From: Falsiroseomonas tokyonensis
GTDB taxonomy: Bacteria > Pseudomonadota > Alphaproteobacteria > Acetobacterales > Acetobacteraceae
Direction of reading: 5' to 3'
NCBI RefSeq assembly: GCF_019024325.1
Contig: NZ_JAFNJS010000004.1
Coordinates: forward strand, 186,001 to 250,000
DNA: 64,000 nt
The position numbers and the translations under genes were made by a program. The notes under the pieces were generated by a model. It saw nothing but the letters and a program-made list of their open reading frames with translations, was not told the origin of the DNA and searched no databases. Of the stretch, positions 1 to 64,000 are shown piece after piece; the first letter of the stretch is position 1, and each line of letters begins with the position of its first letter.

Positions 1-1348
1 CGGTCTTCTCGTCGATGCCCAGCGCCGGGTCCTCGATGCGGGCGTGGTAGTCCTCCGGCCCCTCGAAGACCGCGACCTTGCCTTCGAAGACATCCGGGTT
101 CTCGGACAGGAAGCGCGCCCGGAAGGCCTTGTCGATGACGCTGATCTTCATCACGGCGCTGTCGAACAGATTGCCGTTCAGCACGATGAAGCCGGCCTGT
201 TCCTTCATCGGCCGGTCCATGGCGCGGATCACCTCGCGGTCCGGCTCCGGCACATCGGCCAGATTCTCCGCCACGGTCTTGCCGGTGACGGTCATCACAT
301 CGCCATGCAGAAGGCCCGCCTTCAGCAATTCGCGCATCACGCCCGGCACGCCGCCGGCGCGGTAGAAGGCCTCGCCCAGGAAGCGGCCGGCGGGCTGGCA
401 ATCCACCAGCAGCGGGATCTCCGCCCCCACGCGCTGCCAGTCGGACAAGTCATGCTCCACGCCCATATGGCGGGCGATCGCCACCATGTGGATCGGGCAG
501 TTGCTCGACGCGCCGATGGCCGAGGCCACCATGACGGCATTCTCGAAGGCCTTCTTGGTCATGACGTCGGAGGGGCGGAGGTTCGCCTTCACCATCTCCA
601 CCGCCCGCACGCCCGTCATGTAGGCCATCTGCGCCCGCTGCCGGTAAGGCCCGGGGATCGCCGCGCTGCCGGTCAGCGTCATCCCCACCGCCTCGGCCAG
701 CGAATTCATCGACAGCGCCGTGCCCATGGTCGAGCAATGCCCGACCGAGGTGGAGCTTGCCGCCACCATCTCGATGAAGCCTTCGTAGTCGATCTCCCCG
801 GCCGCGAGCTTCTTCCGGGCCTCCCAGACGATGGTGCCGGACCCCGCCAGCCGCCCATGCCACCAGCCATCCAGCATCGGCCCGCCGGGCAGCGCGACCG
901 CCGGGATGTTCATGGTGGCCGCGCCCATCAGCATCGCCGGCGTGGTCTTGTCGCAGCCCGTGGTCAGCACGACGCCATCGATCGGATAGCCGTGCAGGAT
1001 CTCTACAAGTGACAGGTACTGAAGATTGCGATCCAGCGAGGCCGTGGGGCGCTTGAGCGTTTCCTGGATCGGGTGGACCGGAAATTCCAGGGGCACGCCG
1101 CCGGCATCGCGGATGCCCGCCTTCACCCGCTCCGCCAGGGCGATGTGGTGCCGGTTGCAGGGGGAGATGTCGGAGCCGGTCTGGGCGATGCCGATCATCG
1201 GCCGGCCCGACTGCAATTCGGCGCGCGTCATCCCGAAGTTCAACTGCCGCTCGATATAGAGCGAGGTCATTCCGGGATCCTGGGGGTCGTCGAACCAGCG
1301 CTGGCTGCGAAGCTTGAAGGGCTTCTTGGTCTGGTCGTGGTCGTCCAT
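1..1348 (-). CDS. IlvD/Edd-family sugar-acid dehydratase, C-terminus cut by window edge
   Basis: Fe-S dehydratase that removes water from a polyhydroxy acid; the sequence most resembles the D-xylonate/L-arabinonate branch rather than the branched-chain amino-acid enzyme. About 449 residues are present of the usual 570-600. The N-terminus has RSQRWFDDP, then [26 protein letters not shown] and GHCSTMGTA, which carry the cluster-ligand cysteines of the family. The ATG at 1348 follows a GGGGA box. It would act in the cytoplasm in pentose-acid catabolism; the substrate is inferred from motif similarity only. The gene is divergent from the two-component system at 1662, and a 34-codon small ORF lies just upstream on the same strand. 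Confidence 0.9.
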
Positions 1349-1661
1349 GGCGGTTCCCCCATCGGCCTGTGCCGTTGGGGGAAGTGAGGCGCCGCACCGC
1401 CCTTTCGTCAACCTCTCCCGCAACCGGCGGGCTTGGCCTTCCGGCCCGCGGCACGCTCCAGCCACTGCCGGGACAGCAGGTCCCAGAGGGTGGGTTCGGC
1501 TGGACAGGACATGGCGCGTCTCCTCCTGGCGCCCCCCGGTTCTGACCGCGATCCGTTTCCGGATGATGTCGCGCCCCGCCGCCGTGCTGCGGGCTTTATT
1601 GCGCGGCGTTGCGCAGGCATGCTGCGCAACGACGCCCCTCCGCAACGAAGGACCGCCCGCC
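1349..1661. other. Divergent intergenic region
   Basis: A 313-base gap between the divergent dehydratase and response-regulator starts. The dehydratase side holds the small ORF at 1408-1512. The remaining 150 bases before the regulator must contain its promoter, but I see no convincing -35/-10 pair. A GCGCGGCGTTGCGC stretch followed by a second TGCGCAAC near 1600-1628 gives a partial inverted repeat that could be a regulator site; this is weak. Confidence 0.3.
1408..1512 (-). CDS. 34-residue small protein upstream of the dehydratase
   Basis: A short reading frame of 34 residues beginning MSCPAEPTLWDLLSRQWLE and ending in a basic Cys-Gly tail. An AGGAGGA ribosome binding site lies 8 bases before the ATG, the strongest in this part of the window, and codon third positions are nearly all G or C as in neighbouring real genes. 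It ends 59 bases before the dehydratase start on the same strand, so it may be co-transcribed with it or act as a leader ORF. I recognise no family. Coding status is inferred from the ribosome binding site and codon use. Confidence 0.55.
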   Translation of the reverse strand: MSCPAEPTLWDLLSRQWLERAAGRKAKPAGCGRG

Positions 1662-2429
1662 ATGGCGGAGACTGCCGCCATCATCGTCTGCGACGACGAA
1701 CCCGATCTGCGCGAGGCCGTGGCCGAATACCTTTCGCGCCGCGGCTTCGCCGTGCGCCGCGCGGCGGATGGCGCGGAACTGCGCCGGCTGCTGGCCGAGG
1801 AGATGGCAGATCTCGTCGTGCTCGATATCGCCATGCCGGGGGAGGATGGGCTGTCCCTCGCCCGCGCGCTGCGGGCCGAATCCGATATCGGCATCGTCAT
1901 GCTCTCCGCCGCCGGGGATGTGGTGGACCGGGTGGTGGGGCTGGAGGTCGGCGCCGACGACTATGTCGCAAAGCCCGTCGACCTGCGCGAACTCCTCGCC
2001 CGGCTGCGCGCCGTGCTGCGGCGGCGGGAAGCGACGGCGGCGCTGCTGGCCGCCCAGCCCGCCGCTGCCGCCCCCGGCAGCGCCGTGGCCGCCGTGGCCG
2101 CCGCCACGCCCAGCCACCGCATCCGCATGGGCCGCACCTGGCTGGACCTGGAGGCACGCCGCCTGACCGGGCCGGATGGCCAGGAGATTCCGCTCGGCCC
2201 CTCGGAATTCGCCCTGCTGCGCGCCTTCGCCGAACGCCCCGGCCGGGTGCTGACGCGGGAGGTGCTGCTCGACCTGGCCCATCCGCGGGGGGAGGAGCAT
2301 TTCGACCGCTCGATCGACGTCCGCATCGCCCGCATCCGCCGCAAGGTGGAGGCGGTGCCCGACCGGCCCGCGGTCATCCGCACCATCCGCGGCGCCGGCT
2401 ATGTCTTCGACCCCACCGCGAATGCCTGA
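1662..2429 (+). CDS. OmpR/PhoB-family response regulator
   Basis: A 255-residue two-component regulator. The receiver domain (about 1-125) has the acidic pair D11-D12, phospho-acceptor D55 in VVLDIAMPG, S82 and K104 in YVAKP. A low-complexity Ala/Pro linker (about 130-150) leads to a winged-helix DNA-binding domain (about 155-250) ending in IRTIRGAGYVF, typical of the family. The ATG at 1662 is chosen because the receiver domain begins directly there; the frame stays open upstream but without domain sequence. The partner kinase overlaps its 3' end. The signal and targets are unknown. Confidence 0.93.
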   Translation: MAETAAIIVCDDEPDLREAVAEYLSRRGFAVRRAADGAELRRLLAEEMADLVVLDIAMPGEDGLSLARALRAESDIGIVMLSAAGDVVDRVVGLEVGADDYVAKPVDLRELLARLRAVLRRREATAALLAAQPAAAAPGSAVAAVAAATPSHRIRMGRTWLDLEARRLTGPDGQEIPLGPSEFALLRAFAERPGRVLTREVLLDLAHPRGEEHFDRSIDVRIARIRRKVEAVPDRPAVIRTIRGAGYVFDPTANA

Positions 2430-3942
2430 AGCCGGCCCGCCGGGGCAGGATGCCGATGTGGCGCTGCTGCGCGGCGTGCTGGATGCGGCGCCGGCGCGGG
2501 TCTGCGTCGTCTCCCGCGATCGCCGCTACCTCTACGTCAATCGCGAATTCGCCGAATTCGCGCAGCGTCCGGCGGAGAGCATCCTCGGCATGGCGACGCG
2601 CGACCTGGTGGGCCCGGAAGTCGCCGGCCAGCTGGACCCGCTGGCCGACCGCGCCCTGGCCGGGGAGGTGGTGAAGCGCGAGGGATGGATCGACTACCGC
2701 CGCAACGGCCGGCGCTTCATCGCCTGGACCTTCACCCCCTTCGGCGCCCCGCCGGGCGGTGCGGCGGAGGGGCTGCACGAGGCCTTCATCCTGTTCATGC
2801 GCGACCTGACGGAGGAGAAGCGGCGGGAGGAGGAGGCAGAAGCCAGCCGCCAGCAGCTGCGCGCCATCCTGGAAGGCGTGGCCGACGGGGTGAACATCGT
2901 CGGCCCCGATGCGCGGCTGGTGCTGGCCAATGACGGCTTCCTGGCGATGTTCGACTTCCCGCCGCATCTCGGCACGCCCGGCACCCCCGTGGCCGATTTC
3001 GTCCGCAACCGCCTGCGCCGCGCCGATCTGCGGCCGGAGGAAGACCCCTGCGCGCCGGAGGAGGCGCTGGTGCTGGCCCGGGTGGCGGAGATCATGTCCC
3101 GCCCGCCCGGCCGGCAGGAGGAAACCCGCCCCGATGGCCGCGTGATCGAGCTGCGCACCGAACGCCTGGCCGATGGCACGCTGGTCAATACCTACAGCGA
3201 CCTGACCCTGCGGCGGGAGGCCGAGCGCGCCCGCCGCGCGGGGCGGGAGGCGCTGCGCCGCAACGAGAGGCTTTCGGCCATCGCCTCCCTGCTCGCCGGC
3301 GTGGCGCATGAGATCAACAACCCCCTCGCCGTGGTCGCCGCCCAATCCCTGCTGCTGGCGGAGGAGGCGGAGGGCACGGAACTGGCCGCGCGGGCGGAGA
3401 AGGTGCGCCTGGCCGCCGAACGCTGCGGCCGCATCGTCGCCAGCCTGCTCGCCTCCGCCCGCCAGAAGCCGCCGAAGCGGGACAGGGTTTCCCTGGCCCA
3501 GGCGATCGAGACCGGCCTCGACCTGACCGAGGGTGCGCGGGCCGGCGTGGCCCTGGTGCGGGAGGTGCCGGCCGGGCTGCCGCCGGTGCGCGGCGATGCC
3601 GACCAGCTGGCGCATCTGGTGGGCAACCTGCTGGCCAATGCCTGCGCCGCCTTGGCCGGCCATGCGCCGCCCTCGCCGGATTGGCAGCCGCGCATCCGCC
3701 TTTCCGCACGGGTCGGGCCAAAGGAGTTGGAATTGCGGGTGGAGGACAATGGCCCCGGCATTCCACCTGCCCTGCGCGAGCGCGTCTTCGACCCCTTCTT
3801 CACCACCAAGCCGGATGGGGAGGGCACGGGCGTGGGCCTCGCGCTTTGCCGCACCATCGCCCAGGCGCATGGCGGCAGCATCGCGGTGGAGGATACGCCG
3901 GGCGGCGGCGCCACCCTGGTGGTGCGCCTGCCGCTGGGGTGA
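2422..3942 (+). CDS. PAS-domain sensor histidine kinase
   Basis: Kinase partner of the preceding regulator; its ATG at 2422 overlaps the regulator stop. An in-frame ATG at 2401 would add seven residues. There are two PAS-like regions: about 15-130, ending in the short linker DLTEEKRREEE, then about 145-265 containing VADGVNIVGPDARLVLAN. The HisKA box VAHEINNPL has the phosphorylated His at about residue 296. The ATPase domain shows the N box NLLANAC, G1 box DNGPGIPP and G2 box GEGTGVGLALC. No membrane segment or signal peptide is visible, so it is predicted to be a soluble sensor. The ligand is unknown. Confidence 0.92.
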   Translation: MPEAGPPGQDADVALLRGVLDAAPARVCVVSRDRRYLYVNREFAEFAQRPAESILGMATRDLVGPEVAGQLDPLADRALAGEVVKREGWIDYRRNGRRFIAWTFTPFGAPPGGAAEGLHEAFILFMRDLTEEKRREEEAEASRQQLRAILEGVADGVNIVGPDARLVLANDGFLAMFDFPPHLGTPGTPVADFVRNRLRRADLRPEEDPCAPEEALVLARVAEIMSRPPGRQEETRPDGRVIELRTERLADGTLVNTYSDLTLRREAERARRAGREALRRNERLSAIASLLAGVAHEINNPLAVVAAQSLLLAEEAEGTELAARAEKVRLAAERCGRIVASLLASARQKPPKRDRVSLAQAIETGLDLTEGARAGVALVREVPAGLPPVRGDADQLAHLVGNLLANACAALAGHAPPSPDWQPRIRLSARVGPKELELRVEDNGPGIPPALRERVFDPFFTTKPDGEGTGVGLALCRTIAQAHGGSIAVEDTPGGGATLVVRLPLG

Positions 3943-3947
3943 GACCC

Positions 3948-3996
3948 AAAGCCCTCCCCCCCCCCCCCCGCTTGGGCGGGAGGGTTGGGTGGGGGG
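3948..3996. repeat. GC hairpin repeat, copy a (reverse orientation)
   Basis: Hairpin CCCTCCC...GGGAGGG just after the kinase stop, followed by TTGGGTGGGG, so it is the reverse orientation of the family also seen near 4066, 12993, 15485, 17187, 19487, 25884, 54619 and 61072. It contains a run of 14 C (3956-3969), prone to length change or sequencing error. It may also terminate the two-component operon. Confidence 0.6.
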
Positions 3997-4065
3997 CTCG
4001 GTAACGCGGCTACCCTGCCGCAGCAGCCGCACATGAGTTGCACTGGCCTGCCGTATTCGGCGAAG

Positions 4066-4107
4066 CCCCCCACCCAACCCTCCCCCCCTTCGGGTGGAGA
4101 GGGCTTT
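4066..4107. repeat. GC hairpin repeat, copy b
   Basis: CCCACCCAACCCTCCCC stem with a TTC loop and a GGGTGGAGAGGGCTTT return arm. It lies directly after the hydrolase stop (leftward gene) and faces copy a about 70 bases away, giving a convergent pair between two converging genes. It may be a bidirectional terminator. Confidence 0.6.
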
Positions 4108-4112
4108 CCCCC

Positions 4113-5156
4113 TTACGCCGCCGCTTCCTCCAAAAACCCCTGCACGGCCTGGAACAGCGCGCCGCGGTTGCGCTCCATCCACATGTTGTGCGTGCCCTCC
4201 GCCAGCACGACCATGCGCTTGCCGGGCGACCGGCTTAGCTCCGAGAATACCGCGAAGCCCAGCGCCGGCGGCGTGGTGCGGTCCCATTCGCCGAGCACGA
4301 CCAGCGCCGGGGCGGTCACCTTGCCCGGCTCCCACCAGGGCTTGCCCGCATTCCAGAATTCCCGCCCATCCGCCACCGGCCCGTTCGGCACCCGCAGCAC
4401 GGCGGGGTTGGCGCGGATGCCGTCCGGGTCCAGCGCCCAGGTGACGCCGGCAAAATGCTCGAACCAGCCGGGCGGGATCAGCCCGGCGCGCTGCGCCTCC
4501 GGCGCCTGGGCCAGGATTCCCTCCCGCAGCGCGCGCTGGGTCAGCGGCCGCCACGCGCCGAGCGGCCCGCCGCCGGGGTCCGTCCGGCTCGGCCCGTCGC
4601 GCAGCCAGGGCGGCGCGAACAACACCAGACGCTCCACCTGCCCTGGCTGGTCCGCGGCGAAGCGGCCGACCAGCTTGGTGCCCCAGCTGTGGCCCAGCAG
4701 CACCAGCTTCTCGAGCGACCGTCGCTGCCGGATGAAATTCACCGCCGCCGTCAGGTCCGCCATCGCCTGCTCGCCGCGCGCCACCGGCGGGTTCTGGTCG
4801 GCCGGCTGGGACATGGCGGCGGGGCGGGTGGAGCGGCCGAAGCCGCGCACATCCAGCGTCCAGACATCGAAGCCGCGGCTGGCGATGTAATCCATCCAGG
4901 ACAGGCCGCCGAAGGGCAGGTCGAAGCTGGAGGAAGCGCCAAAGCCCGCGCCATGCACCATCAGCAGGGTGCGGGAGGCGCCGGTGGTCGCGCCCTCCTG
5001 CCGCTTGTTGCGCAGGAACACCTCGATGCCCTCGCCGCTCGGCACCATGAACTCTTCCGTGAGCACCTGGGTAGCGGACTGGGCGCGCACCGCCCCCGGC
5101 AGGGCCGAGGCGGCCGCCGCCAGGGCGGGCGCGGCGAGGATGAGGCGTCGCTTCAT
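4113..5156 (-). CDS. Exported alpha/beta hydrolase
   Basis: A 347-residue predicted periplasmic serine hydrolase. The N-terminus MKRRLILAAPALAAAASALP is a signal peptide with likely cleavage after AVRA. The catalytic residues are visible: nucleophile elbow GHSWG, acid in LGEWDRTTP and His in EGTHNMW near the C-terminus. The MVHGAGFGAS segment would form the oxyanion loop. The longer upstream frame is rejected because the signal peptide begins at the ATG at 5156. It is divergent from the MATE exporter, with about 120 bases between starts. The substrate is unknown. Confidence 0.88.
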   Translation of the reverse strand: MKRRLILAAPALAAAASALPGAVRAQSATQVLTEEFMVPSGEGIEVFLRNKRQEGATTGASRTLLMVHGAGFGASSSFDLPFGGLSWMDYIASRGFDVWTLDVRGFGRSTRPAAMSQPADQNPPVARGEQAMADLTAAVNFIRQRRSLEKLVLLGHSWGTKLVGRFAADQPGQVERLVLFAPPWLRDGPSRTDPGGGPLGAWRPLTQRALREGILAQAPEAQRAGLIPPGWFEHFAGVTWALDPDGIRANPAVLRVPNGPVADGREFWNAGKPWWEPGKVTAPALVVLGEWDRTTPPALGFAVFSELSRSPGKRMVVLAEGTHNMWMERNRGALFQAVQGFLEEAAA

Positions 5157-5275
5157 GAAGACAGGCTCCGGACGTCGGTTTTCGGGAGTGTAGCCTCCGC
5201 CCGCCCGCCCCCCAAGCGCGACGCACAGGAAGATCATGCGACCGCGCCGGCGATCCGGGCTAACACCCCGCCGCC

Positions 5276-6685
5276 ATGTCACACAAAGCATTACACACCC
5301 CCGGGCGCCTGGGTGCCTGGGGACCGGAGATTCGCGCGACCCTGGCGCTCGCCTGGCCGCTGGTGCTCACCAACCTCTCGCAATTTGCCCTGTCGCTGAC
5401 CGATGCGTTGTTCCTCGGCCGGGTGTCGACGGAGGCGCTGGCGGCGGCCACGCTGGGCGCCAACCTCTATTTCGCCGCGCTCTCCCCGGCCTTCGGCCTG
5501 GCGCTGGCAGCGGCACCCATGTGCGCGCAGACCCGCGGCCGCGGGCGCGGCCATCTGCGCGGCATGCGCCGCGACGTGCGCGCCGCCTTCTGGGCCTGCG
5601 CGGCCGCCACCATCCCGGTCTGGCTGGCGCTGTGGCACACGGAGGCGCTGCTGGGCCTGCTGGGCCAGGACCCCGCCTTGGCGGCGCTGGCGGCGCAATA
5701 TGTCGGCGCGCTGATGTGGGGCATGCCGCTGTTCTGCGGCTTCGTCGTGCTGCGCGGCTTCCTCTCGGCGGAGCAGCGGCCGATCCCGGCGCTGGTCGTC
5801 TCATTCGTCGGCGTCGCGCTGAACATCCCGCTGAACTACTGGCTGATCCATGGCGGGCTGGGCCTGCCGGCGATGGGCGTGGTCGGCGCCGGCATCGCCT
5901 CCGCGCTCTGCAACCTGGCGATGTTCGCAGGGCTGGTGGTGGTGATTGCGCGCGACCGGCGACTGCGGCGCTATCACCTGTTCGGCCGGCTCTGGCGCTA
6001 CGACCTGGCACGGCTGCGGGAGGTGGCGCAGATCGGCCTGCCGATCGCGGGATCCATGGCGCTGGAGATCTCGGTCTTCGCCTTCGCCGCCATCGCGATG
6101 GGCTGGTTCGGCGCGGTGGCCGTCGCGGCGCATGCCATCGCGGTGCAGGTGGCTTCCGCCACCTTCATGGTGCCGATGGGCATCGGCCAGGCCGCCACCG
6201 CACGCGTCGGGCTGATGACCGGCGCCGGCCGGGCGCGGGAGGCAGCACGCGCGGGCTGGATCGGCATCGGGCTCGGCGCCGGCTTCATGGCGATCTCCGC
6301 CGCCACGCTGGTGCTGCTGGCCGGCCCGATCGCCTGGCTATTCCTGGCGAAAGGCAATCCGGGCGCGGAGGAGACGGCGGCGCTGGCCGCGGTGATGCTG
6401 GTGATGGCGGGCTTCTTCCAGCTTTCGGATGGCGTGCAGGCGGTGGCCGCCGGTGCCTTGCGCGGGTTGAAGGATACAAGGGTGCCGATGCTGCTGGCGG
6501 GACTCGGCTACTGGATCCTCGGCCTGCCGCTCGGCCTTGTACTGGCGCTCCGCTTCGAGGTGGGGCCGATCGGGCTGTGGATCGGGCTCTCGGTGGGGCT
6601 GCTGCTGGTGGCCGGGATGATGCTCGCGCGATGGATGCGGCTTTCCGCCCGCGGCGGCTTGACGCTGCGCCGCCGGCTGCGATGA
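5276..6685 (+). CDS. MATE-family multidrug/cation antiporter
   Basis: A 469-residue polytopic membrane protein with about 12 hydrophobic segments in two related halves. The first begins TLALAWPLVLTNLSQFALSLTD and the second at about residue 250 with REVAQIGLPIAGSMALE, as in NorM-type MATE exporters. Such proteins expel drugs or metabolites in exchange for H+ or Na+. The start is an ATG just after a short 5' region shared with the divergent hydrolase. The thioesterase gene follows 28 bases downstream and may be co-transcribed. The exported compound is unknown. Confidence 0.9.
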   Translation: MSHKALHTPGRLGAWGPEIRATLALAWPLVLTNLSQFALSLTDALFLGRVSTEALAAATLGANLYFAALSPAFGLALAAAPMCAQTRGRGRGHLRGMRRDVRAAFWACAAATIPVWLALWHTEALLGLLGQDPALAALAAQYVGALMWGMPLFCGFVVLRGFLSAEQRPIPALVVSFVGVALNIPLNYWLIHGGLGLPAMGVVGAGIASALCNLAMFAGLVVVIARDRRLRRYHLFGRLWRYDLARLREVAQIGLPIAGSMALEISVFAFAAIAMGWFGAVAVAAHAIAVQVASATFMVPMGIGQAATARVGLMTGAGRAREAARAGWIGIGLGAGFMAISAATLVLLAGPIAWLFLAKGNPGAEETAALAAVMLVMAGFFQLSDGVQAVAAGALRGLKDTRVPMLLAGLGYWILGLPLGLVLALRFEVGPIGLWIGLSVGLLLVAGMMLARWMRLSARGGLTLRRRLR

Positions 6686-6713
6686 CTGGGACCATGCTTC
6701 GACGGAACCTGCC

Positions 6714-7136
6714 ATGACCTTGTGGAAACGCGACTGGACGCCGGCGCAGATCAATGCCCGCATGGCGGACAACATGGCCGGCATGCTGGGGATCGAGGTG
6801 ACGGAGATCGGCTCGGACGCGCTGCACGCCACCATGCCGGTGGATGCCCGCCACGCGCAGCCCTTCGGCCTGCTGCATGGCGGCGCCAGCGTGGTGCTGA
6901 GCGAGACGCTGGGCTCCCTGGCCTGCATGATGACGCTGGAGGAAGGCAAGCGCGCCGTGGGCATCGAGGTGAATGCCAACCACATGGCCGGCGTGAAGCG
7001 GGGCGAGACCGTCACCGCCATCTGCCGGCCGATGCATACCGGCGCGCGCACCCAGGTCTGGCAGACCGAAATCCGCCGCGCCGACGGCAAGCTCGCCTGC
7101 GTCTCCCGCCTCACCTGCGCCGTCGTCGGTGCGTGA
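6714..7136 (+). CDS. Hotdog-fold acyl-CoA thioesterase (PaaI/EntH type)
   Basis: A 140-residue single-domain thioesterase. The motif LLHGGASVVLSETLGS carries the HGG turn and the catalytic glutamate of the PaaI/EntH/MenI group, and GIEVNANHMAGVKRGETV is the following conserved strand and loop. It would hydrolyse aryl- or acyl-CoA esters in the cytoplasm. It sits 28 bases after the MATE gene on the same strand. The precise acyl group cannot be read from the sequence. Confidence 0.87.
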   Translation: MTLWKRDWTPAQINARMADNMAGMLGIEVTEIGSDALHATMPVDARHAQPFGLLHGGASVVLSETLGSLACMMTLEEGKRAVGIEVNANHMAGVKRGETVTAICRPMHTGARTQVWQTEIRRADGKLACVSRLTCAVVGA

Positions 7137-7275
7137 TGCCGGCATGAATGCCAGTGTATTGCTGCCCCTCGAACGCCGGGCGCCGCGCATCCGCGCGGCT
7201 TGGCTTCGCGGCACAGGCCGCGGGCCGCATTCGCGACCTCGGCCCGCCTGCCTCTGATTGGAGAGCACGACCACC

Positions 7276-8277
7276 ATGACCAAGCCCAAAGTCGCCGTCA
7301 TCGGCACCGGCGGCACCATCGCCTCCCAGGGCCTGCACGGGTTGGATGTGCAGGACTATGCCTCCTCCGGCCGTCCCATCCTGGACGCCGAGGCGCTGGT
7401 CGCCGGCGTGCCGGACCTGGCGCGCGTCGCCGATGTCTTCGCCGTGCCTTTCACCGCCATCCCCTCCACCGCCATCGGCTGGTCCGACTGGCGCGCCCTG
7501 GTGGCGAAGATCCTGGAGCTGGAGGCGGCGCATCCGGACCTCGCCGGCATCGTCATCACCCATGGCACGGCGACGCTGGAGGAGACCGCCTACCTTCTGT
7601 CCCTGACCCTGCCGACCGACCTGCCCGTGGTGGTGACCGGCGCCCAGCGCCCCTTCACCGGCCTGTCCTCTGACGCGCAGATGAACCTGGTGGCGGCGGT
7701 GCGCGTGGCGGCCGACCCGCAGGCGCGGGGCCTCGGCGTGCTGGTGGTGCTGAACGATGAGATCCATGCGGCACGGGAAGTGACCAAGACCTCCACCGGC
7801 CGGATGCAGACTTTTCGGAGTCCGGATCTCGGCGCGCTCGGCCATGTCGATGCCGACCGCAACAGCTTCTGGCGGCGGCCCACGCGGGTGATGCCGGTGG
7901 CGGAGCGCTTCGACATCCTGAAGCTGGACCGGCCGCCCCGCGTCGACGTTCTCTATTCCGTGGCGGGCGGCGATAGCGTGGCGGTGCATGCCTTCCTGGC
8001 GGCGGGCGCCGCCGGCATCGTCTGCGCGGCGCTGGCGCCGGGCTTCCTGACGCCGGCCGAGCGCAGCGCCATGGTGGAGGCGATCGCCCAGGGCTGCGTC
8101 GCCGTCCTCTCCTCCCGCGCCGGATCGGGGCGGACCTTCCCGACGAAGCGCTACGGGGAGGAAGGCTTCCTCAATGCCGACAACCTGAACCCGCAGAAGG
8201 CGCGCATCCTGCTGACGCTGGCGCTGACCCGCGGGCGGGATCGGGCGATGATCGCCCGGTTGTTCGAGACGGCCTGA
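7276..8277 (+). CDS. L-asparaginase-family protein with catalytic Asp replaced by Ala
   Basis: A 333-residue protein of the bacterial type I/II asparaginase fold. The first nucleophile motif GTGGTIAS is near the N-terminus. The second motif reads THGTATLEETAY (T98-A99), where active enzymes have THGTDTxEETA; the missing Asp is part of the Thr-Asp-Lys triad. The triad lysine is kept in EVTKTSTGRM. The C-terminal domain is complete. No signal peptide is visible, so it is probably cytoplasmic. The ATG at 7276 follows a GGAGA box; an in-frame TTG lies six codons upstream. It ends one base before the convergent EipB gene. Activity on asparagine is uncertain. Confidence 0.85.
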   Translation: MTKPKVAVIGTGGTIASQGLHGLDVQDYASSGRPILDAEALVAGVPDLARVADVFAVPFTAIPSTAIGWSDWRALVAKILELEAAHPDLAGIVITHGTATLEETAYLLSLTLPTDLPVVVTGAQRPFTGLSSDAQMNLVAAVRVAADPQARGLGVLVVLNDEIHAAREVTKTSTGRMQTFRSPDLGALGHVDADRNSFWRRPTRVMPVAERFDILKLDRPPRVDVLYSVAGGDSVAVHAFLAAGAAGIVCAALAPGFLTPAERSAMVEAIAQGCVAVLSSRAGSGRTFPTKRYGEEGFLNADNLNPQKARILLTLALTRGRDRAMIARLFETA

Positions 8278-9147
8278 TCAGCAGCCGCCTGGCAGGGGCG
8301 AGAGCTCCAGCGCCTGCCCGGTGACGGAAAATTCGCCGAAATCCATCACGATCTCATCGGCGATGCCGTTGTCGTAGTAGCGCAGCCCGACCTCGTATTC
8401 GGGCTGCGAGGCGCCATTGCCGCCGGCGCCGCGCTCGAAGAAGGCGATGCGCATATGGCCGGAGGCCGCGCCCGACATCAGCGGGAAGCGCGGCGTGCCG
8501 CTGGGCTGGGTCCAGCTTGGGATCACGGTCGTCGTGTCCTGCGCGCCCTCGTTGCTGGTGCCATCGAACAGCGGGGCGGCGAGCAGGCGCTGGCCGGCGC
8601 GGGCGGCCTCCACGGCCAGCACCGTGTGGCGCATCGGCAGCAGCGTGCCGGCGGGCAGCGTCTCCTCCTGCCCCGCGGGTTCGCTGAAGCGCACGGTGCC
8701 GCTGCCATCCGGCTTCAGCTCCGCCTCCCCGGCCACGCGCTGGTTGACGGCACCCTGGGTGGTCTGGGTGAGGGAGAAGCGCAGGCTGGAATTGTCCTTC
8801 GCCTCATAGGTCGCGTAGTCGGAGACGGTCTCGATCTCCTGCCCCTCGCGATCCACCACGGTCATGGTCATGCGCTGGCGGGTCGCCCAGCCCTCGCAGG
8901 CATCGGCCACGTCGAAGACCATGGCGCCGCGCACCGCGGTGATGCCGGAATTGCGCGCCTCGCCGAGGTCCAGCCGATAGGCGGCGCGGTGCGGCAGCAT
9001 CCGCGCGATGCCCTGACCCAGCGCCTCCGCCGAGACGCCGGCGCGGGGGCCGGCGGTGATCGGGGCGGGCGGCTGCTGGGCGGCAGCCGGAAGCGCAAGC
9101 AGGCAGAACGCGGCGAGGAGGTGTCGGCGGCGATGGCGGATCGGCAT
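8278..9147 (-). CDS. eipB: EipB-like periplasmic envelope-integrity protein (DUF1849)
   Basis: A 289-residue exported protein with signal peptide RRHLLAAFCLLALPAAAQ. The core begins MLPHRAAYRLDLGEARNSG and continues GAMVFDVADACEGW, typical of DUF1849. The family protein EipB of Brucella is a beta-spiral periplasmic protein held by one disulfide between an early Cys and a C-terminal Cys. Both are here, in DACEGW and as the last residue. It would support outer-envelope stability. Its stop abuts the asparaginase stop, and it lies 30 bases downstream of aspS on the same strand. The start at 9147 is chosen for the signal peptide. Confidence 0.87.
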   Translation of the reverse strand: MPIRHRRRHLLAAFCLLALPAAAQQPPAPITAGPRAGVSAEALGQGIARMLPHRAAYRLDLGEARNSGITAVRGAMVFDVADACEGWATRQRMTMTVVDREGQEIETVSDYATYEAKDNSSLRFSLTQTTQGAVNQRVAGEAELKPDGSGTVRFSEPAGQEETLPAGTLLPMRHTVLAVEAARAGQRLLAAPLFDGTSNEGAQDTTTVIPSWTQPSGTPRFPLMSGAASGHMRIAFFERGAGGNGASQPEYEVGLRYYDNGIADEIVMDFGEFSVTGQALELSPLPGGC

Positions 9148-9177
9148 GGGGGTTCCTCGAAGCGTGCTGCGCTGCAT

Positions 9178-10995
9178 CTAGGAAGCCTTGGGGCCGGCTG
9201 CACCACCTTTCGGCGGCGGCAGGTCCAGCTTGATCGAAAGCTCCTTCAACCGCGCGGCATCGACCGGCGCCGGGGCGCCCATCATCAGGTCCTCGGCCTG
9301 TTGATTCATGGGAAACAAAATTACTTCACGAATATTCGGCTCATCGGCCAGGAGCATGACGATGCGGTCGATGCCGGGGGCGGAGCCGCCGTGCGGGGGG
9401 GCGCCGTAGCGGAAGGCGTTCAGCATGCCGCCGAAGCGGTCTTCCACCGTCTGCGCCGAATAGCCCGCGATCTCGAAGGCGCGGATCATCACGTCGGGCC
9501 GGTGGTTGCGGATGGCGCCGGAGGACAGCTCAATACCGTTACAGACGATGTCGTACTGATAGGCCTTGATCTGCAGCGGATCCATGGTGTTCAGCGCCTC
9601 CAGCTCCCCCTGCGGCATGGAGAAGGGGTTGTGGCTGAAGTCGACCTGGTCGGTTTCCTCGTTCAATTCATACATGGGGAAGTCGGTGACCCAGCAGAAC
9701 CTGTACGAATCCTTCTCGATCAGGCCGAGTTCCTGGCCGAGCCGGGTGCGCGCCTGGCCAGCCAACTTGGCGGCGGCCTCCACCTTGTCCGCGGCGAAGA
9801 ACACCGCATCCCCATCGGACAGCCCGCAGGCGGCCTTGATGGCGGCGACGCGCTCCGGCTGCAGGTTCTTGGCGATCGGGCCGCCGGCCTCGCCATTGGC
9901 GAAGGTGATGTAGCCCAGGCCGCCGGCGCCCTGTTCGCGGGCCCATTCGTTCATCTTGTCGAAGAAGCTGCGCGGATTGCCGGCCGCGCCTGGCGCCGGA
10001 ATGGCGCGGACCACCGCGCCCTTCTCCACCGCGCGCGCGAACAGGCCGAAGCCGCCGCCGGCAAAATGCGCCGTCACGTCGGCGATGCGGATCGGGTTGC
10101 GCAGGTCCGGCTTGTCGGAGCCGAATTCCAGCATCGCCTGGTCATAGGGGATGCGCGGGAAGGGCGCCGGGGTCACGGACCGCTTGGTGCCGGAGAAGTC
10201 GGAGAATTCCTCGAAGACGCCCGACAGCACCGGCTCGATCGCCGCGAAGACGTCTTCCTGCGTCACGAAGGACATCTCGAAGTCGAGCTGGTAGAATTCG
10301 CCCGGAGACCGGTCCGCCCGCGAGGCCTCGTCGCGGAAGCAGGGGGCGATCTGGAAGTAGCGGTCGAAGCCGGCCACCATCGCCAGCTGCTTGAACTGCT
10401 GAGGCGCCTGCGGCAGGGCGTAGAACTTGCCGGGGTGATTGCGCGCCGGCACCAGGAAGTCCCGCGCGCCCTCCGGGCTGCTCGCCGTCAGGATCGGCGT
10501 CTGGAATTCCGTGAAACCCTGGTCGATCATGCGGCGGCGGATGCTGGCGATGACCGCGCTGCGCAGCATCAGGTTGCGATGCTGGCGGTCCCGGCGCAGG
10601 TCGATGAAGCGGTAGCGCAGGCGCAGGTCCTCGGGAAACTCCTGCTCGCCAGCGACCTGGATCGGCAGGATTTCGGCCGCGGACTGCACCGAGACCTCCG
10701 CCACCCGCAGCTCGATCTCGCCGGTCGGCAGCTTGGCGTTCACCGTGGCACCCTCGCGCGGCACCACCTGGCCCGTCACCGTCACCACCGACTCCGGCCG
10801 CGCCCCGTCCAGCGTCGCGAAGGCCGCACTGCCCTGGGCCACCACACACTGTGTCAGCCCGTAATGGTCGCGCAGGTCGACGAACAGCAGCCCGCCATGG
10901 TCCCGCTTGCGATGCACCCAGCCCGAAAGGCGGACGGTCTTGCCGGCGTCGGCGGCGCGGAGCGCGCCGCAGTGATGGGTGCGGTAGGCGTGCAT
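9178..10995 (-). CDS. aspS: Aspartyl-tRNA synthetase
   Basis: A 605-residue class II synthetase charging tRNA with aspartate. The N-terminal OB-fold anticodon domain (about 1-110) contains [21 protein letters not shown]. Motif 2 is visible in the [22 protein letters not shown] segment, the bacterial GAD insertion in the middle, and motif 3 in [14 protein letters not shown]. It starts at ATG 10995; the longer upstream frame overlaps the rnd promoter and lacks domain sequence. Divergent from rnd. Whether it is discriminating or also makes Asp-tRNA(Asn) cannot be decided without locating gatCAB. Confidence 0.96.
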
Positions 10996-11105
10996 GGGGG
11001 TATTGGCCTGGCGGTGATGATGCTGAGGCGGCAAACCGCCCGACCGGGCCCCGGATGTCAAGGCCGCGCCTTTCGCCGAAGCCGGCCGGGCGCTACAGAC
11101 ATTCC

Positions 11106-12287
11106 ATGAGCCGCCGGAACGCGGGCGCCGAAGCGGCGCCGTACCTGATCACCGAGACCGAGGCGCTGGTCGCCCTCTGTACCCGCCTGCGCGGCGAAAG
11201 CTTCGTGACGGTGGACACGGAGTTCATGCGGGAGCGGACCTACTGGCCCGAGCTCTGCGTCGTCCAGCTGGCCGGCGAGAACGAGGTGGCGGTGGTCGAC
11301 GCCCTCGCCCCCGGCATCGACCTGACCGCCCTGGGCGACCTCCTCGCCGATACCGCCGTGATGAAGGTGTTCCACGCCGCCCGGCAGGACGTGGAAATCT
11401 TCCTGCTGCGCTTTGGCGCCGTGCCCACCCCCATCTACGACACGCAGATCGCCGCCACCGTGGCCGGCTTCGGCGACCAGGTGAGCTACGACCAGCTCGC
11501 CCGGTCCCTGGCCGGCGCGCAGATCGACAAGGCGCATCGCTTCAGCGACTGGGCCGCCCGCCCCCTCTCCCCCGCCCAGATCGCCTATGCGGCCGCGGAC
11601 GTCACCCACCTGCGCCGCATCTACACGGCGCTGACCACCAAGCTGGACCGCGAGGGCCGCGGCGGCTGGGTGGCGGAGGAAATGGCGGCCCTCGCCGAGC
11701 CCGCCACCTATCGACAGGACCCCGAGACGGCCTGGGAAAAGCTGCGCCCGCGCACCAGCAACCGCCGCTTCCTCGGCCTGCTGCGCGCCGCCGCCGCCTG
11801 GCGGGAGCGGGAGGCCCAGCGCGTCAACATCCCCCGCCAGCGCCTGGTGAAGGACGAGACGCTGCTGGAGATCGCCGCCACCGCCCCCGAAACCGTGGGC
11901 GACCTGTCCCGCGCCCGCGGCATCTCCGAGGGGTTTGCCAAGGGCAAGTCCGGCGCCTCCCTCCTGCTGGCCATCCAGGAAGCCAAGGCCCTGCCGGATT
12001 CGGCCCTGCCCGAGGCGCCGAAGGAACGCGCCAATGGCGCCAACCCCTCCCCCGCGCTCGTCGCGCTGCTGAAGGTGCTGCTGGCCGCCAAATCCGAGGA
12101 ACACCAGGTGGCCCCCCGCCTGCTGGCCAATTCCGAGGAGCTGGAACGCCTGGCCGCCGGCGAGACCGAACTGGCCGCCCTGCAGGGCTGGCGGCGGGAG
12201 GTCTTCGGCGCCGCCGCGCTGGACCTGCGGGCCGGGCGCGTGGCGCTCGGCGTGGACGGAAGGCGCGTGCGGCTGATCCAGGCCTGA
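11106..12287 (+). CDS. rnd: Ribonuclease D
   Basis: A 393-residue 3'-5' exoribonuclease that trims tRNA precursors. DEDDy catalytic residues are visible in [18 protein letters not shown] and YAAADVTHL. An HRDC domain follows (about 205-290, containing [16 protein letters not shown]), with a second helical HRDC-like region at the C-terminus. The ATG at 11106 is chosen because the exonuclease domain starts within 20 residues. It is divergent from aspS across 110 bases. Confidence 0.93.
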
Positions 12288-12400
12288 ACCCGAACGGGCG
12301 CCAGCGCGCGACAGGCGGTTACACGAAACTCCGGCGAAGGGTTGCAACCGGAACGGAGCAGCGACGTTGTCGCGGCATCTGGACCTTGGAGCCCAACGCC

Positions 12401-12967
12401 ATGCCGATCGACCGCCGCACCCTCGCCCGCCACGCCGCCCTGGCCCTGACCGGCGGCAGCCTGCTCTCCACCCTGCCCCGCCCGTCCTACGCCGCGAGCC
12501 GGGCCGAGATCGACGCGCAGACCAACGCCGCCCTGACCACGCTGCGCGGCATGCCCAACACTGCCCCGCTGTTCGAACGCGCCCAGGCGGTGCTGATCTT
12601 CCCGCGCATCGTCAGCGGCGGGCTGATCGTCGGCGGCCAGTACGGCGAAGGCATCCTGTTCCGCGGCAACGAACGCCAGGGTTACTACCGCATCGCCGGC
12701 GCCTCCTTCGGCCTGCAGGCGGGCGCGCAGGTGGCGGGGCTGGCCATGTTCTTCATGACCGACGAGGCGCTGCGCGCCCTGCAAGCGGCCGATGGCTGGG
12801 AAATCGGCACCGGCCCGTCCGTCGTCGCCCTCGACCGCGGCGTGCAGGCGAACGTGACGGCCACCACGCTGCGCGAGCCGGTCTACGCGGTGACCTTCGG
12901 CCAGGAAGGGCTGATGGCGGCACTGACCATCAACGGGACGAAGATTTCGCCGTTCAATCCGGTCTGA
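12401..12967 (+). CDS. Exported SYLF/Ysc84-domain lipid-binding protein
   Basis: A 188-residue protein with twin-arginine-like leader MPIDRRTLARHAALALTGG and a probable cut after SYA. The rest is a SYLF domain, recognised from AQAVLIFPRIVSGGLIVGGQYGEG and the ending TINGTKISPFNP. SYLF proteins bind phospholipid; in bacteria they are secreted or periplasmic and poorly characterised. It is followed by hairpin copy c with a CTTTT tail, a plausible terminator. An in-frame TTG at 12386 is rejected in favour of the ATG. Confidence 0.85.
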   Translation: MPIDRRTLARHAALALTGGSLLSTLPRPSYAASRAEIDAQTNAALTTLRGMPNTAPLFERAQAVLIFPRIVSGGLIVGGQYGEGILFRGNERQGYYRIAGASFGLQAGAQVAGLAMFFMTDEALRALQAADGWEIGTGPSVVALDRGVQANVTATTLREPVYAVTFGQEGLMAALTINGTKISPFNPV

Positions 12968-12992
12968 CGCGGTTTCGGAGGACGGAGATTCT

Positions 12993-13033
12993 CCCCTCAC
13001 CCAACCCTCTCCCCGCTGGGGAGAGGGCTTTTC
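12993..13033 (+). terminator. GC hairpin repeat, copy c, probable terminator of the SYLF gene
   Basis: Perfect 10-bp stem CCCTCTCCCC (13005-13014) / GGGGAGAGGG (13018-13027), loop GCT, followed by CTTTTCG on the plus strand. It lies 38 bases after the SYLF stop and just before the converging transposase-like gene. It shares the CACCCAACCCTC prefix of the repeat family. Confidence 0.65.
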
Positions 13034-13042
13034 GTATTGGGG

Positions 13043-13663
13043 CTAGACCCGGCGGACGGGGCGGAGGACCAGGTGGCGGGGGCGGCGGGGGGCCTTGTCC
13101 ACCAAGGGCGGCAGGGCGGGGATGTGCAGGCGGGGCGGGGGCAGGCCGCGCAGGGTGCGGCGCGGAATGCGGGGCATCCGCGGCACCTCGTAGGGCGCAT
13201 CCGGCCGGCCTGGCTGGGGCACCGGTGTCTCCGGCAACAATTCGGCCGGGCCGGGCAAGGCACTCTCCATGCCGAGATTGCGCGCCAGCAGCAGGCTATA
13301 GGGGCTGAGCTGCCGGGCGGCCCGGCGAAAGGCCCGGCAGATGCGCCACTCCAGGCTGGCCATGTCCGGCCTGGCAAAGGGGTGGCGGGAGACGGCGATC
13401 AGCAGCCGGTCCAGCGTGCCATTGCGGGCCTGGTAGATCAGGGCGCTGTGCGCGGTGCCATAGTCGCAGAAATCCTTGGGCAGCGCCGCCCAGGGATCGG
13501 TGCCGCAAGCCACCCAGAAGATGGCATTCCAGATTTTCCGGCGGTCCCGAGGGGGGCGGCCAATGCCGCTCGGCAGGTAGTCGCAGAGGGCCGCCCACTC
13601 GCTGTCCGTCAGGGGAAACCAGTCATGCGGGGTGGTAGGGCGGAGCGGGAAGTGGAGCCGCAT
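13043..13663 (-). CDS. Stand-alone IS5-type transposase N-domain (DUF4096-like) protein
   Basis: A 206-residue protein whose first 95 residues match the helix-turn-helix DNA-binding domain that starts IS5-group transposases: LTDSEWAALCDYLP, GRPPRDRRKIWNAIFWVACG, and the DPWAALPKDFCDYGT segment. The DDE catalytic domain that should follow is absent. The C-terminal half is Arg/Pro-rich (APRRPRHLVLRPVRRV at the end) without a recognisable fold. No terminal inverted repeats are seen around it. It is either a truncated transposase or a domesticated DNA-binding protein. A 12-bp perfect palindrome sits 35 bases upstream of its start. It lies downstream of the methyltransferase-nuclease gene on the same strand. 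Confidence 0.7.
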   Translation of the reverse strand: MRLHFPLRPTTPHDWFPLTDSEWAALCDYLPSGIGRPPRDRRKIWNAIFWVACGTDPWAALPKDFCDYGTAHSALIYQARNGTLDRLLIAVSRHPFARPDMASLEWRICRAFRRAARQLSPYSLLLARNLGMESALPGPAELLPETPVPQPGRPDAPYEVPRMPRIPRRTLRGLPPPRLHIPALPPLVDKAPRRPRHLVLRPVRRV

Positions 13664-13697
13664 GGGGGTGCTCCGGGCGCGGGTTTATGGGGAAGTG

Positions 13698-13709
13698 TTC
13701 CTATAGGAA
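13698..13709. promoter_or_regulatory. Palindrome TTCCTATAGGAA upstream of the DUF4096-like gene
   Basis: Perfect 12-bp palindrome in a short AT-rich gap, 34-46 bases before the leftward start at 13663. On the minus strand a TTGCGA and a TATAGG hexamer, 15 bases apart, could form a promoter whose -10 lies inside the palindrome, as expected of an operator. Binding by the adjacent helix-turn-helix protein is inference. Confidence 0.4.
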
Positions 13710-13742
13710 TTTATCCCGATTCGCAAGATTTTTCCCAGCCGC

Positions 13743-15407
13743 TCAGATGTCCAGCGCCGCCTGATCGGTCGCGGAACGCCGCGTTGTTTCGCGGGCGGCG
13801 CGCCGGAATCCTTCCTGTCGGCCGAGCGGGGGCAGGCGCTCCTGGTCGTCATGGATGCCGCGCAACAGCTCATCGATCGTCTTGACCATGATCTTGCGGA
13901 ACTGGCCGAAGCCGGTATCGGCGAAGCCGGCGCTGGCGGCTTCGCGCATCATGTCCTTGGTGGGCTTTGCGAGAGTAACCAGGACGCCACCCAGGGCACC
14001 TTCACGCTGAACGGTGCCCACAAGGTCGCGCACGTCGCGGACCGAGATGTTCTCGCCGCCCTTCACGGAGACGATGATGCGGTCCAGATGCTCCGTCTTT
14101 GGGCCCGTCCGGACCCAGCGGATGCCGTCGATACCGCGGTCCGCGCCCTTCTTCTTGCCGCCCTGCGGCACGGCATCGAGCAGGGAGACGGCCCACCACT
14201 GGAACTGGTGCTTGTCCCGGCTGGCGAGGTCGCGGGCAGCGGCGAGGTCGCGCGGGGTGCCGAGCACCTCAAAGGCGATCCCAGAAAAGGCGTCCTTCAA
14301 CCGGCGCTCGATCAGGCTGATCGCCAGATGCGTGACATCCATGCCGATCCAGTGGCGGCCGAGTTTCTGGGCAGCGTGGACGGCGGTGCCGCAGCCGCAG
14401 AACGGATCAAGGATTACATCGCCAGGATTGGAGGAGGCGGCGATGATGCGTTCGAGAAGAGCGAGTGGTTTCTGTGTCGGGTAGCCGAGGCGTTCCTCTG
14501 AAAGATTATGCATTGGTGGGATATCAGTAATAGTGTCGCCAATAGCTTGCCCAGGCTGTTGATCGAGGTACCTCTTAAACATCGGCATGCCGCCGGCTTT
14601 GTTTGGCCAGTGCAATAGTCCAGCCGCATCCATTTCGTCGAGCACCCGAGGTGGGTAGGCCCAGTGCCGCCCTTTCGCCGTTACATTTAGGCCTCGCCAA
14701 ACCTCGCCAGTCTCGCCATTACGAGTCCCTGCACCAGTGAGGTCTGAACGACGCCAGCGCCGACCGTCCGGATCAACGTGTGTGTAAAATCCTTCAATGT
14801 AGCTTCGCTCATACGGAACATATTGCGGGTTCCAAATAAAATTCTCACCCCTTGAATAAAAGAAAATCGTATCGTGAACAGGCCCCCACCGCTTTGTACT
14901 ACTATGCGCACTAGTTCTCTTCCAAACGATCTCATTACGGAAATTATGCGGGCCAAAAATCCCATCTAGCACAATCTTCAAATAATGGCTGGCTGTTGGA
15001 TCGCAGTGCAGATACAGGCTGCCAGTCGGTTTCAGGACGCGATGTAATTCCATCAGGCGCACCGCCATCATTACCAGATAGGCGGTCATATCGTTGCGGC
15101 CGAGTGCGGTCACGATGCCGCGCATCAGCGTGGCAGCATCCGTGTGCGAGACCTGCGTCAGCACGTCATTATAGGCCGCCTCGGCACTGTCGCCCCAATG
15201 CCAAGTGTCGTCGAAAGCTTCCAACTGGCTGTCGCTCGCCTTACCGTCCGGGGCCCGGAACAGGACGTTGTAGTTGGCGGCGGAGTTGAAGGGCGGGTCG
15301 AGGTAGATCAGGTCCACGCTCTCATCCGGCATCAGCGGACGGCCATCGGCGTCCCGCCCCCGCAGCACTTCGAGGTTGTCGCCGTAGAACAGCTTGTTGT
15401 TGCTCAT
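13743..15407 (-). CDS. Beta-class DNA methyltransferase fused to Mrr-like nuclease domain
   Basis: A 554-residue fusion. The methyltransferase half has motif IV DPPF early (37-40) and the AdoMet motif DPFCGCGTA later (from 334), the beta-class order of N4-cytosine/N6-adenine enzymes. The variable target-recognition region lies between, about 140-300. The C-terminal part resembles Mrr-type PD-(D/E)xK nucleases: GADRGIDG (D423, D427) and IIVSVKGG (K449), then [21 protein letters not shown]. The ATG at 15407 is chosen because family sequence begins there. Bases about 14485-15000, covering the recognition region, are far more AT-rich than the flanks (35% GC in 14821-14880). No separate restriction or specificity gene is nearby. 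It may be a self-contained restriction-modification enzyme. Confidence 0.85.
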
Positions 15408-15484
15408 GCGGTGCAGTGTGGCGGGTTGATGCGGGGATGCGAAGGGGTGATGCGTGTTGGAAGGCGGCGCGAAGTCGGCGCGAC

Positions 15485-15526
15485 CCCCCACCCAACCCTC
15501 CCCCGCAAGCGGGGGAGGGCTTTTCG
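15485..15526. repeat. GC hairpin repeat, copy d
   Basis: Perfect 11-bp stem CCCTCCCCCGC (15496-15506) / GCGGGGGAGGG (15509-15519) with CACCCAA before it and CTTTTCGG after it. It lies between the ppx stop and the methyltransferase start, both leftward genes, with the T-run on the plus strand. Confidence 0.65.
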
Positions 15527-15527
15527 G

Positions 15528-17027
15528 TCAAATCGCCGCCACCTCCACCCGCGCCACCAGCCCCAGCGCCCCCGCCAGCGCATCCAGCCGCCGCTGCACG
15601 CTTTCGCCCGCGAACACGCCGCTCCCCTCCACCAGCCGCAATTGCAGTTCCCCGCCCCGCACCCGCAGCGCGGTGCCGGCCAGCAGAACCGGGGTGCCGC
15701 CCGAGAGGGTAAAAGCCAGGCGCAGGGCGGCGCCGAGGGTTTCAGCGCGTTTCACGGCGGCGGCGTCCAGCAGCATGCGGGCGGTCGCCAGGAAGGGGGC
15801 GGTGGCGTCGGCCTCGTAGCGCAGGGCCACGACCATCGCGAGAAAAGCCCGCTGGTGGTGGTCCAGGCCCACGCCGGGCTGTCGCAGCACCCGGAAGAAG
15901 GCTTGTTCGGCGCGGTAGTCGGGGTGGTCGTGGCTGCCGATGTCGGCGATCCAGCAGCTGGCCTCGCGCAGCGCCGCCTGGTCTGGCGCCTCGGTCTCGA
16001 ACAGGGCCTGGGTCCAGGCGAACAGGGCCGGCGGCAGTTCGGGGTCGCGGCCCCATTGGCGGGCCAGGTCGTGGCCGGCGGCCAGCATGGGGTTTTCGCG
16101 GCGCACGCCTTCCGGCAGCAGGCGGGAATACCAGCCTTCCCGCAGGCCGTTGGCGGAGAACACCACGCGGCTGGCGCCGGTGGCGCGCAGCAGGCGGCGC
16201 AGCACCACGGCGGCGAAGGGCATGTCGCCCAGCCGCTTGGCGGGGGCGCCGGGCATGGCGGCCAGCATCTTGCGGTCGGCCTTGGCCACCACGCCGGCCA
16301 GGTCCCGCGCCTCCTCCCGCCGCAGCACGTAGTGGTGGACGATGGACAGAGGGTAGCCGGTCTGGGCGATGTGCATCTTGGCCAGGGCGCGCCAGGCGCC
16401 GCCCACCAAGTACAGGTCCCGCCCCTCGCCGCGCTTCAGCCAGTTCACGCGGGCCAGGTCGGCCTCGACGATGGCGCGCGCCTTGGCCACATCGCCGCCG
16501 GCGCGGTCTGCCAGGCGGATGGCGCCGATCGGCAGGCTGGCGGCTGCGGTGGCGCGGCCGCGGTCGAGCTCCACCACCTCCAGCGACCCGCCGCCGATGT
16601 CGCCCAGTATGCCATCGGCCTCGGGGAAGCCGAGCAGCACGCCGTCGGCGGAGAGATTCGCCTCCTCCTCCCCGGTCAGCACGCGCACGGGCAGGTCGGG
16701 CAGGCGGTCGCGCAGCGCCGCGATGAAGTCGGGGCCGTTCTCGGCGTCCCGCGCCGCGGCGGTGGCCACCACCTCCACCGTCTCGGCGCCCATGGCGCGG
16801 GCCACGGCGGCGTAGCGGCCCATCACGGTGAGCGCGGGGCCGATGGCTTCCTCGTTCAGGCGGCCGGTGTTCTGCAGCCCGCGGCCGAGGCCGAGCACCG
16901 CCTTCTCGTTGAAGATGGTCAGCGGGTTGCGGGACAGCCCCTCGAACACCACCAGGCGGACGGAGTTGGAGCCGAGGTCCACCACGCCGAGGCGGGTCGG
17001 CGAGCTGTCGATGCGGTTACGGGGCAT
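15528..17027 (-). CDS. ppx: Exopolyphosphatase, Ppx/GppA family
   Basis: A 499-residue phosphatase removing terminal phosphate from polyphosphate (or pppGpp in GppA homologues). The actin-like ASKHA fold is shown by VVDLGSNSVRLVVFEG near the N-terminus and by LGDIGGGSLEVV at about 140-150. The C-terminal HD-like helical domain contains ADIGSHDHPDYR. It lies just downstream of ppk on the same strand, so the same transcription unit could hold synthesis and breakdown of polyphosphate, although a 212-base gap with a large palindrome separates them. Confidence 0.92.
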   Translation of the reverse strand: MPRNRIDSSPTRLGVVDLGSNSVRLVVFEGLSRNPLTIFNEKAVLGLGRGLQNTGRLNEEAIGPALTVMGRYAAVARAMGAETVEVVATAAARDAENGPDFIAALRDRLPDLPVRVLTGEEEANLSADGVLLGFPEADGILGDIGGGSLEVVELDRGRATAAASLPIGAIRLADRAGGDVAKARAIVEADLARVNWLKRGEGRDLYLVGGAWRALAKMHIAQTGYPLSIVHHYVLRREEARDLAGVVAKADRKMLAAMPGAPAKRLGDMPFAAVVLRRLLRATGASRVVFSANGLREGWYSRLLPEGVRRENPMLAAGHDLARQWGRDPELPPALFAWTQALFETEAPDQAALREASCWIADIGSHDHPDYRAEQAFFRVLRQPGVGLDHHQRAFLAMVVALRYEADATAPFLATARMLLDAAAVKRAETLGAALRLAFTLSGGTPVLLAGTALRVRGGELQLRLVEGSGVFAGESVQRRLDALAGALGLVARVEVAAI

Positions 17028-17186
17028 GGTGCGGTGCAGCGTCCAGACGACTTGGGGAGTGCGTGGCGAAATCGAGCCGCGCCGTCAACGCCAGGGAAGC
17101 GCGGGCGGTGGCAGGCGGGGCGGGTGAGTTTCGCGCGCGAAGCTTGCTCAGTCGTGCAGGGGTGGTCGGGGCGTGGATGCCGGCCC

Positions 17187-17236
17187 CCACCCGTTGGACG
17201 CATGCGTCCAACCCCCCGCAAGTGCGGGGGAGGGCT
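17187..17236. repeat. GC hairpin repeat, copy e, with embedded 20-bp palindrome
   Basis: This family copy is unusual: a perfect 20-bp palindrome GTTGGACGCATGCGTCCAAC (17193-17212) replaces the CCCAACC prefix and is followed by the stem CCCCCGC (17213-17219) / GCGGGGG (17224-17230). It sits between the ppk stop and the ppx start (both leftward), where it could end ppk transcripts or regulate ppx. The rest of the 212-base gap shows nothing further. Confidence 0.6.
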
Positions 17237-17239
17237 TTG

Positions 17240-19474
17240 TCAGTCCTGCAGCACCCGGTCCTGGCGGGCACGGCGGGGTGGGCCGGCGGGGCGCTGGGCG
17301 GCGCTGCCGCGGCCGGAGAGGGAGGGGTTGGTCATGAAGTACTCATGCGCCGAGACCGGCTTCGGACCAGGCGCCATGCGGCGATAGGTGCCGTCCGCCC
17401 GCAGCTGCCAGGACTGCATGGTGTCCTGCAGGTTCACCGCCATCACCTGGTCGAGGATCTGGGTATGCACGGTGGGATTCTCGATCGGCACCATCGTCTC
17501 CACCCGCCAGTCCATGTTCCGCGCCATCAGGTCGGCGGAGGAGATGAAGACGCGGGCGCGGCGGGATGGCAGGCGGTGGCCATTGCCGAAGACATAGACG
17601 CGGCTGTGTTCCAGGAAGCGGCCGACGATGGATTTCACGCGGATATGCTCGGACAGGCCGGGCACGCCGGGGCGCAGGCAGCAGATGCCGCGCACCACGC
17701 ATTCCACCCGCACGCCGGCCTGGCTGGCGCGGTAGAGCGCATCGATCAGCTGCTCATCCACCAGGGAGTTCATCTTCAGCCAGATGCCGGCGGGCTTGCC
17801 CTCCTGCGCGAAGGCGATCTCGCGCTCGATCAGGCCGAGCAAGGCGGGGCGGATGGTCAGCGGCGCGAAGGCCAGGCCTTCCATGGTTTCGGGCCGGGCA
17901 TAGCCGGTCATGTAGTTGAACAGTTTCGCGGCGTCGCGCGTCAGGGCCGGGTCGGCGGTGAAGAAGGACAGGTCCGTGTAGATGCGGGCGGTGATGGGGT
18001 GATAGTTGCCGGTGCCGAAATGCGCGTAGCTGCGCAGCACCTCGCGCTCGCGGCGCACCACCAGGCTGACCTTGGCGTGGGTCTTGAGTTCCACGAAGCC
18101 GAAGACGACCTGCACGCCGGCGGCTTCCAATTCGCGGGCGAGGGCGATGTTCCGCTCCTCGTCGAAGCGGGCCTTGATCTCGACGATGCCGGTGACGGAC
18201 TTGCCGGCCTCCGCCGCCTCGATCAGGGCGCGGGCGATGGGGCTGTCGCGGCTGGTGCGGTAGAGGGTCTGCTTGATGGCGACCACGTTGGGGTCGCGCG
18301 CGGCCTGGCGCAGGAACTGCACCACCACGTCGAAGGACTCGTAGGGGTGGTGGACGACGATGTCCTTGGCGGCGATGGCCGCAAAGCAGTCGCCGCCGAA
18401 ATCCAGGATCCGTTCGGGGAAGCGCGGCGTATAGGGGGTGAACAGCAGGTCGGGGCGGTCGTCCACGATCAGCTGCTTGATATCGGCGATGCCGAGCAGC
18501 CCATCCACCTTCACCACGCCCGCGCGGTCCGAATCCAGCTCCTCCGCCACCAGGTGCACCATGTCCGCGGACATGCGGGCATCGACCGAGAGCAGGATGG
18601 CCTGGCCGCGGCGGCGGCGCTTCAGCGCGGTTTCGTAGGACCGCACCAGGTCCTCGGCCTCTTCCTCGAACTCCACATCGGTGTCGCGGATCAGCCGGAA
18701 CAGGCCGTGCTCGGCGGCGATGAAGCCGGGGAAGAGGCGGCCGAGGAAGAGGACGATCAGGTCCTCCAGCATCACGAATCGGATTTTTCCCCGCGATTCC
18801 GGCTCGGCCGGCAGGCGGATGAAGCGCTCGATCTGGGGCGGCAGCGGCAGCAGGGCGCGCATGGTGCCGCCGTCTTCCGTCCGCACCAGCTTCAGCACCA
18901 TGCAGAGCGCCAGGTTGGCGATGAAGGGGAAGGGATGCGCAGGGTCCACGGCGAGTGGCGTCAGCACGGCGAAGACCCGGTCCATGAACCAGCCTTCCAG
19001 CCAGGCGCGGTCCGCCTCGGTGAGCTCCGCCGGCTTGCAGACGGTGACGCCCGCCCCATCCAGCAGGCCGCGCAGCTCGTGCCAGGCCTGCTGCTGGCCC
19101 TCGATCAGCGCCTGCGCCGCGGCGTTCACCGCGGCCAGCTGCCGCGCCGGCGTCAGCCCATCGGGCGACGGCGTGGTGATGCCGGCGCGGTCCTGGCCGA
19201 CCAGGCCGGCGACGCGGACCGAGTAGAATTCATCGAGGTTGGAGGCCGAGATCGCGACGAAGCGCAGCCGTTCCAGCAGCGGATGGCGCGGATTGGCCGC
19301 TTCCTCCAGCACCCTGGTGTTGAAGGCCAGCCAGGACAATTCGCGGTTGATGAAGCGGTTCGGGCTGTCGAGGGCGATCGGCGGCAGCCGCACCGCGCCA
19401 TGGGGCGCGCCGGGCTTGGGGGCCGAGGGGGCGGCGGGGGCGGCCGGATTGGCGGGCGGCGGCATCGTATCCAT
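17240..19474 (-). CDS. ppk1: Polyphosphate kinase 1
   Basis: A 744-residue PPK1 polymerising phosphate from ATP into polyphosphate. After a Pro/Ala-rich N-terminal leader the family core starts [19 protein letters not shown]. The autophosphorylated histidine region is visible in [17 protein letters not shown], followed by [19 protein letters not shown], and the phospholipase D-like C-terminal domains contain [15 protein letters not shown]. hdaA lies 9 bases upstream on the same strand. The hdaA-ppk-ppx order is conserved in alphaproteobacteria as I know them. Confidence 0.95.
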
Positions 19475-19483
19475 GGAATGAGA

Positions 19484-20191
19484 CTAGCCCAGCCCTCCCG
19501 CCGGCGGGGAGGGCGTTTGCGATGACGTCTCGAAACGGTCATCCAGCGCGAGGATTTGGCGTGCCAGCGCCCGGGTAACCGGCGTGGCGCCCGCCAGCGA
19601 GGCCGCATCCAGCGCCGCCACCGCCTGGGCGATGGCCGCCGCATGGCGCGGCAGGCGGGACAGCAGGTAAGCCTGCACCCCGGCCTCCACCCGCAATTGC
19701 CGGTCTGCCAGGTGCTTGGCCAGCAGCGCGGCCAGCAACCCCTCCCCCGGCCCGGCGATCTCCACCGCCGTGGTGGCGCGCAGCCGGCTGGCGAGGTCGG
19801 GCAGGATGGTGGGCCAGCGCGCCGGCGCCATGCGGGCGGCCAGCAGCAGGGGCGCGCCAGTTTGCGCCGCATGGTTGATCAGGTGGAACAGCGCCTGTTC
19901 CGGTGCCGCATCGGCGCGGTCCAGCGCGGTGCCAGGCGCATCGGCCAGCGCCGCATCCATGGTGAGGCCCGGCCCCTCCAGCCGCCGCCAGCCGAAGCGC
20001 CGGGAAGCGGCCTGCAGCATATGCGTCTTGCCCACCCCCTCCGGCCCATGCAGCGCCAGGCGGCGCAGCGGCCAGGCTTCGGGCGGCGCTTCCAGCCAGG
20101 CCAGGGCCTCGGCATTGGAAGGGTCGGGGACCAGGTCCTCGGCGGCGTCCGAGCCCTGCAGCGGCAAGGGCAGGGCCAGTTGCAGGCCCAT
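19484..20191 (-). CDS. hdaA: DnaA regulatory inactivator HdaA
   Basis: A 235-residue DnaA-like AAA+ protein without the DNA-binding domain; with the beta clamp it promotes hydrolysis of DnaA-bound ATP to limit re-initiation. The N-terminus MGLQLALPLPL contains a QLALPL clamp-binding motif. A P-loop GPEGVGKTHM follows at about 50, and AARMAPARWPTILPDLASRLRA carries the sensor region. The ATG at 20191 overlaps the upstream stop by one base; an in-frame GTG at 20194 is the alternative. The last codons, encoding TPSPPAGGLG, are made from hairpin repeat copy f. Confidence 0.85.
   Translation of the reverse strand: MGLQLALPLPLQGSDAAEDLVPDPSNAEALAWLEAPPEAWPLRRLALHGPEGVGKTHMLQAASRRFGWRRLEGPGLTMDAALADAPGTALDRADAAPEQALFHLINHAAQTGAPLLLAARMAPARWPTILPDLASRLRATTAVEIAGPGEGLLAALLAKHLADRQLRVEAGVQAYLLSRLPRHAAAIAQAVAALDAASLAGATPVTRALARQILALDDRFETSSQTPSPPAGGLG
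19487..19515. repeat. GC hairpin repeat, copy f, inside the 3' end of hdaA
   Basis: CCCTCCC (19493-19499) pairs with GGGAGGG across a GC-rich loop, preceded by CCCAG and followed by CGTTTGC. It overlaps the last codons of hdaA, so the repeat has been captured as coding sequence. Confidence 0.5.
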
Positions 20192-21081
20192 CACGGCGCC
20201 GGCGCGACGAAATCGGCGATGGCCTCCACCACCCCCGGTGCCAGGGGGCGGTCGGGGTCGGCGTAGGCGGCGAGGTTGTCCGCCGGATCTTCGCCCACCG
20301 CCTTCAGCACATGGTTCACCCCGGGCAGCAGCACCAGCCGCGCGTCGGGCCGCGCCGCCGCCAGCGCCGCCGCATCCGCCTGCGTCACCTGCAGGTCCAG
20401 CAGCCCCTGCAGCACCAGCAGCGGCGGCCGAACCGCGGCAGCCAGGGCCGGCGGGTCGAGGGCGAAGAGGCTGGCGAGGAAGCCGGCCAGGCTCGGGCGG
20501 AACAGCGGCAGCAGGGCCGGCGGGATCGCCTCCGGCAGCCCCTGCCCGGCCTCCAGCCGCGCCAGCAGCCCCTCCGCCTCCGCCCGCAGCGGGCCCGGCA
20601 GGGCGCGGTCGAGCTGTTCCCGCAGCACCAGGCCGATCCGGCGGCCCGGCGTGGCCAGCAGGACCAGGCCGCAGAGATCCGGCAGCCGGCCCGCGGCCAG
20701 CAGCGCCACCAGCCCGCCCTCGCTGTGCCCGGCGAGCCAGAGGCGGTCGGCGCCGCGCGCCCGCAGCACGCCGGCCCAGGCCGCGATATCGGCGGCGTAA
20801 TCCGCCATGGTCACCGCCTCCGCATCCGGCACTGCGGCGCGGCTGCCGTGCAGGCCGCGCTTGTCGATGCGCAGGCTGCCGATGCCGCGCGCCGCCAGCC
20901 CCTCGGCCAGCAGACGGTAGGTCTCGGGGCGGTAGCCCGGGCCATTGCCGTCGCGGTCGGTGGCGCCGGACCCGGGGATGATCAGCACCATCGGCTGGCC
21001 GGGCAGCAGGCTGCCCTCCAGCGGCCCCTGCGGCCCGGGCGCCTGCAGCCGCGTCTCCGCCCCCGCCGGCAGGGAGGTCAT
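20191..21081 (-). CDS. Alpha/beta hydrolase with possible signal sequence
   Basis: A 296-residue S33/esterase-like hydrolase. VLIIPGSGATDRDGN forms the oxyanion loop, LAGHSEGG the nucleophile elbow, LQGLLDLQVTQAD the acid region and LPGVNHVLK the histidine. The ATG at 21081 is the only standard start after the upstream gene ends. The frame continues upstream without a start through a hydrophobic stretch that would make a better signal peptide, so a non-standard start is possible. It lies between the AI-2E permease and hdaA in a leftward run. The substrate is unknown. Confidence 0.78.
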   Translation of the reverse strand: MTSLPAGAETRLQAPGPQGPLEGSLLPGQPMVLIIPGSGATDRDGNGPGYRPETYRLLAEGLAARGIGSLRIDKRGLHGSRAAVPDAEAVTMADYAADIAAWAGVLRARGADRLWLAGHSEGGLVALLAAGRLPDLCGLVLLATPGRRIGLVLREQLDRALPGPLRAEAEGLLARLEAGQGLPEAIPPALLPLFRPSLAGFLASLFALDPPALAAAVRPPLLVLQGLLDLQVTQADAAALAAARPDARLVLLPGVNHVLKAVGEDPADNLAAYADPDRPLAPGVVEAIADFVAPAP

Positions 21082-21106
21082 GGCCAGCCCAGCCAGCAGT
21101 GCCGCG

Positions 21107-21175
21107 CGCGGCCGGCCGCGACAGGTTCCGCGCGGCCAGCCGCGACAGGTCCGCGCGGCCAGCCGCGACAGGTTC
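21107..21175. repeat. Three direct repeats of about 22-24 bp
   Basis: Three near-identical units CGCGGCCAGCCGCGACAGGT start at 21107, 21131 and 21154; the first has one G for A change. They lie in the 178-base gap between the AI-2E permease stop and the hydrolase ATG. Each unit contains a GGC...GCC dyad. Function is unknown. Confidence 0.6.
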
Positions 21176-21259
21176 GGCGCGACGGCGGAGGTGGGGGATT
21201 GGCGCGCGGCATGGCTGCCGCGGATGCTATCCGATGCGGCCGGCCCTGTCCCGCCCGCC

Positions 21260-22480
21260 TCACCCGGTGCCGGTGCGCGGCGGGTCCAGATACAGCGGGC
21301 TTTCCAGGTAGCGGCGCAGCCAGTAGCGCGCGACCACGCCGATGGCCGCCGCCATGGGCACCGCCAGCAGCACGCCGAGGAAGCCGAAGGCGACGCCGCC
21401 CGCGAAAAGGGCAAAGATCACCCAGACCGCGTGCAGTTCCACCCTGTCGCCCAGCAGGCGCGGGTAGATGACATAGCCTTCCACCACCTGGCCCACCACA
21501 AAGATGCCGACGACGATCAGCACCTCGTTCCAGGTGCCGAACTGCGCCACCGCCAGCACCACCGCGGTGGCGAAGCCGGTGAGCGAGCCGACATAGGGGA
21601 TGAAGGACAGCAGCCCCGCCATCAGCCCCACCGTCAGCCCCAGCTCCAGCCCCGCGGCGGACAGGGCGGCGGCGTAGTAGGCGGCCAGGATGGCGCAGCA
21701 CAGCAGCTGGCCGCGCAGCCAGGCCGAGAGCACGCGGTCCGTATCCCGCGCCAGTTGCCGCAGCGTCTGCGCCGATTTGCGCGGCAGCCAGCTCTCGATG
21801 CGGTGCATCATCGCCTGCCAGTCGCGCAACAGGTAGAAGCCCACGATCGGCGTCACCACCAGCAGGGCGAAGACGTTGAACAGCGCCACGCCCCCGCCGA
21901 TCAGCCGCGCCACGGCGGTGCCGAGGAAGGTGATCATCTGCCCGGCCTGGCCGATCACCAGGTCGCGCAGCTGCGTGTCCACCACCTCCGGCCCGAAGGC
22001 GTTCTGCGCGGCTTCCAGAGCCTGGCGCATGGCCTGGCCGATGCCGGCCACATAGGCCGGGGTGCGCACCACCAGCACGCCGATCTGCGCCACCAGCAGC
22101 GGATAGAGCAGCAGCAGCGCCAGCAGGGCCAGCGCCGTCAGCCCCGCCACCAGCAGGAAGGCGGCCACGGCGCGCGGCAGGCCGAGGCGCGCCAGCCGCG
22201 TGGTCGGCGGGTCGAGGAAATAGGCGATGCAGCCGGCCAGCACGAAGGGCGTCAGGATGGCGGAGAACAGCCAGACGGCGAAAAGCAGCGCCGCCAGCCC
22301 GCCCAGCACCACCGCCCAGCGTTCCGCCCGCGTAGCACGGCGGCCGGGCTGCACGGGGGGCGGCAGCGGCGCCGGGCCGGGGCGCGGCTTCGGCAGATCC
22401 CCGGGCGGCAGCGGCACGGCGGGCGGCAGGGCCGGTGGGGGGCCCGGTGGGGCATAGGGCGGGCGGGTCATGCCATTCAC
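21260..22480 (-). CDS. AI-2E family (PerM-like) transporter
   Basis: A membrane protein of about 406 residues. A Pro-rich cytoplasmic N-terminus (about 1-48) is followed by hydrophobic segments around 58-90 and 105-130, a soluble mid-region, then the conserved block GLMAGLLSFIPYVGSLTGF and IYPRLLGDRVELHAVWVIFALFAGG of the AI-2E/PerM family. Members are permeases of uncertain substrate. A GTG at 22480 overlaps the upstream stop by four bases; the ATG at 22471 is an alternative. It is part of the leftward run DUF2066-CDP transferase-permease-hydrolase-hdaA-ppk. Confidence 0.87.
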   Translation of the reverse strand: MNGMTRPPYAPPGPPPALPPAVPLPPGDLPKPRPGPAPLPPPVQPGRRATRAERWAVVLGGLAALLFAVWLFSAILTPFVLAGCIAYFLDPPTTRLARLGLPRAVAAFLLVAGLTALALLALLLLYPLLVAQIGVLVVRTPAYVAGIGQAMRQALEAAQNAFGPEVVDTQLRDLVIGQAGQMITFLGTAVARLIGGGVALFNVFALLVVTPIVGFYLLRDWQAMMHRIESWLPRKSAQTLRQLARDTDRVLSAWLRGQLLCCAILAAYYAAALSAAGLELGLTVGLMAGLLSFIPYVGSLTGFATAVVLAVAQFGTWNEVLIVVGIFVVGQVVEGYVIYPRLLGDRVELHAVWVIFALFAGGVAFGFLGVLLAVPMAAAIGVVARYWLRRYLESPLYLDPPRTGTG

Positions 22481-23067
22481 CGGCCGGACCGCGCCGCCTG
22501 CACCACATAGGCGGCGCCGGAGGCGAAGGTGGTCAGCGCCACCAGCAGGATCGCCGCCTCCAGCACCGGGCGGGCGCCCAGCCCGTAGCCGGCCATCAGC
22601 AGGGCGAAGGCCGCGAGGCCGATCTGCAGCAGGGTGTTCAGCTTCGAGATCCAGAGCGGTTTGATCAGCGGCGGCTGCCCAAGCAAATACAGGACCAGCA
22701 CGCCGCCGACGATCAGCAGGTCGCGGAAGACCACCAGGATCGCCAGCCAGTCCGGCAGCACGCCGAGGCCGGCGAGCGTGACATAGACCGAGACCAGCAG
22801 CGCCTTGTCCGCCACCGGATCCATCATGGCCCCGAGCGCCGAGCGGCTGTTGCGCCGCCGCGCCAGCCAGCCATCCAGCCCATCCGAGACCCCGGCGGCG
22901 ACGAAGACCCAGAAGGCGAGGTCCAGCCTGTGCTGCAGCATCAGCCAGATGGCGGCCGGCACGGCGCAGAGGCGTGCGAAGGTGATCGCATTGGGCAGCG
23001 TGAAGGGCCCGGCATCGGCAGGGGGGGTGGGCGGAGGCGCCGCAGCCGGGTCAGCGCCCCCCGGCAA
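22477..23067 (-). CDS. CDP-alcohol phosphatidyltransferase
   Basis: A 196-residue integral membrane enzyme that transfers a phosphatidyl group from CDP-diacylglycerol to an alcohol. The family signature D-x2-DG-x2-AR-x8-G-x3-D-x3-D is complete in the segment from SDGLDGWLAR to MMDPVADK. About five to six hydrophobic segments follow TLPNAITFARL. PgsA-like (glycerol-3-phosphate) is the simplest guess, but a second CDP transferase elsewhere could hold that role. The start overlaps the upstream DUF2066 stop by 17 bases. Confidence 0.86.
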   Translation of the reverse strand: MPGGADPAAAPPPTPPADAGPFTLPNAITFARLCAVPAAIWLMLQHRLDLAFWVFVAAGVSDGLDGWLARRRNSRSALGAMMDPVADKALLVSVYVTLAGLGVLPDWLAILVVFRDLLIVGGVLVLYLLGQPPLIKPLWISKLNTLLQIGLAAFALLMAGYGLGARPVLEAAILLVALTTFASGAAYVVQAARSGR

Positions 23068-23878
23068 GGCTGAGGCGCCATCCCTCGCCCACGCGCTGGC
23101 CCGCGCCTTGGCTCATCCCCTGGCCCTGGGGCGGCCGGCCCGCCAGCCCGGCCAGGCGCGGGTCAACCACCCCTGGCGGCGCCTGGCCGAGCGAGAGGCC
23201 AAGACCCGCAAGCTCCATCGCCGCTTCCGGCGGCTGGCTGCGCAGGCCGAGGCGCAGCCGCGCCTGGTCGCCGGCCAGCGTCACCACCTCGAATCGCGCC
23301 ACCGGCGCAGCGCTGCCCAGGCGGCGCGTGATCTCCACCCATTCGGCGAAGCTGCGGTAGCTGGCCAGCGCCTCCACCGTCGCCACCGCCGGGCCGCTGG
23401 CCACCGGCGCGGCCGGAGCCTCCGTGCCCATGCCGCCGGGCGTGGCGGGGGCTTCGCCGGCGGGGACGCGGCCACCGGCGGCGGCCACGCGCTGCGGGTT
23501 GAAGTTCACCGTGATGCGGGCGGTATAGGTGCGCGCGTTGATCCGCTCCGATTCGATGACCAGGGAGCGGACCATGGATTCGATCTGCTGGGTCGAGGCG
23601 CTGGCGCTGAGGCCGGTGGCCGCGGCCATGCGTTCATAGGCCAGGCGCTGGCCGGCATTCAGCGCCTGCTCCCGCGCCTGCACCGCCGTCTCCGCCGTCG
23701 CCTCGGCCGGCACGCCGCGCTGCACCAGCGGGTCGTCCTGCGCCAGGGCCGGCGCGCCCGCCAGACCGCACAGCAGGAGGAGCATGCCCAGCATCCGGAT
23801 TGCGGAGGTCACGCGCGCGTGGTTGTTTCCGCCCCGCTGGCCGGGCAGGAAGCTGATCGGCAGGCTCGAACCCGGCAT
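23051..23878 (-). CDS. DUF2066-like exported protein
   Basis: A protein of up to 275 residues with signal sequence [19 protein letters not shown]. An AAGGA box seven bases before the ATG at 23878 favours that start, though a GTG at 23812 would place the signal peptide nearer the terminus. The mature part has an [17 protein letters not shown] helix and ends in a Gly/Gln-rich tail. The neighbourhood (divergent from purM, upstream of hdaA) is the usual setting of DUF2066 genes. No function is known. Confidence 0.72.
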
Positions 23879-23925
23879 TTCGCAATCCTTTTCCGTCTCT
23901 CACGCATACCCGATCGGGGGCCGCC

Positions 23926-24987
23926 ATGACCAGCCTGACCTACCGTGACGCGGGGGTGGATATCGAAGCCGGCGACGCGCTGGTGGAGGTGATCAAGCCC
24001 CTGGCCCGCAGCACCGACCGGGCTGGAACGATGGGCGGGCTCGGCGGTTTCGGCGCGCTTTTCGACCTCAAGGCGGCGGGCTTCCGGGACCCGGTCCTGG
24101 TGAGCTCGACCGATGGCGTGGGCACCAAGCTGAAGCTGGCGATCGATTCCGGCATCCATGGCTTCGTCGGCCAGGACCTGGTGGCGATGTGCGTGAACGA
24201 CCTGGTGGTGCAGGGGGCGGAGCCGCTGTTCTTCCTGGACTACTTCGCCACCGGCAAGCTGGAGGTGGCGCAGGCCGCCGCCGTGGTGGGCGGCATCGCG
24301 GAAGGCTGCCGCATCGCCGGCTGCGCCCTGGTGGGTGGCGAGACGGCGGAGATGCCGGGCCTCTACAAGGGCGGCGACTATGACCTGGCCGGCTTCACCG
24401 TGGGTGCTGCGGAACGCGACGCGCTGCTGCCGCGGGCGGATATGGGGCCGGGCGACGTGCTGCTGGGGCTGGCCAGCTCCGGCGTGCATTCCAACGGTTT
24501 CTCGCTGGTGCGGCGCATCCTGGAAGGCACCAACCTGACCATGGACGCCCCCGCCCCCTTCGCGCCGGGCAGGACGGTGGCGGAGGCGCTGCTGGTGCCG
24601 ACGCGCATCTACGTGAAGCCGGTGCTGGCGCTGCACCGGGCGGGGATGCTGAAGGCGGCCGCCCACATCACCGGCGGCGGGCTGCCGGGCAACCTGCCCC
24701 GCGTGCTGCCGGATGGCGTGGTGGCGGCGCTGGACGCCCGCGCCTGGACGCTGCCGCCGGTCTTCGGCTGGCTGGCGCGGACGGGGAATGTCGCGGCGGA
24801 GGAGATGCTGCGGGTGTTCAATTGCGGGCTCGGCATGGTGCTGGTGGTGGCCGAGGACCAGGCCGCGGCGGCGCAGGCGCAGCTGGAGGCGGATGGCGAG
24901 ACGGTGTTCCGGATCGGCACGCTGGAGGCCGGCGAGGGCAAGGCCGGCGTGCGGATCGACCATCTCGGGGCCGGCTGGCCGGGGTGA
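23926..24987 (+). CDS. purM: Phosphoribosylformylglycinamidine cyclo-ligase
   Basis: A 353-residue AIR synthetase, the fifth step of purine synthesis. The ATP-binding glycine stretch [27 protein letters not shown], and [21 protein letters not shown] are diagnostic. The C-terminal domain has [16 protein letters not shown]. purN follows with a near-zero gap, so the pair is an operon. The 47-base divergent gap to DUF2066 contains the palindrome CCCGATCGGG (23909-23918). Confidence 0.96.
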
Positions 24988-24992
24988 GTCGG

Positions 24993-25658
24993 ATGCGCGT
25001 CGCCGTCCTGATCTCCGGCCGCGGCAGCAACATGGCCGCGCTGCTGCGCGCCGCGGCCCAGCCGGGCTATCCCGCGACCATCGCCCTGGTGCTGTCCAAC
25101 CGCGCCGATGCCGCCGGGCTGGCGGTGGCGCAGGAAGCGGGGGTGCCCACGGCCGTGGTCGAGAGCCGCGGCTTCAAGGGCGACCGCGCCGGCTTCGAGG
25201 CGGCGATGGAAGCGGAATTCGCCCGCCACGCCGTGCAGCTGGTGGCGCTGGCCGGCTTCATGCGGGTGCTGACGGAAGGCTTCGTCGATCGCTGGCGCGA
25301 CCGGCTGATCAATGTCCATCCCTCGCTGCTGCCGCTGTTCAAGGGGCTGGACACCCATGCGCGGGCCCTGGCCGCCGGGGTGAAGCTGCATGGCTGCAGC
25401 GTGCACCTGGTGCGCACCGGGGTGGATGAGGGGCCGATCCTGGCCCAGGCCGCGGTGCCCGTGCTGCCCGGCGACGACGAGGCGAGCCTGGCCGCGCGGG
25501 TGCTGGAACAGGAACACCGGATTTACCCGGCCGCGCTAGCCTGGCTGGCGGCGGGCCTGGTGCAGGTGCAGGGCGATGTGGTGACGGTGGCGGCCCCTGC
25601 GGCCGCCGGCGCGCTGGTGAACCCCTTGCCCGGCTTCGCCCCGGTTTCTACAAGCTGA
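24993..25658 (+). CDS. purN: Phosphoribosylglycinamide formyltransferase
   Basis: A 221-residue GAR transformylase using 10-formyl-tetrahydrofolate. Visible are LISGRGSNMAAL (phosphate loop), ALAGFMRVLT, the catalytic INVHPSLLPLFKGLDTHARAL with the NxHPS motif, and VHLVRTGVDEGPILAQAAV. The ATG at 24993 is preferred; an in-frame GTG at 24984 overlaps the purM stop by four bases. Third gene position in the purM-purN-coxIV run. Confidence 0.95.
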   Translation: MRVAVLISGRGSNMAALLRAAAQPGYPATIALVLSNRADAAGLAVAQEAGVPTAVVESRGFKGDRAGFEAAMEAEFARHAVQLVALAGFMRVLTEGFVDRWRDRLINVHPSLLPLFKGLDTHARALAAGVKLHGCSVHLVRTGVDEGPILAQAAVPVLPGDDEASLAARVLEQEHRIYPAALAWLAAGLVQVQGDVVTVAAPAAAGALVNPLPGFAPVSTS

Positions 25659-25686
25659 CCCATACGTTGACCCCCACGAGGATCCC

Positions 25687-25845
25687 ATGGCCGAACAGGC
25701 GCCGACCTACGAGATGATCGAAGTCAAGGCAGAGGACATCATGGCCGAGCGCCAGGGCCTCTATGCCGGCTTCCTGCGCGCCACGGTCTGGAGCATCGGC
25801 GCGACGGTGGCCGTGCTGGTGCTGATGTGGATCTTCCTGGTCTGA
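25687..25845 (+). CDS. aa3-type cytochrome c oxidase subunit IV-like small protein
   Basis: A 52-residue protein with a short hydrophilic head containing AEDIMAERQGLYAGF and one C-terminal membrane helix, WSIGATVAVLVLMWIFLV. Length, single helix and the FxxxTxWS entry to the helix match the bacterial aa3-oxidase subunit IV family found in alphaproteobacteria. In the Paracoccus and Rhodobacter oxidases this tiny subunit wraps around the core. It lies 28 bases after purN and is followed by two hairpins. No oxidase genes are nearby, so assignment is by sequence shape. Confidence 0.72.
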   Translation: MAEQAPTYEMIEVKAEDIMAERQGLYAGFLRATVWSIGATVAVLVLMWIFLV

Positions 25846-25853
25846 GCCAGGCC

Positions 25854-25875
25854 GGGGCGGCCAGTGCGCCGCCCC
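25854..25875. terminator. Hairpin after the subunit IV gene
   Basis: Eight-base perfect stem GGGGCGGC (25854-25861) / GCCGCCCC (25868-25875), loop CAGTGC, nine bases after the stop. There is no T-run, so intrinsic termination is uncertain, but the converging ndk gene makes a terminator useful here. Confidence 0.5.
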
Positions 25876-25883
25876 TGTCGCCA

Positions 25884-25914
25884 TTCCCTTCCCCCGGCGG
25901 GGGGAAGGGCTTCG
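25884..25914. repeat. GC hairpin repeat, copy g
   Basis: Ten-base stem CCCTTCCCCC (25886-25895) / GGGGGAAGGG, loop about three bases, followed by CTTCGG. It lies between the converging coxIV-like and ndk genes and may terminate both. Confidence 0.6.
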
Positions 25915-25916
25915 GT

Positions 25917-26339
25917 TCAGCCGACGATCTCGGTGCCGGCGAAGAAATAGGCGATCTCGATCGCGGCATTCTCCAGGCTGTCGGAGCCATGCACGCTGTT
26001 CGCCTCGATGCTCTCGGCGAACAGCTTGCGCACGGTGCCCTCGGCGGCATTGGCCGGGTTGGTGGCGCCCATCACCTCGCGGTGCTTCGCCACCGCATTC
26101 TCGCCTTCCAGCACCTGCACGACGACCGGGCCGGAGGTCATGAAGGTGACCAGGTCGTTGAAGAAGCCGCGCTCCTTGTGCACGCCGTAGAAGGCCTCGG
26201 CCTGGGCGCGGGTCATGTGGATGCGCTTCTGCGCGACGATGCGCAGGCCGGCTGCCTCGAAGACGGCGTTGATCTTGCCGGTCAGGTTGCGGCGGGTCGC
26301 GTCGGGCTTGAGGATGCTGAAGGTGCGCTCGATGGCCAT
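25917..26339 (-). CDS. ndk: Nucleoside diphosphate kinase
   Basis: A 140-residue enzyme, the full family length, moving gamma-phosphate between nucleotides. [16 protein letters not shown] starts the fold, and the phosphorylated histidine is in [16 protein letters not shown]. Cytoplasmic. It is transcribed leftward behind map with a 77-base gap. Confidence 0.97.
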
Positions 26340-26416
26340 GGGACTGATCCTTGGTTGGTGGCGCGCCGGATAGGCGGGGTTTCGCCTATGCGCAAGGGTC
26401 GCGGCCGTGACGACCT

Positions 26417-27217
26417 TCAGCCGTAGGGCGGGCAGGTGAAGCCGGCGGGGGAGGCGGTGAAGATCTCGCAGCCGGTCTCCGTCACGCCGATGCTGTGCTC
26501 GAACTGGGCCGAGAGGCTGCGGTCGCGGGTCACCGCGGTCCAGCCATCGGCCAGGATCTTCACCTCCGCCCTGCCGGCATTCACCATGGGCTCCACCGTC
26601 AGGAACATGCCGGGGCGGAGCGTGACGCCCTGGCCCTTCTGCCCGTAATTCAGGACATTGGGCGCCTCGTGATAGCCACGGCCGAGGCCATGGCCGCAGA
26701 AGTCGCGCACCACGCTGCAGCGCGCTGCCTCGACATGGCGCTGGATGGCGAAGCCGATATCGCCGAGACGGGCGCCGGGGCGGATGGCGGCGATGCCCTG
26801 CATCATCGCCTCATGCGCCACGGCGATCAGCCGCGCGGCGCGGGTGCCAGGGGCGCCCGCCACATACATGCGGCTGCTGTCGCCATGCCAGCCATCCAGG
26901 ATCACGGCCAGATCGATATTCAGGATATCGCCCTCCGCCAGCAGCCGCTCCCCGGGGATGCCGTGGCAGACGACATGGTTGGGCGAGATGCAGGTGGCAT
27001 GGCCATAGCCCTGGTAGCCCAGAGAGGCCGGGACCGCGCCATGGTCCAGGATGAAGTCGTGGCAGAGCCGGTCGAGGGCCGCGGTGCTGATGCCGGGCCG
27101 CACATGCGCCGTGATCATGTCGAGCGTGGCGGCGGCGAGCCGTCCGGCAGCGCGCATGCCGGCAAAATCCTCCGGCCCGTGCAGGGTGATGCGCCGGGAC
27201 TCGGCTTGCCGGGTCAT
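26417..27217 (-). CDS. map: Type I methionine aminopeptidase
   Basis: A 266-residue enzyme that removes N-terminal methionine. The dinuclear metal ligands are visible as Asp in [20 protein letters not shown], His in [14 protein letters not shown], Glu in LTVEPMVN and Glu in [11 protein letters not shown]. The conserved HGIPG motif precedes the first ligand. Its ATG overlaps the tetR stop by four bases, so it is translationally coupled to the regulator upstream. It may be a second map in the genome. Confidence 0.94.
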
Positions 27218-27813
27218 GCGGCTGCGGGGTCCGCGGCGAAGGGCAGGCCGGCATGCAGCTCGGCGATCATCTGCCCGGCGAAGGCGGGAATTCCGCCCTC
27301 GGCCAGCAGGTGCGGCCGCAGGATGGCGATGGGTGCGTCGAAGATCAGGAACCTGGCCCGCGCCAGCTCAGCCTCCCCGGCCGCGCCCTGGCACAGGCGG
27401 GCCACGCAGGCGCGGAAGGCCTCGTCCATGGCGGCTTCCAGCCGCTCCATCTCCTGGCGCAGCGTCTCGGGCGGCGGGGCGTCCTCGAACAGGGCAACGG
27501 GCTCGTGCAGCAGCAGGAAGGCGGCGCGGTGGCGGTCCTCCGCCGCCCAGGGCAGCAGCGCCAGCGCTGCCTCCCGCGCCCGGCCGGCCTGCAGCAGCGG
27601 CACCAGCACCCGTGACAGAGCGCCATAGCTGGCATTCCAGGCGGCGGCGAGGATGGCGGAGCGGGAGGCGAAGCGGTGGTAGATGGAGCCGGTGGGCGCC
27701 CCGACACGGCGCGCCACCGCCTGCATGGTGGCCGCCTGGGGCCCGCCCTCTGCCACCAGGGCGATGGCGGCGTCGATGAAATGCTCGGCGGTGAAGCGGG
27801 CGGTGCGAACCAT
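27214..27813 (-). CDS. TetR/AcrR-family regulator
   Basis: A 199-residue repressor. The N-terminal helix-turn-helix is in AVARRVGAPTGSIYHRFASRSAIL (split as AVARRVGAP then TGSIYHRF), and the C-terminal ligand domain is helical and variable. A perfect inverted repeat lies 3-23 bases upstream of its start, so autoregulation is likely, and through coupling it may also affect map. The ligand is unknown. Confidence 0.88.
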   Translation of the reverse strand: MVRTARFTAEHFIDAAIALVAEGGPQAATMQAVARRVGAPTGSIYHRFASRSAILAAAWNASYGALSRVLVPLLQAGRAREAALALLPWAAEDRHRAAFLLLHEPVALFEDAPPPETLRQEMERLEAAMDEAFRACVARLCQGAAGEAELARARFLIFDAPIAILRPHLLAEGGIPAFAGQMIAELHAGLPFAADPAAA

Positions 27814-27816
27814 GCA

Positions 27817-27836
27817 TCTAGAATAGATGTTCTAGA
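27817..27836. promoter_or_regulatory. Inverted-repeat operator at the tetR start
   Basis: Perfect 7-bp arms TCTAGAA and TTCTAGA separated by TAGATG, 20 bp in all, an AT-rich island in GC-rich DNA. It lies immediately upstream of the leftward tetR start in the 42-base gap after the deaminase gene. Size and position are typical of a TetR dimer site; binding is inferred. Confidence 0.6.
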
Positions 27837-27855
27837 ATGGTCCGTCCAGCCGTGT

Positions 27856-28347
27856 TCAGGGGCGTGCCGCCCAGCCCTCCAGCACGCCCACCGCCTCCGC
27901 CACCAAAGCGCGGCGGGCCTTCATCCGGTGCGTGCCGATGGGGGCGGAGGTCTCCAGCCGCAGGGCGGTGGCATCGACGCGCACGCGCCGGTCCGGCCCG
28001 ACGCCCCCCAGCACCCGGGCGCTGTCGGCCATGGCGGCGGCATAGACCACGGCGTCTACCTTCGCGATCTGCATCGCGGCGACGCAGAGCGCGCAGGGCT
28101 CGCAGCTGGTGAAGACGGTGCAGCCCGAAAGGTCCAGCGTGCCGAGGCGGTTGCAGGCGTCGCGCATCGCCTCCGTCTCCCCATGCGAGGTGGGGTCGAG
28201 CTTGCCGATCGCCTGGTTGAACCCCTCCCCCACCACCTGCCCGTCCTTCACCACCACGGCGCCGAAGGGCTGCGCGCCCGGCGTGGCCGCGGCCTGCGCA
28301 GACAGGGCGATGGCGCGGCGCATGAAGGTCTCGTCGGTCTCGTTCAT
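27856..28347 (-). CDS. Nucleoside/guanine deaminase-family enzyme
   Basis: A 163-residue zinc-dependent deaminase of the cytidine-deaminase superfamily (TadA/GuaD branch). The zinc site reads SHGETEAMRDAC and SCEPCALCVAAM (PCxxC). The first motif is HGE instead of the usual HAE, a mild variation that keeps the His ligand and catalytic Glu. FGAVVVKDGQVVGEGFNQ is the substrate-loop strand. Likely cytoplasmic; the base specificity cannot be read. It precedes tetR and map on the same strand. Confidence 0.85.
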   Translation of the reverse strand: MNETDETFMRRAIALSAQAAATPGAQPFGAVVVKDGQVVGEGFNQAIGKLDPTSHGETEAMRDACNRLGTLDLSGCTVFTSCEPCALCVAAMQIAKVDAVVYAAAMADSARVLGGVGPDRRVRVDATALRLETSAPIGTHRMKARRALVAEAVGVLEGWAARP

Positions 28348-28415
28348 GGGGGCTCTCCTTCGCGTGCAGCTTGAAGCCCCTACGCCTGGCGGGAAAGGCC
28401 CGCTAAGAAGCCCTC

Positions 28416-30290
28416 ATGACCGTTCTCATCATCCGCGACCTGACCATCCGCTTCGGCGGGCGGGAGCTGCTCAGCGGCGCCGAGCTGACGCTCGACACCG
28501 GCCACAAGCTCGGCCTGGTGGGGCGCAATGGCGCGGGCAAGTCCACCCTTCTGAAGGCCATCACCAGGGAGCTGATCCCCGACGGTGGCGAGATCAAGCT
28601 GGCCGCCCGCGCCCGCATGGGCGTGGTGGCGCAGGAGGCGCCGGGCGGCCCCGGATCGCTGCTGGAGGCGGTGCTGGAGGCCGATACCGAGCGGTCCGAG
28701 CTGCTGGCGGCGCTGGAACGCGACGAGGAGGCGCATCGGGCGGCGGAAATCCATGAACGCCTGATGGCGATCCAGGCCGATGCCGCGCCGGCCCGCGCGG
28801 CGACGGTGCTGGCCGGCCTCGGCTTCGATGCGGAGGCGCAGGCGCGGCCGCTGGATTCCTTCTCCGGCGGCTGGCGCATGCGCGTGGCGCTGGCCCGCGC
28901 GCTGTTCCTGGAGCCGGACCTGCTGCTGCTGGACGAGCCGACCAACCACCTGGACCTGGAAGCGACGCTCTGGCTGGAGGGCTGGCTGAACCGCTTCGCC
29001 GGCGCCGCCATCATCGTCAGCCATGATCGCGGGCTGCTGGACCGGGCCGTGGACGGCATCGCGCATCTCGATCGCGGCAAGATCCTCTACTACCCCGGCA
29101 ATTACGAACGCTTCGTCCGCATCCGCACGGAACGCGCGGCGCAGCAGGAGGCGCAGCGCGGCAAGATCGCCGCCCAGCGCGCCCATATGCAGGCCTTCGT
29201 CGATCGCTTCCGCGCCAAGGCCAGCAAGGCCAAGCAGGCGCAGTCGCGCATCAAGGCGCTGGAAAAGCTGCCGGTGATCGATGCGGTGGTGGAGGATGCC
29301 AGCACCACCTTCGCCTTCCCGGAGCCGGAGGAGCTGGCGCCGCCCGTGCTGGCGCTGGAGCATGTCGATGTCGGCTATGGCGGCCCGCCGATCCTGAAGG
29401 GGCTCGACCTGCGGATCGACCAGGAAGACCGCATCGCCCTTCTGGGCGCGAACGGCAACGGCAAGTCGACACTCGCCAAACTGCTGGCCGGCCGCCTGGG
29501 CCCGTCCCGCGGCACGGTGAAGCGGGCGCCGCGGCTGCGCGTCGGCTTCTTCGCCCAGCACCAGTCGGAGGATCTGGACGCGACGGGCACGCCGCTGTCC
29601 CACATGCAGGCGGCGCTGCCCCATGCCACGGTCAGCCAGTGCCGCAGCCAGCTGGCCCGCTTCGGCCTGACGGTGGAGCGGGCGGAGACGCAGATCGCGA
29701 ACTGCTCGGGCGGCGAGAAGGCCCGTCTTCTTCTTGCGCTGTGCACGCGCGATGCGCCGCAGCTGCTGATCCTGGACGAGCCGACGAACCACCTCGACAT
29801 CGATGCGCGGGAGGCGCTGGTGCGGGCCCTGGCGGACTACCAGGGCGCCGTGCTGCTGATCACCCACGACCCGCATCTGGTGGAGCTGGTGGCGGACCGG
29901 CTCTGGCTGGTCGCCGACGGCCAGGTGAAGTCCTTCGACGGCGACATGGACGAATACCGCGCCTTGCTGGCCGAGCGCGCCCGCGGCGGCGCCCGCCCGG
30001 CGGAGGCAGAGGCCGGCGGCAAGGGGTCGCTGGAGCGGAAGAAGTCGGCCAGCGCCCGCGCCGCCCTGGCGCCGATGCGCACCCGGCTGAAGGAGATCGA
30101 GCGCGAGATGGAAAAGCTGGCCCTGGAGGCCAGGCTGATCGAGAAGCGCCTGGCCGACCCCGCGACCTATGCCAAGCGCAAGCCCGAGGACATCACCTGG
30201 GCCAATACGCGCCGCATCGTCATCGCCCGCCAGACGGCGGCGCTGGAGGAGGAATGGCTGACCCTGTCCGAGCAGGTTGAGGCGGCCTGA
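28416..30290 (+). CDS. ABC-F family ATPase (Uup/YheS-like)
   Basis: A 624-residue soluble protein with two ABC domains and no membrane segments. First domain: Walker A GRNGAGKSTLL, signature SFSGGWRMRVALA, Walker B LLLLDEPTNHLDLEA. The charged linker follows (about 235-300). Second domain: Walker A GANGNGKSTLA, signature NCSGGEKARLLLA, Walker B LILDEPTNHLDID. The C-terminal 100 residues form a charged coiled coil containing EREMEKLALEARLIEKRL. ABC-F proteins act on the ribosome; which subgroup this belongs to needs a tree. Confidence 0.92.
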   Translation: MTVLIIRDLTIRFGGRELLSGAELTLDTGHKLGLVGRNGAGKSTLLKAITRELIPDGGEIKLAARARMGVVAQEAPGGPGSLLEAVLEADTERSELLAALERDEEAHRAAEIHERLMAIQADAAPARAATVLAGLGFDAEAQARPLDSFSGGWRMRVALARALFLEPDLLLLDEPTNHLDLEATLWLEGWLNRFAGAAIIVSHDRGLLDRAVDGIAHLDRGKILYYPGNYERFVRIRTERAAQQEAQRGKIAAQRAHMQAFVDRFRAKASKAKQAQSRIKALEKLPVIDAVVEDASTTFAFPEPEELAPPVLALEHVDVGYGGPPILKGLDLRIDQEDRIALLGANGNGKSTLAKLLAGRLGPSRGTVKRAPRLRVGFFAQHQSEDLDATGTPLSHMQAALPHATVSQCRSQLARFGLTVERAETQIANCSGGEKARLLLALCTRDAPQLLILDEPTNHLDIDAREALVRALADYQGAVLLITHDPHLVELVADRLWLVADGQVKSFDGDMDEYRALLAERARGGARPAEAEAGGKGSLERKKSASARAALAPMRTRLKEIEREMEKLALEARLIEKRLADPATYAKRKPEDITWANTRRIVIARQTAALEEEWLTLSEQVEAA

Positions 30291-30534
30291 GGGGCGTCGC
30301 CTCCACCATCTCCTCCGCCAGGGTCCGGCGCAGGAAGGTGGGCCAGAGGGCGCGCGCCGTGCCGGGTTCGGCCGGCAGGGCCTCTCGGGCCGCATGTTCC
30401 AGGATTGGAAGCGTTTCCATGGCCAAGTCCTTCCCCGAGGCGTGGCGCAAGGCAGACTGCACCAGGGGGACGAGCGGATGCAACCGGAAGGCGAGCTGTT
30501 GTCGCGCTGGTGAAAATCCTCGCGCGGTGGTCAC
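30220..30534 (-). CDS. Possible small hypothetical protein antisense to the ABC-F 3' end
   Basis: A 104-residue frame on the strand opposite ABC-F, overlapping its last 71 bases. The middle (HPLVPLVQSALRHASGKD to RRTLAEEMVEA) has normal-looking composition and G/C-rich third positions, so it may be a real gene or a remnant; the last 25 residues are simple Pro/Arg sequence from the overlap. I recognise no family and see no strong ribosome binding site. The rest of the 318-base gap 30291-30608 holds only the short upstream region of the receptor gene. Confidence 0.3.
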   Translation of the reverse strand: MTTARGFSPARQQLAFRLHPLVPLVQSALRHASGKDLAMETLPILEHAAREALPAEPGTARALWPTFLRRTLAEEMVEATPLRPPQPARTGSAIPPPAPPSGGR

Positions 30535-30608
30535 GGCGCGCCTGCGGTCTTGACGCTGGCGGGGGCGGTTGCGACACGCGGTTCCGATAAGATCGACGGG
30601 AGAACGCC

Positions 30609-31583
30609 ATGATCCGCCGCCGCAGCCTTGCCGCCCTGCCGCTGATGGCGCTCGCCGCGCCCGCCCTGCACTCCCAGGCGCGGGCCCAGGGCGCCGGCCC
30701 CATCCGGCTGATCGTCCCCGCCCCGCCCGGCGGCCCCACGGATATCCTGGCGCGCGTCACCGGCGAAAAGGCGGCCGCGGCGCTCGGCCAGCCGGTGGTG
30801 GTGGACAATCGCGCCGGCGCCGGCGGCGTGATCGGGGCGGAGGCCGCGAGCCGCGCCCCGCCGGATGGGCTGACGCTGATCCTCGGCCACAACCAGACCC
30901 ATGCCTCGAACCAGGCGATGATGGCGCGCCTGCCCTACCACGTGGTGGACAGCTTCACCCCGGTCGCCAAGCTGGCGACGGTGCATCACGCGACCGTGGT
31001 GCCGGCCAATTCCCGTGCCCGCACCATGGCGGAGCTGATGGAGATGGGGCGCAATGGCGGGCAGCTGAGCTACGCCTCCTCCCAGGCCGGATCGGCCAGC
31101 CATGTGATCTCGGAGACGCTGGTCCGGCGCGCCGGGATGACTGCGACGCATGTCCCCTATCGCGGCGCGGCGCCGGCGGCCACCGACACCATGGCGGGGG
31201 TGGTGGATTTCTACACCTCCACCTTCCCCACCGTGGCCGGACTGGTGCGGGAGGGGCGGCTGCGCGCGCTGCAGATCGGCGCCCCGGCGCGGCTGGCGGA
31301 TTTCCCGGATGTGCCGACCGCGGCCGAGGCCGGCGTGCCCTACATGGCGGTGGACGCCTGGTTCGGCCTGTTCGCCCCGGCCGGCCTGCCGGCGGCGGCG
31401 GCGGAGCGCCTGGCCCAGGCCTTCCTGGGCGCGCTGCAGGATGCGGAGGCGCAGCGCCGCCTGGCCGCCGCCGCCTTCACGCTGGATCCGCAGGGCCCCG
31501 CCGCCTTCGCCGCCTTCCAGCGGGCGGAGGTCGCGCGCTGGGCGGAGATGATCGACCTGACCGGCGTGAAGCTGGAAGGCTGA
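30609..31583 (+). CDS. Bug/TctC-family periplasmic substrate-binding receptor
   Basis: A 324-residue extracytoplasmic receptor with signal peptide MIRRRSLAALPLMALAAPAL. Family blocks: IRLIVPAPPGGPTDILAR, VVVDNRAGAGGVIGAEAA, and THVPYRGAAPAATDTMAG. Such receptors feed tripartite tricarboxylate (TctAB) transporters or serve two-component sensing. No tctAB genes are nearby, so it is an orphan. It lies seven bases before the ArsO-like gene, which may be transcribed with it. Confidence 0.92.
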   Translation: MIRRRSLAALPLMALAAPALHSQARAQGAGPIRLIVPAPPGGPTDILARVTGEKAAAALGQPVVVDNRAGAGGVIGAEAASRAPPDGLTLILGHNQTHASNQAMMARLPYHVVDSFTPVAKLATVHHATVVPANSRARTMAELMEMGRNGGQLSYASSQAGSASHVISETLVRRAGMTATHVPYRGAAPAATDTMAGVVDFYTSTFPTVAGLVREGRLRALQIGAPARLADFPDVPTAAEAGVPYMAVDAWFGLFAPAGLPAAAAERLAQAFLGALQDAEAQRRLAAAAFTLDPQGPAAFAAFQRAEVARWAEMIDLTGVKLEG

Positions 31584-31589
31584 GCCGCG

Positions 31590-32639
31590 GTGCGGCTGGA
31601 CGTCGCCATCATCGGCGGCGGCCAGGCTGGGCTGGCGGCCGGCTATTTCCTGCGCCGCACCGCCCTCAGCTTCGCCATCCTGGACGATGGCGCGGCGCCG
31701 GGCGGGGCCTGGGCGCATGGCTGGGATTCGCTGACGCTGTTCTCCCCGGCCGCGCAATCCTCGCTGCCCGGCTGGGCCATGCCGCCGCCGCCGGGCGGGG
31801 GCTACCCCACACGGGACCAGGTGCTGGCCTACCTGGCCGCCTATGAGGCGCGCTACACCCTGCCGGTGCGCCGGCCGGTCCGCGTCACGGCCGTGCAGCG
31901 GGGGGCGGAGGGGCTGTGGCTGGAGGGCGCGGGCCTGTTCGCCCGCGCCGTGATCAGCGCCACCGGCACCTGGCGCCAGCCTTTCATCCCCGCGATTCCC
32001 GGCCGCGCCCTGTTCCGCGGCCTGCAACTTCATTCCGCCCAGTATCGCCGGCCGGAAGCGCTGGCGGGCCGGCGCGTGCTGGTGGTGGGGGGCGGCAATT
32101 CGGGCGCGCAGATCCTGGCGGAGTTGTCCCGCCATGCCGCCGTCACCTGGGTGACGGAGCGCCCGCCGGTCTTCCTGCCCGACGATATCGATGGCGCCGT
32201 GCTGTTCGAACGCGCCACGGCCCGCTGGCAGGCGCAGCGGGAGGGGCGGGCGCCGCCGGAGGCGCTGGGCGGCCTCGGCAGCATCGTCGCCGTGCCGGCG
32301 GTGCGAGAGGCGCGGGCCCGCGGCGTCTATGCCCGCCACCTGCCGCCCTTCGCGCGGCTGGAGGAGGATGCGGCCATCTGGGCGGATGGCACGCGCATCC
32401 CGGCCGATGCGATCCTGTGGTGCACGGGCTTCCGCCCGGCGCTGGCGCATCTGGCGCCGCTCGGCCTGTTCGACGCGGCGGGCCATGTGGCGGTGGCGGA
32501 GGACGGGCAGGCGCTGGCGGAGAAGCGGCTGTTCCTGCTGGGCTATGGCGACTGGACGGGCATGGCCTCCGCCACCCTGGCCGGGGTGACGCGGGCGGCG
32601 CGGAGCGCGGTGCAGGGGGTGGCGCGGCTGCTGGGCTGA
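31590..32639 (+). CDS. ArsO-like flavin-dependent monooxygenase
   Basis: A 349-residue FAD/NAD(P)H flavoprotein. The N-terminal FAD Rossmann motif is IIGGGQAGLAAGY, the NAD(P) Rossmann motif is VLVVGGGNSGAQI near residue 165, and ILWCTGFRPALAHL closes the FAD site. Proteins of this type are often encoded in ars operons and called ArsO; the reaction is not settled. GTG start at 31590, seven bases after the receptor stop. It lies 60 bases before arsR-arsC, which supports an arsenic role. Name by context and similarity. Confidence 0.8.
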   Translation: MRLDVAIIGGGQAGLAAGYFLRRTALSFAILDDGAAPGGAWAHGWDSLTLFSPAAQSSLPGWAMPPPPGGGYPTRDQVLAYLAAYEARYTLPVRRPVRVTAVQRGAEGLWLEGAGLFARAVISATGTWRQPFIPAIPGRALFRGLQLHSAQYRRPEALAGRRVLVVGGGNSGAQILAELSRHAAVTWVTERPPVFLPDDIDGAVLFERATARWQAQREGRAPPEALGGLGSIVAVPAVREARARGVYARHLPPFARLEEDAAIWADGTRIPADAILWCTGFRPALAHLAPLGLFDAAGHVAVAEDGQALAEKRLFLLGYGDWTGMASATLAGVTRAARSAVQGVARLLG

Positions 32640-32675
32640 CCCGCTGGTTTCATCGAAGCGTCACGCCGCGCTCGC

Positions 32676-32699
32676 CGATATTTCGATAATACCGGAAGC
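32676..32699 (+). promoter_or_regulatory. Probable promoter/ArsR operator before arsR-arsC
   Basis: An AT-rich patch GCCGATATTTCGATAATACC in otherwise GC-rich DNA. GATAAT (32685-32690) resembles a -10 box and ends nine bases before the ATG, so the transcript may be almost leaderless. The direct repeat CGATA-TTT-CGATA suits repressor binding. No clear -35 box is seen. Inference only. Confidence 0.35.
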
Positions 32700-33551
32700 A
32701 TGGATAGCGAACAGGCGGCCGCCGGCTTCACCGCCCTCGGCCAAGGCACCAGGCTGGAGCTGATGCGCGCGCTGCTGGCGGCCGGGCCTTCGGGCCTGCC
32801 GGCTGGCGAGATCGGCACGCGGCTCGGCGTGCCGGCCTCCACCCTGTCCTTCCACCTGCGGGCGCTGGAACAGGCGGGGCTGGTGGCGGCGACGCGGCAG
32901 GGCCGCAGCCTGGTCTATGCCGCGCAGGTCGCCCGGCTGCGCGGGCTGGTCGCCTTCCTGGCGGAGGCCTGCTGCGGCGGGCAGCCGGCGCTCTGCGGCG
33001 ACCTGCACCGATTGTTCGAGACGGAGACCCCTTCGATGGACGCGCCACGTTTCAACGTGCTGTTCCTCTGCACGCGCAATTCCGCCCGCTCGATCATGGC
33101 GGAGGCGATCCTGAACCGGATCGGGGAGGGCCGCTTCCGCGCCTTCTCCGCCGGCTCCGAGCCTTCGCCGGAAGGTCCGCTGCCGGAGGTGCTGAGCCAG
33201 CTCAAGGCGCTCGGCCATGATGTCTCCGCGCTGCGGTCGAAGTCCTGGGACGACTTCACCGGGCCGGGCGCGCCGCGCATGGATTTCGTCATCGCGCTGT
33301 GCGACACGCTGGCCGGCCAAGCCTGCCCGGATTTCGGCGACACGGCGCTGACCGCCGCCTGGCCGCTGCCGGATCCGGCGAAATTCGCCGGCAGCGCGGC
33401 GGAACGCGCGACGCTGCTGAACGAGCTTTATGCCGCCCTGCAACGCCGCCTCGGCATCTTCACCAGCCTGCGCTTCACCACGCTGAGCCGCATGGCGCTG
33501 CAGGCGCGGCTGGATGAGCTGGCGACCTCACAGGGCTTTGCGCGCGCATGA
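32700..33551 (+). CDS. arsRC: Fused ArsR repressor and thioredoxin-type ArsC arsenate reductase
   Basis: A 283-residue fusion. Residues 1-105 form an ArsR winged helix ([20 protein letters not shown]). The Cys cluster C91-C92-x6-C99 at the end of this domain resembles the As(III) site of the Acidithiobacillus ArsR. Residues 117-283 form a low-molecular-weight phosphatase-like arsenate reductase: P-loop LCTRNSARS (C124, R130), DP loop in WPLPDPAKF, and a second Cys pair in [11 protein letters not shown]. It would repress the operon until arsenite binds and reduce arsenate. Its stop overlaps the GAPDH start (ATGA). Confidence 0.9.
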
Positions 33552-34591
33552 GGGTCGGCATCAGCGGCATGGGCCGCATCGGGCGGCTGGCGCTGCGCGC
33601 AGCCTTCGGGGCGGCGGACCGCCAGGCGGAGGATCCGCGCGCCGGCAACCGGCTGGACGTGGTGCATCTGAACGAGATCAAGGGCGGCACCGCCGCCTGC
33701 GCGCATCTGCTGGAATTCGACACGGTGCAGGGCCGCTGGCGCGGCGGCATCGCGGCGGAGGGCGATGGCGCGATCCGTATCGGCGACCGGCGCCTGGGCT
33801 TTTCCGAACATGCAAGGCCTGGTGAGATCCCGTGGGGCGATCTCGGCGTGGATGTGGTGCTGGAATGCACCGGCAAATTCCTGACGCCGGAGGTGCTGCA
33901 GGGCCATCTGGCGCGCGGCGCGAAGCGGGTGATCGTCGCCGCGCCGGTGAAGTTCGACAGCGTGCTGAACGTGGTGGTCGGCGTGAACGAGCATCTCTAC
34001 GATCCGGCACGCCACCCGATCGTCACCGCGGCCTCCTGCACCACCAATTGCCTCGCCCCGGTGGTGAAGGTGGTGCATGAGGCGATCGGCATCCGGCACG
34101 GCCAGATCACCACCATCCACGACCCGACCAACACCAATGTCGTGGTCGATGCGCCGCACAAGGATCTGCGCCGCGCGCGGTCCGCCATGCTGTCGCTGCA
34201 GCCGACGACGACGGGCAGCGCCACCGCCATCGCGCTGATTTACCCTGAGCTGAAGGGCAAGCTGAACGGCCATGCGGTGCGCGCGCCGGTGCTGAATGCC
34301 TCCCTGACCGATTGCGTGTTCGAGATGCGGCGGGAGACGAGCGCGGAGGAGGTGAACGCGCTGTTCCGCGACGCCGCCGCCGGGCCGCTCGCCGGCATCC
34401 TGGGCTATGAGGCACGGCCGCTGGTCTCGGCCGATTATGCGCGGGATACGCGCAGCGCCGTCATCGATGCGCCGAGCACACTGGTGACGGATGGCACGCT
34501 GCTGAAGGTCTATGCCTGGTACGACAATGAGATGGGCTATGCCTGCCGCATGGTGGACCTGGCCTGCCACATGGCACGGGTGGGGCTGTGA
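33548..34591 (+). CDS. ArsJ-associated glyceraldehyde-3-phosphate dehydrogenase
   Basis: A 347-residue GAPDH. The NAD-binding start is [17 protein letters not shown], and the catalytic Cys is in [15 protein letters not shown]. Substrate residues appear in the [11 protein letters not shown] segment and the C-terminal [15 protein letters not shown]. In ars operons this enzyme uses arsenate in place of phosphate to form 1-arseno-3-phosphoglycerate, the substrate exported by ArsJ. Four-base overlaps on both sides (ATGA and GTGA) couple it to arsR-arsC and arsJ. A housekeeping GAPDH is expected elsewhere. Confidence 0.93.
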
Positions 34592-35823
34592 GCAGCGCGG
34601 TCGCCGGCAGCGGCTCGGGCACGCGCAACTACGCCATCGTCACCGCCGCCTATTGGGGCTTCACGCTGACCGATGGCGCGCTGCGGATGCTGGTGCTGCT
34701 GCATTTCTTCCGCCTGGGCTATTCGCCCTTCACGCTGGCCTTCCTGTTCCTGCTGTATGAGGCGGCGGGGATCGGCGCGAACCTGGCGGGCGGATGGCTG
34801 GCGGTGCGCTTCGGCATCGCGCGGATGCTGGCGGTGGGGCTGGCCACGCAGATCGCGGGCTTCCTGATGCTGTCGGCCCTGTCGCCGGATTGGGCGGCGG
34901 CGACCTCCGTCGCCTGGGTGGTGTTGGCGCAGGGTGTGTGTGGCGTCGCGAAGGACGTGACGAAGACGGCCAGCAAATCGGCCATCAAGATGACGGCGGG
35001 CGCGGCTTCCGGCCGGCTGTTCCGCTGGGTGGCGTTCTTCACCGGCAGCAAGAACGCGATGAAGGGCTTCGGCTTCTTCCTGGGCGGCGTGCTGCTGGAA
35101 GTGGCCGGCTTCCGCGGCGCGCTGTGGCTGATGGCGGCGGGGCTCGGGGTGGTGCTGGCCGCCGTGCTGCTGTCCCTGCCGCCGCTGATGGGGCGCGCCA
35201 AGCCCTCGCGCAATGCGCGGGAATTCCTCGGCAAGAGCCGCGGCGTGAACCTGCTGGCGGCGGCGCGGGTCTTCCTGTTCGGCGCGCGGGATGTGTGGTT
35301 CGTCGTCGGGCTGCCGGTGTTCCTCTATGCGGCGGGGTGGAGCTTCGCCATGGTCGGCGGCTTCCTGGCGCTGTGGACCATCGGCTACGGGCTGGTGCAG
35401 GCGGCAGCGCCCGGGCTGGTGCGGCGCAGCCCGGATGGGCTTTCGGCGGAGGTGCCGGCGGCGCGGCTGTGGTCCCTGCTACTGGCGCTGCTGCCCATCG
35501 GCCTGGCCGTCGCGCTGGCGGCCGATGTGCCGCGGCCGGACCTGGTGGTGGTGGCGGGGCTGGCGCTGTTCGGCTTCGTCTTCGCGGTGAATTCCTCGGT
35601 CCATTCCTACCTGGTGCTGGCCTATGCGGGGTCGGAGAAGGCGGCGGAGGATGTGGGCTTCTACTATGCCGCCAATGCCGCCGGGCGCTTCGGCGGCACG
35701 CTGCTGTCCGGCCTGCTCTATGGGCTGGGCGGAATCACGGCCTGCCTGGCCGGCTCGGCCCTGATGCTGCTGGCCTGCTGGGCGCTGACCACGGCGCTGC
35801 CGGTGGCGCGGGAGGCGCGCTGA
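34588..35823 (+). CDS. arsJ: ArsJ organoarsenical efflux transporter (MFS)
   Basis: A 411-residue major-facilitator permease with about 12 hydrophobic segments. The characteristic central stretch is [21 protein letters not shown], followed by [18 protein letters not shown]. ArsJ exports 1-arseno-3-phosphoglycerate, which then breaks down outside the cell. GTG start at 34588 overlaps the GAPDH stop. The stop codon at 35821 is also the exact left boundary of the MITE-like element. Confidence 0.93.
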
Positions 35824-35985
35824 GAGACCGTTTGAGAATGCTCCCGGCTGAGGGACCGCAGGCGATTTTTCGTCCCTGCAAGGGGGGCGGTGCGGTCGAT
35901 GCTGGTTGCATCGGCAAGCCGCCCAACGCGGCAGGGGCGGAAAAGCGCCGCGGAACCGACCCGTCCGGCATTCTCAAACGGTCTC
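35824..35985. mobile_element. MITE-like element, copy 1
   Basis: A 162-bp non-coding element with 18-bp perfect terminal inverted repeats GAGACCGTTTGAGAATGC. The interior is also imperfectly self-complementary (ATTTTTCGTCCCTGC near the left, GCAGGGGCGGAAAA near the right), so the whole element can fold into one long hairpin with a GATGC-TGGTT-GCATC stem-loop near its middle. TGA flanks it on both sides; the left one is the arsJ stop. A second copy is at 63364-63524. No transposase is encoded. Confidence 0.75.
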
Positions 35986-35995
35986 TGAGGCCGCC

Positions 35996-36814
35996 CTACC
36001 CGCCCAGGCGCCGCAGGAAGGCGCCATGGACGAAGCCATCGGGCACCGCATCCCCCTGCAGGTCCACCAGGCGCCAATCCCCCTCCTCCCGCAGCACGCG
36101 CAGGCGCGATCCGGGGGCCAGCTTGCCGAGCACCGCGAAGCCCGTGCCCGGGCCGCCGCGCAGGTTCAGATTGTCCCGCGCAGAGACCTCGAACTGCCCA
36201 AGATCATTCTCCGCCAGCGTGCCGGACCCGGCGGCGCCGCCCAGGTGCTGGAAGCGCGCCAGCGGGAAGGCCGGGCCGGGATCCTGCTTGCGGCGGGGGG
36301 CGATATCGTCATGGCCCACCACCTCCTGGATACTGGGATAGGCGGCGCGGATCGCTTCCGTCAGCGCCGCCACGGCCTTGAGCTGCGCTTCGGGATAGGC
36401 CTCCCAGCCCATGCTCGGGCCGCCATTCTTGTGCGCGGCGACCACCACCTCTCCCTCCGGCAGCGGCCGGGCCAGGCCGCTGCGGGTCCAGCCGCCAGCC
36501 TCGCGGCGGTCGAACCAGCCGAGATTGGCGATCTCGATGCCGATGGAACAGGTGTTCAGCCCGTCATGCCCCCTCCAATAGGAGGGGCCGGCGTGATAGG
36601 CGAGCCGGTCGCAGGGGACCGTCTGGATCACCGCGCCATCCCGATCGACGAAGAAATGCGCCGAAAGGCCGCGGTCGCGGATCGCGCGCACCGAATTCAG
36701 CGCAGAGCCGCCGGCGGTATAGTGCATGACCAGGAAGCGCGGGGTGATCGGGCCGCCACAATGCGGCGTCGCGTCGAAGGGCGCCTCCGCCAGGCGATGA
36801 TTCTCGATACGCAT
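35996..36814 (-). CDS. N-acetylmuramoyl-L-alanine amidase with SH3-like domain
   Basis: A 272-residue Amidase_2 (T7-lysozyme/AmpD-like) enzyme. Zinc ligands are His in LVMHYTAGGS and His/Asp in EVVGHDDIAPRRKQDPGPAF; AYHAGPSYWRGHDGLNTCSIGIE is the substrate wall. Residues about 205-272 form a bacterial SH3 domain (VSARDNLNLRGGPGTGF). No signal peptide is visible, so an AmpD-like cytoplasmic muropeptide role is possible, although the SH3 domain suggests wall binding. The stop lies ten bases from the MITE end. Confidence 0.9.
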   Translation of the reverse strand: MRIENHRLAEAPFDATPHCGGPITPRFLVMHYTAGGSALNSVRAIRDRGLSAHFFVDRDGAVIQTVPCDRLAYHAGPSYWRGHDGLNTCSIGIEIANLGWFDRREAGGWTRSGLARPLPEGEVVVAAHKNGGPSMGWEAYPEAQLKAVAALTEAIRAAYPSIQEVVGHDDIAPRRKQDPGPAFPLARFQHLGGAAGSGTLAENDLGQFEVSARDNLNLRGGPGTGFAVLGKLAPGSRLRVLREEGDWRLVDLQGDAVPDGFVHGAFLRRLGG

Positions 36815-36963
36815 GGACGAGGTTCCCTCCGATGCGGGCCGGGCCTGCGATTCACAGCCCCGGCACAGCGCCGGGCGGCCGATCGCGCGTTAGGAACATT
36901 ATCCATATTCGGTGCGAATTGCAACCAAAACGTGTGGTGGGTTAACGGCCGGGCCGGAGCGCC

Positions 36964-37422
36964 TCAGGCCTTCTTCTCCCAGCCCCGCGCGCCCTGCTGC
37001 CAATAGGTCAGGGCATGGCCGGCGGCCTTCGCCGCCTTCCAGCGGCCGCGCGCAGCCGCCACCGCCTCCGCATCCCCGCCATCGAACAGGTCCAGCACGC
37101 GGTCGAAGGCCTCGAGATGCGCGCCCGCGGTATTCTCCAGCAGGAACAGGAAGCGCGCGCCATTCGGCGCCCCCTCCGGCCCCGTATCCTCGGTCGTCAG
37201 CCAGATCGGCTGCAATTGCGGATGCCCCGTGCGCGGCGAGCCATGCGGCAGCCAGTCCGGGTCCTGGCAGGTCCAGAGCGCGGCATCCAGCGCCTCCAGC
37301 CGCGCCGGCTCCGCCAGCCGCACCATGGCGCGGCCACCACCCGACAGCACCCGGCCGAGCAGCTTGGGCAGCGCCTGTTCCAGCGGCGTGCGGGTCAGGT
37401 GGTAGAAGCCGTAATCGGCCAT
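36964..37422 (-). CDS. holC: DNA polymerase III chi subunit
   Basis: A 152-residue clamp-loader accessory protein that links polymerase III to single-stranded DNA-binding protein. MADYGFYHLTRTPLEQALPKLL is the family N-terminus, and ALWTCQDPDWLPHG and LENTAGAHLEAFDRVLDLFDG are conserved blocks. The start overlaps the stop of the PepA paralogue by one base (TGATG), which couples them. pepA-holC adjacency is common in proteobacteria. Confidence 0.9.
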   Translation of the reverse strand: MADYGFYHLTRTPLEQALPKLLGRVLSGGGRAMVRLAEPARLEALDAALWTCQDPDWLPHGSPRTGHPQLQPIWLTTEDTGPEGAPNGARFLFLLENTAGAHLEAFDRVLDLFDGGDAEAVAAARGRWKAAKAAGHALTYWQQGARGWEKKA

Positions 37423-38741
37423 CAGGGGCGCCCTCCCGGCGGCTCGGGCGGCTCCTCATACTGCGCCGCCACCAGGCGATCCAGCAGCCGCGCGCCGAAG
37501 CCGGTGGCACCCGCCGGGCCCAGCGCATGCGGCTTCGCCTGCGTCTCCACCCCCGCGATATCCAGATGCGCCCAAGGCGCTTCGCCCACAAAAGATTCCA
37601 GAAACGCCGCCGCATGGCTCGCATCCGGCTGCCGCCCGGTGCCGGCCGGCATGCATTGCCGGAGATCGGCGATGTCGGAGCGCAGGTCCGCCCGGTGCCC
37701 CTCCCCGATCGGCATCGGCCACAAACGCTCCCCCACCTCCTCCCCCGCCGCGGCCAGGGCCGAGAGCAGCGCCGCATCGCGCCCGAACAACCCCGCCCGG
37801 TGATGCCCCAGCGCCGTGACGATGGCGCCCGTCAGCGTCGCCAGGTCCACCACCGCCCGCGGCCGATACCGCGTCACCGCATGATGCAACGCATCGGCCA
37901 GCACCAGCCGCCCCTCCGCATCCGTATCCACCACCTCCACCGTCCGGCCCGAGGCCATGCGCAACACATCGCCTGGACGATAGGAGCCCGCGCCCGTCGC
38001 ATTCTCCGCGATCGCCAGCACCGCCACCGCCGGCGCCGGGGAATGCCGCAAGGCCAAGGCCAGCATCGCACCCGCACAGGCCGCGGCGCCGGCCATGTCC
38101 GCGCGCATCGCCTCCATCCCCCTGGCCGGCTTGATGGAAATGCCGCCCGTATCGAACACCAGCCCCTTGCCCACGAAAACCACCGGCGGCGCATCGAAAC
38201 TGCCGCGCCAGCGCAGCACGGCCAGCCGCGGCGGATGCTCCGACCCACCCCCCACCGCCAGCAAGCCGCCAAACCCCGCCCGCGCCAGCCGCTTGCGGCC
38301 CCAGACATCCACATGAATCCCGAACTCGGCCAGCCCCTCCAGCCGCTTCGCGAAAGCCCGCGTCGTCAAATGATTGGCCGGCTCCGCCACCAGGTCTCGC
38401 GCGAAAAGACACCCCCGCACCGCCGGCAAGGCCGCCTCCCAGGCCAGACGACAGGCCGCCGGGTCATCGACCACCAGCGTCACCCGCTCCAGCCCCGCCT
38501 CCCCACCAGCCGCCCGAAACCCGGCAAACCGCCAGGCCCGCAACACCATCCCCGCCGCAAAGGCCGCAACATCCCGCGGAGCCACCCCCTCCGCCCCCAC
38601 CACCGCCGCAACAACCGACTCCAACCGCCCCACCAGCGCCGCCCCCGCCTCCTCCCAGGCCAGCCGCCCCCCCCCAGGCGGCGCCACCACAGGCTGCACA
38701 CCTGGATCGACGGGTGGGCGCTTGAAACGGAGCTTCAGCAT
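37422..38741 (-). CDS. Leucyl aminopeptidase-family protein (short PepA paralogue)
   Basis: A 439-residue M17 peptidase. All metal and catalytic residues expected from PepA are kept: FVGKGLVFDTGGISIKP, MRADMAGAAA and VDTDAEGRLVLADAL. The N-terminal domain is shorter than in the neighbouring 501-residue PepA. The ATG at 38741 is chosen because the longer frame runs into the hairpin array. The first 500 bases are unusually C-rich on the plus strand. Transcribed leftward with holC. It may differ in peptide specificity from its neighbour. Confidence 0.88.
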   Translation of the reverse strand: MLKLRFKRPPVDPGVQPVVAPPGGGRLAWEEAGAALVGRLESVVAAVVGAEGVAPRDVAAFAAGMVLRAWRFAGFRAAGGEAGLERVTLVVDDPAACRLAWEAALPAVRGCLFARDLVAEPANHLTTRAFAKRLEGLAEFGIHVDVWGRKRLARAGFGGLLAVGGGSEHPPRLAVLRWRGSFDAPPVVFVGKGLVFDTGGISIKPARGMEAMRADMAGAAACAGAMLALALRHSPAPAVAVLAIAENATGAGSYRPGDVLRMASGRTVEVVDTDAEGRLVLADALHHAVTRYRPRAVVDLATLTGAIVTALGHHRAGLFGRDAALLSALAAAGEEVGERLWPMPIGEGHRADLRSDIADLRQCMPAGTGRQPDASHAAAFLESFVGEAPWAHLDIAGVETQAKPHALGPAGATGFGARLLDRLVAAQYEEPPEPPGGRP

Positions 38742-38760
38742 GAGGGTCGCGCGCGTGATT

Positions 38761-38970
38761 GCAGGGGGACGCTGTCCCCCTGCACCCCCTGCCAAAGGGA
38801 CAGTGGTCCCTTTGGAAACCCGTTAAGGGGTGGGAAGGAGGAGGGGCATGGCGGGCGCGCGGACGAAGCGGGCGTGCAGGCCCCTCCTCCTTCCCACCCC
38901 TCATCCATGGGTTCGAAGGGGCCACTGCCCCTTCGCGGGAGGGGTGCGGGGAGGGCAGCGCCCTCCCCGC
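38761..38970. repeat. Array of five hairpins between two PepA-type genes
   Basis: Five perfect inverted repeats in 210 bases: 38761-38769/38775-38783 (9 bp), 38792-38801/38806-38815 (10 bp), 38827-38847/38880-38900 (21 bp, 32-base loop), 38914-38922/38927-38935 (9 bp) and 38946-38956/38960-38970 (11 bp). The long central stem is flanked symmetrically by two short hairpins on each side. The array fills almost the whole 254-base gap between the leftward pepA and its paralogue. Function unknown. Confidence 0.8.
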
Positions 38971-38995
38971 GAACCACCCGCGCCACCCTCACGGC

Positions 38996-40501
38996 TCAGG
39001 CCTCGTCCCAATCCGCCACCAGCCGGTCGAGGAGTCGCACGCCGTAGGCGGTGGCGCCTTTGGGGGTGGTGGGGTGGTCTTTGTTGGTCCAGGCGGTGCC
39101 GGCGATGTCCAGGTGGGCCCAGGGCATGGGGCCGTTCTTGGTGTTGATGAAGCGTTGGATGAATTGTGCGGCGGTGACGGCGCCGGCGGGGCGGCCGCCG
39201 ACGTTCTTCATGTCGGCGATGTCGGAGCGGATGGCTTTGTCGTAGGCCTCGCCGAGGGGCATGCGCCAGGCGCCTTCGCCGGTGAGGTTCGCGGCGGCGA
39301 GGATGCGTTGCGCCAGGGCGTCGTCGTTGGAGAAGAGGCCGGCGTGTTCGTGGCCGAGTGCGACGATGATGGCGCCGGTGAGGGTCGCCAGGTCGATCAT
39401 GCAGCGGGGTTCGAAACGTTCCTGGCAGTACCAGAGCACGTCGGCGAGGACGAGGCGGCCTTCGGCGTCGGTGTTGATCACTTCGATGGTCTGGCCGGAG
39501 TAGGATTTCACCACGTCGCCCGGGCGTTGGGCGGTGCCGGAGGGCATGTTCTCGACCAGGCCGATGAGGCCCACGGCGTCCACCTTGGCCTTGCGGCCGG
39601 CGAGGGCTGCCATGAGGCCGACGACGGTGCCGGCGCCGGCCATGTCCCACTTCATGTCTTCCATGCCGCCGGCGGGCTTGATGGAGATGCCGCCGGTGTC
39701 GAAGGTGACGCCCTTGCCAATGAAGGCGAGCGGCTTGCTGGCCTTTTTCGCTTTCGGCGCGCCCTTCCATTGCATGACGACCAGGCGCGGTTCCACGGCG
39801 CTGCCCTGGGCCACGCCGAGCAGGGCGCCGAAGCCCAGGCGCTTCATTTCCTTGGGGCCAAGGATTTCCACTTCGACGCCAAGCTTTTCGAGGGATTTGC
39901 AGCGGTCGGCGAATTCGACCGGGTGCAGGATGTTGGGCGGTTCGCTGACCAGTTCGCGGGTGAGGAAGACGCCGTCGGCCACCGCGCGCATGGGCGAGAA
40001 GGCCTGCTTGGCGGCGGTGGTGTCGCTGGTGGCGAAGGCGAGGCGTTCGAGCTTCGGCTTGTCCTCCTCCTTCTCCTTCGTGCGGTAGCGGTCGAAGCGC
40101 CAGGATCGCAGCAGCGCGCCCATGGCCAGCGAAGCGGCCAGGCTGGGCGAGAGGGTATCGGCGGCGATGGTGGCTTCGCGGTCCTGCGCCAAGGCGGGGA
40201 TCATGCTGCCGCCGGCGGCCTCGGCCGCGAGCGGGGTGAGGTCGCCGGGCTTGCCGAGGCCGATGGCGAGCACCTTGGTGAGGCTGCCGCCGGGCGCCCC
40301 CAGGGGAAGAAAGAGGGTGGTGGACTGGCCCTTGCGGCCCTTGAAGCCGGCGGCCTCCAGCGCGCGGGACAGGGCGCCGCCGGTCGCGGCATCGGCCTCG
40401 GCGGCCAGGCCGGACCAGGGAGGGCCCTCGGCTTCGGGAAGCGGCAGCACCAGGGTGCCGGAGCGCGGCAGGGTGGGCTTCGCGAAGGCGATATCGGGCA
40501 T
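38996..40501 (-). CDS. pepA: Leucyl aminopeptidase PepA
   Basis: A 501-residue M17 cytosolic aminopeptidase of full length. The N-terminal regulatory/DNA-binding-like domain runs to about 175. The catalytic domain carries LAFIGKGVTFDTGGISIKP, MEDMKWDMAGAG, VINTDAEGRLVLADVL and the ATLTGAIIVALG segment. Metal-dependent hexamer in family members. It lies upstream of the shorter paralogue on the same strand, separated by the hairpin array, and is divergent from cysQ. Confidence 0.95.
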   Translation of the reverse strand: MPDIAFAKPTLPRSGTLVLPLPEAEGPPWSGLAAEADAATGGALSRALEAAGFKGRKGQSTTLFLPLGAPGGSLTKVLAIGLGKPGDLTPLAAEAAGGSMIPALAQDREATIAADTLSPSLAASLAMGALLRSWRFDRYRTKEKEEDKPKLERLAFATSDTTAAKQAFSPMRAVADGVFLTRELVSEPPNILHPVEFADRCKSLEKLGVEVEILGPKEMKRLGFGALLGVAQGSAVEPRLVVMQWKGAPKAKKASKPLAFIGKGVTFDTGGISIKPAGGMEDMKWDMAGAGTVVGLMAALAGRKAKVDAVGLIGLVENMPSGTAQRPGDVVKSYSGQTIEVINTDAEGRLVLADVLWYCQERFEPRCMIDLATLTGAIIVALGHEHAGLFSNDDALAQRILAAANLTGEGAWRMPLGEAYDKAIRSDIADMKNVGGRPAGAVTAAQFIQRFINTKNGPMPWAHLDIAGTAWTNKDHPTTPKGATAYGVRLLDRLVADWDEA

Positions 40502-40546
40502 GGTGGCTCCGTTCCGGCGTTTCTGGCGGGCAGCGTATCATCGCTG

Positions 40547-40559
40547 TGTCACCGTGACA
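40547..40559. promoter_or_regulatory. Palindrome in the pepA-cysQ divergent gap
   Basis: TGTCAC-C-GTGACA, 13 bases with perfect 6-bp arms, central in the 88-base gap between divergent starts. The TGTCA/TGACA form resembles several regulator sites, so it may be an operator. No direct evidence. Confidence 0.3.
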
Positions 40560-40589
40560 GCGCCACCGGCGCGGCGCTAATGCCCCGGC

Positions 40590-41348
40590 ATGGATGAGGA
40601 TGACCTGCTGGCGCTGGCGGTGCGCCTGGCCGGGGCGGCGGCGGCGGCGATCATGGCCGTGCGCGCGGCCGGCTTCGTGGTGGAGCGCAAGCGCGACCAT
40701 TCGCCGGTGACGGTGGCCGACCGGATCGCCGAGGCGCTGATCGTCGAGGGCCTGCGGAACGCCGCGCCGGGCATTCCGGTGGTGGCGGAGGAGGCGCATG
40801 AGGCGAGCGCGGTGGCGGTGCCGCAGGGCCGCTTCTGGCTGGTCGATCCCCTGGACGGCACGCGGGATTTTGCCAATGGGCTGGACGGCCATTCGGTGAA
40901 TATCGGGCTGGTGGAGGGCGGTCGGCCGGTGCTCGGCGCGGTGGCCCTGCCGGCATTTGAAGAGGTGTTTTCGGGGATTGTGGGGCGCGGCGCCTGGAAG
41001 CTGGCGGGGGGCGAGCGGCGGCCGATCGCGGCGCGGCCGCTGGCGCGCGACCCGGTGGCGATGGTCAGCCGGCAGCACGGGCGCGATCAGCGAATCGCGG
41101 ATTTTCTCGCGGCGCGGGGCGTGGCGGAGGTCCGGCCGCTGGGGTCCGCCGCAAAGCTGTGCCGGGTGGCGGAGGGGGTGGCGGATCTCTATCCGCGCCG
41201 CGGTCCCACCATGGAATGGGACACGGCGGCGCCGGAGGCGGTGCTGCTGGCCGCCGGCGGGCGCATGGCGGATTGGGACGGGGTGCCGCTGCGCTATGGC
41301 AAGCCGGGCTGGCGCAATCCGGGATTCCTGGCGGAGGGGCGGGCATGA
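40590..41348 (+). CDS. cysQ: Inositol monophosphatase-family phosphatase, probably CysQ
   Basis: A 252-residue Mg-dependent phosphatase. The metal motif is WLVDPLDGTRDFANG, preceded by VVAEEAHEA, and the second motif is MEWDTAAPEAVLLAAGG. The motif set fits 3'(2'),5'-bisphosphate nucleotidase CysQ, which removes PAP from sulfate assimilation; a histidinol- or inositol-phosphatase is less likely. The stop overlaps the tsaC start (ATGA), giving a two-gene operon. Confidence 0.85.
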   Translation: MDEDDLLALAVRLAGAAAAAIMAVRAAGFVVERKRDHSPVTVADRIAEALIVEGLRNAAPGIPVVAEEAHEASAVAVPQGRFWLVDPLDGTRDFANGLDGHSVNIGLVEGGRPVLGAVALPAFEEVFSGIVGRGAWKLAGGERRPIAARPLARDPVAMVSRQHGRDQRIADFLAARGVAEVRPLGSAAKLCRVAEGVADLYPRRGPTMEWDTAAPEAVLLAAGGRMADWDGVPLRYGKPGWRNPGFLAEGRA

Positions 41349-42316
41349 CGCGGGTGCTGACTGATCCGGCGGAGGCGGCCGCGCTGCTCCGGGCGGGGGA
41401 ACTCGTCGCCTTCCCCAGCGAGACGGTCTATGGCCTGGGCGCCGATGCCTGGAACGGCCGCGCGGTGGCCTCGGTGTTTGAGGCCAAGGGCCGCCCCCAT
41501 TTCAACCCGCTGATCTGCCATTTTGCCAGTGCCGAGGCGGCGTTTGCCGAGGTGGTGGCGGATCCCCGCGCGCAGGCATTGGCGGAAAGATTCTGGCCGG
41601 GGCCGCTGACCCTGGTGCTGCCGCGGCGGACGTCCTGCCGGGTGGACCTGCTGGCCGGCGCCGGGTTGGAGACGCTGGCGGTGCGGGTGCCGGCGCATCC
41701 GGTGGCGCTGGCCATGCTGCGGGAGGCCGGGCGGCCGATCGCCGGGCCCTCCGCCAACCGCTCCGGCCAGGTCAGCCCGACCAGCGTGGCGCATGTGCTG
41801 GCGGGGCTTTCGGGGCGCATCGCGGCGGTGCTGCAGGGCGGCGATTGCGCCGTGGGGGTGGAGAGCACGGTGCTCGACCTGACCGGATCCGGTGCGGTGC
41901 TGTTGCGCCCCGGCGGCGTGCCGGCGGCGGCGATCGAGGCGGTGATCGGCCGCGTCGGACGCCCCGTGCCGCTGTCCGCCGCGGAGGCCACGCGCAGCCT
42001 GCGCAGCCCCGGGATGCTGCTGTCCCATTATGCGCCCAGCCTGCCGCTGCGGCTGGCGGCGGATAGGGTCGGCGCGGATGAGGCACTGCTGGCCTTCGGC
42101 CCGGCGCCACTGCCGGGGGCGGGCGCGCTGTGGAACCTCTCGCCCTCCGGAAATGTGGCGGAAGCGGCGGCGCGGCTGTTTTCCGGCCTGCGCTGGCTGG
42201 ATGCGGAGGGGCAGCGCCTGGGGCTGCGCGGCATCGCGGCCATGCCCGTGCCGGCGGAGGGGCTGGGGGAGGCGATCCAGGATCGCCTGGCCCGCGCGGC
42301 GGCGCCGCGGGGATAG
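41345..42316 (+). CDS. tsaC: Threonylcarbamoyl-AMP synthase, Sua5-type
   Basis: A 323-residue enzyme making threonylcarbamoyl-AMP for the t6A modification of tRNA. The YrdC domain (about 1-200) shows VAFPSETVYGLGADA, KGRPHFNPLICH and AGPSANRSGQVSPTS. A Sua5 C-terminal domain of about 120 residues begins after SPGMLLSHYAPSLPL. It overlaps cysQ by four bases. It ends 19 bases before the converging hypothetical gene. Confidence 0.92.
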   Translation: MTRVLTDPAEAAALLRAGELVAFPSETVYGLGADAWNGRAVASVFEAKGRPHFNPLICHFASAEAAFAEVVADPRAQALAERFWPGPLTLVLPRRTSCRVDLLAGAGLETLAVRVPAHPVALAMLREAGRPIAGPSANRSGQVSPTSVAHVLAGLSGRIAAVLQGGDCAVGVESTVLDLTGSGAVLLRPGGVPAAAIEAVIGRVGRPVPLSAAEATRSLRSPGMLLSHYAPSLPLRLAADRVGADEALLAFGPAPLPGAGALWNLSPSGNVAEAAARLFSGLRWLDAEGQRLGLRGIAAMPVPAEGLGEAIQDRLARAAAPRG

Positions 42317-42335
42317 CGGCGGGAGGCGGGCGGGG

Positions 42336-42713
42336 TCAGCCTTCGGCCGGGGGGCCGGGCCGCGGGCTGGCGACCGTTGGCGTCTCGCCGCCCAGCGCCT
42401 GTTCCAGCAGCGCCGTCATGCGTGCCGCGAGCTCGGCCTCGGTCTCGGAGGACCAGCTGCCCGCCTGCGCGGCTTCCGCCTGCGCGGCGAGCAGCAGGTT
42501 GAGCATCTGGCCGCTGAGGCTGCCGGGAATGGGCGGTAGCCCGGTCGGCTGGGTCAGGTCCCAATCGGCGGCGCCGGCCAAGGCGACGGTGGGGGCTTCG
42601 TGACCGGGGGCGCTGAGGTCAGGACGCGCGGCCACAGCCGCCATTTCGGCAGCGGGGCGGAGGTCGCGGCGTCGAGCCAGCCGGGCAAGACCGGCTGGTC
42701 CTGACATCTCCAT
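42336..42713 (-). CDS. Hypothetical protein of 125 residues
   Basis: Not recognised. The ATG at 42713 has a GGGAG box eight bases upstream, so the gene looks real. The N-terminal 35 residues are basic and Arg-rich (GLARLARRRDLRP), the middle has DWDLTQPTGLPPIPGSLSGQ, and the rest is an amphipathic Ala/Glu-rich helix (SETEAELAARMTALLEQAL) before a Pro tail. No signal peptide or membrane segment. It lies between tsaC and a hydrolase gene, converging with the first. Confidence 0.6.
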   Translation of the reverse strand: MEMSGPAGLARLARRRDLRPAAEMAAVAARPDLSAPGHEAPTVALAGAADWDLTQPTGLPPIPGSLSGQMLNLLLAAQAEAAQAGSWSSETEAELAARMTALLEQALGGETPTVASPRPGPPAEG

Positions 42714-42856
42714 TCTGGAGGCTCCCGTGTTGGACGCGGGCTGTGGCGGGCCTGGGACAGGGTCCAGCCGCGGTCGCAAACTGCGCCTGGGAGACTAGCG
42801 AACCGTTAACGCGGGATCGGAAGACATCACGATCCCGCGATGAAGCGCGCCGCGCC

Positions 42857-43906
42857 CTATTGCCAGAGACCCTTGGCCGCCAGCCAGTCCTGCACCAGCT
42901 GCGCCACCTGGTCGCCGTTGCGGTCCATCATGACCATGTGGCTGTTGCCGCGGATGCCCCGCTCCGGCAGGTCCACCACATCGACGCTGCCGCCGGCGGC
43001 GCGCACGGCTTCCGCGAATCGCACCCCATTGCCGCGGATGGTCGGCCAGCGGCTGTCCTGGGCGATGTAGTCGCCATAGACCATCAGCACCGGGATGTTG
43101 CGCAGCGCCGCCACCTTGGCGATGTCGCCCACCGCCGCCGGCTCGATCAGCACCAAAGCGCGCACCTTGTCCGGGCGTTCCTGCGCGGCGCGCCAGCCGA
43201 ACAGGCCCGCCTGGCTATGCGCCATGACGACGGAGGGGCCGACGCGGTCGAGCAGCGCCAGATAGGCCTCCAGCGTCAGCGCATCCGTGGTGGTGAAGCG
43301 CGGCACCACCTGGCGGACGAAGTTCAGGTAGCTCTCGCGGTCGGCCGGGAACTGGTTGCCCGGCAGCACCTCGCCGCGCTGGTAGCTGCCCTGGCCGGCG
43401 CCGATGCGGAATCGTTCGAAGGGATTGTCCAGGGTCAGCAGCACGGGCTGGCCGCCGGTCTGTTCCGGGATCATGGTCCAGCCGGCGCGGCCGCGCTCCA
43501 CGGCGTCGGAGACATAGGTGGGCCAGCCGCGGCGCAGGAAGAAGTTCTGCCAGCCCTCGCGGCCATCCGGCGTGGTTTCCCAGGTCACGCCGGTCAGCCC
43601 GCCGCCATGCCACATCAGCAGCGGCACCTGGCCGCGGGGGGAAGCGGGGATCATGTACTGGGCATACATGCCGCCCATCAGGTAGGTGCCGTTCGGATCG
43701 ACGCGGGCGGGCACGCCGCCGGGGGTGAACAGCACCTCCCGCACCGGCTGGCCGGAGATCACCACCTCCCGCCCCCCGACATGGAAGCTGCCCCAGCTCT
43801 GCAGGGAAACCGGCGGCTGGGTGGTGGTGGCGGGCTGCGCGCGGGCCGGCAGGCTCGGCCCGGCCATGACGGCGGCCAGCGCCATGGCGAGGATGGTTTT
43901 GTGCAT
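42857..43906 (-). CDS. Exported alpha/beta hydrolase
   Basis: A 349-residue secreted hydrolase with signal peptide MHKTILAMALAAVMAGPSLPARAQ and an AAGGGGAG ribosome binding site eight bases before the ATG at 43906. LLMWHGGGLTGVTWE is the oxyanion segment, VVMAHSQAGLFGW the nucleophile elbow, and the His is probably in IRGNSHMVMMDRNG. The acid is likely in VLMVYGDYIAQDSRWP. It lies downstream of a Bug receptor on the same strand with a 119-base gap. The substrate is unknown. Confidence 0.87.
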   Translation of the reverse strand: MHKTILAMALAAVMAGPSLPARAQPATTTQPPVSLQSWGSFHVGGREVVISGQPVREVLFTPGGVPARVDPNGTYLMGGMYAQYMIPASPRGQVPLLMWHGGGLTGVTWETTPDGREGWQNFFLRRGWPTYVSDAVERGRAGWTMIPEQTGGQPVLLTLDNPFERFRIGAGQGSYQRGEVLPGNQFPADRESYLNFVRQVVPRFTTTDALTLEAYLALLDRVGPSVVMAHSQAGLFGWRAAQERPDKVRALVLIEPAAVGDIAKVAALRNIPVLMVYGDYIAQDSRWPTIRGNGVRFAEAVRAAGGSVDVVDLPERGIRGNSHMVMMDRNGDQVAQLVQDWLAAKGLWQ

Positions 43907-44025
43907 GGTCTCACTCCCCTTCGGTCCCGATCGTGCCGGGTCGGGGGAGTGGATCATGCAGCGGCGCGGATCGCTATCTGCCGCGGCGGCATGGCTGCCA
44001 CCGCGGCATGCTGGAGCGGCCCGTC

Positions 44026-45003
44026 TCAGTCCACCGTGATGCCGGCCTGGCGCACCACCGTCGCCCAGCGCTCGCGCTCCCACTTGATCAGCGCGGCGAA
44101 GCCGGGGCCGTCGAGGGTGGAGGGCTCGGCGCCCTCGTCCCGCAGGCGGCGCACCACATCGGGGTTGGAGAGCGCGGCGCGCATCGAGGCGAAGATATGC
44201 GCGCGGATCGGCTCCGGCGTCTCCTTCGGCGCCAGGATGCCGTACCAGGCGGTGGCCTTGTAGCCGGGGATGGTCTCCGCCACCGTCGGGATGTTCGGGA
44301 ACAGCGTCATGCGCGTATCGCCGGTCACCGCCAGCGGCCGCACCGCATTGCTGTTCATCAGCCCGACCACGGAAGGCAGGGTGGTGACCATGAAGTGCAG
44401 GTGGCCGGCGACCACGTCGGTCAGCGCCGGCGCCGCGCCGCGGAAAGGCACGTGTTCCGCCTGCAGCCCCGCCATCTGCAGCATCAGCGCCGCCGCCAGG
44501 TGGCTGGCGGAGCCGTTGGAGGCACTGGCGTAGTTCAGGTTGCCACGGCCAGCGCGCAGTTCCTGCAGCAGTTCCGGCAGGGTGGTGGCCTTGGAGGCCG
44601 GGCCCACCACGACGATCAGCGGCGCATCCGCGACCAGGCCGATCGGCTCCAGCGCCGTCTCCGGGTTCACCCGCATGTTGCGGAACAGGGAGACGTTCAC
44701 GCTCATCGGGCCATGGTTGCCCATCAGCAGCGTGTAGCCATCGGGGCGCGCGCTCGCCACGGCCTCGGTCGCGATATTGCCGCCGGCGCCGGGGCGGTTC
44801 TCCACCACCATCTGCTGCCCGAGGCTCGGCGTCATGGCGGAGGCGAGGGTGCGGGCGATCAGGTCGGTGCCGCCGCCCGGCGCGAAGGCCAGCAGCAGGC
44901 GGACCGGACGGCTGGGATAGGCCTCCTGCGCCTGCACGCCGCCGCCGGCGGCGATCAGCGGGGTGGCCATGCTGGTGGCAAGCAGCGTGCGGCGGGTGAA
45001 CAT
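44026..45003 (-). CDS. Bug/TctC-family periplasmic receptor
   Basis: A 325-residue receptor with leader MFTRRTLLATSMATPLIAAG. Family blocks are VRLLLAFAPGGGTDLIAR, VVENRPGAGGNIATEAV, NLNYASASNGSASHLA and EHVPFRGAAPALTDVVAG. It is an orphan without TctA/TctB, the second in this window. It is divergent from the chromate transporter pair and followed by a secreted hydrolase on the same strand. The ligand is probably a carboxylate, by family only. Confidence 0.92.
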   Translation of the reverse strand: MFTRRTLLATSMATPLIAAGGGVQAQEAYPSRPVRLLLAFAPGGGTDLIARTLASAMTPSLGQQMVVENRPGAGGNIATEAVASARPDGYTLLMGNHGPMSVNVSLFRNMRVNPETALEPIGLVADAPLIVVVGPASKATTLPELLQELRAGRGNLNYASASNGSASHLAAALMLQMAGLQAEHVPFRGAAPALTDVVAGHLHFMVTTLPSVVGLMNSNAVRPLAVTGDTRMTLFPNIPTVAETIPGYKATAWYGILAPKETPEPIRAHIFASMRAALSNPDVVRRLRDEGAEPSTLDGPGFAALIKWERERWATVVRQAGITVD

Positions 45004-45141
45004 GTTCTGGGTGTCCGTGTAAGGCTGCGGGCTATTTGCAACCTCCGAAGGACCTGGGCAACCACGGTGTGGGGGCTGCCCGGCGGAAAGGCGCGGGAGG
45101 CGGGGCTTGATCCCGGCCGCCGCGCGGGCTTGCCTGCCGGG

Positions 45142-45690
45142 ATGGACCGACCCAGGCCGACCGTCGCGGAGCTTTTCCTCACCTACCTCAAGATCGGGCT
45201 GGTCGGCTTCGGCGGGGTGAACGCCTGGGCGCGGCGCGTGCTGGTCGAGGAGCGGCGCTGGGTGACGGAGCAGGAATATGCCGAGGTGCTGGGCCTCGGC
45301 CAGGTGCTGCCCGGCCCCAATGCGCTGAACGTGGCGGTGCAGCTCGGCGAGCGGTTCCGCGGCGGCTGGGGGGCGCTGGCCGCCAGCACCGGCCTGTTCG
45401 GCGGGCCGCTGGTGGTGCTGCTGGGGCTCGCCATGCTGCACGATGCCTATGGCGAGGTGCCGCTGGTGAAGGCGGTGCTGGCCGGCACCGCGGCGGCGGC
45501 GGCGGGGATGATCCTGGGCACCGCCGCCAAGATCACCGAAAAGCTGCGCCCGGCCTGGCCGATCCTGGCGGTGGGCATCGCGGCGCTGCTGGGCGGCGCG
45601 GTGCTGCGGCTGCCCTTGCCCTGGATCGTGCTCGGCCTCGCGCCCTTCGGCATCCTGGCCGCCTGGTGGACGGACAAGGCGCGGCCATGA
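45142..45690 (+). CDS. Chromate transporter, N-terminal-type half protein
   Basis: A 182-residue single-domain CHR membrane protein. The sequence starts ELFLTYLKIGLVGFGG, with the family motifs EERRWVTEQEYAEVLGLGQ and LPGPNALNVAVQLG. Short CHR proteins work as pairs of opposite-topology halves; the next gene is the partner and overlaps it by four bases. The role would be chromate (or sulfate-like oxyanion) export. The substrate is family inference. Confidence 0.88.
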   Translation: MDRPRPTVAELFLTYLKIGLVGFGGVNAWARRVLVEERRWVTEQEYAEVLGLGQVLPGPNALNVAVQLGERFRGGWGALAASTGLFGGPLVVLLGLAMLHDAYGEVPLVKAVLAGTAAAAAGMILGTAAKITEKLRPAWPILAVGIAALLGGAVLRLPLPWIVLGLAPFGILAAWWTDKARP

Positions 45691-46217
45691 GCGAGGACAG
45701 CGGCGTACTCGGCCAGCTGGCGCTGGGTTTTCTCGCCATCTCGCTGATCGCGGTGGGCGGCGGCATCGCGGTGGTGCCGGAGATGAACCGGCTGGTGGTG
45801 GATGTTCATGGCTGGATGAGCGATGCGCGCTTCGCCCAGCTTTTCGCGCTCGCCCAGGCGGCGCCCGGGCCCAATGTGCTGGTGGTGGGGCTGATCGGCT
45901 GGCATGTGGGCGGCCTCGCCGGGATGCTGGTGGCCACCCTGGCGATGACCGGCCCGGCCGGGCTGCTGGCCTTCGGCTTCTCCCGCATGCGCTCGCGGCT
46001 GGCCGGCGCCCGCTGGCTGCGGGTGACGGAGCGGGGCATGGTGCCGGTGGCGGTCGGCCTCATCTTCTCCTCCGGCGTCATCCTGACCCAGGCGGCGGCG
46101 GTGAACTGGCTGGCGCTGGCGGTCTCGGTGGGGTCCACGATCTTCGTCTGGCGCTCCAACCGGTCCCCGCTCTGGGTGCTGGCGGTGGGCGCGCTGATCG
46201 GCGCGATTTTCCTGTAG
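45687..46217 (+). CDS. Chromate transporter, C-terminal-type half protein
   Basis: A 176-residue second CHR half. FLAISLIAVGGGIAVVPEMNR is the opening helix, followed by GWMSDARFAQLFALAQAAPGPN. The start MSEDSG at 45687 overlaps the first half by ATGA; longer frames begin inside the partner gene. It forms a heterodimer candidate with the preceding product. The FAD-linked oxidase follows 24 bases downstream. Confidence 0.88.
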   Translation: MSEDSGVLGQLALGFLAISLIAVGGGIAVVPEMNRLVVDVHGWMSDARFAQLFALAQAAPGPNVLVVGLIGWHVGGLAGMLVATLAMTGPAGLLAFGFSRMRSRLAGARWLRVTERGMVPVAVGLIFSSGVILTQAAAVNWLALAVSVGSTIFVWRSNRSPLWVLAVGALIGAIFL

Positions 46218-46241
46218 CGGGTGATCCTGTAGGACTGCGCG

Positions 46242-47684
46242 ATGCCTGACACACTGAACGCCCCCCTCGCCACCCCGCCCGGCCTGCTCGAGGCGCTGGC
46301 CGAGCTGCTCGGCCCGCGCGGCATGCTGACGGCGCCGGAGGATCTGGCGCCGCATCTGTCCGACTGGCGGGCGCTGTATCGGGGCGCCACGCCCTGCGTG
46401 CTGCGGCCGGCGGAAACGGCGGAACTCGCCGCCGCCGTGAAGCTGTGCGCCGCGGCCGGGGTGCCGATGGTGCCCCAGGGGGGCAATACCTCCATGGTCG
46501 GCGGGGCGACGCCGGATGAATCCGGTCGGCAGATCGTGGTCAGCCTGTCCCGGCTGAACCGCATCCGCGCCCTCGACCCGGTGGACCTGACCATGACGGC
46601 GGAAGCCGGCGTGGTGCTGAAGCTGGCGCAGAACGCCGCCGCCGAGGCCGGCTGCCTGTTTCCCCTCAGCCTGGGCGCCGAGGGCACCGCCACCATCGGC
46701 GGCGTGCTGTCCACCAATGCCGGCGGCAATACCACCGTGCGCTACGGCAATGCGCGGGAGCTGATGCTGGGGCTGGAGGTGGTGCTGCCGGATGGGCAGG
46801 TCTGGGATGGGCTGCGCCGGCTGCGCAAGGACAATACCGGCTATGCGCTGCGCCACCTGTTCGTGGGCGCGGAGGGCACGCTGGGCTTCATCACCGCCGC
46901 CACGCTGCGCATGTTTCCCCGCCCACGCGATACGGCCCTGGCCTTCTGCGCCGTGGCGGATACGGATGCCGCCCTGGCCCTGTTCCGCCGCTTCCGCGAC
47001 CGGGACGAAAGCGCGGTGCGCGCCTTCGAATACATGTCCGGCGCCGGCGTCGATTTCTGCCTGAAGCACATCGAGGGGGTGACCCTGCCGGTGGAGACGC
47101 GGGCCGAGCATTATGTCCTGGTCGACCTTGCCTCCCCCCGCCCCGATGCGGGCCTGCGCGAGATGGCCGAGACCCTGCTGGGCGAGGCGATGGAGGCCGG
47201 CGAGGTGCTGGACGCGGTCCTCGCCGAATCCGAGGCCCAGGCCCAGAAATTGTGGAAGATCCGGGAGGAGCATCCCGAGGCGCAGAAGCGCGAGGGCGCC
47301 TCCGTGAAGAACGACGTCTCCGTCCCCGTCTCCCGCGTGCCGGAGATGATCCGACGCTGTTCCGAGGAATTGACGAAACTGATCCCGGGCAGCCGGCCGG
47401 TGCCCTTCGGCCATATCGGCGACGGCAATATCCACATGAACCTGGAACAGCCGGAGGGGATGGACCCCGCCGCCTTCCTGGCCCGCAGCCACGACATCAT
47501 GGATTGCGTGAATGCCGTGGTGCGGGAGATGGACGGGTCCTTCAGCGCCGAACACGGCATCGGCCGGCTGAAGACGGACATGATGCCCGAATGGCGCGGC
47601 GGCGCGGAGCTGGACACCATGCGCCGCATCAAGGCGGCGCTGGACCCCTGGGGCCTGATGAACCCGGGCAAGGTCTTTTTCTGA
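46242..47684 (+). CDS. FAD-linked oxidase (D-2-hydroxyacid dehydrogenase, GlcD/DLD type)
   Basis: A 480-residue flavoenzyme of the VAO/PCMH family. The FAD-binding domain has GVPMVPQGGNTSMVGGA and TIGGVLSTNAGGNTTVRYG, and the C-terminal FAD-oxidase domain ends FSAEHGIGRLKTDMMPEW with the catalytic PFGHIGDGNIHMN block. The best guess is D-lactate or D-2-hydroxyglutarate dehydrogenase. The lipoprotein gene begins across its stop codon in another frame. Confidence 0.9.
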   Translation: MPDTLNAPLATPPGLLEALAELLGPRGMLTAPEDLAPHLSDWRALYRGATPCVLRPAETAELAAAVKLCAAAGVPMVPQGGNTSMVGGATPDESGRQIVVSLSRLNRIRALDPVDLTMTAEAGVVLKLAQNAAAEAGCLFPLSLGAEGTATIGGVLSTNAGGNTTVRYGNARELMLGLEVVLPDGQVWDGLRRLRKDNTGYALRHLFVGAEGTLGFITAATLRMFPRPRDTALAFCAVADTDAALALFRRFRDRDESAVRAFEYMSGAGVDFCLKHIEGVTLPVETRAEHYVLVDLASPRPDAGLREMAETLLGEAMEAGEVLDAVLAESEAQAQKLWKIREEHPEAQKREGASVKNDVSVPVSRVPEMIRRCSEELTKLIPGSRPVPFGHIGDGNIHMNLEQPEGMDPAAFLARSHDIMDCVNAVVREMDGSFSAEHGIGRLKTDMMPEWRGGAELDTMRRIKAALDPWGLMNPGKVFF

Positions 47685-48430
47685 AGCCCTGGCTCGCCCT
47701 GCTGCTGCTGGCCGGCTGCGGCGCGCCGTCCCCGCCGGCGGCGCCACGCCCGGCCGATCCGGCACTCGCCGCCGCCACCTCCGTGGCGCAGCTGCGGTCC
47801 GGCGAATCGGCGCGCTGCCTGGCCACCGGCGGCGCCGTGCATGTGGGCGGCGGCCGCTTCGTGACGGCGGCGCATGTCGTGGATGGCTCCGCCCAGCGGC
47901 TGCGCGGGGTCTGCCCGCAAGGCGCCGGGCCCTTGGTGCTGGGCATCGCCGGCAGCCCCGCCCCGGCCCGGCTGCTGGCGGCCGGCCAGGACCGGATCGA
48001 CCGCGGCATCGGCCAGCGCTACCTGGACGGGGAGGATGTGGCGCTGCTGCGCCCGGTCGGGGCCTTCCCCAGCCTCGGCGCCGCCCGGCTTTGCGCCGGA
48101 CTGCCGCAGCCGGGGCAGCCGGCCCTGCTGGTCACGCCGCAGCGGGCCATCCGCACCCGGCTGCTGCCCCCGGTGGCCGACCCCGACCCGCGCTTCGGCG
48201 CCTATCTGGAGATCCCCGAGACCCTGCTGCCCGGCGAATCCGGCGGCGCGGTCTTCGAATCGGCCTCCGGCTGCCTGGCCGGCCTGGTCAGCCATCGGGA
48301 CGAGCCGGAGCGGGCCGGGTCCGGGCCGGCGCGCACCCGGCTGGTGCCGGCGCCGGTGATCGCCCGCTTCCTCGGCCGGGTGCCCCAAGGGGTGCCGCAA
48401 GGGGTGCACCTTGGGGTCACCGCACCGTGA
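47681..48430 (+). CDS. Trypsin-like serine protease lipoprotein; start uncertain
   Basis: About 249 residues. The N-terminus KPWLALLLLAGCGAP is a lipoprotein signal with lipobox LAGC, so the mature protein is probably lipid-anchored. The chymotrypsin fold is shown by FVTAAHVVDG (His), GEDVALLRP (Asp) and GESGGAVFES (Ser). No ATG, GTG or TTG lies just before the signal: the codon there is CTG (47681), overlapping the oxidase stop. The nearest in-frame ATG at 47591 would add 30 residues that look non-natural. The gene stays in frame throughout. Protease activity is predicted from the intact triad. Confidence 0.7.
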   Translation: MKPWLALLLLAGCGAPSPPAAPRPADPALAAATSVAQLRSGESARCLATGGAVHVGGGRFVTAAHVVDGSAQRLRGVCPQGAGPLVLGIAGSPAPARLLAAGQDRIDRGIGQRYLDGEDVALLRPVGAFPSLGAARLCAGLPQPGQPALLVTPQRAIRTRLLPPVADPDPRFGAYLEIPETLLPGESGGAVFESASGCLAGLVSHRDEPERAGSGPARTRLVPAPVIARFLGRVPQGVPQGVHLGVTAP

Positions 48431-48505
48431 GCGCCTGCCCGGCGCCACCCCCGCCGCTGGCGGGCGCTTTGCAGCCCGCCCCCTCCGGCTGGTAGAAGGG
48501 GCCGG

Positions 48506-49663
48506 ATGACACGGATCGACCGCTACATCCTGCGCCAGCTCACGGCCGCGCTGCTGGCCGTGACCTTCGGCCTGGCGGCGCTCGTCTGGCTGACCCAGTC
48601 GCTGCGCTTCATCGAGCTGGTGCTGGACCGCGGCCTGTCGCTGGCCGTTTTCGTCCAGCTCACGGGCCTGATGCTGCCGGGCTTCATCGCGGTGATCCTG
48701 CCGATCACCACCTTCGTCGTGGTGCTGTTCGTCTATGTGCGGATGAACACGGACCGGGAGCTGGTGGTGATGCGCGCCGCCGGCCTGTCGCAGCTCCGCC
48801 TCGGCCGTCCGGCGCTGCTGCTGGCCATGGCCTCGGTGGCCATCGGCTATGCGCTGAACCTCTGGCTGGTGCCGATGTCGCACACCGCCTTCCGCATCTG
48901 GCAATACGAGATCCGCAACGAAATGGCCGCGATCCTGGTGCAGGAGGGGGTGTTTTCCTCGGTCGGCGGCGACCTGACCGTCTATGCCAGGCTGCGCGAC
49001 CGGGACGGCACGCTGCGCGGCATCCTGGTGCATGACGCGCGGGAGGCCGGCGCGCCGGCCACCATCCTGGCCGAGGTCGGCCGCATCACCAACGGCCCCT
49101 ATGGGCCGCGCGTCACCCTGCAGAACGGCGTGCGCCAGCAGCTGGAACGGGTGCCGCCGCCGTCGGGATCCCCGCCCGGCACGCCGCCCACCATGCGGCT
49201 GTCGGTCCTCAGCTTCCAGGAGAACAGCGTCGACCTGGCCCGCGCCACGCGGCAGGAGGAGGTGCGTTTCCGAGACTCGCGGGAGCGCAGCGTGGTGGAG
49301 CTGCTGCACCCGGACCCGGCGGAACAGCTTCGCCCGCGGGAGCTGGCGCGCTTTGTGGGGGAGGCGCATCAGCGCCTGTCCTCCCCCCTCACCGCCCTCA
49401 CCTTCGCTTTGGTCGGCATGGCGGTGGCGCTGACCGGCCAGTTCCGTCGGCATGGCGGCGGGCTGCGGCTGGCGATCGGCGTCGGGCTGGTGGTCGGGCT
49501 GCTGGCGATGGGGCTGACCATCGGCAACCTGGCGACCCGCGACAATGCCTTCGTCTGGCTGATCTGGGCGCATGCCACCCTGCCCGGCGTGGTCGCCGCC
49601 TGGTGGCTGTTCGGCGCCCCCGGCCTGCCGCGCTTCCGCCCCGCCCCCCTCCAGCCTTCCTGA
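48506..49663 (+). CDS. lptF: LPS export ABC transporter permease LptF
   Basis: A 385-residue inner-membrane permease of the LptB2FG complex that extracts lipopolysaccharide from the inner membrane. Six transmembrane segments are split three and three around a periplasmic jellyroll domain (about 125-280). MTRIDRYILRQLTAALLAV is the typical start, and RELVVMRAAGLSQLRL the coupling helix. It begins the lptF-lptG-lptD-surA run; lptG follows after six bases. Confidence 0.93.
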   Translation: MTRIDRYILRQLTAALLAVTFGLAALVWLTQSLRFIELVLDRGLSLAVFVQLTGLMLPGFIAVILPITTFVVVLFVYVRMNTDRELVVMRAAGLSQLRLGRPALLLAMASVAIGYALNLWLVPMSHTAFRIWQYEIRNEMAAILVQEGVFSSVGGDLTVYARLRDRDGTLRGILVHDAREAGAPATILAEVGRITNGPYGPRVTLQNGVRQQLERVPPPSGSPPGTPPTMRLSVLSFQENSVDLARATRQEEVRFRDSRERSVVELLHPDPAEQLRPRELARFVGEAHQRLSSPLTALTFALVGMAVALTGQFRRHGGGLRLAIGVGLVVGLLAMGLTIGNLATRDNAFVWLIWAHATLPGVVAAWWLFGAPGLPRFRPAPLQPS

Positions 49664-49669
49664 TCCCGC

Positions 49670-50806
49670 ATGGTCCTCACCCCCACGCTGACCGGCTATG
49701 TGGCGCGCGGCTTCCTGCTGGCGACGCTGCTGGTGATGGCCGCGCTGACCGGGCTGGTCGCGCTGTTCGATTTCATCGAGCTGCTGCGCCGCGCCGCCAC
49801 CCGCCCCGGGGTCGGCTTCTCCATCCCGCTGGAGATCGCGGCCATGCGGCTGCCCTTCGTGGCGCTGCAGATCCTGCCCTTCGCCATCCTGCTGGGCGGC
49901 ATCATCGCCTTCTGGCGGCTGACGCGGTCCTCCGAGCTGATCGTGGCGCGCGCCGCCGGCATTTCCGCCTGGGGCTTCCTGACCGGGCCGCTGGTGGTGG
50001 CCGTGCTGCTGGGCATGCTGGGCACCTTCGGCATCTCGCCGATCTCCTCCGCCCTGCTGGCGCGGGCGGAGCGGCTGGATATGAGCTTCCTGCGCACCGG
50101 CGGCGGCCTGTCCTCGCTGGCGGGCGGGCGGCTCTGGCTGCGGCAGGCGGACCGGGCGCTGGACCCGCAGGGGGTGGCCATCATCTCCGGCCGGCCGGTC
50201 GCGATGCGCGACGGCACCGATCCGCTGCCGCGCGGCCCGCGCTTCGAGCTGCAGGAGGTGACCATCTGGCGCCTGTCCGGCGATGACCGGCCGCTGGCCC
50301 GGCTGGAGGCGCCGCGCGCCCGGCTCATCAACGGCGCCTGGGTGATGGAGGATGCGGTAAGCTTTGGCGCCGACCGGCTTGCCGGCCCGCCGCAGCGCGT
50401 CAGCCTGCCGACCGAGCTGACGCCCGACCGCATCCAGGACAGCTTCGCCTCGCCGGAGACCTTGGATTTCTGGGCCCTGCCCCGCTTCATCGCGGTGCTG
50501 GAGGAGGCGGGCTTTTCCGCCGTGCGCCACCGCATCCAGTTCCAGTCGCTGCTGGCCCTGCCGGTGCTGGCGCTGGGTATGGCCCTGCTTGCCGCCGGCT
50601 TCTCCATGCGCCAGACCCGCAGGGGCGGGGTGGCGCAGATGATCGGCGGCGGAGTCGCGGCCGGATTCGCGCTGTTCGTGCTGGACAGGGTGAGCAACGA
50701 GATGGGCGAGGCGGGGTCCCTGCCGGTGCTGCTGGCGGCCTGGGCACCCGCCCTGGCCGGCCTGCTGCTGGCGCTGGCGCTGCTGCTGCACCTGGAGGAT
50801 GGCTGA
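49670..50806 (+). CDS. lptG: LPS export ABC transporter permease LptG
   Basis: A 378-residue partner permease of LptF with the same 3+3 membrane layout. LTGYVARGFLLATLLVMAAL opens the first helix, SSELIVARAAGISAWGF is the coupling helix, and MRQTRRGGVAQMIGGGVAAGF is near the C-terminal membrane domain. The stop overlaps the lptD start by one base (TGATG). Confidence 0.93.
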   Translation: MVLTPTLTGYVARGFLLATLLVMAALTGLVALFDFIELLRRAATRPGVGFSIPLEIAAMRLPFVALQILPFAILLGGIIAFWRLTRSSELIVARAAGISAWGFLTGPLVVAVLLGMLGTFGISPISSALLARAERLDMSFLRTGGGLSSLAGGRLWLRQADRALDPQGVAIISGRPVAMRDGTDPLPRGPRFELQEVTIWRLSGDDRPLARLEAPRARLINGAWVMEDAVSFGADRLAGPPQRVSLPTELTPDRIQDSFASPETLDFWALPRFIAVLEEAGFSAVRHRIQFQSLLALPVLALGMALLAAGFSMRQTRRGGVAQMIGGGVAAGFALFVLDRVSNEMGEAGSLPVLLAAWAPALAGLLLALALLLHLEDG

Positions 50807-53184
50807 TGCCCGGACCCGCGCCATCGGGCCGTGTGCCCCAACGGCCATCCGGCCGTGTGCCCCAGCGGCCATCCGGCCGCGCGCCCAAGCTGCCGCCGCC
50901 GATCCGGCCCGTACTGCGGCCGGCGTCCCCGCACCTGCCGGCGGATCCGGTGCTTCCGGCGCCGCGCCCGGACCGGCTGCGCTTCGCCGGGCTGCTGGCG
51001 CTGACCGCCTTCGGCCTGCTGCTGGCCCCCAACGGGCCCGGCGCCCAACAGGGTAGCCCACCCAGTAGCCCCCAGGGGCTGATGGGCATCGGCAACCGCG
51101 GCGCCAATGACGGGCCGGTGACCTTCACGGCGGACGAGGTCGAATACGACCAGACCGAGAACCGGGTGACCGCCCGCGGCCGGGTGGAGGCCTGGCAGGG
51201 CGACCGCGTGCTGCGCGCCGATGAATTCACCTATGACCGCGACACCGGGGTCGCCACCGCCACCGGCAATGTCGCGCTGATCGAGCCCGATGGGCAGACG
51301 CTGTTCGCCGATCGGGTGGAGCTGACCGATGGCATGCGCGATGCGGCCATCGAGGGTATCCGCGGGCTGCTCGCCTCCAATGCAAGGGTGGCGGCGGCCG
51401 GCGGGCGGCGCACCGGCGGCACCGTCACCGACCTGGCGCGCGTGGTCTATTCCTCCTGCGACCTCTGCGCCGAGGATCCGACCCGCCCGCCGCTGTGGCA
51501 GCTGCGCGCCCGCATCGCGACGCTGGACAGCGTGGAACAGCGGGTGCGCTACCGGGATGCCTCGGTGCAGTTCGGCGGCGTGCCGCTGCTCTATGCGCCC
51601 TATTTCAGCCATGCCTCGCCGGATGCGCCGCGCGCCTCGGGCTTCCTCTCGCCGACGCTGGGGCAGACCCGCTTCCTCGGCGGCTTCATGGAGCTGCCCT
51701 ACTACTGGGCGATCGACGAAAGCTCCGACGCGACCATCAGCGTCACCGCCTCCACCGACCAGCTGCCGAATCTGGGCGGCGCCTATCGGCGGCGCTTCAA
51801 CAATGGCGAGGTGGCCTTCGAGGGCTCGATCGGCAATCTGGATGGCACCGATGCGGATGGCATCGGCGGGCATATCTTCTCCCAGGGCCGCTTCACGCTG
51901 GACGAGAACTGGCGCGCCGGCTTCGCGCTGAACCGCGCCTCCTCCCGCGAATATCTCCAGGCCTGGCGCTATGGCGCGCCGCGCGTGCTGACCACCACAG
52001 CCTATGCCGAGGGGTTCTGGGGCGCCGAGGGCTATGCGCGGATCGATACGCTGCTCTACCAGGGGCTGGATGCGGCCAATTCGACGGATCTGACGCCCTT
52101 CGTGCTGCCGCGCGGCTATGCCGACTACGTCTTCCCCAATGACAGTCTGGGCGGCCGCTTCACCGTCGATGCCTCCGCCTTCAGCCTGTTCCGCGCCAGC
52201 GGCACGGATACGCGGCGGATCGCCAGCCGCGCCACCTACGAATTGCCGCTGGTGGGCGACCTCGGCGATATCTGGACCTTCCGGACCCATGCCGATGTGG
52301 TGGGCGGCTGGGTCGATGGCCTGGCCCTGGCGCCGACCTTCGGCAATGCCGGCGGCGACGGCTTCTATGGCCGCGGCAATATCCGCACCGCCGTCGACTG
52401 GCGCATGCCCTTCCTGCGCAGCGCCGGCGAATACGGGTCCCAGATCATCGAGCCGCGGGTGCAGCTGGTCACCGGCCCGGCCACGGGCGCGCAGCTGCGC
52501 TTCCCGAACGAGGACAGCCTGGATTTCGAATTCACCGACGCCAACCTGTTCAGCCTGAACCGCTACCCCGGCCGCGATCGCTTCGAGGGCGGCACCCGGG
52601 CCGATGCGGCGCTGCGCGGCGCCTGGCTGTTCCCGAATGGCGGGCAGCTGGAGGGCCTGGCCGGGCGCTCCGTCCGCCTGGCGACGGATGAGACCTTCGC
52701 CGATGGCTCGGGCCTCGAGAACCGGTCCTCGGACTGGGTCGGGCGGGTGCGGCTGGCCCCTGTCCCCTGGCTGGAGCTGCTCGGCCGCGGCCGGCTGGAC
52801 AAGGACACCGGGGAGGGCCGGCTGTGGGACGGCACCGCCACCTTCTTCGGCGGGCCCTTCAGCCTGTCCGGCGGCTACCTGCTGACCAATCCGGCACCCA
52901 ATGTGACGACCCGGAAGCGGGAGGAATTCTCGCTCGGCGGGACCTTCCGGATCAACGAGAACTGGCGCGTCGGCCTGTTCGGCCGCTACGACATCGGCCT
53001 GGACCGGCCGGTGGCCGCCCAGGCTTCCGCCACCTATGAGGATGAGTGCTTCATCTTCGAGACGCGCTTCGTGCGCAGCTGGGCGGAGGATCCGACGACG
53101 CGGGCCGATTACACCGGCGGCACGCTGCTGCTGTTCCGCGTCGGGCTGAAGACGATCGGCGATTTCGGGCTGCGCGCGCTGTGA
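50806..53184 (+). CDS. lptD: Outer-membrane LPS-assembly protein LptD
   Basis: 792 residues as drawn. The OstA/LptA-like periplasmic domain (about 105-240) contains VTFTADEVEYDQTENRVTA, and the long C-terminal region is the LptD beta-barrel ending FRVGLKTIGDFGLRAL. The first 48 residues are a Pro/Arg-rich extension with three copies of PSGRVPQR (24-bp DNA repeats at about 50821-50890) before a signal peptide RLRFAGLLALTAFGLLLAP. A GTG at 50950 would start just before that signal and is an alternative. It receives LPS from LptA and inserts it in the outer leaflet. Confidence 0.92.
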   Translation: MPGPAPSGRVPQRPSGRVPQRPSGRAPKLPPPIRPVLRPASPHLPADPVLPAPRPDRLRFAGLLALTAFGLLLAPNGPGAQQGSPPSSPQGLMGIGNRGANDGPVTFTADEVEYDQTENRVTARGRVEAWQGDRVLRADEFTYDRDTGVATATGNVALIEPDGQTLFADRVELTDGMRDAAIEGIRGLLASNARVAAAGGRRTGGTVTDLARVVYSSCDLCAEDPTRPPLWQLRARIATLDSVEQRVRYRDASVQFGGVPLLYAPYFSHASPDAPRASGFLSPTLGQTRFLGGFMELPYYWAIDESSDATISVTASTDQLPNLGGAYRRRFNNGEVAFEGSIGNLDGTDADGIGGHIFSQGRFTLDENWRAGFALNRASSREYLQAWRYGAPRVLTTTAYAEGFWGAEGYARIDTLLYQGLDAANSTDLTPFVLPRGYADYVFPNDSLGGRFTVDASAFSLFRASGTDTRRIASRATYELPLVGDLGDIWTFRTHADVVGGWVDGLALAPTFGNAGGDGFYGRGNIRTAVDWRMPFLRSAGEYGSQIIEPRVQLVTGPATGAQLRFPNEDSLDFEFTDANLFSLNRYPGRDRFEGGTRADAALRGAWLFPNGGQLEGLAGRSVRLATDETFADGSGLENRSSDWVGRVRLAPVPWLELLGRGRLDKDTGEGRLWDGTATFFGGPFSLSGGYLLTNPAPNVTTRKREEFSLGGTFRINENWRVGLFGRYDIGLDRPVAAQASATYEDECFIFETRFVRSWAEDPTTRADYTGGTLLLFRVGLKTIGDFGLRAL

Positions 53185-53282
53185 CGGCCCGGCCCGCCCC
53201 CTTGCCTGCCCCCTGGCCTGCCAAGCTGTCGTAGATGGGCCGGGCGATTTCGCCTGGCCGGAAAATGCTCTAGGAACGCGCG

Positions 53283-54602
53283 ATGCGCCCCACCGCCCGA
53301 GCCCTGCTGCTGCTGTCCACCCTGGCCAGCGGCGCCATCACCGCCCTTCCCGCCCCCGCCTGGGCCCAGCGGGGCCTGGCGCCTGCGCCCGCGCCGGCGT
53401 CCCAGGTGAACCGCATCGTCGCCGTCATCAATGGCGACATCGTCACCCAGGCCGATGTCGATGGCCGCCGGCGGCTTTTCGCCCTGAATGCCGGGCTGAA
53501 CATGACGCCCGAGGTGCTGCAGCGCCTGACGCCGCAGGTCACCCGCCTGCTGGTGGATGAGCGCCTGCGCATGCAGGAGATCCAGCGCCGCCGGATCCCG
53601 GTCACCGACAACGACATCGCCACAGCTGTGGCCGAGCTGGAGCGCCGCAACGGCCTGCCCGCGGGCGGCCTGGTGGCCCAGCTGCGCCGCGCCGGGGTGG
53701 AGCCGCGCGTGCTGTACGACCAGCTGCGCGTGCAGATCGGCTGGGCGCGGCTGGTGCGCCAGCTGCTGGGGCCGCAGGCGGAGCCGAGCGAGGCCGAGGT
53801 GGCGGAGCTGATCGCCAGCCAGCGCGCCCGCACCGGACAGCCGGAATACCTGGTCAGCGAGATCTTCATCCCCGTCGACGATCCGACGGAGGAGGACGAG
53901 GTTCGCAGCTTCGTGGATGAGGTGGTGAGCCAGCTGCGCCGCGGCGTGCCCTTCCCCGTGGCGGCGACCCAGTTCAGCCAGTCCCAGACCGCGCTGCAGG
54001 GCGGCGACCTCGGCTGGGTGGGGGCGGAGGCGCTGGACCGGGAGGTGGCGGATGTAGTCCGCCAGATGCCGCCCGGCGCCATCGCCAACCCGATCCGCGT
54101 GCCCGGCGGCTTCCAGATCGTGGCCCTGCGCCAGAAGCGGGAGGTGGGGCGCGACATGGCCACCATCCTGACGCTGCGCCAGGCCTTCTTTCCCTTCTCC
54201 TCGCCGCTCGACCCCAACAATCCGACGCAGCAGCAGATCCAGACGGTGGAGCGGGCGCGCGCCCTTTCCGCCTCCGCCCGCAGCTGCGAGGCGGTGGAGG
54301 CCGCGGCGCGGGCGAATGGCAGCGGGCGCGACCCGGATCCGGGCGAGGTGCGGCTGGAAGGCGTGCAGCCGCCGCCGCTGCGCCAGCTGATCGCCGGCCT
54401 GCAGCCCGGCCGCGCCAGCCAGCCGGTGATCGCGCCCGATGGCGTGGCCGTCATCATGGTCTGCACGCGGGAGACGCGGAACCAGGCGGAGCTGACGCCG
54501 GACGCCGCCCGCGCCCAGCTGGTGCGCGACCGCGCCGAGCTGCTGTCCCGCCAGATCCAGCGCGACCTGCGCCGGCGCGCGCAGATCGAGATGCGCAGTT
54601 GA
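53283..54602 (+). CDS. surA: Periplasmic chaperone/peptidyl-prolyl isomerase SurA
   Basis: A 439-residue exported chaperone for outer-membrane proteins, including LptD. Signal peptide MRPTARALLLLSTLASGAI. The SurA N-domain has RIVAVINGDIVTQADVDGR and TRLLVDERLRMQEIQRR. A parvulin domain (about 195-290) contains YLVSEIFIPV and ALQGGDLGWV, followed by a diverged C-terminal region. It is placed next to its client lptD, as in many proteobacteria. Confidence 0.92.
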   Translation: MRPTARALLLLSTLASGAITALPAPAWAQRGLAPAPAPASQVNRIVAVINGDIVTQADVDGRRRLFALNAGLNMTPEVLQRLTPQVTRLLVDERLRMQEIQRRRIPVTDNDIATAVAELERRNGLPAGGLVAQLRRAGVEPRVLYDQLRVQIGWARLVRQLLGPQAEPSEAEVAELIASQRARTGQPEYLVSEIFIPVDDPTEEDEVRSFVDEVVSQLRRGVPFPVAATQFSQSQTALQGGDLGWVGAEALDREVADVVRQMPPGAIANPIRVPGGFQIVALRQKREVGRDMATILTLRQAFFPFSSPLDPNNPTQQQIQTVERARALSASARSCEAVEAAARANGSGRDPDPGEVRLEGVQPPPLRQLIAGLQPGRASQPVIAPDGVAVIMVCTRETRNQAELTPDAARAQLVRDRAELLSRQIQRDLRRRAQIEMRS

Positions 54603-54618
54603 AACCGCCGCCCCGCCC

Positions 54619-54662
54619 CAAAAGCCCTCTCCCCCCGAAGGGGGGGGAGGGTTGGGTGGGGG
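54619..54662. repeat. GC hairpin repeat, copy h (reverse orientation)
   Basis: AAAAGCCCTCTCCCCCC, loop GAAG, then GGGGGGGAGGGTTGGGTGGGG, i.e. the reverse complement layout of the family. It lies between surA and rsmA, in the position where pdxA is found in many related genomes. Confidence 0.6.
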
Positions 54663-54696
54663 GGGCCGCGCCGAATGATCGGGCCGGCGACAGCCC

Positions 54697-55542
54697 GTGA
54701 TTCCCCCCCTCCCCTCGCTCCGCGACACCGTCCGCGAATACGGCCTGGATGCGCGCAAGTCCCTGGGCCAGCACTTCCTGCTCGACCCCGCCATCTGCGC
54801 CCGCATCGCCGCCCTGGCCGGCGACCTCTCGGGGCGGCAGGTGCTGGAGGTGGGGCCGGGGCCGGGCGGGCTGACCCGCGCCCTGCTGGCCACGCCGGCC
54901 GCGCATGTGCTGGCGGTGGAGCTGGACCGGCGCGCCATCGCGGCGCAGCAGGTCCTGGCCGCGCACCATCCCGGCCGGCTGACGGTGCGGGAGGCCGATG
55001 CGATGCAGATCGACCCGCTGGCCGAGATGCCGGCGCCGCGCCGCATCATCGCCAACCTGCCCTATAATGTCGCGACGCCGCTGCTGGTCGGCTGGCTGCG
55101 CCAGGCGGCGGGCATCGAGGGCATGACCCTGATGTTCCAGCAGGAAGTGGCGGAACGCATCTGCGCCGCACCGGGCAGCGACGCCTATGGCCGGCTTGGC
55201 GTGCTGGCGCAGTGGCGCTGCCGGGCGCAGTTCCTGCTGAGCCTGCCGCCGGGCGCCTTCAGCCCGCCGCCCAAGGTTTTTTCCGCAGTCGTCGGCCTGA
55301 CGCCGCACGCCGAGGATCCCGGCCCGGCCCTGTTTGCCGCCATGGAGCGCACGACGGCCGCCGCCTTCGGCCAGCGCCGCAAGATGCTGCGCGGTTCGCT
55401 GAAGCAGCTGGGCCAGGCGGAGGCGCTGCTGGAGGCGGCGGGCATCGCCGGGGAAAGGCGGGCGGAGACACTGACCATCGCCGAATTCGACCGCCTGGCC
55501 CGCGCCCTTCTGGCCCGCGAGTCCCCCGCCGGGGTTGCCTGA
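54697..55542 (+). CDS. rsmA: 16S rRNA dimethyladenosine transferase
   Basis: A 281-residue KsgA/RsmA enzyme dimethylating two adenines of 16S rRNA. KSLGQHFLLDPAICARIA is the family start, VLEVGPGPGGLTRALL the AdoMet site, and IIANLPYNVATPLLVGWL the catalytic NLPY motif. GTG start at 54697; the domain begins directly after it. It directly follows surA and hairpin copy h without pdxA. Confidence 0.95.
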   Translation: MIPPLPSLRDTVREYGLDARKSLGQHFLLDPAICARIAALAGDLSGRQVLEVGPGPGGLTRALLATPAAHVLAVELDRRAIAAQQVLAAHHPGRLTVREADAMQIDPLAEMPAPRRIIANLPYNVATPLLVGWLRQAAGIEGMTLMFQQEVAERICAAPGSDAYGRLGVLAQWRCRAQFLLSLPPGAFSPPPKVFSAVVGLTPHAEDPGPALFAAMERTTAAAFGQRRKMLRGSLKQLGQAEALLEAAGIAGERRAETLTIAEFDRLARALLARESPAGVA

Positions 55543-55592
55543 GCGGCGCCGCACGGGTTTGGTGCGACCCCTGATCACAGGAGACTCGCACA

Positions 55593-56558
55593 ATGCTGCC
55601 GCCGGATGACCAGCTCACCCTCTGCTTCGCCCATGTCGCCTATCGCTTCGCCGAGCGTTACGCGCAGCGCGGCGGCAGGCTGAAGCATTTCGAGGTGCGC
55701 AGCCTGGAGGAGCTGGAGGCGCGGATCGGCGAGGCCGATGTGCTGCTGGTCTCCGGCATGTGGCGCAACCACCTGGCGGCCAAGGCGCCGCGCCTGAAAT
55801 TCATCCAGTCGATCAGCGCGGGCGTCGACCAGTACGACAAGGCGGTGCTGGCGGGGGCGGGCATCCGGCTGGCCTCCGCCCAGGGGGCCAATGCCAATGC
55901 GGTCTCCGAACACGCCATGTCGCTGATCCTGGCCCAGGCCCGGCTGCTGCCGCAGGCGCGCGACAACCAAGTGAAGCAGCACTGGCGCGGCATGATCGGT
56001 GACCTGACCCAGCGCGAGGATGAGCTGGGCGGCAAGACGCTGCTGGTGGTGGGCATCGGCCGTATCGGTGGGCGGCTGGCGCGGCTGGCCAAGGCTTTTG
56101 ATATGAAGGTGATCGGCCTGCGGCAGGACCCGGCCAAGGGCAGCGAAGGCGCCGACGAGATCCACGGCATGGACCAGCTGCACGCCCAGCTTGCTCGTGC
56201 CGACATCGTGGCGCTGTGCTGCGCGCTGACGCCGGAGACGCGCGGCCTGATGAATGCCGCCGCCTTCGCCGCCATGAAGCCCGGCGCGACGCTGGTCAAC
56301 GTGGCGCGCGGCGCGGTCTGCGATGAGGCGGCGCTGATCGCGGCGCTCAGCTCCGGCCAGCTCGGCCAGGCGGCGCTGGATGTGACGGTGGAGGAGCCGC
56401 TGGCGGCGGCAAGCCCGCTCTGGACCCTGCCCAATGTCTTCATCACGCCGCACACCGGCGGCGAGACCCGGGCCTATGAGGGCAATGTGCTGGACCTGCT
56501 GGAGGCGAACCTGCCGCGACTGCGGGCCGGGGAGAAGCTGGTCAACCAGGTGGTCTGA
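55593..56558 (+). CDS. D-2-hydroxyacid dehydrogenase family protein
   Basis: A 321-residue NAD(P)-dependent dehydrogenase. The Rossmann motif is VVGIGRIGGRLARLAKAF at about 153-170. Catalytic Arg in LVNVARGAVCDEAAL, Glu in VTVEEPLAA and His in FITPHTGGET are all present. An ACAGGAGA box precedes the ATG by eight bases. The substrate (glyoxylate, hydroxypyruvate, phosphoglycerate or other) is not clear. It stands alone between rsmA and a TetR gene. Confidence 0.9.
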   Translation: MLPPDDQLTLCFAHVAYRFAERYAQRGGRLKHFEVRSLEELEARIGEADVLLVSGMWRNHLAAKAPRLKFIQSISAGVDQYDKAVLAGAGIRLASAQGANANAVSEHAMSLILAQARLLPQARDNQVKQHWRGMIGDLTQREDELGGKTLLVVGIGRIGGRLARLAKAFDMKVIGLRQDPAKGSEGADEIHGMDQLHAQLARADIVALCCALTPETRGLMNAAAFAAMKPGATLVNVARGAVCDEAALIAALSSGQLGQAALDVTVEEPLAAASPLWTLPNVFITPHTGGETRAYEGNVLDLLEANLPRLRAGEKLVNQVV

Positions 56559-56685
56559 GCGCGCCGGATCCGCCGCCTCGGATCCCGCAACACGCGGTTA
56601 CGATCTGCAAAAGGATGCGGTTTGAACACCGCCCCGAAGTCCCGTATCGGCCTGGGCGACCAGCCGCAGACGGAGACTTCGGGCG

Positions 56686-57321
56686 ATGGAGCATCCTTCG
56701 CGGAAGGCCGGCCGCAAGCCCAGCAAGGCGCTCGATGCCGCGATCCTGTCCGCGGCGCTGGAGGCCCTGGCGGAGGTGGGGTTCGAGCCGCTGTCGATCG
56801 CCGATGTCGCGCGGCGCGCGGGCACCACGCCGCCCGCGATCTACCGTCGCTTCTCCAACAAGCCGAAGCTGTTGCTGGCCGCGCTGGCGGATGACCTGGC
56901 GAAGATCCGCGATCCGGCGACGGACTGTGGCAGCCTGCGCGCCGACCTGCTGGACTGGATCGGCATCATCGTGCGCGAGCTCTCCCCGAGCCGCATGCGA
57001 ATCCTGGGCAGCCTGGTCTTCCAGGCCCGGCGGGATCCGGAGCCGATCGCGCTGCTGACGGAAACGGCGCACCGCCTGGGGGCAAGGCACTGGGACATGA
57101 TCATCACGCGCGCGGTGCGGCGGGGCGACCTGCCATCGCGCGCCTTGCCCGCCGTGTTCAGGCGGCTGCCGGCCGCGCTGGTGACCTACCAGGCGATGTT
57201 CCCGCGCCCGCCGGAGGATGCGGAGGCGATTGCGGAACTGGTCGATGCCGTGATGCTGCCGGCGATCCTGGCGGCGGCGCGGCCTGGCGCCCGGACAGAG
57301 CGAAGCGGCGTCTTGCCTTGA
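56686..57321 (+). CDS. TetR/AcrR-family regulator
   Basis: A 211-residue regulator with an N-terminal helix-turn-helix in IADVARRAGTTPPAIYRRFS and a helical ligand domain. The N-terminal arm SRKAGRKPSKALD is basic. No clear palindrome is seen in the 127 bases upstream. It lies between the dehydrogenase and the helicase, all on the plus strand; its targets are unknown. Confidence 0.87.
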   Translation: MEHPSRKAGRKPSKALDAAILSAALEALAEVGFEPLSIADVARRAGTTPPAIYRRFSNKPKLLLAALADDLAKIRDPATDCGSLRADLLDWIGIIVRELSPSRMRILGSLVFQARRDPEPIALLTETAHRLGARHWDMIITRAVRRGDLPSRALPAVFRRLPAALVTYQAMFPRPPEDAEAIAELVDAVMLPAILAAARPGARTERSGVLP

Positions 57322-57474
57322 TTTCCGCGCCATTGCGGCGCATATGCGCTGCATCCCGCCCGGCCCCGCCAAGCGCCTGTCATCGCGCCTGCGGGGCGCC
57401 CCCGCCGAGTACGCGTCCCGATGGGGTGCGCGCAGGTGGCGGGCAGGTCCGAGGCATGCAGAGAACCAAGCACG

Positions 57475-59658
57475 TTGAGCGATCATAGCGACGCGACCGC
57501 CCCGCGCGCGGCCGAGACCGAACACACCGAAGCCGCCACGGGTCCCGTCGAGACGGGTGCCACCGAAGCGGGCCAGGCCGCGACGCCGGAAGTCGCGCCG
57601 CGCAAGCGGCGGGCGCCCAGCGCGCGCACGCCCCGCGCCGCCAAGGCCGCGCCTGCGGAGGCCGCGCCCGGCGAGGCCGAGGCCGAGGCCGCCCCGGCCC
57701 CCAAGCGCAAGACCACCCGGTCCCGCGCCAAGGCCGTGGCGCCGGCGGAAGATTCCGCCCCTGTGACCGCGCCCGAGGAGACGGGTGCCCAGGAGAGCGA
57801 GGCGGTGGCGGAGGCTCCGGTGACGGAGACTCTGGTGACGGAGACTCCGGTGACGGAAACTCTGGCCGAGGCGCAGCCGGAGACGCAGGCCGAGCCCGAG
57901 GCAGAGCCGCTGTCTCCGGAAGCCCAGGCCGAGGCCGAGCAGGATGCCGAGGAAGCCGCGAGCTGGGCCGCCGAGGAACCGCCGCGCACCACCTTCGCCG
58001 ATCTCGGCCTGTCCGAGCCCATCCTGCGCGCGGTGGCCGAGACCGGTTACCTGCACCCCACGCCGATCCAGGAACAGGCGATCCCGATCGTCCTGATGGG
58101 CCGCGACGTGCTGGGCTGCGCGCAGACCGGCACCGGCAAGACCGCCGGCTTCACCCTGCCGATGCTCGACATCCTGGCCGGGTCGCGGGCCAAGGCGCGC
58201 ATGCCGCGCAGCCTGATCCTGGAGCCGACGCGGGAGCTGGCCCTTCAGGTGGCCGAGAACTTCGTCAAGTACGGCAAGCACCTGAACCTGAACCATGCCC
58301 TGCTGATCGGCGGCGAGAGCATGAACGACCAGCGCGACGTGCTGGAGAAGGGCGTCGACGTGCTGATCGCGACGCCGGGCCGGCTGCTGGACCTGTTCGA
58401 TCGCGGCCGCATCCTGCTGGCGGATTGCAAGGTGCTCGTCATCGACGAGGCCGACCGCATGCTGGACATGGGATTCATCCCGGATGTTGAGCGCATCGTC
58501 TCCATGCTGCCGCGCATGCGCCAGACGCTGTTCTTCTCCGCCACCATGGCGCCGGAAATCCGCCGCCTGGCCGATGCCTTCCTGCAGAACCCGCGCGAGA
58601 TCACCGTCTCCGCCCCCGCCACCGTGGCCACGACCATCACCACCGGCCTCGCCTGGGTGCATCCGCATGAGAAGCGGGAGGCGCTGCGCCGGCTGCTGAA
58701 CAAGGAGGACGTGCAGAACGCCCTGATCTTCTGCAACCGGAAGGTCGAGGTCGACATCCTCTACAAGTCGCTGAAGAAGCACGGCTTCTCGGTCGGCGCG
58801 CTGCATGGCGACCTGGAACAGTCGGTGCGCTTCGCGACGCTGAACAAGTTCAAGGCGAATGAGCTGCAGCTGCTGGTCTGCAGCGATGTCGCGGCGCGCG
58901 GCCTCGACATCGGCGGGCTCAGCCATGTCTTCAACTTCGACGTGCCCTTCCATGCGGAGGACTATGTCCACCGTATCGGCCGCACCGGCCGCGCCGGGCG
59001 CCAGGGCCATGCCTATTCGCTGGCAGCGCCCGAGGATGCGAAATCCGTCGCCGCGATCGAGCGCCTGACCGGCAAGCCGATCCCGCGCATGGAGATCGAG
59101 GGTCTGGCGCCGGTGACGGCCGAGGAGATCGAGGAGGGCGCCAAGGCCCGCCGCGGTCGCGGCGGCCGCGGGGCGCCCGTCGGGCGCGATGCCGGCCGCG
59201 GGCGTGACGCCGGGCGCGGCCGGGATGGGGCTCGGGACGCTGGGCGCGGCCGGGGCGATGGCCCGCGCCGCGACGCGCCGCCGCCGCCGCGGGCCGAGGA
59301 GGCCGTGCGCGCCGACCGTCCGCCGCGGGAGGAGCGCGCGCCGCGCGACGACCGAGGCCCGCGCCGCGAGGCCCGCCCGCCGCGGGACGAGGCCCGCCCG
59401 CCGCGGGACGAGGCGCGTCCGCCGCGTGACGATCGCGGTCCGCGCCGCGACGGCCGGCCGGATACCCGCCGCGACCCCGGCCCGCGTGAGGCGCCGCAGT
59501 CGATGGAAGCGCGGCGCGAGGAATTCCGCCGCGAGCGCCGCGAGGACCGCGATGCCGGCCCCACGCCGCGCGGATTCGGTGATACCGTGCCGGCCTTCAT
59601 GCTGCTGACCGTGCCGAAGCCCCGGCGCGACGCGTCCTCGGACGCCGAGGCCGCCTGA
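57475..59658 (+). CDS. DEAD-box RNA helicase with low-complexity tails
   Basis: 727 residues from a TTG start (MSDHSDATAPR); an ATG at 57421 would add 18 residues. An Ala/Glu-rich N-terminal tail of about 170 residues contains a VTETL/VTETP repeat. The helicase core has AQTGTGKT, PTRELA, TPGRLLD, VIDEADRML, FFSATM, ARGLDI and HRIGRTGRAG. The C-terminal 170 residues are Arg/Gly/Asp/Pro-rich with GRDAGRGRD and PPRDEAR repeats, expected to bind RNA and possibly drive condensate formation. RhlE/DeaD-like function in RNA turnover or ribosome assembly. Confidence 0.9.
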   Translation: MSDHSDATAPRAAETEHTEAATGPVETGATEAGQAATPEVAPRKRRAPSARTPRAAKAAPAEAAPGEAEAEAAPAPKRKTTRSRAKAVAPAEDSAPVTAPEETGAQESEAVAEAPVTETLVTETPVTETLAEAQPETQAEPEAEPLSPEAQAEAEQDAEEAASWAAEEPPRTTFADLGLSEPILRAVAETGYLHPTPIQEQAIPIVLMGRDVLGCAQTGTGKTAGFTLPMLDILAGSRAKARMPRSLILEPTRELALQVAENFVKYGKHLNLNHALLIGGESMNDQRDVLEKGVDVLIATPGRLLDLFDRGRILLADCKVLVIDEADRMLDMGFIPDVERIVSMLPRMRQTLFFSATMAPEIRRLADAFLQNPREITVSAPATVATTITTGLAWVHPHEKREALRRLLNKEDVQNALIFCNRKVEVDILYKSLKKHGFSVGALHGDLEQSVRFATLNKFKANELQLLVCSDVAARGLDIGGLSHVFNFDVPFHAEDYVHRIGRTGRAGRQGHAYSLAAPEDAKSVAAIERLTGKPIPRMEIEGLAPVTAEEIEEGAKARRGRGGRGAPVGRDAGRGRDAGRGRDGARDAGRGRGDGPRRDAPPPPRAEEAVRADRPPREERAPRDDRGPRREARPPRDEARPPRDEARPPRDDRGPRRDGRPDTRRDPGPREAPQSMEARREEFRRERREDRDAGPTPRGFGDTVPAFMLLTVPKPRRDASSDAEAA

Positions 59659-59666
59659 CCCCATCG

Positions 59667-59678
59667 CCCCGAAAGGGG
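59667..59678. terminator. Short hairpin after the helicase
   Basis: CCCC-GAAA-GGGG tetraloop hairpin nine bases after the stop, followed by TTAGGG. It is short; termination here is possible but unproven. The rest of the 160-base gap to gcdH contains a good AGGAGGA ribosome binding site before the gcdH ATG and nothing else clear. Confidence 0.3.
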
Positions 59679-59818
59679 TTAGGGCGCGGTTGCCGGATGG
59701 CGGGGACCGCGCCAGATTGACGGGACGGGGTCCGCACGCCCCGGCCTGTCGCCCTTGTCGTAGTTCGGGCCCTTAACCTGGCTTTGCCGGATCAGAGGCC
59801 GCCCGCCAGGAGGACTCC

Positions 59819-61066
59819 ATGAACGTCGTCACCCCGGTTCCCAATAGCGCCGGCGCCCCTATCGAGGCGCAGGGCACGGCGAAGAAGGCCAGCCATTCCA
59901 GCTTCACCTGGGACGATCCCCTGCTGCTGGACCAGGCGCTGACCGAGGACGAGCGCATGATCCGCGATGCGGCGCGCGAGTTCTGCCAGGAAAAGCTGAT
60001 GCCGCGCGTGCTCATGGCGAACCGGAACGAGTCCTTCGACCGGGAGATCATGAACGAGTTCGGCGAGATGGGCTTTCTGGGCGCGACGCTGGATGGCTAT
60101 GGCTGCGCCGGCGTGAGCTATGTGTCCTACGGCCTGATGTCGCGCGAGGTTGAGCGCGTGGATAGCGGCTATCGCTCCGCCTTCTCCGTGCAGTCCTCCC
60201 TGGTCATGTACCCGATCCATGCCTTCGGGTCGGAGGAGCAGAAGCAGAAGTTCCTGCCGAAGCTGCGGACTGGCGAATGGGTGGGCTGCTTCGGCCTGAC
60301 CGAGCCGGATGCGGGCTCCGACCCCTCCTCCATGCGCACCCGCGCCAAGAAGGTGGATGGCGGCTACCTGGTCAGCGGCTCCAAGACCTGGATCACCAAT
60401 TCGCCGATCGCCGATGTGGCGGTGGTCTGGGCGAAGGACGATGAGGGGATTCTCCGCGGCTTCCTGCTGGAGCGCGGCATGAAGGGCCTGACCTTCCCGA
60501 AGATCGAGGGCAAGTTCAGCCTGCGCGCCTCGGTCACCGGCATGATCATGATGGATGAGGTCTTCGTTCCCGAGGAGAACAAGCTCCCGGGCGTGAAGTC
60601 GCTCGCCGGGCCGTTCTCCTGCCTCAACCGGGCGCGCTACGGCATCGCCTGGGGTGCGCTGGGTGCCGCCGAATTCTGCTGGCACGCCGCCCGCGAATAC
60701 ACGCTGAACCGCAAGATGTTCGGCCGGCCGCTGGCGCAGACGCAGCTGATCCAGAAGAAGCTGGCCGATATGCAGACCGAGATCACGCTGGGCCTGCATG
60801 CCGTGCTGCGCGTCGGCCGGCTGTTCGATGAGCACAAGGTCGCGCCGGAGATGATCTCCCTGGTCAAGCGCAACAATTGCGGCAAGGCGCTGGATATCGC
60901 CCGCATGTCCCGCGACATGCATGGCGGCAACGGGATCGTGGACGAGTACCACGTGATCCGCCACGTCATGAACCTGGAGACGGTGAACACCTATGAGGGC
61001 ACGCATGACGTCCATGCGCTGATCCTCGGCCGGGCGCAGACCGGGCTGAACGCCTTCGGGGGCTGA
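59819..61066 (+). CDS. gcdH: Glutaryl-CoA dehydrogenase
   Basis: A 415-residue acyl-CoA dehydrogenase. [18 protein letters not shown] binds FAD and substrate, [15 protein letters not shown] and the final [17 protein letters not shown] with the catalytic Glu are characteristic of the glutaryl-CoA branch. It oxidatively decarboxylates glutaryl-CoA to crotonyl-CoA in lysine/tryptophan and aromatic breakdown. A perfect AGGAGGA box precedes the start. It is followed by hairpin copy i. Confidence 0.92.
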
Positions 61067-61071
61067 CCACG

Positions 61072-61106
61072 CTTCCCCTCCCCCTGCTTGCGGGGGGAGG
61101 GTTTGC
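61072..61106. repeat. GC hairpin repeat, copy i
   Basis: Ten-base stem CCCCTCCCCC (61075-61084) / GGGGGGAGGG (61092-61101), loop TGCTTGC, followed by TTTGCGG. It lies six bases after the gcdH stop and may terminate it before the converging methyltransferase gene. Confidence 0.6.
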
Positions 61107-61214
61107 GGTCCCGCCGCGACGGGTGGGGGCCTGCGCCCCTATCCTGACCGCGGCGCCTCAGCGTCCCGCGACTCTCAAGCACCTGCGACGGCAAGATCGC
61201 GCTGTCGCCCAGGA

Positions 61215-62036
61215 TCAGGTGCCGTCGCGGCTCAGCACGATGTCGCAGTGCTCGAGGCCCGGCATCTGCGCCGCAGGAATCGGGGTCAGCGCGCCGTCGC
61301 GCTCGATGCGATGGCAGCGGAAGCCCAGCCCTTCGACCCAATTGGCGAGTTCCGCCACGTCGCCGCGCGCGGCCAGCATCACCGGCGACCATTCCATCAC
61401 CACCACCAGGCGGGGGGACCGCGCGATCAGCTGCTGGGCGCCCAGCAGCACCAGCCCCTCCGTCCCCTCCGCATCCATGCGCAGCAGATCCAGCGAGGGC
61501 AGCTCGGCCAGGGCATCGTCCAGCCGGACGGCGGGGACGGCGAAGCCCTCGGTGTAGTTGGCCGCGGCCACGGCGATGGCCAGGTGGGCGCTGCCGGTCT
61601 GCTCGGGATCGGCAGCGAAGCGCACCTCCCCGGGCTCGTGCAGCACCGCCATCTCCCGCAGCGTCACCCGGCTGTGCAGGTGGTTGGCGGCGATGGTCCG
61701 GCGCAGCAGCGGCAGCACCTTGGGATAGGGTTCGAAGCTGTGGATATGGCCGCCGGCGCCCACCGCCTCCGCCATCACCAGCGTATGGAAGCCGAGGCTG
61801 GCGCCGACCTCCGCCACCTGCATCCCGGGCTTCAGGCGCTGGCGCAGCACCGTCTCCACATGCGGTTCCCACTGGCCGCGCAGGATGATCTCCGGTGTCA
61901 TCCCCGCATCATCGCCCGGCAGGTAGATCTTGCGGCCGAAGTGGGTCAGGGCCAAACCCATCCCATTGCCGAGATAGTACCACTCGCGCGGCTGCCGCAG
62001 ACTGCGGCGCAGCAAGGAATTCAGCTTGTCGAGCAT
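61215..62036 (-). CDS. FkbM-family methyltransferase
   Basis: A 273-residue AdoMet enzyme. VAEVGASLGFHTLVMAEAV is the AdoMet site, HIHSFEPYPKVLPLL the second motif, and LLRMDAEGTEGLVLLGA the FkbM hallmark. Such enzymes O-methylate sugars of surface polysaccharide or natural products; no glycan cluster is present here. The ATG at 62036 is chosen because the longer frame enters the divergent gene. Divergent from the RNA methyltransferase by 46 bases. Confidence 0.85.
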   Translation of the reverse strand: MLDKLNSLLRRSLRQPREWYYLGNGMGLALTHFGRKIYLPGDDAGMTPEIILRGQWEPHVETVLRQRLKPGMQVAEVGASLGFHTLVMAEAVGAGGHIHSFEPYPKVLPLLRRTIAANHLHSRVTLREMAVLHEPGEVRFAADPEQTGSAHLAIAVAAANYTEGFAVPAVRLDDALAELPSLDLLRMDAEGTEGLVLLGAQQLIARSPRLVVVMEWSPVMLAARGDVAELANWVEGLGFRCHRIERDGALTPIPAAQMPGLEHCDIVLSRDGT

Positions 62037-62082
62037 GGAGCCCCGTCCTGGTTTGGCCCCCCATCGCACCCAGCCGGGCGCG

Positions 62083-63363
62083 ATGCAACCGGAGGCGGAG
62101 GTCACGATTGCCCGCCTGGGCTCGGCCGGCGACGGCGTGGCGGAAACGCCGGAGGGCCCGGTCTTCCTCGCCGGCACCCTGCCGGGGGAGCGGGTGCTGG
62201 CCCGGATGGCCGGGCGACGCGGCGAGGGGCAGGCGGCGGAACCGCTTGAGATCCGGGCGGCGAGCCCCGACCGGGTGGCGCCGCCCTGCCCGCATTTCCT
62301 GGTGGAATGCGGCGCCTGCGCCCTGCAGCACTGGGCGATGCCCGCCTATGCGGCCTGGAAGCGCGCCCGGCTGGTGGATGCGCTGGAGCGCGCGGGCCAG
62401 CCGGCGACCCCGGTGGCGGAGATGGTGATCGCGGCACCCAATACCCGGCGCCGCGCCGACCTGGCGCTGAAGCGGCTGCAGGGCGGCGCCATGGCGCTCG
62501 GCTTCCACCAGCGCGGCAGCGCGGCGGTGGCGGACCTGGCCACCTGCCATGTGCTGGACCCGGTGCTGGTGGCGCTGTTCCGGCCGCTGCGCGAATTGCT
62601 GCGGCGGATGCCGGCGCTGAAGCGGGAAGGCTCGGCGGTGCTGAACCTGCTGGATTCGGGGCCGGACCTGCTGCTGCGCACGGATGGGCCGCTGGATGCC
62701 CCGCAGCGCGCCATGCTGGCCGCCTTCGGCACCGCGCATGGCATTCCCCGCATCGCCTGGGCGCTGAAGGACGGGCCGGTGGAGAATGCGGCGCAGGCCG
62801 GGCCGGTGCGGCTGGATCTCTCGGGGGTTTCGGTGGCGCCGCCGCCGGGCGCCTTCCTGCAGGCGGCGCCGGAGGGTGAGGCCGCCATCATCGCCGCCGT
62901 CCTGGCCGGGCTGTCCGCCCAGAAACTGCCGGTGCGGGCGCGGATCGCGGATCTCTATGCCGGGATCGGCACGCTGTCCTTCCCGCTTTCCGCCCGCGGC
63001 CGCGTCGCGGCCTATGAGGGCGATGCGGCGGCCGTCGCTGCGCTGGATGCCGGGGCGCGCAAGGCCGGCGGCCGGGTGGAGGCGATCCGCCGCGACCTGG
63101 CCTATCGCCCCCTGCTGCCGGCAGAGCTGAACGCTTTCGGCGCCGTGGTGCTGGACCCGCCCTATGCCGGCGCGGCGGAGCAGGTGGCGCAGATCACCCG
63201 CAGCAAGGTGCCGGTGGTGATCTATGTCTCCTGCAACCCGGTGGCGCTGGCCCGCGACGCGGCGGCGCTGGTGAAAGCGGGGTTCAAGGCGGTCTCGGCC
63301 GTGCCGGTGGACCAGTTCCGCTGGTCGCCGCACCTGGAATCGGTGGTCAGCTTCCGGCGCTGA
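62083..63363 (+). CDS. TrmA/RlmD-family RNA (uracil-5) methyltransferase
   Basis: A 426-residue AdoMet-dependent 23S rRNA or tRNA methyltransferase. A TRAM-like N-domain precedes the Fe-S cysteine set PCPHFLVECGACALQH. AdoMet motif IADLYAGIGTLSFPL; catalytic block VVLDPPYAGAAEQ and VIYVSCNPVALARD with the nucleophilic Cys. The ATG at 62083 is favoured; ATGs at 62026 and 62038 overlap the divergent gene. Target base unknown (RlmD or RlmC type). The stop codon at 63361 is the left boundary of MITE-like copy 2. Confidence 0.9.
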   Translation: MQPEAEVTIARLGSAGDGVAETPEGPVFLAGTLPGERVLARMAGRRGEGQAAEPLEIRAASPDRVAPPCPHFLVECGACALQHWAMPAYAAWKRARLVDALERAGQPATPVAEMVIAAPNTRRRADLALKRLQGGAMALGFHQRGSAAVADLATCHVLDPVLVALFRPLRELLRRMPALKREGSAVLNLLDSGPDLLLRTDGPLDAPQRAMLAAFGTAHGIPRIAWALKDGPVENAAQAGPVRLDLSGVSVAPPPGAFLQAAPEGEAAIIAAVLAGLSAQKLPVRARIADLYAGIGTLSFPLSARGRVAAYEGDAAAVAALDAGARKAGGRVEAIRRDLAYRPLLPAELNAFGAVVLDPPYAGAAEQVAQITRSKVPVVIYVSCNPVALARDAAALVKAGFKAVSAVPVDQFRWSPHLESVVSFRR

Positions 63364-63524
63364 GAGGCCGTTTGAGAATTCCGGCGGCTGAGGGTTCGCA
63401 GGGGATTTTTCGTCCTGGGAGGGCGCTGGGCGCAGCCGATACTGGTTGCATCTGCAAGACCTGCAACGCAGCCAGGGCGGAAAAGCCCCGCGAAACCCAC
63501 CGACCGGTGTTCTCAAACGGCCTC
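63364..63524. mobile_element. MITE-like element, copy 2
   Basis: 161 bp with perfect 15-bp terminal inverted repeats GAGGCCGTTTGAGAA. Compared with copy 1 (GAGACC...GGTCTC) both ends have changed together (GAGGCC...GGCCTC), keeping the pairing. Conserved interior blocks include GGCTGAGGG, GATTTTTCGTCC, CTGGTTGCATC and AGGGCGGAAAAG. TGA precedes it (stop of the RNA methyltransferase) and TGA follows it at 63525. No open reading frame of its own. Confidence 0.75.
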
Positions 63525-63628
63525 TGAGGCTCGACCGCGAAAGATCGTTGCGCGGAACCATGGCTGGGGGCTTGCATCCGACCCCCCGCATCCAACCTGA
63601 CCGCTGCAACGAAGCGGGAGAGGCTTCC

Positions 63629-64000
63629 ATGGATCGCCGTCACCTCATGCTGGGCGCCGCCGGCGCCCTGGCCGCCCCGGCGCTTTGGCGCGCCTCACCC
63701 GCCCTGGCGCAGGGCGCCCCCGCCGCGGCGCCGGCCCCCCTCGCCCAGCCGCCGGGCTTCTACCGCTTCCGGGTCGGCAGCCGCACCGTGACCATGCTGC
63801 ATGACGGCAGCCGCGCCATCCCGCTGGCTCAGGGCTTCGTGCCCGCCACGCCGCTGGCGGAGGTGCAGCGCGTGCTGGCGGAGAGCTTCCTGCCCACCGA
63901 CACCTTCCGCATCCCCTTCACCCTGACCTGCCTGGAGACGCCGAACGGCCTGGTGCTGTTCGACACCGGCAATGGGCCGCAGCCGGCGGGCGCGCCGGTC
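63629..64000 (+). CDS. Tat-exported MBL-fold metallohydrolase, C-terminus cut by window edge
   Basis: The first 124 residues of a larger protein. The N-terminus MDRRHLMLGAAGALAAPALW is a twin-arginine signal. The visible part continues VTMLHDGSRAIPL, ESFLPTDTFRIPFTLTCLE and GLVLFDTGNG, the strands that precede the metal-binding HxHxDH motif in metallo-beta-lactamase-fold hydrolases; that motif lies beyond the window. Periplasmic after folding in the cytoplasm. The substrate is unknown. Confidence 0.8.
   Translation, partial: MDRRHLMLGAAGALAAPALWRASPALAQGAPAAAPAPLAQPPGFYRFRVGSRTVTMLHDGSRAIPLAQGFVPATPLAEVQRVLAESFLPTDTFRIPFTLTCLETPNGLVLFDTGNGPQPAGAPV

Follow-up and report, generated by a model that had tools for sequence, protein, structure and literature searches.

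Two copies of a hairpin element of approximately 160 bp lie in the window, a 64,000-nucleotide stretch of the Falsiroseomonas tokyonensis genome (contig NZ_JAFNJS010000004.1, positions 186,001 to 250,000). The element is probably a miniature inverted-repeat transposable element (MITE) that is moved in trans by IS5-type transposases, inserts at stop codons where it is tolerated, and combines a core selected as RNA with ends that have been exchanged. It appears to be a hairpin without genes that is moved by the transposase of another element and usually lands harmlessly on the stop codons of genes. Unusual in this MITE are core blocks that are better conserved than the ends and a paired, strand-biased covariation.

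A sequence-only reading of the window had described both copies, their lengths and their perfect terminal inverted repeats, and had placed each one after the TGA stop of a gene (arsJ and a TrmA-type gene) with a second TGA behind it; the sequence confirmed these features (Table 1), the second gene being of the RlmD/TrmA type. The ends read GAGACC/GGTCTC in copy 1 and GAGGCC/GGCCTC in copy 2, and GTTTGAGAAT, with at most one mismatch, occurs four times in the window (0.56 expected; maximum of 3 in 100 shuffles). Positions 32700–35823 hold an arsenic operon comprising a fused ORF (ArsR-type HTH and ArsC-like phosphatase), an ArsJ-associated GAPDH, and ArsJ. Two minus-strand ORFs (37422–38795 and 38996–40501) adjoin each other, resemble paralogues, with NTDAEGRLVLAD / DTDAEGRLVLAD in both, and are presumably leucyl aminopeptidases.

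Table 1. Element copies, their parts, target duplications and adjoining genes in the window.
Feature	Position	Strand	Remarks
Element copy 1	35824..35985	+	162 bp, core strand +
Copy 1 left terminal inverted repeat	35824..35841	+	18 bp, perfect
Copy 1 core	35843..35965	+	covariance model R1, 127.7 bits; other strand 32.1
Copy 1 right terminal inverted repeat	35968..35985	-	18 bp, perfect
Copy 1 target duplication, left TGA (ArsJ stop codon)	35821..35823	+	single TGA at empty site in G002 (L336)
Copy 1 target duplication, right TGA	35986..35988	+	read from sequence
arsJ, host gene; stop codon is copy 1 target	34588..35823	+	NCBIfam NF033734 MFS_ArsJ, 517 bits, cut-off 400
Amidase_2 domain protein, convergent neighbour of copy 1	35996..36814	-	Pfam PF01510
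Element copy 2	63364..63524	+	161 bp, core strand +
Copy 2 left terminal inverted repeat	63364..63378	+	15 bp, perfect
Copy 2 core	63383..63504	+	covariance model R1, 99.4 bits; other strand 22.7
Copy 2 right terminal inverted repeat	63510..63524	-	15 bp, perfect
Copy 2 target duplication, left TGA (methyltransferase ORF stop)	63361..63363	+	single TGA at empty sites in G001, G002 (L320, L321)
Copy 2 target duplication, right TGA	63525..63527	+	read from sequence
Uracil-C5 methyltransferase, RlmD/TrmA type, host of copy 2	62026..63363	+	445 aa; best NCBIfam match RlmD, below cut-off

Mobility is indicated by genus-mates with empty sites of insertion. The methyltransferase gene that hosts copy 2 was located in 14 genus-mates, and in 11 of them the alignment reaches the stop codon and is element-free over 100 bases downstream. 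The sequence after the single TGA in one of them, G001 (GGCTCG..CGAAAGATCGTTGCGCGG), matches the window sequence past the second TGA. Two further loci (L327 and L328) are element-free in the bases shown, and in one genus-mate, G011 (L330), the stop of this gene is likewise occupied by an element of its own, with a TAA target and a different end. The latter is either an independent insertion or reflects loss elsewhere. At the site of copy 1, the amidase could be aligned at nine genus-mate loci, with ArsJ recognisably adjacent only in the close relative G002. Its ArsJ/amidase junction is an empty site with a single TGA, as is its methyltransferase site, so that the flank alignment proposed by the sequence-only reading found both window sites vacant in one genome.

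The duplication of the target extends beyond the window copies. Identical 3-bp flanks border 39 of the 78 copies with consensus-fitting ends, to which the test was restricted, compared with a mean of 14.9 and a maximum of 25 in 2000 shuffles; the flanks of the other half are not identical. The same copies have T at position -3 (70 copies), A at -1 (66), C at -4 (46), and G at +4 (59). By sequence comparison, the insertion target is C-TNA-G, with TNA duplicated. These results bear out the proposal of a MITE with a 3-bp, frame-preserving target duplication. Features by which MITEs are defined are present (terminal inverted repeats of 15–18 bp, a total length of 161–162 bp, no transposase, and 27 copies). 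The genome also contains two derivatives that consist of arms only, 53 and 59 bp long (L020 and L022), with TNA flanks and no core. Their lack of a core suggests that it may be dispensable for movement.

The copies in the window have relatives in the same genome and beyond. A blastn search identified 13 near-full-length copies in the genome, and the covariance model of the core identified 27 places (28 matches, one being the reverse of another). Thus, the genome and its relatives, which the sequence-only reading had singled out for searching, yielded 25 further copies in the genome itself and related ones in other Acetobacteraceae and in Aureimonas. Empty sites and copies outside the two window contexts therefore both exist, the two points on which that reading had made mobility depend. 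Judged by record titles among the matches listed, the genera with the core are Falsiroseomonas, Plastoroseomonas, Roseomonas, Roseococcus, Rubritepida, Belnapia, Paracraurococcus, Neoroseomonas and Aureimonas. One of the searches behind this list returned at least 110 stretches, some of them chance matches in other phyla. When applied to 267,096 bases from 68 sources, the core model gave a top score of at most 18.5 bits apart from the window copies.

In a class-wide draw, the core model matched 31 of 385 genomes, strongly in the F. tokyonensis genome and in two others (G288 and G292). The best scores of the remaining matches (approximately 35–63 bits), which were judged by eye with loci close to contig ends displayed off-centre, mark them as distant kin at most. 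We take these weak matches (L355, L357, L359, L369, L376 and similar) to resemble the CIR repeats of Alphaproteobacteria, and a wider superfamily joining the element and CIR-like repeats is possible. Carriage on plasmids, phages or viral contigs was rejected within the searches made, as there were no matches to copy 1 in plasmids and phages, to one family-3 copy in plasmids, or to the core pattern in viral contigs. Several loci (L010, L012, L013, L153 and L154 with 185 bp, and L040 with 213 bp) are longer variants with extra sequence that flanks the upper stem on one or both sides and resembles an additional hairpin. Draft contigs of G011 stop at a copy or up to 7 bases past it (L121, L122 and L123), and copy numbers in draft assemblies may therefore be underestimates.

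The absence of a transposase had led the sequence-only reading to propose mobilisation in trans. This is likely, given the near-identical ends of an IS5-family element in a genus-mate. A PF13586 profile search of the F. tokyonensis genome gave two matches. One transposase has a right end (GAGTCCGTTTGAGAAT) that shares 15 of 16 bases with the window copies, and its left end was not recognised. We identified in a genus-mate an intact 895-bp element (L090) with the ends GAGCCCGTTTGAGAAT and GTGACCGTTTGAGAAT, both 15/16 to the window copies, and with TCA and TAA as flanks, which agree at only two of three bases. Its transposase is 88% identical to the one in the F. tokyonensis genome and belongs to the IS5 family (NCBIfam NF033580, 240 bits, cut-off 110). 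Furthermore, the two ends of L090 are exactly equal (16/16) to an end of four and six, respectively, of the 173 elements. An element with matching ends was found intact in a genus-mate; the search of the F. tokyonensis genome itself recovered no intact IS with the ends of the window copies and only one with a single recognisable end. The sequence comparisons support well a MITE moved by IS5-type transposases, which would cut the element and move it in trans.

Relatives also carry IS5-type elements that have TNA flanks but different ends (L092, L093 and L094, flanks 3/3 alike; L308, 2/3). Six comparisons of the sequence past the ends (shuffle fractions of 0.09–0.92), in which two of the three IS ends were cut 2–4 bases off, detected nothing in common between the IS and the MITE. 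The idea that the MITE body arose from the matching IS simply by losing internal sequence was rejected on this basis. Solved structures searched with the L087 transposase gave no match at E 0.1.

One core is found behind three sets of ends in the F. tokyonensis genome: GAGRCCGTTTGAGAAT (family 1, 13 copies), GAGCCTGACCCRGAAG (family 2, six copies), and GGGCCTGTGGACAGTT (family 3, eight copies). Its copies seem to follow two target rules, TNA and a CTAG-like one. Within the mismatches searched, the genome contained no matching IS for families 2 and 3. It has three lone matches to family-2-like ends, two of which lacked a partner end within the 5.5 kb and 4.2 kb examined. We compared cores and ends in an alignment (A1) of window copy 1 and 67 of the 70 non-redundant elements, with L167, L240 and L056 omitted for poor ends and 11 ends moved manually by 1–4 bases. 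The mean majority over the 68 rows is 0.97 in GGATTTTTCG, 0.93 in the apical part and 0.90 around CGGAAAAG, values inflated by the 40 rows that came from a pattern search requiring two core blocks, and 0.73 and 0.70 in the end arms. In the remaining 28 rows, which were picked without the pattern, the same blocks score 0.93, 0.94 and 0.89, the end arms 0.77 and 0.76. The inner stem has two stretches that vary as much as the ends do (0.70 and 0.69 in all rows; 0.73 and 0.72 in the unselected rows). Cores average 71% identity in the 549 of 2278 pairs with ends less than 45% identical and 77% in the 194 pairs with ends more than 85% identical. The core may have persisted while ends were swapped to suit different IS5-type transposases.

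The consensus of the alignment is a single end-to-end hairpin of 51 pairs, and the RNA fold of copy 1 is 10.4 SD better than that of its own shuffles, in agreement with the earlier proposal that the whole element can fold. The paired changes noticed between the ends of the two window copies proved to be a general trait of the element, with at least one double-sided change at all 18 end pairs and at 19 inner pairs. Counts on the alignment confirmed the covariation: paired cells make up 93.4% of the total versus 78.3% after shuffling, and double-changed cells number 496 versus 147 (at most 133 with slid partners), above all 500 shuffles, in counts that tally sequences rather than independent events.

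Imperfect palindromes can be corrected by template switching, in which one arm is copied onto the other. An ordinary MITE could thus acquire double-sided changes at all end pairs by arm-on-arm copying, while its ends diverged by drift and recombination and no RNA was selected. Arms-only derivatives exist and a MITE needs no function, both of which fit this account; nonetheless, we regard it as rather unlikely. Copying between arms is blind to strand and such a process predicts equal numbers of G.U and A.C mispairs, yet the 68 rows contain 242 G.U and 42 A.C cells, again tallied by sequence. G.U also prevails over A.C by columns (35 to 7) and by sequences (57 to 2), in the core (78:20) and ends (101:21) after removal of one fixed U.G column, and among the 28 rows free of pattern selection (98 to 15 by cells, 24 to 9 by columns). 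The steadiness of the middle blocks relative to the ends (0.93–0.94 versus 0.76), which holds in the unselected rows too, also speaks against an ordinary MITE.

The G.U bias does not depend on the orientation of the element to the neighbouring ORF (49:14 in sense and 39:5 in antisense copies, with one fixed column omitted), and it is therefore a property of the element. This independence would equally suit a selected molecule that is single-stranded DNA of one strand, such as a hairpin that a protein recognises in the course of transposition or replication, and the DNA fold of copy 1 is also strong (z -7.6). However, the two strands of copy 1 differ in energy by 19.8 kcal/mol as RNA and by 4.7 kcal/mol as DNA, and a U.G pair is preserved in 63 of the 68 rows (25 of the 28 unselected rows). 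Single-stranded DNA is thus less likely than folded RNA, and we consider it an improbable explanation. The covariation together with the orientation-independent G.U bias suggests selection of one strand as a folded RNA, which would be for the element's own sake and not that of the neighbouring gene. The sequence patterns make it likely that the core is a functional RNA. A known Rfam family was rejected, since no match reached the gathering score (Rfam 15: no matches in the window and four weak matches from seven loci).

The location of the copies at gene ends is consistent with the target rule. The TNA triplets (TGA, TAA, TCA and TTA) all spell a stop on one of the two strands; a duplicated TNA therefore retains the stop, and the reading frame closes at the same place. 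By an ORF test on third-position GC rather than a gene caller, 46 of the 58 copies whose TNA duplication is perfect have a coding-like stop at the junction (19 sense, 27 antisense); these 58 are a selected set because the score used to set the ends favoured target duplications. Such stops also occur in 80 of the 161 copies with good ends, drawn from 173 elements (39 sense, 43 antisense, two both). The F. tokyonensis genome has them at 21 of 27 copies (11/13, 5/6 and 5/8 by end family), with offsets of -1 to +3 from the junction allowed (18 of the 21 at 0). For CTNAG sites, the background counted without this tolerance is 55 of 258 in the flanks and 12 of 40 within the window; when every TNA is counted, it is 401 of 7489 and 70 of 1178, respectively. 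The target rule accounts for part of the excess, and purging of intragenic insertions may account for the rest. Insertions at stop codons, which leave the frame closing unchanged, would be tolerated and accumulate. Some family-3 copies lie at CTAG-like sites, where a TAG stop is formed with the element's initial G as its last base.

The sequence-only reading had offered a structured 3' RNA as its alternative to a mobile element, and the part of this idea that may stand is the structured RNA: the even orientation of the 161 copies makes a 3' regulatory role for the adjacent gene unlikely. A fixed, immobile 3' RNA that regulates the neighbouring genes or ends their transcription would explain the location at gene ends and the strong fold. 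Close relatives with empty sites contradict it, however, as do the target duplication, the even orientation and the lack of a terminator-like site in copy 1, and we reject it as highly improbable. Neither a promoter-like nor a terminator-like site was found in copy 1, and any effect on the host mRNA could be a side effect.

MITEs moved by IS5-family transposases typically have GAG-type ends, a 3-bp TNA duplication, a similar length and a body without genes. The element described here shares all of these features and has a matching IS5-family element in the genus. It differs from them in body blocks that are more conserved than the ends, in the combination of one core with several end sets, and in a body unrelated to the matching IS. 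A 3-nt target is described as common in the IS1031 group (PMC2516522). According to a review (PMC2229807), the 107-bp RUP of Streptococcus pneumoniae is a MITE that has likewise been proposed to depend on an IS of similar ends, IS630-Spn1, for its movement in trans. RUP, however, has a TA target and an IS630-family partner, and the review reports no further signature of structure or function for it (PMC2229807). The YPAL/RU-2 elements of Yersinia are also palindromic, approximately 168 bp long, not A+T-rich, found at filled and empty sites and strongly folded by prediction (PMC2229807 and PMC2267715). Unlike our element, they are reported by the review to have target duplications of 3–26 bp and to lack such ends (PMC2229807), and they come from a different bacterial class. 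The CIR repeats of Caulobacter and other Alphaproteobacteria (approximately 110 bp, two arms and a linker, conserved GANTC) are likewise alphaproteobacterial intergenic repeats with a conserved fold (PMC2229807). By that description, they differ from the element, which is a single end-to-end hairpin with GANTC in nine of 68 rows.

A literature search, which mostly excluded subscription papers, found none naming this element. We tentatively entertain a broader possibility: a mobile structured RNA module, with the folded core as the unit of selection, may exchange its terminal repeats for those of any IS5-type transposase it meets and so spread among Acetobacteraceae, Aureimonas and perhaps further Alphaproteobacteria; the CIR repeats might be remotely related to it. 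The usual hallmark of a MITE is a pair of constant ends enclosing a middle that can be dispensed with. By contrast, the middle blocks of this element are steadier than its ends and have the bias toward one strand that a functional RNA should show. The stop-codon rule, in which the duplicated TNA is itself a stop, offers a simple reason for the crowding of such elements at gene ends in GC-rich genomes. If our reading is true, a non-coding RNA can be the cargo for which a MITE is selected, and the swapping of ends would account for the survival of a parasite that lacks an enzyme of its own through the successive loss of transposases.
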